Positions 1 through 35,877 are shown, numbered from the stretch's first letter. The stretch is 35,877 nt of DNA from a bacterium GBS-1 (GCA_001443005.1 LEKQ01000011.1:1-35877), one strand, 5' to 3'. Notes: generated by a model not told the origin, from the letters alone. Program-made: numbers and translations.

Positions 1-135
1 TACTTTAAGCGAGCCTGCTTAAGGGGTGGACATGAGCCTCACCTCCTTGAGGAGGCCTTAAGCTGGCACGTTCGCTTTCTTACCAAGGGAAGCATGCGAG
101 AGGAGGGGGGTGAGAGGGGGAAAAAGATTAATTGA
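1..135 (+). CDS. C-terminal tail of an ORF cut by the window edge, not recognised
   Basis: Frame 1 is open from the first base to a TGA at 133-135, giving 44 codons with no start inside the window. The residues are rich in Arg, Gly, Glu and His, with a central stretch reading EEALSWHVRFLTKGSM. I do not recognise a family. It uses CGA and CGC for arginine, whereas the neighbours prefer AGG, so if it is coding it may come from transferred DNA such as a mobile element. The same bases form strong nested inverted repeats, so this may instead be a structured RNA or an open frame by chance. Its stop lies inside the -35 of the candidate promoter for the permease operon. Confidence 0.25.
   Translation, partial: YFKRACLRGGHEPHLLEEALSWHVRFLTKGSMREEGGERGKKIN
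7..93 (+). other. Nested inverted repeats, candidate structured RNA or element end
   Basis: Direct pairing: 7-12 with 72-77 (six pairs); 13-24 with 56-67 (eleven of twelve, one T-T mismatch); and a tight hairpin 42-46/51-55 with a TTGA loop. A competing hairpin pairs 74-81 with 86-93, using two G-U pairs, and shares bases 74-77 with the outer stem, so the two cannot form together. A purine-rich tract follows at 97-125. No known riboswitch consensus was recognised. Because a candidate promoter lies downstream at 132-159, this is not necessarily the leader of the permease gene. It could belong to the 3' end of an upstream transcript or to the end of a mobile element. Confidence 0.35.
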
Positions 136-159
136 AACCTTTTTAAAAATTTCTTAAAT
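132..159 (+). promoter_or_regulatory. Candidate promoter of the permease-adh-aor operon
   Basis: TTGAAA at 132-137 and TTAAAT at 154-159 are separated by 16 bases within an A/T-rich tract. Transcription would begin near 166, leaving a short leader with the ribosome-binding site AAGGGAGGG at 165-173. This supports ATG 182 as the start rather than the upstream TTG at 161. Confidence 0.4.
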
Positions 160-181
160 CTTGGGAAGGGAGGGACACATT

Positions 182-1549
182 ATGAAGATGTATGTGGGTC
201 CGTTACTTAAGCGTATTGAAGGACCAGAAAATGAGCAACCCTATATTAAGCTTGGGATATTCAAGATTAGGCTTCCCTTTATTCACTATGAGTGGGAGTG
301 GCCTGAGGCTATATCCGCTTTGATAATGATGGCTACTTGCTTAGGTGCGGCTCCTGTGCTTGAGGAGACCTTAGGTTGTTCCTTTGAGGTTGCCGTTACC
401 ATGGTGATAATAAATGGCTTCCTATATATGTTACATGCCCACCTTGGGGATCCTGTCGTTCCGGGTTGGGTCACCCCAGCGATCCCTCTTGTTGTGGCCT
501 ATCTTAGCCAGTATCCTATGGGACCTGCTAGAACTCAAGCCCTTGTTGCTCTTAACCTCTCCTTTGGTTTATTGCTTCTGATCCTTGGAATAACCGGATT
601 GGCAAAGAAGTTTGCCGATATGATCCCAGTGTCAGTTAAGGCAGGAGTTATCTTCGGAGCTGGAATAGCGGCGTTTAACTCTATTTACGCTAAAGGTGGG
701 CGTTTTGATAAGGCTCCGATAAGCGTTACCGTCGGTGTGGTTGTAGCTCTGATAACTTTGTTTGCTATATGGTATAGACGTAGGTCGGAGAAGATCCCTC
801 TTTTGAAGACCATAAGGAATTTGGGGATGGTCCCAGCGATAATCTTTGCTCTGATAGTTGGACCGCTTGTGGGTGAACTTAAGGTTCCCGAGATAATATG
901 GAGCATAACTCCCCTTAAGATTAAGGAGCTTTTCTCCCTCTATTCTCCATTTTCGATAGGCTTTCCGTCTTTACAAGTGATAATAAATACACTACCATTA
1001 ACATTAGCAGTATACATAATTGCGTTCGGTGATTTCGTGTTCGCTCAGACAGTCATAGGAGAGGCTGATAAAGCTAGGGGGGATGAGAAGATAGAGTTTA
1101 ACGTTAACCGTTCTAATGTAATAAGTGGTATAAGGAATGTTGCTTTAGGTTTATTTGCTCCTTATACCCAGAACGCTGGGCCGTTGTGGGCTGCTATGAC
1201 TGTTGCAGTGGCTGAAAGGTATAAGGAAGGAAAAGATGCGATGTACTCCATATGGGGTGGCGTTGGAACTTTCAGAGTGATGACCTTCTTGGGGCTTTTC
1301 ATTTATCCTATAGTGTGTATCATGAGACCGGCTTTGACCATCGCTTACTCGGTTACCCTCCTTGTTCAGGCCTTTGCCTGTAGCTATATCGCTATGGAGG
1401 AGGTTATGGGAAAGAGGAACTCTATAGCAGTAGCGGTTTTAACGGGTGCGATGATAGCCTTAAGAGGGGCAGCTTGGGGGCTTTTGACAGGTATCCTATT
1501 GTATCTTCTGGTTGAAAGAAACGGAAAAGCTAAGGCGGGCAATAAATAG
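182..1549 (+). CDS. NCS2-like membrane transporter
   Basis: A 455-residue polytopic protein with roughly 12 or more hydrophobic segments. Two stretches resemble the nucleobase-cation symporter-2 (UraA/XanQ) family: a GDFVFAQTVIGEADKARG segment in the place of the family's acidic TM8 motif, and a YTQNAGPLWAAMT segment resembling its Q-N-x-G...T signature but with one extra residue before the Thr. The substrate is unknown; NCS2 proteins import purines, pyrimidines or ascorbate with protons or sodium. The start is ATG 182, eight bases after AAGGGAGGG. It is the first gene of an operon with an alcohol dehydrogenase and an aldehyde oxidoreductase, so it may import or export a compound handled by them (inference). 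A benzoate/SulP-type carrier of the same fold is the alternative. Confidence 0.7.
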   Translation: MKMYVGPLLKRIEGPENEQPYIKLGIFKIRLPFIHYEWEWPEAISALIMMATCLGAAPVLEETLGCSFEVAVTMVIINGFLYMLHAHLGDPVVPGWVTPAIPLVVAYLSQYPMGPARTQALVALNLSFGLLLLILGITGLAKKFADMIPVSVKAGVIFGAGIAAFNSIYAKGGRFDKAPISVTVGVVVALITLFAIWYRRRSEKIPLLKTIRNLGMVPAIIFALIVGPLVGELKVPEIIWSITPLKIKELFSLYSPFSIGFPSLQVIINTLPLTLAVYIIAFGDFVFAQTVIGEADKARGDEKIEFNVNRSNVISGIRNVALGLFAPYTQNAGPLWAAMTVAVAERYKEGKDAMYSIWGGVGTFRVMTFLGLFIYPIVCIMRPALTIAYSVTLLVQAFACSYIAMEEVMGKRNSIAVAVLTGAMIALRGAAWGLLTGILLYLLVERNGKAKAGNK

Positions 1550-1586
1550 GCTTTTTTATAAAAATCCCTTAAGGAGGGGAGAGAGT

Positions 1587-2744
1587 ATGTTAGTGACCTT
1601 TAATTTTAATGTACCTCCGACACTGGTCTTTGGCGTGGATACGGTAAACCAAACCGGTCAATACGTTAAAAAGCTCGGTGGGAAAAGAGCGTTCATCGTG
1701 ACTGACCCCGGTGTGGCCAAGGCTGGGATACTCGAAAAGGTTATTGATATCCTTAAAAGCGATGGTATCGAGGTTGGTTATTATGACCAGGTTATCCCTG
1801 AACCTCCAGAGAACATCGTCGATGAGATCGTGGATAAGGTTAAGGAGGGAGGGTACGAAGTAATAATAGGTCTTGGTGGCGGTAGCTCCATGGATACCGC
1901 TAAGATGGTGGCGGTCCTGGTAACCAATGGAGGGAGGGTGCGCGATTATATAGGAATTGGTAAGGTCCCGAAGCCTGGCTTGCCAAAGATAATGATACCT
2001 ACCACTTCTGGAACCGGCTCTGAGGTGACGCAGATAGCTATATTCGCTCTTCTCGAGGAGGAGGTTAAGAAGGGAGTGGTGAGCCCTTACCTTCTTGCGG
2101 AGGTAGCCATAGTGGATCCCGCTTTGACATATAATCTTCCTCCCAATATAACTGCCTCTACAGGGATGGATGCTTTGGTTCACGCGATTGAGGCTTATCT
2201 ATCAAGAAGAGCTAATAAGTTTACCGATGGATTGGCTTTGATGGCCATGGAACTAATAGCTAAGAATATACGTACCGCTGTGACCGATGGGATGAACACT
2301 GAGGCAAGGTATAACATGTCCCTGGGAAGCTTAATCGCTGGCATAGCCTTTGGTAACTCAAGCACCGGTGCGGTTCATGCGCTGGCTTATCCTCTCGGTG
2401 GGCAGTTCCGCATCCCTCATGGGGTTGCTAACACTTTGATGCTTCCCTATGTGATGGAGTATAACTTGGTTAGCAGAATGGAAAGGTTCGTGAAGATAGC
2501 AGAGGCTCTTGGGGAGAAGGTTGATGGATTACCCGTTAGGGAGGCCGCCTTTAAGGCCATCGATGCGATGGTGAACATAGCGAAGGATATAGGGGTTCCA
2601 ATGCGCTTAAGGGATGTAAATATACCCAAGGAGGCCATACCTAAGATGGCAGCGGCTGCGATAAATGAGACGAGGCTCCTTTCTCAGAACCCGCGTGTCC
2701 TGACGCTGAAGGATATAGAGGATATCTACAATAAGGCGTGGTAA
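1587..2744 (+). CDS. Iron-containing alcohol dehydrogenase (group III)
   Basis: A 385-residue NAD(P)-dependent dehydrogenase of the Fe-ADH family, which interconverts alcohols and aldehydes in the cytoplasm. The nucleotide-binding motif GGGSSMDTAK is in the N-terminal half. The expected metal ligands are visible as Asp195, His199, His264 and His278, the last two in GAVHALAYP and FRIPHGVAN. Length is normal. The start is ATG 1587 after AAGGAGGGGAG; the frame is open further upstream (to 1512) but that part overlaps the permease gene. It lies 37 bases after the permease gene and shares an operon with the aldehyde oxidoreductase, so the pair could interconvert alcohol, aldehyde and acid. The exact substrate cannot be read from sequence. 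Confidence 0.92.
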   Translation: MLVTFNFNVPPTLVFGVDTVNQTGQYVKKLGGKRAFIVTDPGVAKAGILEKVIDILKSDGIEVGYYDQVIPEPPENIVDEIVDKVKEGGYEVIIGLGGGSSMDTAKMVAVLVTNGGRVRDYIGIGKVPKPGLPKIMIPTTSGTGSEVTQIAIFALLEEEVKKGVVSPYLLAEVAIVDPALTYNLPPNITASTGMDALVHAIEAYLSRRANKFTDGLALMAMELIAKNIRTAVTDGMNTEARYNMSLGSLIAGIAFGNSSTGAVHALAYPLGGQFRIPHGVANTLMLPYVMEYNLVSRMERFVKIAEALGEKVDGLPVREAAFKAIDAMVNIAKDIGVPMRLRDVNIPKEAIPKMAAAAINETRLLSQNPRVLTLKDIEDIYNKAW

Positions 2745-2750
2745 AACTGG

Positions 2751-2784
2751 TGAGTGAGGGGGGAAGGAGCTTCCCCCTCACTCA
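2751..2784 (+). promoter_or_regulatory. Intergenic hairpin between adh and aor
   Basis: Arms TGAGTGAGGGGGGAA and TTCCCCCTCACTCA pair over about 14 base pairs with one bulged G and a five-base loop. No T-run follows; instead the ribosome-binding site AGGAGGTG of the next gene begins seven bases later. It could be a weak attenuator, an RNA-processing or stability element, or a modulator of aor translation. Confidence 0.55.
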
Positions 2785-2808
2785 TATATGAGGAGGTGCT
2801 TAGGAGAG

Positions 2809-4701
2809 ATGCCTTTCGGTTACGTGGGAAAAGTTCTTCGCGTTGACCTAACCGCTAAGCGTTTGGAAGTTGAGGAGCCAGCCGAGGAGTTTTACAGGAC
2901 CTACATGGGGGGCTACGGCTTCGGTAGCTATTACCTTCTTAGAGAGATGAAAAAGGGTGTGGATCCTTACTCTCCCGATAATATTCTTGTTTTCGCTTCT
3001 GGCGTTATGACTGGTGTCCCTTTGTCTGGGATGTGTAGGTATGTGGTTTGCTCTAAGTCTCCTTTGACTGAGGCTTTTGGAGAGTCTGATGCTGCTGGGT
3101 ATTTTGGACCAGAGCTTAAGAGATCGGGCTTCGACGCCATAGTTATAACCGGTAGGTCGGAAAAGCCGGTTTACCTTTACATCGAGAACGGTAATGCTGA
3201 GCTTAGAGATGCTTCTTCCATCTGGGGGCTTGAAACTAAGGAGGCTTACGACAAGATAAAGGAGGAGACCGCTAAAGGGACTAGGATAGCGCTTATAGGG
3301 CCTGCTGGAGAGAGAGGGATAAGATACTCTTGCATAACCAATGAGCTTAGGCACTTTAACGGTAGGAATGGTCTTGGAGCTGTTATGGGGTCGAAGAGGT
3401 TAAAGGCGATAGCGGTTTGCGGAAGCGGCTCTATACCTTTGCGCGACCCAGAGGGGATAAGAAACCTGGTTAAGCGATTTGAGGAGATAAAGAAGGATCA
3501 TCCTATAACCAAGACCCTTTATGAGTTTGGGACATCGGCTACGGTTTTGGCTAATAACGCCGGCGGAATTCTGCCGACGAAGAACTTCAGAATGGGAGTT
3601 TTCGATGGGGCTGAGAGGATAAGCGGTAAGGCCATGAACGAGTCCATCTTAATAGGCCGCGAGAACTGCTACGCTTGCACCGTGAAGTGTAAGAGGGTGG
3701 TTTCTGTTCCAGAGCTTGGCGTTATCCCCGAGTATGGAGGGCCTGAGTATGAGACGATAGGGGCTATGGGTTCGCTCTGCATGGTAGATGACATTAAGGT
3801 TGTGGCCTTGGCTAATCAGCTCTGTAATGCCTATGGCCTTGATACCATAAGCACAGGTGCTACCATAGCTTTCGCCATGGAGTGCTATGAGAATGGAATA
3901 ATAGATCGCAAAGATACCGATGGTATAGAGCTTTACTTTGGGAACAAGGATGCCTTGATAGCTATGATACATAAGATAGCCAAGCAGGAAGGGTTCGGTG
4001 CTGTCTTAGCTGAGGGCGTTATTCGAGCCTCTAAGATCATAGGTAGGGGTGCGGAGAGGTTCGCCTTCGCCGTGAAAAAGCAGGAGATACCCCTTCATGA
4101 GCCCAGAGGCAAGTATATGATAGGGCTTGGTTATGCCGTTTGCGAGCACGGTGCTGATCACATGACGGTCGGACACGATCCAATGCTTTCCTCCAAGGAG
4201 CAATATACCTTTAAGGGGATAGCTCCCTTTGGTATTCTTGAGCCTACGAGTCCCGTTCAGTTCGTTCCTCAGAAGATAAGGACCTTCTGCTATCTTTACG
4301 CCTGGTGGAACTTCTTCGATGCTGCTGGAATATGCAAGTTCGTCGTGGTCCCAAGGAGCGTGATGCCGGTTAACATGGTCATCGAGGCCTTGTCCTGTGC
4401 TACGGGTTGGGAAACGAGCTTATTTGAGGTCCTCAAGGTGGGAGAGAGGATAGCGGTTCTATCTAGGCTCTTTAACCTTAGGGAAGGGGTAACCGCTCAA
4501 GAGGACTCCTTGCCCGAGAGGTTCTTTGAGCCGCTTGAGAACGGTCCTCTCGCTGGGCAGAAGATAAATAAAGAGGATTTTGAAAGGGCTAAGCTCCTTT
4601 ATTACGATATGATGGGTTGGAATGAGAAGGGAGTGCCAAGAGAAAGCAAGCTTTATGAACTTGGTTTAGATTGGGCCGTTCCGACGCTGAAGGATATTTA
4701 A
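2809..4701 (+). CDS. aor: Aldehyde:ferredoxin oxidoreductase family protein (tungsten/molybdopterin)
   Basis: A 630-residue member of the AOR family, which oxidises aldehydes to carboxylic acids using a bis-pterin tungsten (sometimes molybdenum) centre and one [4Fe-4S] cluster, passing electrons to ferredoxin. The cluster cysteines are Cys287, Cys290, Cys294 (CYACTVKC) and Cys509 (DAAGICKF), at nearly the same spacing as in Pyrococcus AOR. The GLGAVMGSKRLKAIAV and PEYETIGAMGS motifs are typical pterin-domain sequences. ATG 2809 is preferred: AGGAGGTG lies at 2791-2798, whereas ATG 2788 precedes that site. The gene follows adh after a hairpin and ends shortly before a strong terminator, so it closes the operon. 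Which AOR subfamily (aldehyde, formaldehyde or aromatic) is not resolved. Confidence 0.93.
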   Translation: MPFGYVGKVLRVDLTAKRLEVEEPAEEFYRTYMGGYGFGSYYLLREMKKGVDPYSPDNILVFASGVMTGVPLSGMCRYVVCSKSPLTEAFGESDAAGYFGPELKRSGFDAIVITGRSEKPVYLYIENGNAELRDASSIWGLETKEAYDKIKEETAKGTRIALIGPAGERGIRYSCITNELRHFNGRNGLGAVMGSKRLKAIAVCGSGSIPLRDPEGIRNLVKRFEEIKKDHPITKTLYEFGTSATVLANNAGGILPTKNFRMGVFDGAERISGKAMNESILIGRENCYACTVKCKRVVSVPELGVIPEYGGPEYETIGAMGSLCMVDDIKVVALANQLCNAYGLDTISTGATIAFAMECYENGIIDRKDTDGIELYFGNKDALIAMIHKIAKQEGFGAVLAEGVIRASKIIGRGAERFAFAVKKQEIPLHEPRGKYMIGLGYAVCEHGADHMTVGHDPMLSSKEQYTFKGIAPFGILEPTSPVQFVPQKIRTFCYLYAWWNFFDAAGICKFVVVPRSVMPVNMVIEALSCATGWETSLFEVLKVGERIAVLSRLFNLREGVTAQEDSLPERFFEPLENGPLAGQKINKEDFERAKLLYYDMMGWNEKGVPRESKLYELGLDWAVPTLKDI

Positions 4702-4729
4702 AACTATATGCTTACTTTCGCCCTTGGAG

Positions 4730-4769
4730 TTGTCACCCATCTCCTCTAGAGATGGGTGACAATTTTTTT
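4730..4769 (+). terminator. Rho-independent terminator after aor
   Basis: A perfect stem pairs TTGTCACCCATCT (4730-4742) with AGATGGGTGACAA (4750-4762), extendable by one pair, followed at once by seven T residues (4763-4769). It separates the aor operon from the envelope gene block. Confidence 0.93.
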
Positions 4770-4784
4770 CCTTTCTGTTAGAAT
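4756..4784 (+). promoter_or_regulatory. Candidate promoter of the sigma/bamA/lpx block
   Basis: GTGACA (4756-4761) and TAGAAT (4779-4784) are 17 bases apart. The -35 lies inside the right arm of the upstream terminator and the spacer contains its T-run. Transcription would start near 4791, about 30 bases before the sigma-factor ATG. Confidence 0.6.
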
Positions 4785-4820
4785 TTCCTTGAAGGGGTTG
4801 AAAGGGAGTGATGCCTTGAT

Positions 4821-5372
4821 ATGGAGGAATACCTTAAGGCTTTAAGCAAGGTTAAGCTTCTTGAGCCTGCCGAAGAGGAGGAGCTGTGGAGGAGGTTTAA
4901 GCAAGAGGGTGATGAGGAAAGCAGGTTAAAGATAATAGAGTCCTATCAGCCTTTGGTCTTTAAGGTCCTTTCCAAGATAGGTCATCCCTCAGATCTAACC
5001 TTAGATCTACTTCAGGAGGGGATGGTTGGGCTTATAGAAGCGGTGGACAGGTTTGAGCCCGAAAGGGGATGGAAGTTTTACACCTTCGCTTACTATAGAA
5101 TAAAGGGGTGCATCCTTAACGCTTTGACCAGAAAGATGCCATCTTGGGAGCTAGTTGAGGATGTGGAGTTGGGTAAGGACATTGAGCCAGATTATGGTTT
5201 GCTATCTATGGAGATCGGGGTTTTATCCGAGGATGATAGGAGAGTAATAGAGGGGATATATTACGAGGGTAAGGGGCTTAAGGAGATGGCGAAGGAGCTA
5301 GGGCTTTCCCTAAGCAAGATCCAGAGGATTCATAAGAGGGCTCTGAAAAAGCTTAAGGAGGTTTTGGGATAA
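4821..5372 (+). CDS. Small sigma-70 family RNA polymerase sigma factor
   Basis: A 183-residue sigma factor. Residues 1-30 resemble region 1.2, residues about 36-106 are region 2 (core binding in DLLQEGMVGLIEAVDRFEP, -10 melting and recognition in WKFYTFAYYRIKG), and residues 133-182 are region 4 with the helix-turn-helix GLKEMAKELGLSLSKIQRIH. Region 3 is essentially absent, as only about 25 residues link regions 2 and 4. It is too short for a housekeeping sigma and carries a region 1.2-like start that ECF sigmas lack. ATG 4821 follows GGGAG at 4804-4808; the closer ATG 4811 reads to a stop after two codons. As the first gene of the envelope block it may autoregulate and control outer-membrane genes (inference). 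Confidence 0.88.
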   Translation: MEEYLKALSKVKLLEPAEEEELWRRFKQEGDEESRLKIIESYQPLVFKVLSKIGHPSDLTLDLLQEGMVGLIEAVDRFEPERGWKFYTFAYYRIKGCILNALTRKMPSWELVEDVELGKDIEPDYGLLSMEIGVLSEDDRRVIEGIYYEGKGLKEMAKELGLSLSKIQRIHKRALKKLKEVLG

Positions 5373-5383
5373 TAATAGATGCT

Positions 5384-5971
5384 ATGGGAGACAAGAAAGT
5401 AGTTAAAAAGATTAAGTTTGCTAAGAGGTGGCTTGAGAAGGCTGAGGAGGCCTACCTTCAGGGTAGAAGCGAGGAAGGCTTCTTAAGCTTATCCTTAGCC
5501 GAAGCGGAGATAAGGACGCTTCAGAAGGGGGAATGGTCTAGCCTGTTAAAAGGTAGAAGGTCGTTCTCGATGAGAGTTATGGAGGTCTTCCTTCTGGTAT
5601 TCTTAATCCTTATTTTGTTTGTCTCCTATACATCTATTGAAAGGGTTCCGCTTCTTAACCCTAAGGGGTATACCTCCTTTGCTTCTTTAGAGGAGGGAAT
5701 CTTTAAGCCAGGCAGAGGTGAAACTTTCTCCTTTTCTGTTCAACTTCCTAACCTTAGGTTTAGCGTTCACGGTAAGATGGAGGGAAGCCTTAGCATTACC
5801 AAGGCGTTAGACGCTCACGTTTTATACGTGGTTCAGAGGGAGAAGGTTAAAAGCAGGGAGGAGCTTAAGGTTAAGGGCTCGCAAGAACTCACCCTTTCAG
5901 CGGACGAGTTAGTCCGTTTGATAGAGCTTGGCAAGAAGGAGTTGAAGGTTTATCTTACAGGAGGGAGGTAA
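5384..5971 (+). CDS. Single-pass membrane protein of unknown function, anti-sigma-like topology
   Basis: A 195-residue protein with no recognised family. Residues 1-62 are basic and predicted helical (a helix-turn-helix pair like one TPR unit: AKRWLEKAEEAYLQGRSEEG), residues about 65-83 form one transmembrane helix (MEVFLLVFLILILFVSY), and residues 84-195 form a mainly beta-rich domain that would be extracytoplasmic by the positive-inside rule. The gene lies 11 bases after the sigma factor and 5 before bamA. ATG 5384 has no well-placed ribosome-binding site (AAGGAGG is about 20 bases upstream), suggesting coupling to sigma-factor translation. The layout resembles sigma/anti-sigma pairs that sense envelope state, but I see no known anti-sigma motif, so this role is a hypothesis. 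Confidence 0.75.
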   Translation: MGDKKVVKKIKFAKRWLEKAEEAYLQGRSEEGFLSLSLAEAEIRTLQKGEWSSLLKGRRSFSMRVMEVFLLVFLILILFVSYTSIERVPLLNPKGYTSFASLEEGIFKPGRGETFSFSVQLPNLRFSVHGKMEGSLSITKALDAHVLYVVQREKVKSREELKVKGSQELTLSADELVRLIELGKKELKVYLTGGR

Positions 5972-5976
5972 GACCC

Positions 5977-7689
5977 GTGAGGAAGGTCTTTGCTATGATT
6001 TTTTTCCTCTTTCTGTTTTCGGGTATCTGTTTAGCAGCTCCTGTGATAAAGGCTATAGATGTGGAAGGAAACGTCACTGTAGTTAAAGAGCGTATTCTCA
6101 GTGTCGTTCAGAGCAAGGTTGGTGATCCTCTTGACGAGGATAAGATAAAGGAAGATTTAAAGAGGATCTATGATCTCGGCTTCTTTAAGGGAGTCTCCGT
6201 TAGAGGCGAGCCCTATGAGGATGGTGTGAAGGTGATATTTGTGGTTGAGGAATTCGAGCAGATAAAGGATGTAGTTATTGAGGGGAACACGGTCGTTCCT
6301 ACGAGGAAGATAAGGGAAGTTATGTTTTTAACTGAAGGGATGCGCTTTAACGCTAACTTCTTTAAGCGCGACATAGATAGGATAGTGGACCTCTATAGGA
6401 GAGAGGGGTATGGATTTATAAGGATAATGGATGCGGGCTTCAGCAGGGGCGTCTTATTCATAAAGATCCTTGAGCCCAAGGTGAGGGAGATAATAGTTCA
6501 AGGTAATAAGAAGACTAAAGATTATGTTATAAAAAGGTACATATACGTTAAGCCGGGAGAGGTGCTTAACACTAAGAAACTTAGGCTTTCGCTCTCAAGA
6601 CTAGAGGCTACCGAGTTCTTTGAAAAGGTAGAAGCCTATCCTGAGCCGACGGAAGATGTGGCTTGGATAAACTTGGTCTTCAACGTTCAGGAAAAGAGCG
6701 CTACTCGGCTTATGTTGGGCGTAGGTTATGGTAGCGTCACCGGTTGGGAGGGAGAGGCAGCCTTTGAGGACCTTAATTTCTTAGGTAGGGGCATTCGCTT
6801 TAGCGTAGGGTTAGGTTTAGGAGAACAGGAGAGGCAATGGATATCTTGGGAAGACCCTTGGATGGATGAGAAGCACTTCGCCTATAAGGTCGGTTTCTTC
6901 AGGAGGGATTATAACGATGTTAACTGGTATGATCGGGAGACGGGCGAGGTGAAGGGGACTTACGATGAGAGTGCAGAGGGTTTTTACATTGGTTTTGGTA
7001 GAAAGCTAAACGATAAGTTGTCCTTTTATCTTACCCTTACTCATGAGAACGTTAATGTAACTCCAACTTCCGGTGAACCTCCGGATAAGGAGAACGTCCT
7101 TCAAGGAGAGGTTAGATATTTAACCTTAACCCTCTCCAGGGACAATAGGGATCCTTATCTTCCTTATTCCATTGGGGATGTGGAGAGCTTGACCGTTGAG
7201 CAAGCGGGTCTGTTTGGTGGAGATTATGACTATACGAAGTATTGGGGTGAAGTTAGGTTCTACATCCCCTTCGAACTTAATAAGTGGCTTGGTATAGAGC
7301 TTGCTTCCGGAGAGGAGGATAGGCCTTGGACCCTCGCTGGCAGGGTGAGGTATGGGGATTCTAGTGGCACCTTACCCTACTTTGAGAAGTATTCCATCGG
7401 TGGGGCGACCACCTTGCGTGGCTACTCGAGGGGTTACTTCGTTGGTGAGAAGATGTTTTTGGCAAATCTTGAGTTAAGGGTGCCCATTGAGAAGGGGCTT
7501 GAGATAGTCGTCTTCAATGATTGGGGGTATGCTTGGAGGAGGGATGAGAGCCTTTCCTTCTCAGATGTTAGGCGTAGCGTTGGCTTCGGTTTAAGGATAA
7601 GGACGCCCTTCGGCATGATAAGGTTTGATGTGGCTGAGAATGAGGAGGGGGAGAGCCAATCTTACATAGGCTTCGGTCATATATTCTAA
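5977..7689 (+). CDS. bamA: Outer-membrane protein assembly factor BamA (three POTRA domains)
   Basis: A 570-residue Omp85-family protein that inserts beta-barrel proteins into the outer membrane. Residues 1-20 are a signal peptide (FAMIFFLFLFSGICLA). Three POTRA repeats follow at about 22-93, 94-168 and 169-241, each with the IxGN-type start (DVEGNVTV, VIEGNTVV, IVQGNKKT), then a 16-strand-type barrel from about 245. The essential loop-6 Arg-Gly-Tyr is at 481-483 in TTLRGYSRGY. The C-terminus ends in a beta-signal with terminal phenylalanine (YIGFGHIF). E. coli BamA has five POTRA domains and about 810 residues, so this is a short form. The start is GTG 5977, after GAGGGAGG. Confidence 0.95.
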   Translation: MRKVFAMIFFLFLFSGICLAAPVIKAIDVEGNVTVVKERILSVVQSKVGDPLDEDKIKEDLKRIYDLGFFKGVSVRGEPYEDGVKVIFVVEEFEQIKDVVIEGNTVVPTRKIREVMFLTEGMRFNANFFKRDIDRIVDLYRREGYGFIRIMDAGFSRGVLFIKILEPKVREIIVQGNKKTKDYVIKRYIYVKPGEVLNTKKLRLSLSRLEATEFFEKVEAYPEPTEDVAWINLVFNVQEKSATRLMLGVGYGSVTGWEGEAAFEDLNFLGRGIRFSVGLGLGEQERQWISWEDPWMDEKHFAYKVGFFRRDYNDVNWYDRETGEVKGTYDESAEGFYIGFGRKLNDKLSFYLTLTHENVNVTPTSGEPPDKENVLQGEVRYLTLTLSRDNRDPYLPYSIGDVESLTVEQAGLFGGDYDYTKYWGEVRFYIPFELNKWLGIELASGEEDRPWTLAGRVRYGDSSGTLPYFEKYSIGGATTLRGYSRGYFVGEKMFLANLELRVPIEKGLEIVVFNDWGYAWRRDESLSFSDVRRSVGFGLRIRTPFGMIRFDVAENEEGESQSYIGFGHIF

Positions 7690-7700
7690 TAGCCTTTTCT

Positions 7701-8864
7701 TTGACTCTTTTTTTCTCCTCTCCAACTCATGCTATTGTTAAGGTTTCCCTGGAAGGGATGCCTGCCTTTTTGCAAGATGCGGTAGCTGCGGTCTTAAGAA
7801 GGATCGCGGAGGAGATCAAGGATAATCCTGCAAGGGAGCCTATAGTAAAGAGCGTTTCTTCTAAGCTTTTCCCCGGTTATGGGGTTAAGGAAGTATCCTT
7901 TAGGGATGAGCTTAAGGTTGTTTTTTTTCCAATTTACCCCTTGGTTGATCGCGTTTCCGTTAGCTTTTCTCCTGAAAGGTTCCCAGAGGAGCTTGAGCCC
8001 CTCTTTAAGGTTAGTCTTGACAGGATATCTGGTAAAGTCTCCTCCCTGTTTAAAGGGCTTCCCGTTGATTCCCTCGACTGGGTTCAGGAGGTTGTTGCTT
8101 TAAAGGTAAGGGAGATCGTTTCGGAGGAGCTTCCAGGTTTTGGTTCATCCATTTCACTATACTTTTTTCACGAAACTTTGATGGTAAAGGTTTCCTTGAG
8201 AGGGGAGGATCCATTGATTTTGACGGTTGATCTCACCTTGAGGTCTGGAACGGTGCCTAATATCGTCCTCCGTGGCTTAAGAAATGAGTTCTTGCCGAGC
8301 GTTAAGCTGATGGAGGGGCTCCCCGTAGCCTTCGTTAAGCGTCATGAGAGATTCTTCAAGGATATGGTTGTGAAGAGAGCCTCTATGTCAAAGGCGCTTT
8401 CCTTCTACAGGGTTGATCTTTTGCCTGAGCTTAATCTTGGAAGGATATCGAGCATGATATTATCCCTTGAGTCTAGAGTTTGGTCTATAAGCGCTGAGGG
8501 GAAGGTCCCTGTAGGACTTAAGGGGGCTGAGCCGGAGGGGACCCTTCACTTCGGTAAGGTTTTCAAGGAAGGGGAAATATTTTTCGAGCTTAGGGCCATG
8601 CTCGAGAGTGTAGACTTTGAAAACTTTTTAGGGATTCAGCTTAAGGTTGGACCTAAGCTTTGGATAGGTTACAAAAGAGAGCTTTCTGAGGGTGATAATG
8701 TGTTCTTCCTGAGATACTCTAATCTTCAGATTAGCTATTGGGATGAAGATGGAGGGGTTGAGCTCTCCTACTCTTACTGGTTTGGTTCTTGGGTTAGGGT
8801 TGAGTTCACTTACTCTACTCATGAGGATAGGCTTTTCTTCCTCAGGGTAGTGGGTAGACTATAA
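7701..8864 (+). CDS. Exported protein of unknown function downstream of bamA; start probably upstream of first canonical codon
   Basis: From the first canonical codon, TTG 7701, the protein has 387 residues and no recognised family. Its C-terminal part has alternating aromatic and polar residues (FFLRYSNLQISYW, ELSYSYWFGSW) suggestive of beta strands, so an outer-membrane or periplasmic location is possible. Oddity: the same frame stays open upstream to 7644, and codons 7662-7733 read as a good signal peptide (LHRLRS, then YILIAFSLTLFF, then SSPTHA). No ATG, GTG or TTG exists upstream. ATC 7659 lies just after the purine tract GAGGAGGGGGAG (7642-7653), so a non-AUG start overlapping the bamA end is plausible. 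It sits between bamA and skp, implying an envelope role. Confidence 0.75.
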   Translation: MTLFFSSPTHAIVKVSLEGMPAFLQDAVAAVLRRIAEEIKDNPAREPIVKSVSSKLFPGYGVKEVSFRDELKVVFFPIYPLVDRVSVSFSPERFPEELEPLFKVSLDRISGKVSSLFKGLPVDSLDWVQEVVALKVREIVSEELPGFGSSISLYFFHETLMVKVSLRGEDPLILTVDLTLRSGTVPNIVLRGLRNEFLPSVKLMEGLPVAFVKRHERFFKDMVVKRASMSKALSFYRVDLLPELNLGRISSMILSLESRVWSISAEGKVPVGLKGAEPEGTLHFGKVFKEGEIFFELRAMLESVDFENFLGIQLKVGPKLWIGYKRELSEGDNVFFLRYSNLQISYWDEDGGVELSYSYWFGSWVRVEFTYSTHEDRLFFLRVVGRL

Positions 8865-8889
8865 AAACTTCAAAGGAGGGGATAGTTTT

Positions 8890-9363
8890 ATGAAAGGTTT
8901 GAAGCTCATCTTATGCATGCTGTCTCTTGTGGTGCTTAGTCTATCATTAGTCCAGGGAACCTGGGCTCAGAGCGCCATAAAGATCGGGGTGGTTGATGTG
9001 GATTATCTCTTGAACAATCACCCCAAAGCTGAGGAGGTAAGAGCGCAGATCAGAAGCTTTATACAGAAACAGGAACAGGAGGTGAAAAGCCAGGTAGAGA
9101 ACGCTCGCAAGACCATCAAGGATGAGAATCAGCTCAAGCAGAAGGAAGCTGAGATCTTTAGGAGCGCTCAGGCTCAGTTTGATAAGTATAAGAAAGATCT
9201 CCTGGATCCCCTTATGAAGGATGTGGATCTGGCCATAAGAGAGGCGGCTAAGAAGCAGGGGATCGAGATCGTCTTTCTTAAGGGCGCCGTTTTCTTTGGT
9301 GGGATCGATATAACGCAGGATGCTTTAAACATCCTGAAGAGCAAGTATGGCAAGACTAAATAA
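8890..9363 (+). CDS. skp: OmpH/Skp-family periplasmic chaperone
   Basis: A 157-residue protein with a signal peptide ending near residue 26 ([13 protein letters not shown]). Then comes the Skp start strand ([12 protein letters not shown]), a long charged coiled coil at about 45-125 rich in Gln, Lys and Glu, and the closing strand with [18 protein letters not shown]. Skp forms a trimer that holds unfolded outer-membrane proteins for BamA, which fits its place after bamA and before lpxD, the same order as in E. coli. ATG 8890 follows AAAGGAGGGG. Its last 17 bases overlap lpxD. Confidence 0.9.
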
Positions 9364-10405
9364 GCCTTTAAGGGCTTCTGAAATAGCCGAGTTAATAGAT
9401 GGAAGCTTTATAGGGGTTGATGTGGAGGTTAAAGGGATATCCCCCCTAGTCGATGCGGAAGAAGGGGATGTCTCTTTCCTCTGGGATAGGTCTTCCTTGA
9501 AGGATTTGGATCGTTCTAAGGCCTCCGTTTTGGTTGTACCTGAGAGCTTCCCATCGATAGAGGGTAGATCTGTGATAAGGGTTAGGGATGCCAAAAGGGC
9601 TTTGGCTTGGCTTTTAAGAAAGCTTTTTAAAAGAGAGCACCCCTTTAAGGAAGGGGTAAGCGAGCTTGCCTGCGTTGAGGAAGGCGTCCTTTTGGAAAGG
9701 GGTGTGAGGATCGCTCCCTTCTCCTATATAGGCAGGGGGTCGAAGGTGGGCTCGAACACCGTGATATACCCCTTTGTTTTTGTGGGAGACGAGGTTGAGA
9801 TAGGAGAGGATTGTGTAATATACCCGATGGTTTCCATAAGGGAGGGTGTGAAGATCGGAAATAGGGTAATAATTCACAGCGGAGCGGTTATAGGGAGCGA
9901 TGGATATGGCTTTATTCCCAGTGAGGAGGGTGCAGAAAAGATACCTCAAGTGGGGATAGTAGTAATAGAGGATGATGTGGAGATAGGGGCTAACGTGACC
10001 ATAGATAGGGCTACCATAGGGGAGACGAGGATAGGTAAAGGGACTAAGATAGACAATCTCGTTCAAGTAGCTCACAACGTGGTTGTGGGTAAAGATGTCT
10101 TAATAGCAGCCCTCTGCGGTATAGCTGGTAGCTCGAGGATAGGCGATAGAGTTATGATGGGTGGGCAAGTCGGCGTGAAGGATCATGTATCTATCGGGGA
10201 AAGAAGCGTCATTGCGGGAAAAAGCGGCGTGACTAAGGATATTCCTCCGGGGAGCTTCGTTTCCGGATTCCCAGCCATAGATCACAGGGAGGACCTGAGG
10301 ATAGGGGCTTTCATAAGGAGGCTGCCCGAGCTGTTCGAGAGGGTATCAGAGTTAGAAAGGAGAATTAAAGGTGAGGATGCAGAAGACCATATTAAGGAGC
10401 GTTAG
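9347..10405 (+). CDS. lpxD: UDP-3-O-(3-hydroxyacyl)glucosamine N-acyltransferase
   Basis: A 352-residue acyltransferase performing the third step of lipid A synthesis, adding the N-linked hydroxyacyl chain from acyl carrier protein. An N-terminal uridine-binding domain (about 1-100) is followed by many left-handed beta-helix hexapeptide repeats, with [13 protein letters not shown] and [12 protein letters not shown]. His243 in the latter matches the catalytic histidine of the family. The C-terminal tail (about 325-352) is helical, as is usual in LpxD. ATG 9347 overlaps the end of skp by 17 bases, and the gene overlaps lpxC by 35. Confidence 0.96.
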
Positions 10406-11276
10406 ACTTTGTGGTGTGGGTTTACATACTGGTGAGGAGGTCGAAATCACCCTTAATCCCGCGCCTCCGGATACGGGGATAGTCTTTAAGAGGGTGGACG
10501 TGGATGTGGACGAGCCTATAAAGGTGTCTTTAAAGGAGTGTAGGGCTGATGCGATGAGGGGCTCAATCCTGATTAGGGATGGCGTTAGGATACTTACGGT
10601 TGAGCACCTTCTTTCAGCTATAAGAGGGCTTGAAATAGATAATCTCCTGGTGGAAGTAAGAGGTAGTGAGATTCCTGCCTTAGACGGTAGTGCGCTTCCT
10701 TTCGCTGAGAAGCTCCTTGAGGCGGGCATAGTTAGTCAACCATCCTTAAAGAGGATATTACGCCTTGATAGACCTGTTTGGGTTTCCTCGGGTGATTCTT
10801 TGGTGGCTGCCTTCCCTTACCCCACATTTAAGGTTAGTTACACAATAGCCTATGATCACCCCTTCCTCAAGGCTCAGTTCCTCTCCTATGACTTCTCTCC
10901 GGAGAGCTTTTTGAAGGATATAGCTCCAGCGAGGACCTATGCCTTTAAGCGGGATGTAGAGCAGATATTGGAGAACGGCCTTGGTAAGGGGGGGAGCTTG
11001 AGCAACACCATCTTAATAGGTAGTGAGGGGGTTTTAAACCCTGAGGGTTTAAGGTTTGAGGATGAGTTCGTTCGCCACAAGATCCTCGACCTCATAGGCG
11101 ATATGGCCTTTCTTGGGAGCTGGATATACGCTCATATAGTCGCTATAAAGGCAGGACATGCCCTTCATCTTAAGCTTGTCTCTAAGATAGTTGAGGAGGT
11201 GGAAGGAAAAGTTGCTGAAGATAGATGTTATAATGAAGGCTTTACCCCACCGCTATCCCTTTCTTCTTGTGGATAG
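10371..11276 (+). CDS. lpxC: UDP-3-O-acyl-N-acetylglucosamine deacetylase
   Basis: A 301-residue zinc amidase catalysing the committed step of lipid A synthesis. Zinc ligands are visible as His79 (VEHLLSA), His236 and Asp240 (HKILDLIGD), and the catalytic His263 is in AGHALHLKL. Length matches the family. GTG 10371 is chosen because GAAAGGAG lies about eight bases upstream; ATG 10377 two codons later is the alternative. The homologous part ends near residue 281; the last 20 or so residues are read from the fabZ overlap and look unlike other LpxC tails. The large overlap with fabZ recalls organisms where the two genes are fused. Confidence 0.97.
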
Positions 11277-11691
11277 GATATTGGAGTTGGAAGAGGGTAG
11301 AATCGTGGGGGTTAAGAACGTCACGATAAATGAGCCCTTCTTTCAGGGACACTTTCCAGGCGAACCTGTTATGCCTGGCGTTTTGGTTTTAGAGTCAATG
11401 GGGCAGGTTGCGGCAGTCATGATAATCAATAGGGAGGAGCTTAAGGGTAAGTTCACCTATCTCGTGGGTTTGGATCGAGTTAGGTTCAGGAAACCGGTAT
11501 TACCTGGAGATCAGCTTGTGACGGAGGCTAAGGTGAAGAAGGTTAAGAGAAGTATGGGGGTTGTGGAGGCTAAGGGGATGGTTAACGGAGAGGTAGTCGC
11601 CGAGGCTACCTTTCTATTCGTGATAAGGGATAGGCTCGTTAAGGAGGAAGGGGACTATGGCTGTGAAGATAGATCCGATGGCGATAGTTGA
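11212..11691 (+). CDS. fabZ: 3-hydroxyacyl-[acyl-carrier-protein] dehydratase FabZ
   Basis: A hot-dog-fold dehydratase of fatty-acid elongation that also competes for the hydroxyacyl-ACP used by LpxA and LpxD. The catalytic His is in [12 protein letters not shown] and the Glu is in GHFPGEPVMPGVLVLESMGQ. TTG 11212 is proposed: GGAAGGA lies five bases upstream and the resulting N-terminus ([15 protein letters not shown]) matches the family's usual ten or so residues before PHR. ATG 11233 would cut that helix, and ATG 11191 would lengthen it. With TTG 11212 the gene overlaps lpxC by 65 bases in another frame. It overlaps lpxA by 35 bases. Confidence 0.95.
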   Translation: MLKIDVIMKALPHRYPFLLVDRILELEEGRIVGVKNVTINEPFFQGHFPGEPVMPGVLVLESMGQVAAVMIINREELKGKFTYLVGLDRVRFRKPVLPGDQLVTEAKVKKVKRSMGVVEAKGMVNGEVVAEATFLFVIRDRLVKEEGDYGCEDRSDGDS

Positions 11692-12451
11692 TCCTAAAGC
11701 CGAGATAGAGGATGGAGTTGAGATAGGTCCTTATTCGGTAATAGAGGGGGGGGTTTATATATCCTCTGGGACCAGAGTAGGCCCATACGTTAATATCAGG
11801 AGGGGGACGAGGATAGGGAAGAATTGCATTATAGAGGCTCACTGCGTCATAGGCGCCTCTCCCCAGCATTTCGCCTATAAGGGTGAGGAGAGTTTTGTGG
11901 AGATAGGGGATAATGTTGTTTTAAGGGAGTATGTGACGGTTCATAAGGCTACGGGATTAGGAGAGAAGACCGTGATAGGTGATAACTGCTATATAATGGT
12001 TGGCTGCCACGTGGCTCATAACTGTAAGATTGGAGTAGGAGTTATCATGGCTAACCTAGTCGGGCTTGCTGGGTACGTTCAGGTTGGGGATGGAGCGGTC
12101 TTCGGTGGGATGGCTGGACTGCATCAGTTCGTCAGGGTTGGGGAGCGAGCGATGATAGGCGGTTTAAGCAAGGTTGTTAAGGATGTTCCTCCCTATCTTC
12201 TCGTTGATGGGCACCCCGCGAAGATACGTGGTTTGAACGTCGTGGGGTTAAAGAGGGCTGGCTTTTCCGCTGAGGAGCGGGAGGAGATAAAGAGGATATA
12301 TAAGTTCATCTATTTTAGCGATCTTTCCTGGAAGGATACTCTTGAGGCTCTGCTTGAGGCCTTTCCGAACTCTAAGTTCGCGGAGAGGATCAGGGATTTC
12401 ATGATTAGCTCTGAGAGGGGAGTCTTGCGTTGGAAGCCTTGGAAAGAGTGA
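11657..12451 (+). CDS. lpxA: UDP-N-acetylglucosamine O-acyltransferase
   Basis: A 264-residue acyltransferase for the first step of lipid A synthesis. Hexapeptide repeats fill about residues 6-190, and His121 (VGCHVAHNCKIG) corresponds to the catalytic histidine. The C-terminal helical domain has the expected AEEREEIKRIYKFIYF segment. ATG 11657 lies nine bases after AAGGAGG. The end overlaps kdsC by 22 bases. Confidence 0.97.
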   Translation: MAVKIDPMAIVDPKAEIEDGVEIGPYSVIEGGVYISSGTRVGPYVNIRRGTRIGKNCIIEAHCVIGASPQHFAYKGEESFVEIGDNVVLREYVTVHKATGLGEKTVIGDNCYIMVGCHVAHNCKIGVGVIMANLVGLAGYVQVGDGAVFGGMAGLHQFVRVGERAMIGGLSKVVKDVPPYLLVDGHPAKIRGLNVVGLKRAGFSAEEREEIKRIYKFIYFSDLSWKDTLEALLEAFPNSKFAERIRDFMISSERGVLRWKPWKE

Positions 12452-12909
12452 AGATGCTGATCCTAGATGTGGACGGTGTTTTGACGCAAGGAGAGATAGG
12501 CTGGGATTCCGAGGGGAGGGAGTTTAAACTCTTTAACTCCTTAGATGGTATGGGGTTGAAACTTCTCGAGGAGAAGGGGATAAGGGTCGTGGTTATAACG
12601 GGGAGGCCCTCTTCGCCAACTGAGTTCAGGTTTAAGGATCTCGCCTTGGGTGAGCTTTATGACAATGTTAAGGATAAGCTTTCCTTTGCTAAGAAGTTAG
12701 CTGAGAGGTATGGCATCTCTCCTCAGGAAATCTGCTTTGTGGGTGATGACCTTAACGACCTTCCTCTTTTGCTCTGGGTTGGCTTTCCGGTTGCAGTCAA
12801 AAACGCCGTTAAGGAGGTCAAGCGCGTGGCAAAATACATAACCTCCCTTGAGGGGGGTAAAGGAGCGGTTAGAGAGGTTGTTGATCTCATTCTTGCATTT
12901 ATTAGATAG
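12430..12909 (+). CDS. kdsC: 3-deoxy-D-manno-octulosonate 8-phosphate phosphatase (KdsC-type HAD)
   Basis: A 159-residue C0-type HAD phosphatase that releases phosphate from Kdo-8-phosphate. The nucleophile motif LDVDGVLTQG, the Thr of motif II (VVITGRPS), and the metal-binding GDDLNDLPLL are present, and GGKGAVREVVDLIL is typical of KdsC tails. TTG 12430 follows GAGAGGGGAG and overlaps lpxA. kdsB lies later in the same block, but kdsA and waaA are not in this window. A phosphatase for a related sugar acid cannot be excluded. Confidence 0.88.
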   Translation: MEALERVKMLILDVDGVLTQGEIGWDSEGREFKLFNSLDGMGLKLLEEKGIRVVVITGRPSSPTEFRFKDLALGELYDNVKDKLSFAKKLAERYGISPQEICFVGDDLNDLPLLLWVGFPVAVKNAVKEVKRVAKYITSLEGGKGAVREVVDLILAFIR

Positions 12910-13981
12910 ATATATATTAAAGCTTCTTTTACCCCCTTTTCTGTTTGGCATAGGCATTTTCACAGTTCTCCTCGTTGCGGGAGATGTCTTGTTCTATCTT
13001 GCCAATCTCGTGGTTAACCAAGGCTTAAGCCTTTGGGTAGCCATAAAGATATTCCTCTATAAACTTCCTGAGGTTGTCATTATGACATTCCCCATGGCTG
13101 TTCTTTTAGCTACCATCCTCGCTTTCGGCAAGATGTCATCTCACGGGGAGATAATTGCCTTAAGAAGCGTGGGGGTTAGCTTTCGGAGGAGCTTGGTACC
13201 CGTTATCATTATGGCTGTTGGTGTTGCCGTTTTCTCCTTCATCTTTAATGAGAGCGTGGTTCCGATCACGAGGAGGGCGGTTTCCAACGTTCTTGAAGCG
13301 GAGATTGGAAAGAAGAAAGCCGTTTTATTAAAGGAGGATGTTTTCTTGAGGGAGATGGAGGGAGAGGAGCTTAGGAGGGTTCTTTATATAGCTCAGATGA
13401 ACCCGAGGTCCGGCTACTTCAGAAGAGTTATAATTCAGGAGTTTGAGAAAAACAGGCTTTCCAGGATTATAACTGCGGAAGATGGTTTCATTGAGGGGGA
13501 CTCTTGGGTCCTGAATGACGGTAAGATCTATAACATAGATAAGGATGGTAGCGTGAGCTCAGTCGCTAAGTTCAAGAAGCAGATAATGACCTTTTCTTTT
13601 TCGCCTCAGAAAGCCGTCTCTATGGCTAAGGAGCCCCAGGAGATGACGTTGGTTGAGCTCAAGGAGCACATAAGCATGCTTAAAGCCCAGGGGGCTTCCT
13701 CGAAGAGACTCGAGGTTAGATATCATCAGAGGTTGGCGATACCTTGGGCGGGTGTTGTTTTCGTGTTGATTGGTGCACCTTTGGCTATAGTTCCTCATAG
13801 GGGTTCTTCATCTATGGGGGTTGGCTTGAGCGTTTTGATAATTTTCATTTATTATGTTTTACTTTCCTTTGGGCAAGCTCTGGGCGATGCGGGGGAGATA
13901 CCTCCCCTTTTAGCCGCCTGGCTTCCCAATATGGTTTTGGGAGGGGTGGGAACGATACTATGTTTGAGGGCACCAACTTAG
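12878..13981 (+). CDS. LptF/LptG-family lipopolysaccharide export permease
   Basis: An inner-membrane permease of about 367 residues. Hydrophobic helices near the N-terminus (after LLDRYILKLLLPPFLFG) and at the C-terminus (AIPWAGVVFVLIGAPLAIV onwards, six helices in total) flank a periplasmic beta-jellyroll of about 130 residues. LptF and LptG normally form a heterodimer driven by LptB to extract LPS, but only one copy is present here; its partner and LptA/B/C/D must be elsewhere. The start is uncertain: TTG 12878 has AAAGGAG 12 bases upstream, TTG 12893 would give the typical short N-terminus, and the frame is open to TTG 12848. It overlaps kdsC and, by 22 bases, lpxI. Confidence 0.93.
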   Translation: MLISFLHLLDRYILKLLLPPFLFGIGIFTVLLVAGDVLFYLANLVVNQGLSLWVAIKIFLYKLPEVVIMTFPMAVLLATILAFGKMSSHGEIIALRSVGVSFRRSLVPVIIMAVGVAVFSFIFNESVVPITRRAVSNVLEAEIGKKKAVLLKEDVFLREMEGEELRRVLYIAQMNPRSGYFRRVIIQEFEKNRLSRIITAEDGFIEGDSWVLNDGKIYNIDKDGSVSSVAKFKKQIMTFSFSPQKAVSMAKEPQEMTLVELKEHISMLKAQGASSKRLEVRYHQRLAIPWAGVVFVLIGAPLAIVPHRGSSSMGVGLSVLIIFIYYVLLSFGQALGDAGEIPPLLAAWLPNMVLGGVGTILCLRAPT

Positions 13982-14751
13982 GTTTGGTAGCGGGAGAGGG
14001 AAGGCTTCCCTTAGCGATTTACGATAGGCTTTATCCCAAGCCCTTGGTCGTCGGCTTGGGAGAGGTGCAGGAGGGGTTAAAGGTAGACCTTAAGCTCTAT
14101 AGCGCGGACATAGAGAGGGTCATATCCTTCTTTAAGGAGAATGGGGTCAAGGGTATTTTTTTGGCTGGAAGGGTTCCTAAGACTTGGATATTTGATCCCT
14201 CTAAGCTGACCTCGAAGAGCTTGGCTTTCTTAAGCTCCCTCAAGGATAAGAGCGACCATGAAATACTTGGGAGACTGGTTGAGCTCTTTGAGATGGAGGG
14301 GTTTAAAGTTGTGGAGTATAGGCACGTCATAAGGGATATGCTTGCTCCTCGAGGCTCCTTCGGTTCGAGGGAGCCGACGCCGGAGGAGTGGCGGGATATA
14401 TCTTACGGCTTTAACATAGCTAAGAGGATGGCTGCCATGAGCTTTGGGCAGACGGTTGTAGTCAAGAGGGGAGCGGTTTTAGCGGTTGAGGCTATCGAGG
14501 GTACTGATGAGGCTATAAGGAGAGGAGCAAGGTACGGTGGGGAGGGAGTGGTTGTAGTTAAGGTTATAAAGGATGATCAGGATCCGAGGTATGATCTTCC
14601 CACCATAGGAGCTGATACCCTCAGGTTGCTTAAGGAGGTTAAGGCTTCCTGTCTTGCGGTTGAGGCAGATATGACCGTTTTGCTTGATAGGGATGAGATT
14701 TTGAAGATAGCCTCGGAAAGCGGAATAGCTCTGGTGGGGGTTTCCGGTTGA
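13960..14751 (+). CDS. lpxI: UDP-2,3-diacylglucosamine pyrophosphatase LpxI
   Basis: A 263-residue DUF1009 protein that hydrolyses UDP-2,3-diacylglucosamine to lipid X. It is the alternative to LpxH used in many non-gammaproteobacterial diderms. The N-terminal domain begins LGLVAGEGRLPLAIY. The C-terminal catalytic domain has AVEAIEGTDEAIRRGARY and VIKDDQDPRYDLPTIGADT, the latter containing the acidic residues expected at the active site. ATG 13960 lies inside the end of the lptF/G-type gene, and the stop overlaps the TTG of lpxB. Confidence 0.95.
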   Translation: MFEGTNLGLVAGEGRLPLAIYDRLYPKPLVVGLGEVQEGLKVDLKLYSADIERVISFFKENGVKGIFLAGRVPKTWIFDPSKLTSKSLAFLSSLKDKSDHEILGRLVELFEMEGFKVVEYRHVIRDMLAPRGSFGSREPTPEEWRDISYGFNIAKRMAAMSFGQTVVVKRGAVLAVEAIEGTDEAIRRGARYGGEGVVVVKVIKDDQDPRYDLPTIGADTLRLLKEVKASCLAVEADMTVLLDRDEILKIASESGIALVGVSG

Positions 14752-15845
14752 GGGTAGCTCTCTTCACGGGTGAGCTCTCAGGCGAGCTTTATGCCTATCA
14801 CGTTATATCCGCATTAAGTGATCTTTTGGGGGGAGAGCTAAGCGTTATAGGAATAGGTGGCCCTAATCTGGAGAGGCTCTCCTTCTTCAAACCCTTGGCT
14901 CACATATCAGACCTGAGCTTAATAGGAGTTGTGGATGTTCTTAAGGAGATAGGCAAGCTCCTTAAGCTCTTCGATCACTCCGTAAAGGAGACCCTTTCCT
15001 TTCTCCCCCATCTCGTTCTTTTGGTGGACTCTCCCGACTTTAACCTTAGGCTGGCTAAGGCTTTGAGAAAGATGGGATTCAAGGGTAAGATAGTTTACCT
15101 TATACCTCCGACTGCCTGGATATGGCGAAAGGGTAGGGCTAAAATACTAAGGGATTTTTGTGATCTTGTTATAACTCTATTTGACTTTGAAGCTGAGTGG
15201 TATAGATCTAGGGGGGTTAAGGCTCACTTTCTCGGTCACCCCCTTATCGATATACTTCCGGAGAGCCCTGATATGACTTTCGAAAAGCCCTTGAAGAAGC
15301 CGGTCCTGGCTTGCTTTCCTGGAAGCAGGAGAAAAGAGGTAGAGTATCTCTTACCGGTGATGAGGGAGGTTGCGTCAAGGTGGGAGGGGAGCGTCCTCTT
15401 TTCCAGGGTTAAGAGCTTGCCCTTGGAGCTTTACGGTGCGGTTTCTCCCCTCCTTGAGGAGCCATCTTACGTTCTTTTAGGTAGCTGTGATTTCGTTTTA
15501 GCTGCTTCCGGGACGATAGCGGTTGAGGCTCTCGTATATGAGAAACCTGCCGTTATAATATACAAGGGGAGCATCATAAATTATATACTTTATAAGATAC
15601 TTGTTAATGCGCCTTTCATATCTATGCCTAACATAATGCTTGGGAGGGAGGTTTATCCAGAGCTGATCCAGGGGAAAGCTAACGCTGATGAGATTATGGG
15701 GCGCTTCTTAAGATGGCTTGAGGATGAAGAAGCGGTCCATAAGGTTAAGGAGGTTTTGAGGCTTTTGAAAGGGAGGCTTGGAGAGAGGGGAGCTATAAGA
15801 AGGATCGCTTCCCTTATATTGAATGAGGTTGCTTCTTTTAGTTAA
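14748..15845 (+). CDS. lpxB: Lipid-A-disaccharide synthase
   Basis: A 365-residue GT19 glycosyltransferase (GT-B fold) that joins UDP-2,3-diacylglucosamine to lipid X. Family motifs include FTGELSGELY at the N-terminus, LVDSPDFNLRLAK, PPTAWIWRKGRAK, FLGHPLID, CFPGSRRKEVE and LAASGTIAVEAL. It starts at TTG 14748, sharing the TTGA junction with lpxI. It is the best-conserved of three LpxB-like modules in this block and so the one most likely to make the lipid A backbone. The end overlaps the next glycosyltransferase by 23 bases. Confidence 0.95.
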   Translation: MRVALFTGELSGELYAYHVISALSDLLGGELSVIGIGGPNLERLSFFKPLAHISDLSLIGVVDVLKEIGKLLKLFDHSVKETLSFLPHLVLLVDSPDFNLRLAKALRKMGFKGKIVYLIPPTAWIWRKGRAKILRDFCDLVITLFDFEAEWYRSRGVKAHFLGHPLIDILPESPDMTFEKPLKKPVLACFPGSRRKEVEYLLPVMREVASRWEGSVLFSRVKSLPLELYGAVSPLLEEPSYVLLGSCDFVLAASGTIAVEALVYEKPAVIIYKGSIINYILYKILVNAPFISMPNIMLGREVYPELIQGKANADEIMGRFLRWLEDEEAVHKVKEVLRLLKGRLGERGAIRRIASLILNEVASFS

Positions 15846-16866
15846 CGGCCCGGGGGAGCTCTACTCCTGGGGTATCCCTCTTTCAAGATATCTGATGAAT
15901 AGGGGGTGGAAGGTCTTCTTGAAGCTTTTGCCCTGTCAGTTTTCAAGCGGGCTTGAGGAGAGGGTAGCTCAGGATGAGGGGTTTGACCTCGGGGGTGCGG
16001 AGGATGTCGATATCATACTTCAGCTTGGAGGAGATGCCTTCTGGGGGTGGAGGGAGAAAAGAAAAAGAAAGGTTCCGCTTTTGCGATATGGCTTCGGAAC
16101 CGGTGGGTTCTTCAACTTTGCTTACGATTCTTATCTTTTGCCACATCCGAGCTTGAAGAAGATCTTTGATGGAAGGAAAGCGGTTGTGGTGGGTAGCCTT
16201 TCCTCCGACAGGGTTAATACCCTTCCCTCCCGAAAGGAGGCTCGCGAGATTTTGGGCTTGAAAGACGAGTTCCTTTTAGGTATATTCCCAGGAAGCAGGC
16301 TTCCCATATGGAAGAGAGCCTCTTTATTCCTGAAGGAGCTTATTAAAACCCTTCCTAAAGATGTCGTCGTTAGGGTTGGGAGGTCGCCCTTCATCCCTCG
16401 CGAGGAGCCTTCCTTTCTTCCTGAAGCTTCTCCCGAGCTTCTTTTGGTGGCCTCTGACCTTCTTTTGACCCTTCCTGGAACTAACACCTTAGAGGCAGCG
16501 GCTTGTGGGACGCCCATGCTTGTAGTTGCGCCCCTGTCTTTCTTAGACCTAGCTCCTATGGCTGGCTTTTGGGGTTCCCTCTCATCCCTTCCTATCTTCG
16601 GTAAGTCCTTAAGGCTCTTCATCTTGAGGTCCTTCTTGAAGAGGGTGGGTTTCATATCTTGGCCCAACAGGCTTATCGGTGAGGAGCTCGTTCCGGAGAT
16701 GGTGGGGGAGGTATCCCCGAGGGATGTGGCTCGAAGGATAAGCTCCTTGATAGAAGATGGGGGGGAGATCTTACGGAGCATGAGGGAGAGGCTACCTAAG
16801 ATCGTCGGAGGTCCGGGAGCATCATGGAGAATAGAGGAAGTGCTAAGAGAGTCGCTAAGCTGCTAA
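15823..16866 (+). CDS. LpxB-like glycosyltransferase of unknown specificity
   Basis: A 347-residue GT-B-type protein distantly related to LpxB. Visible similarities are the N-terminal VNGPGELYSWGIPLSRYL (compare GELSGELYAY in LpxB), GIFPGSRLPIWKR after the linker, and LLLTLPGTNTLEAAACGTPML in the donor-binding part. It lacks the SPDFN and PSxWAW motifs of true LpxB, so it probably uses another acceptor or donor. It lies between lpxB and msbA, overlapping both (23 and 43 bases), so it should act on a lipid A intermediate in the cytoplasm before flipping. Since no waaA is in the window, a core-sugar transfer role is possible but unproven. Confidence 0.75.
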   Translation: MRLLLLVNGPGELYSWGIPLSRYLMNRGWKVFLKLLPCQFSSGLEERVAQDEGFDLGGAEDVDIILQLGGDAFWGWREKRKRKVPLLRYGFGTGGFFNFAYDSYLLPHPSLKKIFDGRKAVVVGSLSSDRVNTLPSRKEAREILGLKDEFLLGIFPGSRLPIWKRASLFLKELIKTLPKDVVVRVGRSPFIPREEPSFLPEASPELLLVASDLLLTLPGTNTLEAAACGTPMLVVAPLSFLDLAPMAGFWGSLSSLPIFGKSLRLFILRSFLKRVGFISWPNRLIGEELVPEMVGEVSPRDVARRISSLIEDGGEILRSMRERLPKIVGGPGASWRIEEVLRESLSC

Positions 16867-18560
16867 GACCTTACCTTTACCATATAGTCTTGGCCTTGAT
16901 ATGTATGGTGGCCGTTTCGGGACTATCCTTAATCCTGCCTTGGCTGGTTAAGGAGATAATAGATAAGGTTCTGATAAATAAGGACCTAAGGATGCTTAAC
17001 CTCATATGCCTTCTAGCCATAGGGATTTACTTCCTTAAGGGGGTCTTTTCCTTCGGGCAAGAGTATCTAATGGCCTATGTGGCACAGAGGGTCATCTTTG
17101 ATTTAAGAAGCAAACTCTGGCGGCACCTTTCCCGCCTCTCCTTAAGCTTCTTCGTGAGAGAGAGGGGGGGAGAGATAATCTCTCGCTTGACCAATGACAT
17201 ATCGATGATAGAGCAGACGCTCACCTATGGAGTGGTTGATCTTGTGGTAAGGAGCGTTACCGTCATTGGGATAATAGCTTTTATATTCTACATAAACTGG
17301 GAGCTCTCCCTAATATCGCTATCTTTACTCCCATTAACTGCTCTATTGATAGATAAATACAGCAAGAAGATGAGGAAGCTTGGGAGGAGCGTTCAAGATA
17401 GCCTGGCGAGCTTAACCACAATAGTCAGTGAGGTGATCGGGGCGATAAAGGTGGTTAAGGCTTTCGCCGCTTCCGACAAGGAGGTCCAGAGATTCGAGGA
17501 GGCAAATCTAAGGAGCCTAAGGGTCTCTCTTAAGGGTGCTAAGCTGAGGGCTTTCCTATCTCCTTTAGTTGAGATTGTTGCAGCTTTATCAACCATATTC
17601 CTGCTTTGGTATGGTGGGAGAAAGGTCATAGCTGGGAAGCTTACTCCTGGGGAGCTTGTGGCCTTTTTAGGCTACGTAGCCTTTATAGTTACCCCTCTTA
17701 AGGGGCTTTCGGGCATCTTTAGCAGGCTTCAGCAGGCTTTAGCCGCCTTAGACAGAATCTTCGAGGTTATGGATCTACCGCTTGAGGTCCCGGAGAGGGA
17801 AGATGCCATGGTCATGCCGAGGATAGAAGGGGAGGTAGTCTTCGATAATGTTAGCTTTTCCTATGATGAGGAGCCTGTGCTAAAAGGGATAAACCTTAGG
17901 GTTAAGCCGGGTGAGGTTATAGGTGTAGTTGGACCAAGCGGCGCTGGTAAAAGCACGCTTGTGGACTTAATCCCAAGGTTCTATGACCCTACTGAGGGAA
18001 GCGTCCTTATAGATGGCGTTGATATAAGAAGGGTTAGGCTTGATAGCTTGAGGAGACAGATAGGCATAGTTTCTCAGGAAACTGTTTTGTTTGCCGCTAC
18101 GATAAGGGAGAACATAGCCTATGGAAGGCCTGATGCAACTATGGATGAGATAGTGGAGGCTGCTAAGATAGCCAACGCTCACGACTTCATAGTAAAGCTA
18201 CCTAATGGTTATGATACGATTGTGGGAGAAAGGGGTGTTAACCTCTCGGGGGGTGAAAGGCAGAGGATAGCCATAGCGAGGGCGATACTCGCTAACCCAA
18301 GGATACTCATCTTTGATGAGGCTACCTCTGCTCTGGATAGCGAGTCTGAGAGGATAGTTCAGGAGGCCTTGGAGCGTGTCATGCGGGGCAGAACGACCTT
18401 CTTCGTTGCTCATAGGCTCTCTACCCTTCGCAACGTTGACAGGATAGTGGTTCTTAACGATGGTAGGATAGTTGAGGAGGGAACTCACGATGAGCTTTTG
18501 GAAAGGAAGGGGCTTTATTGGAAGCTTTACATCCTTCAGGGAGGGAATGGAGGGATTTAG
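16824..18560 (+). CDS. msbA: Lipid A export ABC transporter MsbA
   Basis: A 578-residue half-transporter with a six-helix N-terminal domain (about 1-320) and a C-terminal ATPase. Walker A is GPSGAGKST at 370-378, the signature LSGGERQR begins at 474, and Walker B ILIFDEA has Asp498 and Glu499, followed by the switch His in FVAHRL. It flips core-lipid A across the inner membrane. ATG 16824 has GGAGG 13 bases upstream and overlaps the previous gene by 43 bases. The family is hard to separate from other lipid-exporting ABC half-transporters by sequence, but its place among the lpx genes supports MsbA. Confidence 0.92.
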   Translation: MENRGSAKRVAKLLRPYLYHIVLALICMVAVSGLSLILPWLVKEIIDKVLINKDLRMLNLICLLAIGIYFLKGVFSFGQEYLMAYVAQRVIFDLRSKLWRHLSRLSLSFFVRERGGEIISRLTNDISMIEQTLTYGVVDLVVRSVTVIGIIAFIFYINWELSLISLSLLPLTALLIDKYSKKMRKLGRSVQDSLASLTTIVSEVIGAIKVVKAFAASDKEVQRFEEANLRSLRVSLKGAKLRAFLSPLVEIVAALSTIFLLWYGGRKVIAGKLTPGELVAFLGYVAFIVTPLKGLSGIFSRLQQALAALDRIFEVMDLPLEVPEREDAMVMPRIEGEVVFDNVSFSYDEEPVLKGINLRVKPGEVIGVVGPSGAGKSTLVDLIPRFYDPTEGSVLIDGVDIRRVRLDSLRRQIGIVSQETVLFAATIRENIAYGRPDATMDEIVEAAKIANAHDFIVKLPNGYDTIVGERGVNLSGGERQRIAIARAILANPRILIFDEATSALDSESERIVQEALERVMRGRTTFFVAHRLSTLRNVDRIVVLNDGRIVEEGTHDELLERKGLYWKLYILQGGNGGI

Positions 18561-18563
18561 GCT

Positions 18564-20438
18564 GTGTGCGGTATATATGGCATCTGTAGGTTTAACGGCG
18601 GCTTAGATTTAGACCTTGAGTTCTTCAATGAAACTGGAGAGCATCTCTCCCATAGGGGACCAGATGCTAAGGGGTTATTCTTCGACGGTTTCGTCGCCCT
18701 GGGGCATAGAAGGCTGTCTATAATAGATCTATCGGAGGCTGCTAATCAGCCCATGAGCGACGATGATGGGAAGTTATGGATAGTTTTTAACGGTGAGATC
18801 TATAACTTCCTTGAGGAAAGAAAGAGACTTGAGAGTAAAGGGTATCGATTTAGGACGAGGAGCGATACCGAGGTCGTGCTTAACCTCTATAAAGAAAGAG
18901 GCTTTTCTCTTTTGGAGAGATTAAGGGGGATGTTCGCCTTCTGCATATATGATAAGGAAAATAGGTTGCTTTTTCTCGCTCGTGACAGGGTCGGTAAAAA
19001 GCCCCTTTACTACTCCTTTAAGGATGGGGTTTTCTCCTTCGCCTCAGAGCCTAAGGCTCTCCTTAAGTGCGGTTCTTTAACACCTGTGCCCGACTTTAGA
19101 TCCCTATCTTACTACCTTTCCCTTGGCTATATCCCCTCTCCCTGGAGCGCCTTCGAGGGGGTGAGGAAGCTACCTCCCGCGAGCTTCATCGTGGTCAACG
19201 AGAAAGGTGTGAGCGACCCTCAGCTTTATTGGGAGCTTGATCATAGAAAAAAGGATTACCTTTCTGAGGATGAATGGTGCGAGATAATAAGGGAGAGCTT
19301 GAGGGAGGCGGTTAAGCTCAGGCTTATAAGCGATGTTCCCATAGGGGTCTTTTTAAGTGGAGGCATAGACTCAAGCGCTGTTACCGCTATTATGAGCGAG
19401 TTTTCCTCCGATGTTAAGACTTACTCCGTTGGTTTCACTTGGGGGGATTATGACGAAAGGGCTTACGCAAGGGTCGTAGCTCAGAGGTTTTCGACAGACC
19501 ATCACGAGTTCGTGGTTTCTCCTACCCTTGATGAAGCTCTTCCCTGGATAGTCAGGTATTATGATGAGCCTTTTGGCGATTCCTCGGCTATTCCTTCTCT
19601 TTACGTCTCAAAAGTGGCTTCAAGTTCCGTTAAGGTCGTGCTTAACGGTGATGGTGGAGATGAGAACTTCGCCGGATATGAGAGGTATAAGGGGGTAGCC
19701 TTGGCTGAGAAGGTGCTGTCGATTCCGGGTAGCCCGCTTTTAGGTAGATTGGGTGGGCTACTTCCCTTTCCTAAGAGAAGGGGTTTCATGCGGAAGGTGA
19801 GGCGCTTCCTTGAGTTCCTCTCCGGGAAGGATCTCTTCAGCTTTTACTATGGGACTATGTCCTACTTTAAGAGGGATGACCTCGAGCCCCTTTTAGGTCC
19901 GTCATGGGAGAGTAAAGACTACCTGGGTGAGGGGTATTTAAGGGGGCTTTATGACAGGTTCTCTGACTTGAAGAAGGTGGATAGGTTCCTTGCGGTTGAG
20001 ATAAGGTCCTATCTTCCCGAGGACCTTCTGGTTAAGATGGATAGAGCTACCATGGCCTTTTCCATAGAGGGCAGGTCTCCCCTTTTAGATCACCTGTTTA
20101 TGGAAAGGATGGCGCGCATTCCACCCGAGCTTAAGCTCAAGGGCTTTAAGAGCAAATACATATTTAAAAGGGCCCTTAAGGGTATCCTTCCCGATGAGAT
20201 ACTTAATAGGGGTAAGATGGGCTTCGGTGTCCCGCTTGAGCACTGGTTTAGGGGTGAGCTTGCTCCCTTCGTAAAGGAAAACCTTTACGGGGGCGCTTTA
20301 GTGAAGGAGGGTTTGCTTAGCTTAGGCGGTGTTAAAAGGCTGGTTGAGTCTCACGTTGAGGGGAAGAGTAACGAGTGGCATAGAATATGGCTTCTGCTCG
20401 TTTTAGAATATTGGTGGAGGGAGTGGTTCCTTGGTTAA
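18564..20438 (+). CDS. asnB: Glutamine-dependent asparagine synthetase-family amidotransferase
   Basis: A 624-residue class II glutamine amidotransferase. Cys2 after the initiator (CGIYGICRF) is the N-terminal nucleophile of the glutaminase domain (about 1-210). The synthetase domain has the ATP-pyrophosphatase loop SGGIDSSAV starting at Ser265. Start GTG 18564 lies nine bases after GGAGGG and three after the msbA stop. Its position between msbA and lpxK is unusual for a housekeeping AsnB. AsnB-like enzymes in surface-polysaccharide clusters amidate uronic acids (for example WbpS-type proteins), so a sugar-modifying role is an alternative. Which substrate applies cannot be decided from the motifs alone. 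Confidence 0.85.
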   Translation: MCGIYGICRFNGGLDLDLEFFNETGEHLSHRGPDAKGLFFDGFVALGHRRLSIIDLSEAANQPMSDDDGKLWIVFNGEIYNFLEERKRLESKGYRFRTRSDTEVVLNLYKERGFSLLERLRGMFAFCIYDKENRLLFLARDRVGKKPLYYSFKDGVFSFASEPKALLKCGSLTPVPDFRSLSYYLSLGYIPSPWSAFEGVRKLPPASFIVVNEKGVSDPQLYWELDHRKKDYLSEDEWCEIIRESLREAVKLRLISDVPIGVFLSGGIDSSAVTAIMSEFSSDVKTYSVGFTWGDYDERAYARVVAQRFSTDHHEFVVSPTLDEALPWIVRYYDEPFGDSSAIPSLYVSKVASSSVKVVLNGDGGDENFAGYERYKGVALAEKVLSIPGSPLLGRLGGLLPFPKRRGFMRKVRRFLEFLSGKDLFSFYYGTMSYFKRDDLEPLLGPSWESKDYLGEGYLRGLYDRFSDLKKVDRFLAVEIRSYLPEDLLVKMDRATMAFSIEGRSPLLDHLFMERMARIPPELKLKGFKSKYIFKRALKGILPDEILNRGKMGFGVPLEHWFRGELAPFVKENLYGGALVKEGLLSLGGVKRLVESHVEGKSNEWHRIWLLLVLEYWWREWFLG

Positions 20439-22557
20439 GACTGCCTTATCTAAAGTTTACTCCCTCGCCTCAAGGGCCTATCACTTTCTATACGATGTTC
20501 AACTTTTTTCGGCGGAGAAGCTCCCCGCGAAGGTTATATCCGTCGGGAACATAACGAGCGGGGGGACAGGTAAGACTCCTTTTGTTTTATACCTTGCGCG
20601 CAGGCTCTCATCAAGGTACAGGGTTGCCATACTTAGCAGAGGTTATAAAGGGAGGAGAGAGGATAGCTTCGGTCTTGTAAGCGATGGGAAGAAGATCTTG
20701 CTTAATGTTCTGGAAGCTGGAGATGAAGCTTATCTCCTTGCCAAGTCCTTGAAGGGCATTCCCGTTCTGGTAGGTAAAGACAGGGTTTTCTCAGGGAGCT
20801 TCGCCATCAGCTTTTTGAAGAGTCAGGTTTTGATACTGGATGATGGCTTTCAGTATCGCTCCCTTCAGAGAAACCTGGATATAGTCTTAGTAGATGCAAC
20901 CGACCCTTTCGGTGGAGGTAAGCTCCTACCGGCGGGGTTTTTGAGGGAGGGTCCGGAAGCTTTAAGAAGGGCCGACATAATAGTTATAACTAAGTCTTCT
21001 TTGGTATCGTCGTCTTTTCTGAGGGAGCTAAAAGAAGGTTTAAGGTTCCTTAACTCTCGTGCTCCTATATTCACGGCGGATTATAGATCTACCGGCTTCA
21101 GGGAGCTCTTTGGCTTCAGAAAGCTCTGGCTCGAGGGCGGGCCAGCCTGCGCTCTCTGCGGTTTAGGCAATCCCGATTCCTTCATAAGGCATCTGGAGAA
21201 GTTAGGGATTAATGTAGTGCTCGCTAAGGTGTTTCCCGATCACCACAGATACAGTGAGGAAGAGCTTAAGGAGATTGAGAGGGAGGCTTTATCCGTTGGT
21301 GCGAGGTTCGTAATTACCACATCTAAGGATGAGGTTAACATGCCTACCAGTTTTAAGCCTTCCATTCCCTTCTGGGTTAACGAGGTCGATCTTGAAGTTA
21401 ACGAGAGTGAGAGTTTCTGGAGAGAGGTAGAGAGGGCCTTAACCTGTAGGGTGCTCGTTCTATCCAACGGTCATGGAGAGGATGCCATAGCGGTTAAGCT
21501 CTGCAAGATGCTTGAAAGCGAGGGGTTTAAGGTTTTCGCCTTTCCCCTCGTGGGGGATGGAAAGGTTTTCAGTGTTCCTGTTTTATCCCCTCCCGCTATC
21601 CTCCCAAGCGGGGGAATAGTCAAGTATTATCTCTCGGATTTGATTAAAGATATAAAGGCAGGGTTGCTTAAGGTTCTCTGGAGGCAGTTTAAGGCTCTAA
21701 GGAGGCAGAAGGAGTTCGATAGATACATATGCATAGGAGACTTCTTCCTCGTTGCTTTCACGAGGCTCGCGCTTAAGGTTAAGCCCATATTCCTGGGGGT
21801 GGCTAAGACGGTGTATCTCAGCGGCTATTTTTCCTTTGAGAGGCGCCTTTTGAGAAGATGGTGCGAGCTCGTTTTAACCAGGGATCCTGAGACTGCCGAA
21901 AGCCTTCGCAAAAGCGGTGTTAAGGCTTATTACTGGGGCAATCCTATCATGGATGCCCTGGATATTCGGGGGATATCCTTACCCTTGAGTTCCCCCATAG
22001 TTGCCATTCTTCCCGGTAGTAGGGAGAGGGCCTACGACGACCTTCCTCTTCTTCTTGAGACTGTCCGTCTTTTAAGTGAGTCCAACGGTAGGGTTAACTT
22101 TATCCTGATACCCGCTTCATCGCTTAAGCTTGAGAGGGTAAAGGAGATAGCTCTCTCTAAGGGGTGGCAGTTCACCGAAGAGAACCCTCCCTTCTGTGGG
22201 GTGCTGAGGAAGGGAGATGCCAAGATATTTCTAACCACGGAGTTGGGGGATGCTCTTTCCTCCTCTACCGTCGTTCTTGGACTTGCGGGGACCGCAAATC
22301 AGCAAGCTGCTGGTTTAGGTAAGCCGATTGTGAGCATCGATGAGAAGGGTAAAAGGGTTCAGAAGAAGCTCCTGGGGAACGCTGAGGTTTTGGTGCCCTA
22401 TGACCCGAAGGCTTTGAAGGATATGCTTTACAATATATTGAAGGATAAGGATTTATATAAGAAGATGAGCAGTGAGGGTAAAAGGAGAATGGGGAGTAGG
22501 GGGGCTTTGGATAGACTTGTTCAATACCTTAAAGGGGAAAGGGTGATGGAAAGTTGA
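20431..22557 (+). CDS. lpxK: LpxK tetraacyldisaccharide 4'-kinase fused to an LpxB-like glycosyltransferase domain
   Basis: A 708-residue two-domain protein. Residues 1 to about 335 are LpxK, which phosphorylates the 4' position of the lipid A disaccharide: SVGNITSGGTGKTPFV holds the P-loop (44-49), followed by ILSRGYKGR and LILDDGFQYR. E. coli LpxK has 328 residues, so this half is complete. From about residue 339 a GT-B-like domain follows, starting VLVLSNGHGEDAIAVKL and with ILPGSRERAYDD and VVLGLAGTANQQAAGLGKP. It resembles proteins annotated 'lipid-A-disaccharide synthase-related', normally encoded separately. There is no frameshift or stop at the junction. TTG 20431 overlaps asnB by eight bases. 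Confidence 0.92.
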   Translation: MVKTALSKVYSLASRAYHFLYDVQLFSAEKLPAKVISVGNITSGGTGKTPFVLYLARRLSSRYRVAILSRGYKGRREDSFGLVSDGKKILLNVLEAGDEAYLLAKSLKGIPVLVGKDRVFSGSFAISFLKSQVLILDDGFQYRSLQRNLDIVLVDATDPFGGGKLLPAGFLREGPEALRRADIIVITKSSLVSSSFLRELKEGLRFLNSRAPIFTADYRSTGFRELFGFRKLWLEGGPACALCGLGNPDSFIRHLEKLGINVVLAKVFPDHHRYSEEELKEIEREALSVGARFVITTSKDEVNMPTSFKPSIPFWVNEVDLEVNESESFWREVERALTCRVLVLSNGHGEDAIAVKLCKMLESEGFKVFAFPLVGDGKVFSVPVLSPPAILPSGGIVKYYLSDLIKDIKAGLLKVLWRQFKALRRQKEFDRYICIGDFFLVAFTRLALKVKPIFLGVAKTVYLSGYFSFERRLLRRWCELVLTRDPETAESLRKSGVKAYYWGNPIMDALDIRGISLPLSSPIVAILPGSRERAYDDLPLLLETVRLLSESNGRVNFILIPASSLKLERVKEIALSKGWQFTEENPPFCGVLRKGDAKIFLTTELGDALSSSTVVLGLAGTANQQAAGLGKPIVSIDEKGKRVQKKLLGNAEVLVPYDPKALKDMLYNILKDKDLYKKMSSEGKRRMGSRGALDRLVQYLKGERVMES

Positions 22558-23285
22558 AGGCTGTAGCCGTGATACCTGCGAGGTTTGGTTCCACGAGGCT
22601 TCCTGGAAAGCCTTTGGTTAAGCTGCTGGGCAAGGAGTTAGTTCTTCACGTAATAGATAGGGCTCGTTCGAGTTCTCTTTTGCATGAGGTTCTTGTTGCC
22701 ACCGATGATGAGAGGATCAAGGCCTTGGTTGAGGGTTACGGGGTAAGGGCGGTCATGACACCCTCAGATTGTCCATCTGGGACCGATAGAGTTGCCATCG
22801 CGGTTAAAGATATATCCTGCGATATAGTGGTTAACCTTCAAGTGGATGATCCAACCGTAGATCCCAGAGCTATAGACTTAGCCATCAAGGCCTTGATCGA
22901 TGACCCCCTAACTCAGGTTTCTACCCTTTGTAAAAGGATAGAGAGGGAAGAGGAGATACACTCTCCTCACATAGTTAAAGTTGTATTTGATAAAGGTTAT
23001 AACGCCCTTTATTTCTCTCGCTCACCCATACCCTATGAGAGAAACAAGGGGGCGGTTTATTACAAGCATATAGGGCCTTATGTTTTTAGAAGGGATTTTA
23101 TATTCCTCTACACCTCTTGGGAGCCAACCCCCCTTGAGAGGGTTGAGTCCTTAGAACAGTTAAGGATCCTTGAGCACGGCTATAGGATAAAGCTGGTTGA
23201 AGTTGACTATGATAGCGTTGAGGTTGACGTTCCAGAGGATATACCTTTGGCCGAGGAGAGTTTGAGAAAGTCGCTTATGATATAA
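22554..23285 (+). CDS. kdsB: 3-deoxy-manno-octulosonate cytidylyltransferase
   Basis: A 243-residue enzyme that activates Kdo as CMP-Kdo. Motifs: VIPARFGSTRLPGKPL (CTP binding), VLVATDDERI, CPSGTDRVA and the PLERVESLEQLRILEHGYRI tail. The metal-binding motif usually written QGDEP is QVDDP here; its key first Asp is kept. TTG 22554 shares a TTGA junction with lpxK. Specificity for a Kdo analogue is possible given the changed motif, but the overall match to KdsB is good. Confidence 0.93.
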   Translation: MKAVAVIPARFGSTRLPGKPLVKLLGKELVLHVIDRARSSSLLHEVLVATDDERIKALVEGYGVRAVMTPSDCPSGTDRVAIAVKDISCDIVVNLQVDDPTVDPRAIDLAIKALIDDPLTQVSTLCKRIEREEEIHSPHIVKVVFDKGYNALYFSRSPIPYERNKGAVYYKHIGPYVFRRDFIFLYTSWEPTPLERVESLEQLRILEHGYRIKLVEVDYDSVEVDVPEDIPLAEESLRKSLMI

Positions 23286-23286
23286 T
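23278..23286 (+). promoter_or_regulatory. Candidate extended -10 promoter before the ligase/TPR gene
   Basis: TGATATAAT at 23278-23286 is a perfect extended -10 overlapping the kdsB stop codon. No good -35 lies at the right distance. It sits in one of the few real gaps of the block (23286-23316) and may let the downstream module be transcribed separately. Confidence 0.4.
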
Positions 23287-23316
23287 AACTTTTGTGATGA
23301 AGCTTCATTGGGAGGG

Positions 23317-25434
23317 ATGGCTTTGGCTAAGAAGGTAAAAAGGGACAAAAAGTTCTTAAGTCTTGAGGAAAGCTCCTCCTTTGATAGAGGAGTAGTCTTT
23401 ATCCTATTTGCCACCTTGGTCCTTATATCTTTGGCTTATTCTCCCTACACGTACTATTATGATGGCATAAAGTACTACCTCTTTGTGGGGGGAGGAGCCC
23501 TTTTAGGGGTCTGGGTATCCTTGAAGTTGATCTACAGGAGGGAGCTCACCATCCTTTTATGGAAGGATGACCTCCCCATACTTGCTCTTCTTTTCTTTTC
23601 CCTCCTTTCCTTAGTTAAGACCAACGACCTTATGGTTAGCTTAAGGCAGGGTGTCTTTTTTTTCCTTTATATCTTTATCTTCTATGTATGGAGGGGGGAG
23701 CTAAGAAGAAGGGAGGAGCTCTTTAGCAAGCTTGAGACCCTCATAGCCATCTTGGGCTTTCTCGTCGGAGGATATATAATACTTCAATACTACGGCATAT
23801 ACATATGGATAGGCAAGGGCGATGGTTCTCCTCCGACGCTTTATTCCACGATGGGGCATCAGAACTTCGCTGCTGGATACGCTGCGACCGCTTTCCCATT
23901 TCTCCTTTTAAAGTACCTTAAGGCGAAGGGCAAGTTTAAGTGGATTTGGGCGAGCTTTACGATAGCTCAGAGCTTGGGTATATATCTAACCCAAAGCAGA
24001 GAAGGGTTTGCAGCTTGGGGTATGGCGATCATAGCCCTGCTTTGGTTCTCTTGGAGGGGAGGCTTGTTCCAAGTGGCTTTCGATCTAAAGAGGAGAGTTG
24101 GAGCGATAGTTGCCATCACCTCTATTCTATTCGTCATATACTACTTTCCCTCTCCGCTGACTCACGGGGTTGGGGTTGGGAAGAGGATCTTCGGCACCGT
24201 TGAACAGTTAGCTGAAGGTCAGGTCTATCAGGCTACAAGCGGTAGAAACCTGATATGGAAGGCCACGTTGAGGATGATAAAGGAGAACCCGATCCTCGGT
24301 GTGGGGTTGGGCAGGTTTGGGTATCACTACCTCTTCTATCAGGCGGAGTTCCTTAAGGACCTTAAAGGTGGTGTCCCATTAAACGCCAAGAGGACTCATA
24401 ACGAGTATCTTCAGGTTTTCGCGGAAACTGGGATAGGCGGCTTCCTCTCCCTAATGCTCTTTCTATACTTCCTATATAGGAGGCTCGTCCTACTTTTAAG
24501 GGAGAGGGGGAGGGAGAACCTGGGCTATTTGGCCATCGCTTCAGGTATATCCGCTGGCTTAACGAGCGCCTTCTTCAGCTTTCCCTTTCATCTTCCGGCC
24601 CATGGGCCACTCATTGTGGTGATATTTGCTACGGCCTTCGGCTTGAGTGATAAGCTCCTTCCCGTTTGGAGAAGCTTCAGCTTTAGAAACAGCTTAGCCC
24701 TGGTCGCCGTGTCGTTAGCGATGTTTGCCCTTTCCTCCTGGCTACTTTATTACGATATAAACTCCTTTAGGTCTCAGGTCCTTTCTGCTCGCTGCATCGT
24801 TTACATGCTTAAAAACAAGGACCCAAAATTCATAAACGAGGTCGTCGGTCCCATGGCTGATAAGGCCGTTCAGTTAGACCCAACGGAGAGGATGGCTCAG
24901 TTTGCCTTGGCGAGGGCCTATATGCTCGTCGGAAACTGGCCTATGGCTGAGAGGGAGTGGAAAAGGTTTTTCCAGATAGAGAGCGATTGGAACGCGATGA
25001 TAAACTACTCTGCCGTCTTGGTTCACTTAAGGAAACTTGATGAGGCGGAGAAGATCGCTCGTGATGTAGTTAAGGTCCAACCTCAGCTCGTTGATGGATA
25101 TAACATAATGGGCGGAGTTCTCATAGAGAACGGGAAGCTCGATGAGGCGGAAAGCTACCTTAAGAAGGCTATAGAGATCGACCCTGAATATCCGAGGCCC
25201 TACTATAACCTTGCCTACCTTTACTTCAAGCGGGGGGATATAGAAAAGGCTAAGGAGTATCTCAAGCATGCGGAAGATAGGAATCCTCCTGAGGACCTCG
25301 TTCCTAAGATAAAGAGCCTTAAGACTATGTTGGGTAGCGAAGCTCAGCCATCTCCCTCGGGAGAGGCGAGCTCACCAATACCTGGTGTTCCTCCTAAGGT
25401 CATCGAGGAGCTCTTAAGAAAACGGAGGATGTAG
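23317..25434 (+). CDS. O-antigen ligase-family (Wzy_C) membrane protein with C-terminal TPR domain
   Basis: About 705 residues. The first 480 or so hold about ten to twelve transmembrane helices with the O-antigen ligase/polymerase core: GHQNFAAGYAAT, SGRNLIWKATLRMI and the periplasmic-loop motif RTHNEYLQVFAETG with His361. The remaining 225 residues are soluble and carry TPR repeats (for example NGKLDEAESYLKKAIEIDP and RGDIEKAKEYLKHAE). It probably joins a glycan to core-lipid A or to a protein at the periplasmic face; ligase, polymerase and protein glycosyltransferase cannot be told apart here. GGGAGGG sits right before ATG 23317 and seven bases before TTG 23323, so the latter may be the real start. 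Confidence 0.82.
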   Translation: MALAKKVKRDKKFLSLEESSSFDRGVVFILFATLVLISLAYSPYTYYYDGIKYYLFVGGGALLGVWVSLKLIYRRELTILLWKDDLPILALLFFSLLSLVKTNDLMVSLRQGVFFFLYIFIFYVWRGELRRREELFSKLETLIAILGFLVGGYIILQYYGIYIWIGKGDGSPPTLYSTMGHQNFAAGYAATAFPFLLLKYLKAKGKFKWIWASFTIAQSLGIYLTQSREGFAAWGMAIIALLWFSWRGGLFQVAFDLKRRVGAIVAITSILFVIYYFPSPLTHGVGVGKRIFGTVEQLAEGQVYQATSGRNLIWKATLRMIKENPILGVGLGRFGYHYLFYQAEFLKDLKGGVPLNAKRTHNEYLQVFAETGIGGFLSLMLFLYFLYRRLVLLLRERGRENLGYLAIASGISAGLTSAFFSFPFHLPAHGPLIVVIFATAFGLSDKLLPVWRSFSFRNSLALVAVSLAMFALSSWLLYYDINSFRSQVLSARCIVYMLKNKDPKFINEVVGPMADKAVQLDPTERMAQFALARAYMLVGNWPMAEREWKRFFQIESDWNAMINYSAVLVHLRKLDEAEKIARDVVKVQPQLVDGYNIMGGVLIENGKLDEAESYLKKAIEIDPEYPRPYYNLAYLYFKRGDIEKAKEYLKHAEDRNPPEDLVPKIKSLKTMLGSEAQPSPSGEASSPIPGVPPKVIEELLRKRRM

Positions 25435-25435
25435 T

Positions 25436-26038
25436 TTGCCTTTTATAGTTTTCGAAGGTATAGATGGTTGTGGTAAGACCACACAAGCGAGCTTTCTTGA
25501 GAGCTTTCTCTCCTCCAAGGGGGTTCCCGTCCTAAGGGTTAGGGAGCCGGGGAGCACCCCTTTGGGTGAGAGGATCAGAGGTCTTCTCTTGGACCCATCG
25601 CTTGAGATCGATGGCTGGGTTGAGACCCTCCTTTACTTCGCTTGCAGAAGGTCGCTTTCAGAGAGCCTTTTAAAGGGCGCTTTGGAAAAAGGGTTTTACG
25701 TCCTATTGGAGAGGTTTACCCTCTCCACCTTCGCCTACCAGGGCTATCTTCGTGGTGTTGATTTAGGCTTCATAGAGGATCTTGAAAGAAGATTGATTAA
25801 GCTACCCCAGGATCCGATTTATATACTTCTTGATCTTCCTGCCGATCTCGCTTTATCGAGAAAGGCGAGGAGTGATAGAATAGAGTCTGAGCCTTTAAGC
25901 TTCTTTAGAAGGCTTAGGGATGCCTATCTTGAACTCTCCCTTAGGAGGAAAGATGTTAGGGTTGTGGATGCTTCAGGAAGTCCAGAGGAGGTCTTCAGCA
26001 GAGTTCTGGAGCTCTTGAGGAGGGAGGGACTCCTTTGA
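25436..26038 (+). CDS. tmk: Thymidylate kinase
   Basis: A 200-residue dTMP kinase. The P-loop is FEGIDGCGKTT (residues 6-16) and RVREPGSTPLGERIR is the typical next motif. The usual DRY/DRF motif reads ERF in LLERFTLSTFAYQG, a Glu for Asp change. The lid region is RKARSDRIES. TTG 25436 follows CGGAGG, one base after the previous stop. It opens the tmk-yaaR-holB-yaaT run known from Firmicutes. Confidence 0.95.
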   Translation: MPFIVFEGIDGCGKTTQASFLESFLSSKGVPVLRVREPGSTPLGERIRGLLLDPSLEIDGWVETLLYFACRRSLSESLLKGALEKGFYVLLERFTLSTFAYQGYLRGVDLGFIEDLERRLIKLPQDPIYILLDLPADLALSRKARSDRIESEPLSFFRRLRDAYLELSLRRKDVRVVDASGSPEEVFSRVLELLRREGLL

Positions 26039-26490
26039 GGATAGATGGCGTTTCAGATAGGGGTAATGCTCCTGATAGAGAGGTCAAGAAAAAGCGACGG
26101 GTTTCCTTAAGCGTCTCTCCCTTTCTTGAGAGCCTGGTTGAGGCGGAGCTATCCTTTGATGGGGAAGAGGAGGGGGAGAAAAGGAGCCTCGATGAGATAT
26201 TGAGGGATTTAGACGAAGCGGGCAAGAAGCTTAAGGATGATCCTAGCTTGGAGAACTTGAAGAGATATAAGAGTTTGGTCAAATCTTTCCTCAAGGGAGC
26301 TCTGATGAGGGCCTACAAGGTTAGAGAGGTCATGAGTAGGAGAACGGGTAAGCTCTTCGTTTTGGTTGAGAGGGTCGATAGAGCCTTGGAGGAGCTCGTT
26401 GAGGGGGTTTTAAAGAGGCAGGTTGACGCGCTTTGGATAGCTTCTAAGCTTGAGGAGATAAGGGGGTTGCTGATAGACATATACCGATGA
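26035..26490 (+). CDS. yaaR: YaaR-family protein (DUF327)
   Basis: A 151-residue, charged, mostly helical cytoplasmic protein of unknown biochemical function. The conserved core is FLKGALMRAYKVREVMSRRTGK, then helices ending VDALWIASKLEEIRGLLIDIYR. In Bacillus subtilis yaaR lies between tmk/yaaQ and holB, and the same placement here supports the call. The start TTG 26035 shares TTGA with the tmk stop; the end overlaps holB by four bases. Confidence 0.85.
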   Translation: MRIDGVSDRGNAPDREVKKKRRVSLSVSPFLESLVEAELSFDGEEEGEKRSLDEILRDLDEAGKKLKDDPSLENLKRYKSLVKSFLKGALMRAYKVREVMSRRTGKLFVLVERVDRALEELVEGVLKRQVDALWIASKLEEIRGLLIDIYR

Positions 26491-27269
26491 TAATGAGGCT
26501 TGAGGAGATAAGGGATAAATGCCCTAATGTGGTTGAGCTCTTGAAGAGGGCTAAGAAGACTGGAAAGCTATCCCATGCATATATGTTTTACGGTGAGGGG
26601 AGCTTAAAGCGGGAGTTGGCCTTGAGGCTCGCTCAGGCTCTATTCTGTAAGGTCCTTGATGATGATGCCTGTGGTGAGTGTTCTGATTGTCAGAGGGTCG
26701 CTCAGGAGGTTCACCCTGACCTTAAGGTGATTCGCCCCGATGGGGCTGTGTTCAAGATATCCCAGGTCAGGGAGCTGAGAGGGGATGTCATCTTAAGGCC
26801 CCTTGAGGGTGATAGACGCGTCTTCATACTTGAGGATTGTGAGAAGATGAACCTACCTTCTGCTAACGCTCTTTTAAAGATCCTCGAGGAGCCACCGAGC
26901 TGGGCGTTGCTCGTTCTTCTTGTTTCTCATCCCTCAGCTCTTCCTCCCACGGTTGCTTCAAGATGTCAGGTCTTTTACGTTGGTGAGGAGGTAGTCTCTC
27001 AAGCTTCGAGGGATCTCCTTTTGAGGATCCTTGAGCTGAATAATAAGGGTTGGCGAGAGCTATACGAGCTATCCTCTAAGCTCGGGGAGATGGATAGGGA
27101 GGAGGTTGCTGTCCTTCTCGATTCCTTAGTAGACCTTTTACTTGAGAGAGGGGAGAGGGTAGAGCTAATCGATGAAATTTCATTTGTGAGGGAAGGGGTT
27201 TTGGATAGGTTCCTGAACGTTCAGATGGCGGTTGACAGGATACTATTTAAGATCAAGGGGGAGTGGTAG
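26487..27269 (+). CDS. holB: DNA polymerase III delta' subunit
   Basis: A 260-residue clamp-loader subunit. The region normally forming the P-loop reads YGEGSLKRELAL and lacks the GKT/S signature, as expected for the non-ATP-binding delta' subunit. A zinc module C-x7-C-x2-C-x2-C (CKVLDDDACGECSDC) follows, then FKISQVREL, FILEDCEKMN and NALLKILEEPP, all typical. The arginine-finger region TVASRCQVF is present. The C-terminal domain is short compared with E. coli (334 residues). ATG 26487 overlaps yaaR by four bases. Confidence 0.9.
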   Translation: MIMRLEEIRDKCPNVVELLKRAKKTGKLSHAYMFYGEGSLKRELALRLAQALFCKVLDDDACGECSDCQRVAQEVHPDLKVIRPDGAVFKISQVRELRGDVILRPLEGDRRVFILEDCEKMNLPSANALLKILEEPPSWALLVLLVSHPSALPPTVASRCQVFYVGEEVVSQASRDLLLRILELNNKGWRELYELSSKLGEMDREEVAVLLDSLVDLLLERGERVELIDEISFVREGVLDRFLNVQMAVDRILFKIKGEW

Positions 27270-27273
27270 GGCT

Positions 27274-28134
27274 TTGAGGCTTGTCTGGGTTAAATATAGC
27301 AAGTGCAAGAACATAGAGCCCTTCAAGATAGATGGCTTTGATCTTGAGCCGGGGGAGCTCTGCATTCTGGAAACGTCGAGGGGGGTTGAGCTTGGCAAGG
27401 TCCTAAGTCGCCCTTTCGAGATGGAGGTTGAAGGAGAGCTTTGCTCGGTTTTGAGAAAGGCTCAAGCAGAGGATGTTGAGGCTTACAAGAAGAACATCGA
27501 GGATGAAAAGGAGGCCTTCGGTATAGCTAAGAGGAAGATAGCTGAGCATGGTCTTCCCATGAAGCTCGTTGAGGTTGAATATATGCTCGATAGGAAGAAG
27601 ATATTCTTCTACTTTATATCTGAGGATAGGGTGGACTTCAGGTTACTTGTTAGGGACCTCGCCTCCATATTTAAGACTCGAATAGAGATGAGGCAGATAG
27701 GGGTAAGGGATGAGGTTAGAATACTTGGCGGGTTGGGAATGTGCGGCTGGCCGGTCTGTTGCGCCAACTTCTTAAGGAAGTTTGAGTCGGTTTCCATCAG
27801 GATGGCTAAGGAGCAAAACCTCGTTTTAAATCCTTCGAAGATATCGGGTGTCTGCGGTAGATTGCTCTGCTGCCTTTTGTACGAGTATCCAGTTTATAAG
27901 GAGCTTTGGAACGGGCTACCTCCCGTTGGTACCAAGGTGATAACTCCCGATGGTGAGAAGGGGGAGATAGTTGGGATAAATCTCTTAAACAGGAAGCTTA
28001 TGGTTGAGCTTGATAGCGGACGATTCCTTAACTTTTCGATAGAGGAACTTGAGATAAAGGAAAAGGGAGGTCCTCCTAAAGATGAGCTGGTGGAAGAAAT
28101 TCAAGGCGATATTCTCCCTGAAGAAGATAGATGA
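27274..28134 (+). CDS. yaaT: PSP1-domain protein YaaT (RicT-like)
   Basis: A 286-residue PSP1-family protein. Cysteine clusters GMCGWPVCC and GVCGRLLCC, separated by FESVSIRMAKEQNLVLNPSK, match Bacillus YaaT/RicT, part of an Fe-S-containing complex that influences RNase Y-dependent RNA processing and development. A sporulation role is not implied here. TTG 27274 is chosen: AAGGGGGAG lies about ten bases upstream and the protein then begins with the typical RLVWVKYSKCKNIEPF strand. The ORF is open to 27232 but would overlap holB. The end overlaps ftsY by 53 bases. Confidence 0.9.
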   Translation: MRLVWVKYSKCKNIEPFKIDGFDLEPGELCILETSRGVELGKVLSRPFEMEVEGELCSVLRKAQAEDVEAYKKNIEDEKEAFGIAKRKIAEHGLPMKLVEVEYMLDRKKIFFYFISEDRVDFRLLVRDLASIFKTRIEMRQIGVRDEVRILGGLGMCGWPVCCANFLRKFESVSIRMAKEQNLVLNPSKISGVCGRLLCCLLYEYPVYKELWNGLPPVGTKVITPDGEKGEIVGINLLNRKLMVELDSGRFLNFSIEELEIKEKGGPPKDELVEEIQGDILPEEDR

Positions 28135-28933
28135 TGATTTCTGGGCGAGCTTAGAGGAGTCTCTAATAGAGGGGGATGTAGGTGTAGATTACACCTTAAG
28201 GTTGATTGATGAGCTTAAGAGACTTAAGCCTTCCTCACCTGAGGAGGCTAAGGAGCTCCTCAAGGAGAGGCTTTTATCCCTCTTTAATTACGAGATTCCC
28301 CCTTGGGTTTTCGAGCCCTCTTCTAAACCCGAAGTTATAATTTTCGCTGGGGTGAATGGGAGCGGTAAAACTACAACCGTTGCGAAGGTTGGTAGAATGC
28401 TCTCTCGAAGGGGCTTTTCCGTCATCCTCTCTGCCTGCGATACCTTTAGGGCTGCTGCTGGAGAGCAGCTTGAGATATGGGGGGAAAGACTTAACCTTAG
28501 GGTCATAAAGGGCGAGCCAGGGAGCGACCCCGGGGCTGTGCTTTATGATGCTCTATCCTCAGCCTTAAGCAAGGGGGTTGATTACGTTCTCGTCGATACC
28601 GCTGGTAGACTCCACACCAAGTATAATCTCATGGAGGAGCTTAAGAAGCTTGGAAGGGTTGCTCAGAAAGCGGTTGGTAGGTCTCCGCGGGGGGTGCTTG
28701 TCCTTGATGCCACAACTGGGCAGAACGCTCTAAGACAGGCTCAGGAGTTCTCGAAAAGCGTTCCTATAGAAGGTGTTGTCTTAGCTAAGTACGATTCCAT
28801 GGCGAAGGGGGGGGTGGTTATAACCCTAAGGGGTGAGTTGGGGTTGCCCATAATTCTCGTGGGGACCGGCGAAGGAGAAGACGATATTGAGACATTCTCC
28901 CCCAATGAGTTCTTAAAGAGGCTCCTATCATGA
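28082..28933 (+). CDS. ftsY: Signal recognition particle receptor FtsY
   Basis: A 283-residue SRP GTPase that docks ribosome-SRP complexes at the membrane. The N domain covers about 1-80, with an amphipathic Trp/Lys-rich start (SWWKKFKAIFSLKK) that may bind lipid. G motifs: GVNGSGKTT (90-98), DTFRAAAGEQL, DTAGRLHTKYNL and AKYDSMAKGG, with GTGEGEDDIETFSPNEF near the end. The long acidic A domain of E. coli FtsY is missing, as in many Gram-positive and thermophilic bacteria. ATG 28082 follows GGGAGG. The ATGA junction overlaps the next gene. Confidence 0.96.
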   Translation: MSWWKKFKAIFSLKKIDDDFWASLEESLIEGDVGVDYTLRLIDELKRLKPSSPEEAKELLKERLLSLFNYEIPPWVFEPSSKPEVIIFAGVNGSGKTTTVAKVGRMLSRRGFSVILSACDTFRAAAGEQLEIWGERLNLRVIKGEPGSDPGAVLYDALSSALSKGVDYVLVDTAGRLHTKYNLMEELKKLGRVAQKAVGRSPRGVLVLDATTGQNALRQAQEFSKSVPIEGVVLAKYDSMAKGGVVITLRGELGLPIILVGTGEGEDDIETFSPNEFLKRLLS

Positions 28934-30090
28934 ACATAGCCTTCTTCACCGAGAACTACTTTCCCATGGTTTCTGGCGTCTCCATATCGATAAAGCTCTT
29001 CAAGGATGCCTTGGAGGAGGAGGGGCATAAAGTTTATATTTTCGCTCCATCCTATGGTAAGCTTAAGGATGCTTGCCTCGATGAGAAAAGGGTTATAAGG
29101 CTTCCTGCTATACCTCTTAAGATTCACCAGACTCCCATAGTCCTTCCAGCTACATCTTGGAAGCAGTTTTTACCTCCTCGTCTGGGAATCGATATAATTC
29201 ACGTTCATCATCCTTTCTTCCTAGGTAGAGTAGGCCTTTTCTGGGCTCGAGTCTTGAGAGTCCCAATAGTCTATACCTTTCATACCCTTTATGAGGCCTA
29301 CGTTCACTATGCTCCTTTGAAGAAGGAGTTCGCTATAGCCTTCTTAAAAAGATACGTTAAGAAGTTCGCGAATCAGGTTGACCTAATTATAGCCCCTTCC
29401 TTTTCCGTTAAAGAGCATCTTAGGGAAAGAGGCATAAGGAAACCCATAAAGGTTATACCGACGGGTATAAAGTGGCGTGATTTTCAGGGGAGTGGTTCAA
29501 GAAGCGATTCCGAGAAATTGCTTCTTTTCGTCGGCAGGATAGGTCAGGAGAAAAACATTCCTTTGCTTCTTAGGGTTCTTTGTAAGGTCAGGGATTTAGG
29601 GTGGAAGGCGGTATTCGTCGGAGATGGACCGGAGAGGGTGAGGTTGGTTAGGGAGCTTGGAGAGTTGGGTTTGGGGGGTAGGGTTTTCTTCGAGGGAATC
29701 CTTCCACAGGACGAGCTGAAAAAGCTTTATCAGAGGGCTTACCTTTTCATCTTCTCATCTCTCACCGAGACGCAAGGTTTAGTCCTTATTGAGGCCATGG
29801 CTTCAGGACTTCCTGTTGTGGCACTTAAGGCGATTGGGGTTTCCGATTTCATTCACTCAGGTTATACCGGCTTTTTGGCCGAGGATGAGGATGACTTTGC
29901 TTCTAAGCTAAGGCTCCTTCTCCTCGATGAGGAGCTTCGGCGGAAGATGTCTCATGCAGCGAGAAATTGGGCCAAGCTATGGGACATATCTTTAATGGCA
30001 TCGGAGCTCATCTATACCTATGAGAGCCTTAAGGAGAGCTTCACCCCCCCTACGCGCTTACGTGCAATAGAGGCTTTTAACTTCCTTTAG
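28930..30090 (+). CDS. GT4 glycosyltransferase, diglucosyl-diacylglycerol-synthase-like
   Basis: A 386-residue retaining GT-B glycosyltransferase. The N-terminal half has FTENYFPMVSGVSISI, IHVHHPFFLG and VYTFHTLYEAYVHY, a pattern shared with glycolipid synthases that glucosylate diacylglycerol. The C-terminal half has LLFVGRIGQEKNIPLLLR and the E-x7-E donor site in SSLTETQGLVLIEAMASG. It may add a sugar to a membrane lipid or a phosphatidylinositol-type acceptor; the exact acceptor is unknown. ATG 28930 overlaps ftsY by four bases. It is the last gene of the plus-strand block and ends two bases before marC, which faces it. Confidence 0.87.
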   Translation: MNIAFFTENYFPMVSGVSISIKLFKDALEEEGHKVYIFAPSYGKLKDACLDEKRVIRLPAIPLKIHQTPIVLPATSWKQFLPPRLGIDIIHVHHPFFLGRVGLFWARVLRVPIVYTFHTLYEAYVHYAPLKKEFAIAFLKRYVKKFANQVDLIIAPSFSVKEHLRERGIRKPIKVIPTGIKWRDFQGSGSRSDSEKLLLFVGRIGQEKNIPLLLRVLCKVRDLGWKAVFVGDGPERVRLVRELGELGLGGRVFFEGILPQDELKKLYQRAYLFIFSSLTETQGLVLIEAMASGLPVVALKAIGVSDFIHSGYTGFLAEDEDDFASKLRLLLLDEELRRKMSHAARNWAKLWDISLMASELIYTYESLKESFTPPTRLRAIEAFNFL

Positions 30091-30092
30091 GA

Positions 30093-30734
30093 TTACCCTC
30101 CGAATATCTGTGGTAGTGCATCCTTTATCCCGTTTATTATGAACTGAGTTCCTCTGACCGCTATAAATAACCCCATTATCCTACTCATTACCCTTAAACC
30201 CAGTCTTCCTAAGGCTTCCGCTATCGGATTGGCTGATATCATTATGGCGTAGGATAAAAGAGAGTTTATGATTATAGCTATAAGTAGAAGTAGGTGTCCC
30301 TCTATTGTATGCTGTTTTCCAGCGAGTATCATCACCGTGGTAAATGCACCTGGTCCAGAGAGAAGCGGTATTCCTAATGGCATTATTCCCGTCTCTATTA
30401 TCCTTCCTTCAATGGTTGCTTCGTCTCTTTCTTCATGTGAGAACTTCACGCTTGGCGTTTGCCCTCTAAGCAAAGGTAAGGCTATTAAGACCACGAGTAT
30501 TATCCCTCCAGCGAGTTCAAAGGAGGCTATGCTTATGCCGAAGAGCTTAAGGAGAGATCTTCCCAGGAAGTGAGCGATGAATAGGGTTATTCCACAGGTT
30601 ATGGAGGCCACCATACACGCTTTTCTCCTCTGCTCCCAAGATAGGTCCTCGGTTAAGCTTAAGAGCACAGTTAAATTTCCTATAGGATTAACTATTGTGA
30701 ATATGGATACTAAAAAATCTAAGAAATCGCTCAT
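30093..30734 (-). CDS. MarC-family integral membrane protein
   Basis: A protein of about 213 residues with six predicted transmembrane helices. Family features are FTIVNPIGNLTVLLSLTE near the N-terminus and GIMPLGIPLLSGPGAFTT in the middle. The family's function is unsettled; despite its name it is not an established antibiotic exporter. ATG 30734 is preceded by TTG 30737, which is eight bases from the ribosome-binding site (AGGGGGTG on the minus strand) and may be the real start. A possible -10 (TAAAAT, minus strand) is at 30759-30764 with a poor -35. It converges on the GT4 gene with no visible terminator between. Confidence 0.9.
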   Translation of the reverse strand: MSDFLDFLVSIFTIVNPIGNLTVLLSLTEDLSWEQRRKACMVASITCGITLFIAHFLGRSLLKLFGISIASFELAGGIILVVLIALPLLRGQTPSVKFSHEERDEATIEGRIIETGIMPLGIPLLSGPGAFTTVMILAGKQHTIEGHLLLLIAIIINSLLSYAIMISANPIAEALGRLGLRVMSRIMGLFIAVRGTQFIINGIKDALPQIFGG

Positions 30735-30783
30735 CAAGGCTATAACACCCCCTTTATCATTTTAGCTTAACTCTATAAAAATT

Positions 30784-30815
30784 AAAAGCCCCCTAACAGA
30801 TGTTAGGGGGCTTTT
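30784..30815 (-). terminator. Rho-independent terminator of the peroxiredoxin gene
   Basis: A perfect GC-rich stem: AAAAGCCCCCTAAC pairs with GTTAGGGGGCTTTT around a four-base loop. On the minus strand it is followed by AATTTTTA, so it ends transcripts from the peroxiredoxin gene, whose stop is 19 bases upstream, before marC. The A/T flanks make it partly bidirectional. Confidence 0.9.
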
Positions 30816-30833
30816 GGGGGTGGTTAGAGCTCT

Positions 30834-31475
30834 TTAGAGCTTTTTATAGCAGAACCACCAGTCGAAGCACTCGTATTGCTTAACCCTCTCCTGAGCGGTC
30901 TTTACGTCTCCCGCTGGTGGTATTATAACCTTATCACCTATAAGCTCGTTATTCGGCCAGTTAGCGGGAGTAGCTACTTTATATTCGTCAGAGGTCTGAA
31001 GCGCCTTAACCGCTCTTAATATCTCGTCGATGTTTCTTCCTATTTCCTGTGGGTAGTAAAGAACAAGTCTCAAGACACCCTCAGGATCTATTATGAAGAC
31101 TGCTCTCACCGTGTTTGTCCCCTTAGCTGGGCTTATCATACCGAGCGATTTTGCCATCTCTCCCATATCGTCAGCTATTATGGGAAAGGTTATCTCCACA
31201 CCTAACTTTTCCCTTATCCATTCTATCCATTTTATGTGAGAGAACACCTGGTCTATAGAAAGGCCTATCAGTTCGCAGTTAAGCTTTTTAAACTCGTCCA
31301 TCCTCTTTTGGAATGCTACGAACTCAGTTGTGCATACTGGTGTGAAATCTGCAGGATGGCTGAATAGGACAACCCACTTTCCTTTGTAGTCTCCAGGGAA
31401 GCTTATGACTCCTTGCGTGGTCTTAACCTTCCTATTTTCCAACCTTTCTCCCAGCAGGGGCATCCTGAACTCCAT
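30834..31475 (-). CDS. Peroxiredoxin, Prx6/archaeal thioredoxin-peroxidase type
   Basis: A 213-residue peroxidase that reduces hydrogen peroxide and organic peroxides. The peroxidatic Cys48 is in [13 protein letters not shown]. Two more cysteines, Cys203 and Cys209, are in the C-terminal [12 protein letters not shown]. This three-cysteine layout matches the archaeal enzyme from Aeropyrum pernix (Cys50, 207, 213), not the usual bacterial AhpC. ATG 31475 follows AGGAGGTG. It has its own strong promoter and terminator, so it is a single-gene unit, suited to an anaerobe needing protection from oxygen. Confidence 0.96.
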
Positions 31476-31517
31476 CTAAAACACCTCCTAATTTACAACT
31501 ATTTTAAATCTGAAATT

Positions 31518-31546
31518 ATTATAACATAGCCTTTTTAGAAGGTCAA
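31518..31546 (-). promoter_or_regulatory. Near-consensus promoter of the peroxiredoxin gene
   Basis: On the minus strand TTGACC (31541-31546) and TATAAT (31518-31523) are exactly 17 bases apart. Transcription would start near 31511, leaving a leader of about 35 bases. No convincing full PerR or Fur palindrome was found. Confidence 0.85.
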
Positions 31547-31566
31547 GGGTATGCCCCTCTGGGTTT

Positions 31567-33024
31567 TTAGCCAAGGAACCTTCTTATGTGGGCTGCCCTT
31601 AATATGTATTTATCTAAATCCTCGGTCTTGTTTTCCTCTAACCTTTTAACTATGAAGCTTGTTAGCTCTTCATGCTCTTCGTTTTCCCTAAAGTCTATAC
31701 CGAGCCTTTCGATCGCTTTTAAAAGCTCCTTTGGAAATAGCTTTGTGTTGATGTTTGAGAACTCAAGAGCATCTTTAAGGTCGTTTTTAAGGTTTAAATA
31801 GACCTCCTCAAGGAATTCGAGATCCTCTTCTTTTAGGGCGTTTAAGCCTAAGATCTCTGGGGGAACCCCTACAGAGTATAAAGCCGCCGTGAAGGTTATG
31901 GCCCTCGGTAAGCTTATGTCGCCGACCTTCCGGGAGTAGCCAAATAGCCCTATGTGGAGCTTCCTCTTTCTCCTTTGAGGGATGAATTTTGCTACTCTGT
32001 TTATTAGCGGAGCAAGCTTCATTATCCAATTTTGATACTCCATTATATATCTCTTCGATATCTCTAAAGCCTTAGCTTCATCTATATCTTGTGGGTCCTT
32101 TGGGGATGATCTTTTTATCTTCTTTATGCCTCTTCTAACCTCTTCAGGGCTGTGATCGTACTTGAAAGAAGATTGAATCGTGAAGGTATAAGCGCTCGGA
32201 TACTCCTCGACAACCCTCTCTGCCGTTTGAGGTCTAAGGTTTCCCCTGAAAGGGGCCGACCCAACGCCGACTATCGGGAATATCTTTACGTCTATATCCT
32301 GCGATAGCTTGTGAAGTCTCTTTAAGGCTATCTTGTTGAATATCACTGCATTTATGAGACCGTAGTTCATGGCTGGGTCAGATCTCGCCAGGAATACCCT
32401 TTGATAGTTTAAGCTCTTATCGCTTAAGTAATCTCTCACGATTTCATCGGCCCTTAACATGCTTTCCATGTTTTCAAAAAGTGGAATGACGTTTATAACG
32501 TCAGGCCTGAAGTCTCCGATCCACTCTCCCACGGTGACATCGCTTTTCCCTATCTTTTTCTCCCTTTTGCCTATGATGAACTCCTTGTAGTAATAATAAA
32601 TCCTGTTTAGCTCCTCTGAGGATGTGGTCATGGGGAGGATGACCTCAAATATGGGTGCGATATCTTCTTGGTAAAATAGCTTTGCAACATCGAAGGATCG
32701 AGGGATGCTTTCTAAGGTTTCAAGCAGGATTTTCGCTTCCTCTCGCTCTATGGATGGATTGGGGACCCGAAGGGTTATGAAGACGTCTCGCCCAAGGACC
32801 CTTTCTTTAAAGAAGCTTTCATATTTCGTGAGGAGCTTTTTAACCACGAAGTTATCGACCTCTTTGCCTTCATAATCCCACATCTGTTCATCGCATCCAA
32901 GATGGGAGAACACATAGAAAGCTTCCTCTATCTCATCTTCACCACCCAGTATGGCGTTATTCGTGAAGAACGGAGATGTGACGTTGTCGGGGTGTTGTGT
33001 GCTCATACATCTCGGTATCTTCAA
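31567..33024 (-). CDS. ppcA: Archaeal-type phosphoenolpyruvate carboxylase
   Basis: A 485-residue PEP carboxylase of the archaeal type, about half the length of the usual bacterial enzyme (near 900 residues). It carboxylates phosphoenolpyruvate to oxaloacetate to refill the citric-acid pool. The start motif IPRCMSTQHPDNV is diagnostic. Others include FLARSDPAMNYGLINAV, VGVGSAPFRGNLRP and FTIQSSFKYDHSPEEVRRG. TTG 33024 is chosen: GAGGTGG lies 11 bases upstream. GTG 33033 is only two bases from it, and GTG 33039 overlaps it. It has its own near-consensus promoter. No clear terminator separates it from the peroxiredoxin gene. Confidence 0.95.
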   Translation of the reverse strand: MKIPRCMSTQHPDNVTSPFFTNNAILGGEDEIEEAFYVFSHLGCDEQMWDYEGKEVDNFVVKKLLTKYESFFKERVLGRDVFITLRVPNPSIEREEAKILLETLESIPRSFDVAKLFYQEDIAPIFEVILPMTTSSEELNRIYYYYKEFIIGKREKKIGKSDVTVGEWIGDFRPDVINVIPLFENMESMLRADEIVRDYLSDKSLNYQRVFLARSDPAMNYGLINAVIFNKIALKRLHKLSQDIDVKIFPIVGVGSAPFRGNLRPQTAERVVEEYPSAYTFTIQSSFKYDHSPEEVRRGIKKIKRSSPKDPQDIDEAKALEISKRYIMEYQNWIMKLAPLINRVAKFIPQRRKRKLHIGLFGYSRKVGDISLPRAITFTAALYSVGVPPEILGLNALKEEDLEFLEEVYLNLKNDLKDALEFSNINTKLFPKELLKAIERLGIDFRENEEHEELTSFIVKRLEENKTEDLDKYILRAAHIRRFLG

Positions 33025-33064
33025 TTCGACCACCCCCACCTCTTAGGAAGGTATTTAAAGTAGT

Positions 33065-33093
33065 ATTTTAATGAGGTCTTCTTTTCTTGTCAA
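33065..33093 (-). promoter_or_regulatory. Near-consensus promoter of ppcA
   Basis: On the minus strand TTGACA (33088-33093) and TAAAAT (33065-33070) are 17 bases apart. Transcription would start near 33058, about 34 bases before the TTG start. The region lies in the 80-base gap after the NifX-family gene. Confidence 0.85.
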
Positions 33094-33117
33094 GAGCTTT
33101 TACGTATAGCCTAGGCT

Positions 33118-33489
33118 TTAGTGGAGGAGTTCAGAGATGTTCTTGAGCTCTCCCTTTAAGTAGAGCTCTATAGCTTTGTCTACATCGGTTTCATCCGTCA
33201 CATAGACCTCTATTCCGGCGGAAGTTAAATCCTCATAGAGCCTTCTTCCCATTCCATGAGATATAACGACCTTGCAATCCCTTAGGTTCTCGATTATTGC
33301 TGCATGGCTATCATGTCGATGGTGAGGCTCCCTTTCGTGCATCCCTCTCGCATGCCCAGTGAATGTGTTTGGGATGTAGCTTCTGCTCTTTATCTCCCCA
33401 TTTTCTATCTCGAGAATCACAAAGCCCCTTGCCCTCCCAAAATGAGAGGAGATGGTTTTTCCATCATCAGAAGCGACCGCGATCTTCAT
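33118..33489 (-). CDS. NifX/NifB-C-terminal-like dinitrogenase cofactor-family protein
   Basis: A 123-residue single-domain protein of the family that includes NifX, NafY and the C-terminus of NifB. The start MKIAVASDDGKTISSHFGRA is typical, as is VVISHGMGRRLYEDLTSAGIEVY. A His-rich loop (GMHEREPHHRHDSHA) could bind metal. In nitrogen fixers such proteins carry iron-molybdenum cofactor precursors, but no nif genes are present here, so a general metal or Fe-S handling role is more likely (inference). ATG 33489 follows AAAGGAGG. It is last in an operon with a DUF5320 protein and PadR. Confidence 0.9.
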   Translation of the reverse strand: MKIAVASDDGKTISSHFGRARGFVILEIENGEIKSRSYIPNTFTGHARGMHEREPHHRHDSHAAIIENLRDCKVVISHGMGRRLYEDLTSAGIEVYVTDETDVDKAIELYLKGELKNISELLH

Positions 33490-33545
33490 GATATTTGCCC
33501 TCCTTTCACTTTTCCCCCTCTATTAACCTATGGTGATAGTATCCT

Positions 33546-33752
33546 TCACTTAAGCTCATCCAGGCGTCTTTTTATATCCTCGAGCTCCGCTTCAAGGTTT
33601 TTCTTCCAGGCTTCAAGGAGGTTTCTTTCCTCTTCCTTTGTGAGCTCAGGGTAGGGATTGTATCCAAATCTACGGCCCCAGTAAGACCATGGGCACCACG
33701 GGGCTCCTAAACCGCGAAACCCCCATGCACGGCCTCTTAACCATCTCCACAT
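33546..33752 (-). CDS. Small DUF5320-like protein
   Basis: A 68-residue protein. The first 30 residues are rich in Trp, Gly and Arg (WRWLRGRAWGFRGLG), and residues about 38-67 form a charged coiled coil (LLEAWKKNLEAELEDIKRRL). This architecture matches DUF5320, small proteins of unknown function often encoded beside NifX-family proteins. It follows padR by three bases, with AAGGGGGTG before ATG 33752. Confidence 0.7.
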   Translation of the reverse strand: MWRWLRGRAWGFRGLGAPWCPWSYWGRRFGYNPYPELTKEEERNLLEAWKKNLEAELEDIKRRLDELK

Positions 33753-33755
33753 AAT

Positions 33756-34136
33756 CTACACCCCCTTTCCTTCGGCAAATCCTAGAAATTTATCAATCCT
33801 ATCTCTCATTTCCTTTATGTAATTTATTAATTCCCTTTTTACCATCTCTCCCTCAGGGGTTATAGAGTAAACCCTCTTTGCGGGTCCTTCCCCCGTTTCC
33901 CAGCGTGACCTTATGAGCCCTTCCATCTCAAGCATTCTTAGAACTCTGTATCCCGTGCCCATCCCTGAAGGGCCCCTGCAGAATTGAAACTCTGGGAAAT
34001 GTTCATCAAGCATGTTTAAAAGCTCGTATCCGTGAAGCTCTTTTTTAGATAGAACCAAGAGCACAAAGGCCTTAAGCCAAAACCCTGGAGCGAATCCTAG
34101 CCCTCTTCTTCCTCTACCGCACCCGTGACCCCCCAA
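33756..34136 (-). CDS. PadR-family transcriptional regulator
   Basis: A winged-helix repressor-type protein of about 126 residues. The N-terminus is Gly/Arg/Cys-rich (HGCGRGRRGLGFAPG), then the wHTH core: AFVLLVLSKKELHGYELLNML, GTGYRVLRMLEMEGLIRSRW and the wing GPAKRVYSITPEG, ending in a dimerisation helix. TTG 34136 is chosen since GAGGTG lies six bases upstream; GTG 34145 overlaps that site. It is the first gene of the operon padR-DUF5320-NifX and probably controls it through the palindrome at 34154-34174. The ligand is unknown; the cysteine and histidine content hints at metal or redox sensing (inference). Confidence 0.9.
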   Translation of the reverse strand: MGGHGCGRGRRGLGFAPGFWLKAFVLLVLSKKELHGYELLNMLDEHFPEFQFCRGPSGMGTGYRVLRMLEMEGLIRSRWETGEGPAKRVYSITPEGEMVKRELINYIKEMRDRIDKFLGFAEGKGV

Positions 34137-34153
34137 CGGCTTCACCTCTACAC

Positions 34154-34174
34154 ATATATGCTAATTACATATAT
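34154..34174. promoter_or_regulatory. Palindromic operator candidate for PadR
   Basis: ATATATG (34154-34160) and CATATAT (34168-34174) are perfect inverted arms around seven bases. The right arm overlaps the -10 box of the padR promoter and the rest covers the expected transcription start, the position of a self-repressing operator. PadR proteins commonly bind A/T-rich palindromes of this kind. Confidence 0.6.
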
Positions 34175-34198
34175 ATACCTAAAATATATAAATGTCAA
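34170..34198 (-). promoter_or_regulatory. Promoter of the padR-DUF5320-NifX operon
   Basis: On the minus strand TTGACA (34193-34198) and TATATA (34170-34175) are 17 bases apart. The start of transcription would be near 34163, about 27 bases before the padR start. Confidence 0.8.
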
Positions 34199-34281
34199 GA
34201 TTGATAGGTTAAGTAAGAGCCGCATTTCCTCTGTCTTCCAATGTTTCAAGAGTGATAAAATTAATATTGAGGTGATGATGA

Positions 34282-34464
34282 ATGGATTTAAGGGAGCTTT
34301 TAACCTTGCTTGCTTGTCCCAAGTGCAAGGGGGATTTGGATCTTACAGCAGATGAAAAGTTTTACATATGCAAGAGCTGTTCCTTGGCTTATCCGATCGA
34401 GGATGGTATTCCGGTTATGCTGATAGATAGGGCCATCTCCCTTGAGAAGTTTTCGAATCGGTAG
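34282..34464 (+). CDS. Trm112-like zinc-ribbon protein
   Basis: A 60-residue Trm112/UPF0434-family protein. Two CxxC pairs (ACPKCKGDL and [10 protein letters not shown]) would bind one zinc, and [11 protein letters not shown] is the typical end. Trm112 activates methyltransferases in eukaryotes and archaea; the bacterial function is not firmly known. In E. coli the homologue (ycaR) lies between lpxK and kdsB, whereas here it is about 11 kb from them. ATG 34282 follows GAGGTGATG. A TAAAAT at 34256-34261 may be its -10, with a weak -35. It is divergent from padR. Confidence 0.88.
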
Positions 34465-34467
34465 GTT

Positions 34468-34531
34468 GTTCCAAATACCGCTTGCTGGGGTTGGAACGAC
34501 CTTAGTTTAGGCGGACTATAAATACCCCAGC
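34468..34531 (+). other. Possible pseudoknot-forming RNA before yfcE
   Basis: Stem 1: GTTCCAA (34468-34474) with TTGGAAC (34491-34497). Stem 2: GCTGGGGT (34484-34491), mostly from the loop of stem 1, with ACCCCAGC (34524-34531). Apart from one shared base the pairings are compatible as an H-type pseudoknot. It lies in the 110-base gap between the Trm112-like gene and the phosphodiesterase gene. No known motif recognised. Confidence 0.3.
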
Positions 34532-34574
34532 TATTTAAGCTCCTCGAAGACTTAGATAAAGGAGGGTTTGTTGC

Positions 34575-35129
34575 ATGAGGGTTGGAGTCTTGAGTGATAC
34601 CCATGGAGGACTTAAGGCTTGGGAAGATAGCCTGAGGGTTTTTGATGGCGTGGATCTTATCATTCACACGGGGGATATATTGTACCACGGTCCAAGGAAC
34701 CCCTTTCCAGATAAACATGATCCAAAGGGGTTAGCTCAGGCGATAAACTCTCTGAGCGTTCCACTTCTTGTAGCTCGCGGCAATTGCGATGCTGATGTGG
34801 ACCAGCTAGCCATAGATTTCCCAATTCTGAGCCCCTATCTGATATATGATCTTAATGGAATTAGGCTTTTCGCTCATCATGGACATCTGTTTAGTGAGGA
34901 AGAGGTTCTTAAGTTCGCTAAAAAACTTGGTGTTAAGCTTGTTTTAAGCGGGCATACTCATTTAGCCACTCTGGAGAGGAAGGAGGGGATATGGTTTTTC
35001 AACCCGGGTTCTCCGAGCTTGCCTAAGGGTAAGGATGGGCCGACCGTTGGTTTGATTGAGGGGAGCATCTTGAGACTCATTTCTCTTTCCGAGGGAGGAG
35101 TCCTTAAGGAGGTGGATTTGCTTGGTTAA
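34575..35129 (+). CDS. yfcE: YfcE-type metallophosphoesterase
   Basis: A 184-residue calcineurin-like phosphodiesterase. Metal ligands are in SDTHGG, HTGDIL, GNCDAD, FAHHGH and SGHTH, all in the usual order, and FNPGSPSLPKG is the family's ending motif. E. coli YfcE hydrolyses artificial phosphodiesters; the natural substrate is unknown. ATG 34575 follows AAAGGAGG. It overlaps the macro-domain gene by eight bases, implying joint expression. Confidence 0.93.
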   Translation: MRVGVLSDTHGGLKAWEDSLRVFDGVDLIIHTGDILYHGPRNPFPDKHDPKGLAQAINSLSVPLLVARGNCDADVDQLAIDFPILSPYLIYDLNGIRLFAHHGHLFSEEEVLKFAKKLGVKLVLSGHTHLATLERKEGIWFFNPGSPSLPKGKDGPTVGLIEGSILRLISLSEGGVLKEVDLLG

Positions 35130-35664
35130 GATAGGTAAAACTGTGATAAGGCTTGAGAAGGGAGATATAACCGAGATGGATGTAGATGCCATAGTTAACG
35201 CTGCCAATAATCATCTCTGGATGGGAGCCGGCGTTGCTGGCGCCATTAAGAGAAGGGGAGGGGAGGAGATAGAAAAGGAAGCGGTTTCCATGGGACCGAT
35301 ACCTGTAGGTGAGGCTATCGTCACCAAGGCTGGAAGGCTTAAGGCTAAATATGTGATTCACGCTGCGGTTATGGGACAAGACCTTAAGACGAGCGAGCGC
35401 ATGATAAGGGAAGCTACCTATAACTCCCTTTTGAGGGCTGATGAACTTTCCTTAAGAAGCATAGCTTTTCCCGCCTTTGGAACCGGCGTCGGCGGGTTCC
35501 CCTTCGATAGGTGCGCTAAGGCTATGCTTGATGAGGTAAGACTTTACCTTACGGAGGTTAACAATACCAACCTTGAGGAGATAACCTTTGTGCTTTATAC
35601 GGATAAGATTTTTAAAGCTTTTGAAAAAGAACTGAAAGAATTAGAGGAAAAGATTAAAAAATGA
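35122..35664 (+). CDS. Macro-domain ADP-ribose-binding protein
   Basis: A 180-residue stand-alone macro domain. Binding motifs are DAIVNAANNHLWMGAGVAGAI and FPAFGTGVGGFPFDR (both phosphate-binding loops). Such proteins bind ADP-ribose and many remove it from proteins or deacetylate O-acetyl-ADP-ribose. Similarity to the thermophilic AF1521 type is apparent. TTG 35122 overlaps yfcE by eight bases. The C-terminal helix is Lys/Glu-rich. A phosphodiesterase next to a macro domain suggests ADP-ribose or cyclic nucleotide turnover (inference). Confidence 0.92.
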   Translation: MVKIGKTVIRLEKGDITEMDVDAIVNAANNHLWMGAGVAGAIKRRGGEEIEKEAVSMGPIPVGEAIVTKAGRLKAKYVIHAAVMGQDLKTSERMIREATYNSLLRADELSLRSIAFPAFGTGVGGFPFDRCAKAMLDEVRLYLTEVNNTNLEEITFVLYTDKIFKAFEKELKELEEKIKK

Positions 35665-35709
35665 CCTTTTTCGGCTGTCCAAGTTTGGCTTTCTACTGTT
35701 ATAGACCTA

Positions 35710-35738
35710 TTGACATCTTCTTATTAGGCTGATAGAAT
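35710..35738 (+). promoter_or_regulatory. Ribosomal RNA operon promoter
   Basis: TTGACA (35710-35715) and TAGAAT (35733-35738) are 17 bases apart, about 70 bases before the mature 16S end. No boxA antiterminator was recognised on the plus strand of the leader. Confidence 0.8.
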
Positions 35739-35808
35739 AAGCTTTGCCTTCAGTGAGAGGCACCTTGAAAAGAGCATAAGGCATCACATGGGTCACCCAA
35801 GCATAGAT

Positions 35809-35877
<69 letters not shown>

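Follow-up and report, generated by a model that had tools for sequence, protein, structure and literature searches.

A sigma factor, a single-pass membrane protein and a secreted protein encoded around bamA: a candidate trans-envelope signalling module in diderm bacteria outside the Proteobacteria

Why an operon for outer-membrane assembly should be headed by a sigma factor gene, and what the membrane protein encoded next to it does, are questions raised by a locus in the bacterium GBS-1, a member of the phylum Synergistota. The DNA analysed, referred to here as the window, is a stretch of 35,877 bp (GCA_001443005.1, LEKQ01000011.1, bases 1–35877) in which the genes for the sigma factor, a single-pass membrane protein and BamA lie in that order (Table 1). 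The genes lpxD, lpxC, fabZ and lpxA follow downstream of skp, all on the + strand, with gaps in the block of a few to ~30 bases and some overlaps. A preliminary description of the window had placed skp directly after bamA. The bamA gene does directly follow the membrane protein gene, but a gene for a 387 aa secreted protein lies between bamA and skp. The same description correctly singled out the sigma factor and membrane protein genes but overlooked this third gene, which travels with them. The length of 387 aa is counted from the first ATG, GTG or TTG, and the signal peptide begins further upstream.

Table 1. Features of the operon head and adjacent genes in the GBS-1 window
Feature	Position	Strand	Remarks
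Intrinsic terminator of the upstream gene	4726..4766	+	18-pair stem, T tail; 3' arm overlaps the -35 of the next promoter
Vegetative-type promoter, head of the sigma factor-membrane protein-bamA operon	4756..4784	+	GTGACA-17-TAGAAT, TG extension (extended -10)
Sigma factor, 183 aa	4821..5372	+	Regions 2 and 4, weak region 1.2, no region 3
Single-pass membrane protein, 195 aa, proposed anti-sigma factor	5384..5971	+	ORF, transmembrane prediction, conserved synteny
Predicted N-terminal cytoplasmic helical hairpin of the membrane protein	5393..5539	+	Residues ~4-52; invariant Trp, conserved Ala pair
Transmembrane helix of the membrane protein	5570..5629	+	Residues ~63-82; N-in, positive-inside rule
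Conserved C-terminal periplasmic helix of the membrane protein, SADELVRLIELGKKELK	5897..5947	+	Residues 172-188
bamA	5977..7689	+	POTRA domains, Omp85 barrel
Unannotated secreted protein, 387 aa, third module member	7701..8864	+	C-terminal half rich in beta-strands
skp (OmpH family) chaperone gene	8890..9363	+	Pfam

The ORF and the Pfam search agreed with the earlier account of a 183-residue sigma factor that has regions 2 and 4 but lacks region 3; region 1.2, also proposed, was only weak. The window sigma factor matched Sigma70_r2 (1.7e-16), Sigma70_r4 (3.5e-12) and, weakly, Sigma70_r1_2 (0.013). Among 92 relatives, region 2 was found in all (92/92), region 4 in 78/92, region 1.2 in 18/92 and region 3 in none (0/92). 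ECF (group 4) sigma factors consist of regions 2 and 4 only and have no region 1.2, unlike the 18 members with this region here. Among the NCBIfam models listed for the sigma factor, the broad model TIGR02937 alone exceeded its cut-off; the others listed were for full-length group 3 and primary types and fell below it. The best sequence match in the PDB was WhiG of 6pfv. In a tree of the sigma factors the labels clustered by phylum, with the branching between phyla unresolved and the RpoD outgroup on a long branch. Small sigma factor ORFs in two genomes (G001 and G490), found in other neighbourhoods with no partner gene, were placed outside the family.

A single-sequence search with the window membrane protein found matches in 44 of the 188 genomes of the phylum, and nearly all of the loci retrieved had the order sigma factor, membrane protein, bamA at 20–30% identity. 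A profile of the N-terminal domain and transmembrane helix (A1) matched 157/188 Synergistota genomes, 98 of 120 genomes of the class Negativicutes, 5 of 7 genomes of the phylum UBP15 and 20 of 249 Bacillota genomes sampled evenly across that phylum, which also includes many monoderm groups. The membrane protein was almost always single-copy, and its gene was nearly always directly 3' of a gene for the same sigma factor family. When species genomes were searched with the sigma factor, members were found in a Selenomonadaceae MAG, a Bacillota MAG and four UBP15-type MAGs, with the order of the pair retained.

Both genes of the pair were on one strand in 225 loci, and in 206 loci the sigma factor, membrane protein and bamA genes were directly consecutive, so that the same pair is indeed found upstream of bamA in other diderm genomes, where the preliminary description had proposed to look for it. 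The exceptions were contig ends, over-long ORF starts, one HD-GYP insertion, the UBP15 loci and four loci with no membrane protein match. Recurrence across phyla at 20–50% identity argues that this gene order is not due to chance. In UBP15, the tamB, sigma factor and membrane protein genes are contiguous and bamA is not adjacent, and in Bacillota tamB frequently precedes the sigma factor gene. Homologues of the membrane protein lying consistently away from a sigma factor gene would have spoken against a connection between the two; the only separated case (L091) holds both genes, 3 kb apart, around the HD-GYP gene. Two weak membrane protein matches (L061 and L062, E ~0.004), with which no sigma factor gene was found, were set aside.

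Genomes that had no match to the membrane protein were also informative. In 40 such genomes, the sigma factor search returned RpoD and sigma factors of other types, together with a fragment located at a contig end and a single true member of the family. This last sigma factor (in G476) was intact, and the adjoining partner gene was present but divergent (159 aa). Hence, apart from the contig-end fragment, none of the 40 had one gene of the pair and clearly not the other. The bamA gene was retained in all of the 11 pair-less genomes checked. In three loci of the Negativicutes class (L266–L268), probably from Veillonella-type genomes, tamB is followed directly by bamA and the pair is missing. 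Adjacency and joint loss thus strongly support the proposal that the sigma factor and the membrane protein form one functional unit.

The gene following bamA behaves in the same way. The proteins of its family (profile A5) have a signal peptide and an alternating beta-strand pattern in the C-terminal half, and end in Leu (112/129) or Phe (11/129). No Pfam match at E≤1 and no PDB match was found for the secreted protein, which from its sequence pattern looks like a small outer-membrane beta-barrel. Of the 128 loci with the pair in which the sequence continues far enough beyond bamA, 127 contained the gene. An adjacency test missed 28 of the 127, probably because the predicted starts overlap bamA, and a strong A5 match was still found within each of these loci. 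It was absent from all 30 Synergistota and Negativicutes genomes searched that lack the pair, and the nine of these that were checked had retained bamA. The losses fall in Synergistota families f7, f8 and f10 as well as in the Negativicutes class, and therefore do not represent one event. In several Synergistota families and in the Negativicutes class, the three genes are selectively missing and tamB, bamA, lpxD and often skp remain. The secreted protein gene was absent from one genome with the pair (G049) and present in two UBP15 relatives in which no membrane protein was detected (G552 and G554), and in one genome (G190) it was on a different contig from the pair. As the gene follows the presence and absence of the pair, the unit looks like one of three components.

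The membrane protein of the window was confirmed to have a basic helical N-terminus, a single transmembrane helix and ~113 residues beyond it. It was also said to belong to no known family, and neither Pfam nor NCBIfam gave a match above chance. A profile search of the PDB found no relative and no match to RsiG. Across the family, the cytoplasmic part, measured from the first residue of the domain up to the transmembrane helix, has a median length of ~56 residues, with ~119 residues beyond the helix, and 204 of 219 proteins have one transmembrane helix. The 15 residues preceding this helix contain 3.8 Lys and Arg residues on average, compared with 1.3 after it, which indicates an N-in topology. 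The cytoplasmic hairpin is the most conserved region; all of 216 proteins have Trp at alignment position 15 of the N-terminal domain, and at two other positions Ala is conserved at 86% and 97%. The periplasmic stalk is variable and frequently rich in Pro, Ala and Glu, ending in a conserved amphipathic helix that is the only other conserved motif. This C-terminal helix (SADELVRLIELGKKELK in the window) may be where a partner in the periplasm or outer membrane makes contact. The zinc anti-sigma (ZAS) motif HxxxCxxC was found in none of 220 membrane proteins.

The evidence that the hairpin binds the sigma factor is indirect and was obtained from a fusion model. In one locus (L193) the sigma factor and its partner are in one frame, and this sequence was modelled with stops read as Gly and ~50 residues joining the two proteins, using an alignment that contained 48 further natural read-through sequences and 43 sigma factor sequences alone. 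AF2 gave a pLDDT of 84 and a pTM of 0.63 for the fusion, and a pTM of 0.58 for the sigma factor alone with the same rows. The hairpin was predicted as two helices (residues 250–283 and 287–317) with a pLDDT of 94–98 over most of its length. From the pTM formula, values of ~0.45 with the hairpin undocked and ~0.7 with all three domains fixed were estimated for the fusion. The value obtained, compared with ~0.45, suggests that in the model the hairpin docks on the sigma factor. Foldseek searches with the fused model and with the sigma factor alone superposed only single sigma factor domains (TM ~0.3 and 0.4–0.5). In a DCA analysis, the top coupling between sigma factor and hairpin was 5.9 sd, compared with a maximum of 4.0 in within-cluster shuffles; for the control pair of BamA and hairpin the values were 5.5 and 5.1. 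The earlier suggestion of an anti-sigma factor is plausible and indirectly supported: the N-in single pass, the confident helical hairpin and the raised fusion pTM speak for it, but the coevolution signal is no clearer than in the BamA control.

The region upstream of the sigma factor gene bears on how the unit may be controlled. An extended -10 element (TGNTANAA[TAG]) was found up to 130 nt upstream of the sigma factor gene in 66 of 129 Synergistota loci, compared with 4.4 in shuffles; the membrane protein gene was preceded by it in 5/130. When the comparison was restricted to genes preceded by a gap of 60 nt or more, the element was present at 18/24 sigma factor genes versus 31/404 others. 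In one genus, part of this signal comes from the last codons of the preceding gene (TGG TAA). No enrichment was found in Bacillota (4/84), as expected since the sigma factor gene directly follows tamB there. The elements at the head of the operon, which the pair shares with bamA in Synergistota, look vegetative and some carry a TTAGACA-like -35. When a promoter specific for this sigma factor was looked for upstream of its gene, only these vegetative-looking extended -10 elements were found, and there is therefore no sign of autoregulation. Constitutive synthesis with post-translational control of the sigma factor would fit this arrangement. The preliminary description also inferred that the pair may tune outer-membrane assembly and lipid A synthesis; the operon shared with bamA would be in keeping with this, the vegetative look of its promoters less so.

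Three known systems were compared with the unit. In Escherichia coli, the genes for BAM and Skp are under the control of sigma-E, which monitors unfolded outer-membrane proteins (PMC13067283). The unit is like RpoE/RseA in that a sigma factor gene is followed by a gene for a single-pass, N-in membrane protein, the layout typical of RseA, and in the link to outer-membrane assembly. However, the window sigma factor is similar to RpoE in region 2 only (28% over 87 aa), and RpoE is a typical ECF sigma factor whereas some members here have an N-terminus like region 1.2. The membrane protein showed no homology to RseA (hhalign probability 0.05%, one column aligned; no match to RseA in Pfam), and the pair is not followed by rseB and rseC but is encoded beside bamA itself. 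Anti-sigma factors of the RseA type inhibit their sigma factor through a cytoplasmic domain that binds it, and are cut in a regulated manner by site-1 and site-2 proteases.

FecI, FecR and FecA are a sigma factor, a single-pass regulator and a linked outer-membrane protein. The three-part layout is shared with this system, the three genes here also being inherited together, as is a conserved C-terminal periplasmic element that could receive a signal, though the third protein is assigned to the outer membrane here from its sequence pattern only. Pfam found neither a FecR domain in the membrane protein nor a TonB-dependent receptor match in the secreted protein. RsiG is an inhibitor of the helical hairpin type, and WhiG, its sigma factor, has region 3. 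Likeness to WhiG–RsiG (PDB 6pfv and 7lq4) lies in WhiG being the best PDB match of the sigma factor and in the predicted hairpin, which resembles the RsiG type. RsiG differs in being soluble and in using c-di-GMP, and the sigma factor family here has no region 3.

We consider it probable that the three genes encode a trans-envelope signalling module of diderms outside the Proteobacteria, in which the membrane protein acts as an anti-sigma factor and responds to the condition of the outer membrane. This reading builds on the gene order, conservation, joint loss, topology and domain limits observed. The N-terminal hairpin would hold the region-3-less sigma factor at the inner membrane, and the single transmembrane helix would connect it to the variable periplasmic stalk with its short conserved end helix. 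We infer that this helix reads the state of outer-membrane assembly through BamA, TamB and/or the secreted protein, the secreted protein and bamA or tamB being natural candidates for the source of the signal. A failure of assembly would then free the sigma factor to transcribe a set of envelope genes. A more specific version, in which an ancient surveillance system of diderm Terrabacteria has an outer-membrane protein reporting BamA/TamB-dependent assembly to a new family of hairpin anti-sigma factors that then free the sigma factor, is put forward tentatively as a possible but less secure reading.

That the membrane protein instead serves in outer-membrane assembly, its C-terminal helix perhaps connecting the inner membrane with BamA or TamB, with the sigma factor transcribing the operon and the pairing reflecting no more than operon membership, seems rather unlikely. 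It would account for the position next to bamA in nearly all loci, for the conservation of the periplasmic end and for DCA couplings of BamA with the hairpin about equal to those of the sigma factor. However, the pair is intact in UBP15 although bamA is not adjacent, the two genes are lost jointly where bamA and tamB are kept, and the part most conserved is the hairpin, which cannot touch BamA because it is cytoplasmic. Adjacency and joint loss would be equally well explained if the membrane protein were a tether or activator that recruits the sigma factor (and RNA polymerase), and binding as such cannot separate inhibition from activation. As the known membrane partners of sigma factors encoded by adjacent genes are mostly inhibitors, though those of the FecR type can be both, we regard activation as distinctly unlikely.

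An ordinary neighbourhood, made up of three vertically inherited genes of an ancestral outer-membrane cluster with unrelated roles, would be consistent with the separation of the sigma factor trees by phylum and with the ancestry of this cluster in diderm Firmicutes (PMC5007114). The joint losses would then represent rearrangements of the whole cluster, but the three genes are missing selectively, with their neighbours in place, in more than one lineage, and this explanation appears very improbable.

The outer-membrane cluster of diderm Firmicutes has been described by Antunes et al. 2016 (PMC5007114) and Poppleton et al. 2017 (PMC5491611), and the former presents the same setting of tamB, bamA, skp and lpx genes. 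The texts of both papers name no sigma factor in this cluster (supplementary tables, where the gene may be listed, aside). A 2026 review of BAM notes that in Terrabacteria BamA works without lipoprotein subunits and that unknown factors are possible (PMC13067283). A search of full texts on envelope stress responses that involve a sigma factor and the outer membrane in Terrabacteria, with subscription papers and preprints outside its range, found no paper. None of the three proteins matches a known anti-sigma or outer-membrane family in the searches made, and the module appears to be undescribed in the literature found. It may have gone unnoticed because it is absent from the probable Veillonella-type genomes, Veillonella being the usual model for diderm Firmicutes.

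Sensing of outer-membrane damage in diderms outside Proteobacteria and Bacteroidota appears to be unreported, and the module, which is common to Synergistota, diderm Bacillota and UBP15 and thus to at least three phyla, offers a concrete and testable candidate. Functions to test can now be proposed for three proteins, two of which belong to no known family. If the proposal is correct, the surveillance module would be a functional counterpart of sigma-E/RseA where that system is absent. It also touches on the question of monoderm and diderm ancestry: provided that the module was inherited vertically, one would expect the common ancestor to have had this dedicated regulator, placed as it is in the centre of the outer-membrane cluster.

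An extended −10 element, TGGTAnAAT, was found 5′ of 18 of 24 sigma genes in Synergistota loci, compared with 31 of 404 other genes, counting genes with an upstream gap. In one genus, the element takes in the codon that ends the preceding gene (TGG TAA). Such elements were unusually common 5′ of sigma in Synergistota loci, L130, L138, L142 and L149 amongst them. In the window, the terminator of the upstream gene overlaps the promoter of the sigma operon, with the −35 hexamer sitting in the 3′ arm of the terminator stem, and a similar arrangement was seen in L002, a locus from a close relative.

Features discussed, with their positions
Feature	Sequence	Position
Terminator and sigma-operon promoter	Window	4726-4784
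Signal peptide ILHRLRSYILIAFSLTLFFSSPTHA	Window	7659-7703
Possible LpxI-like protein	Window	13960-14751
Separated sigma and membrane protein genes	L091 (genome G342)	9178-13788

The sigma and membrane protein genes were found separated only in L091, where the insert consists of a small ORF and a gene encoding HD-GYP-like domains. Despite the insert, both remain on the same strand and between tamB and bamA. Two genomes, G126 and G179, each contained two matches to the membrane-protein profile, which may reflect either a second copy of the module or duplication in the assembly.

The signal peptide of the secreted protein encoded after bamA overlaps the end of bamA. No ATG, GTG or TTG was found upstream of this signal peptide, and the start codon may be ATC, ATT or ATA.

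In Synergistota loci without the module (L272, L273, L274 and L276), bamA is followed directly by lpxD, with skp absent between them; in L276, skp lies 5′ of bamA. Further along the window is a protein that we take to resemble LpxI and, if LpxI-like, it would be the UDP-diacylglucosamine hydrolase type of the lipid A pathway encoded here.
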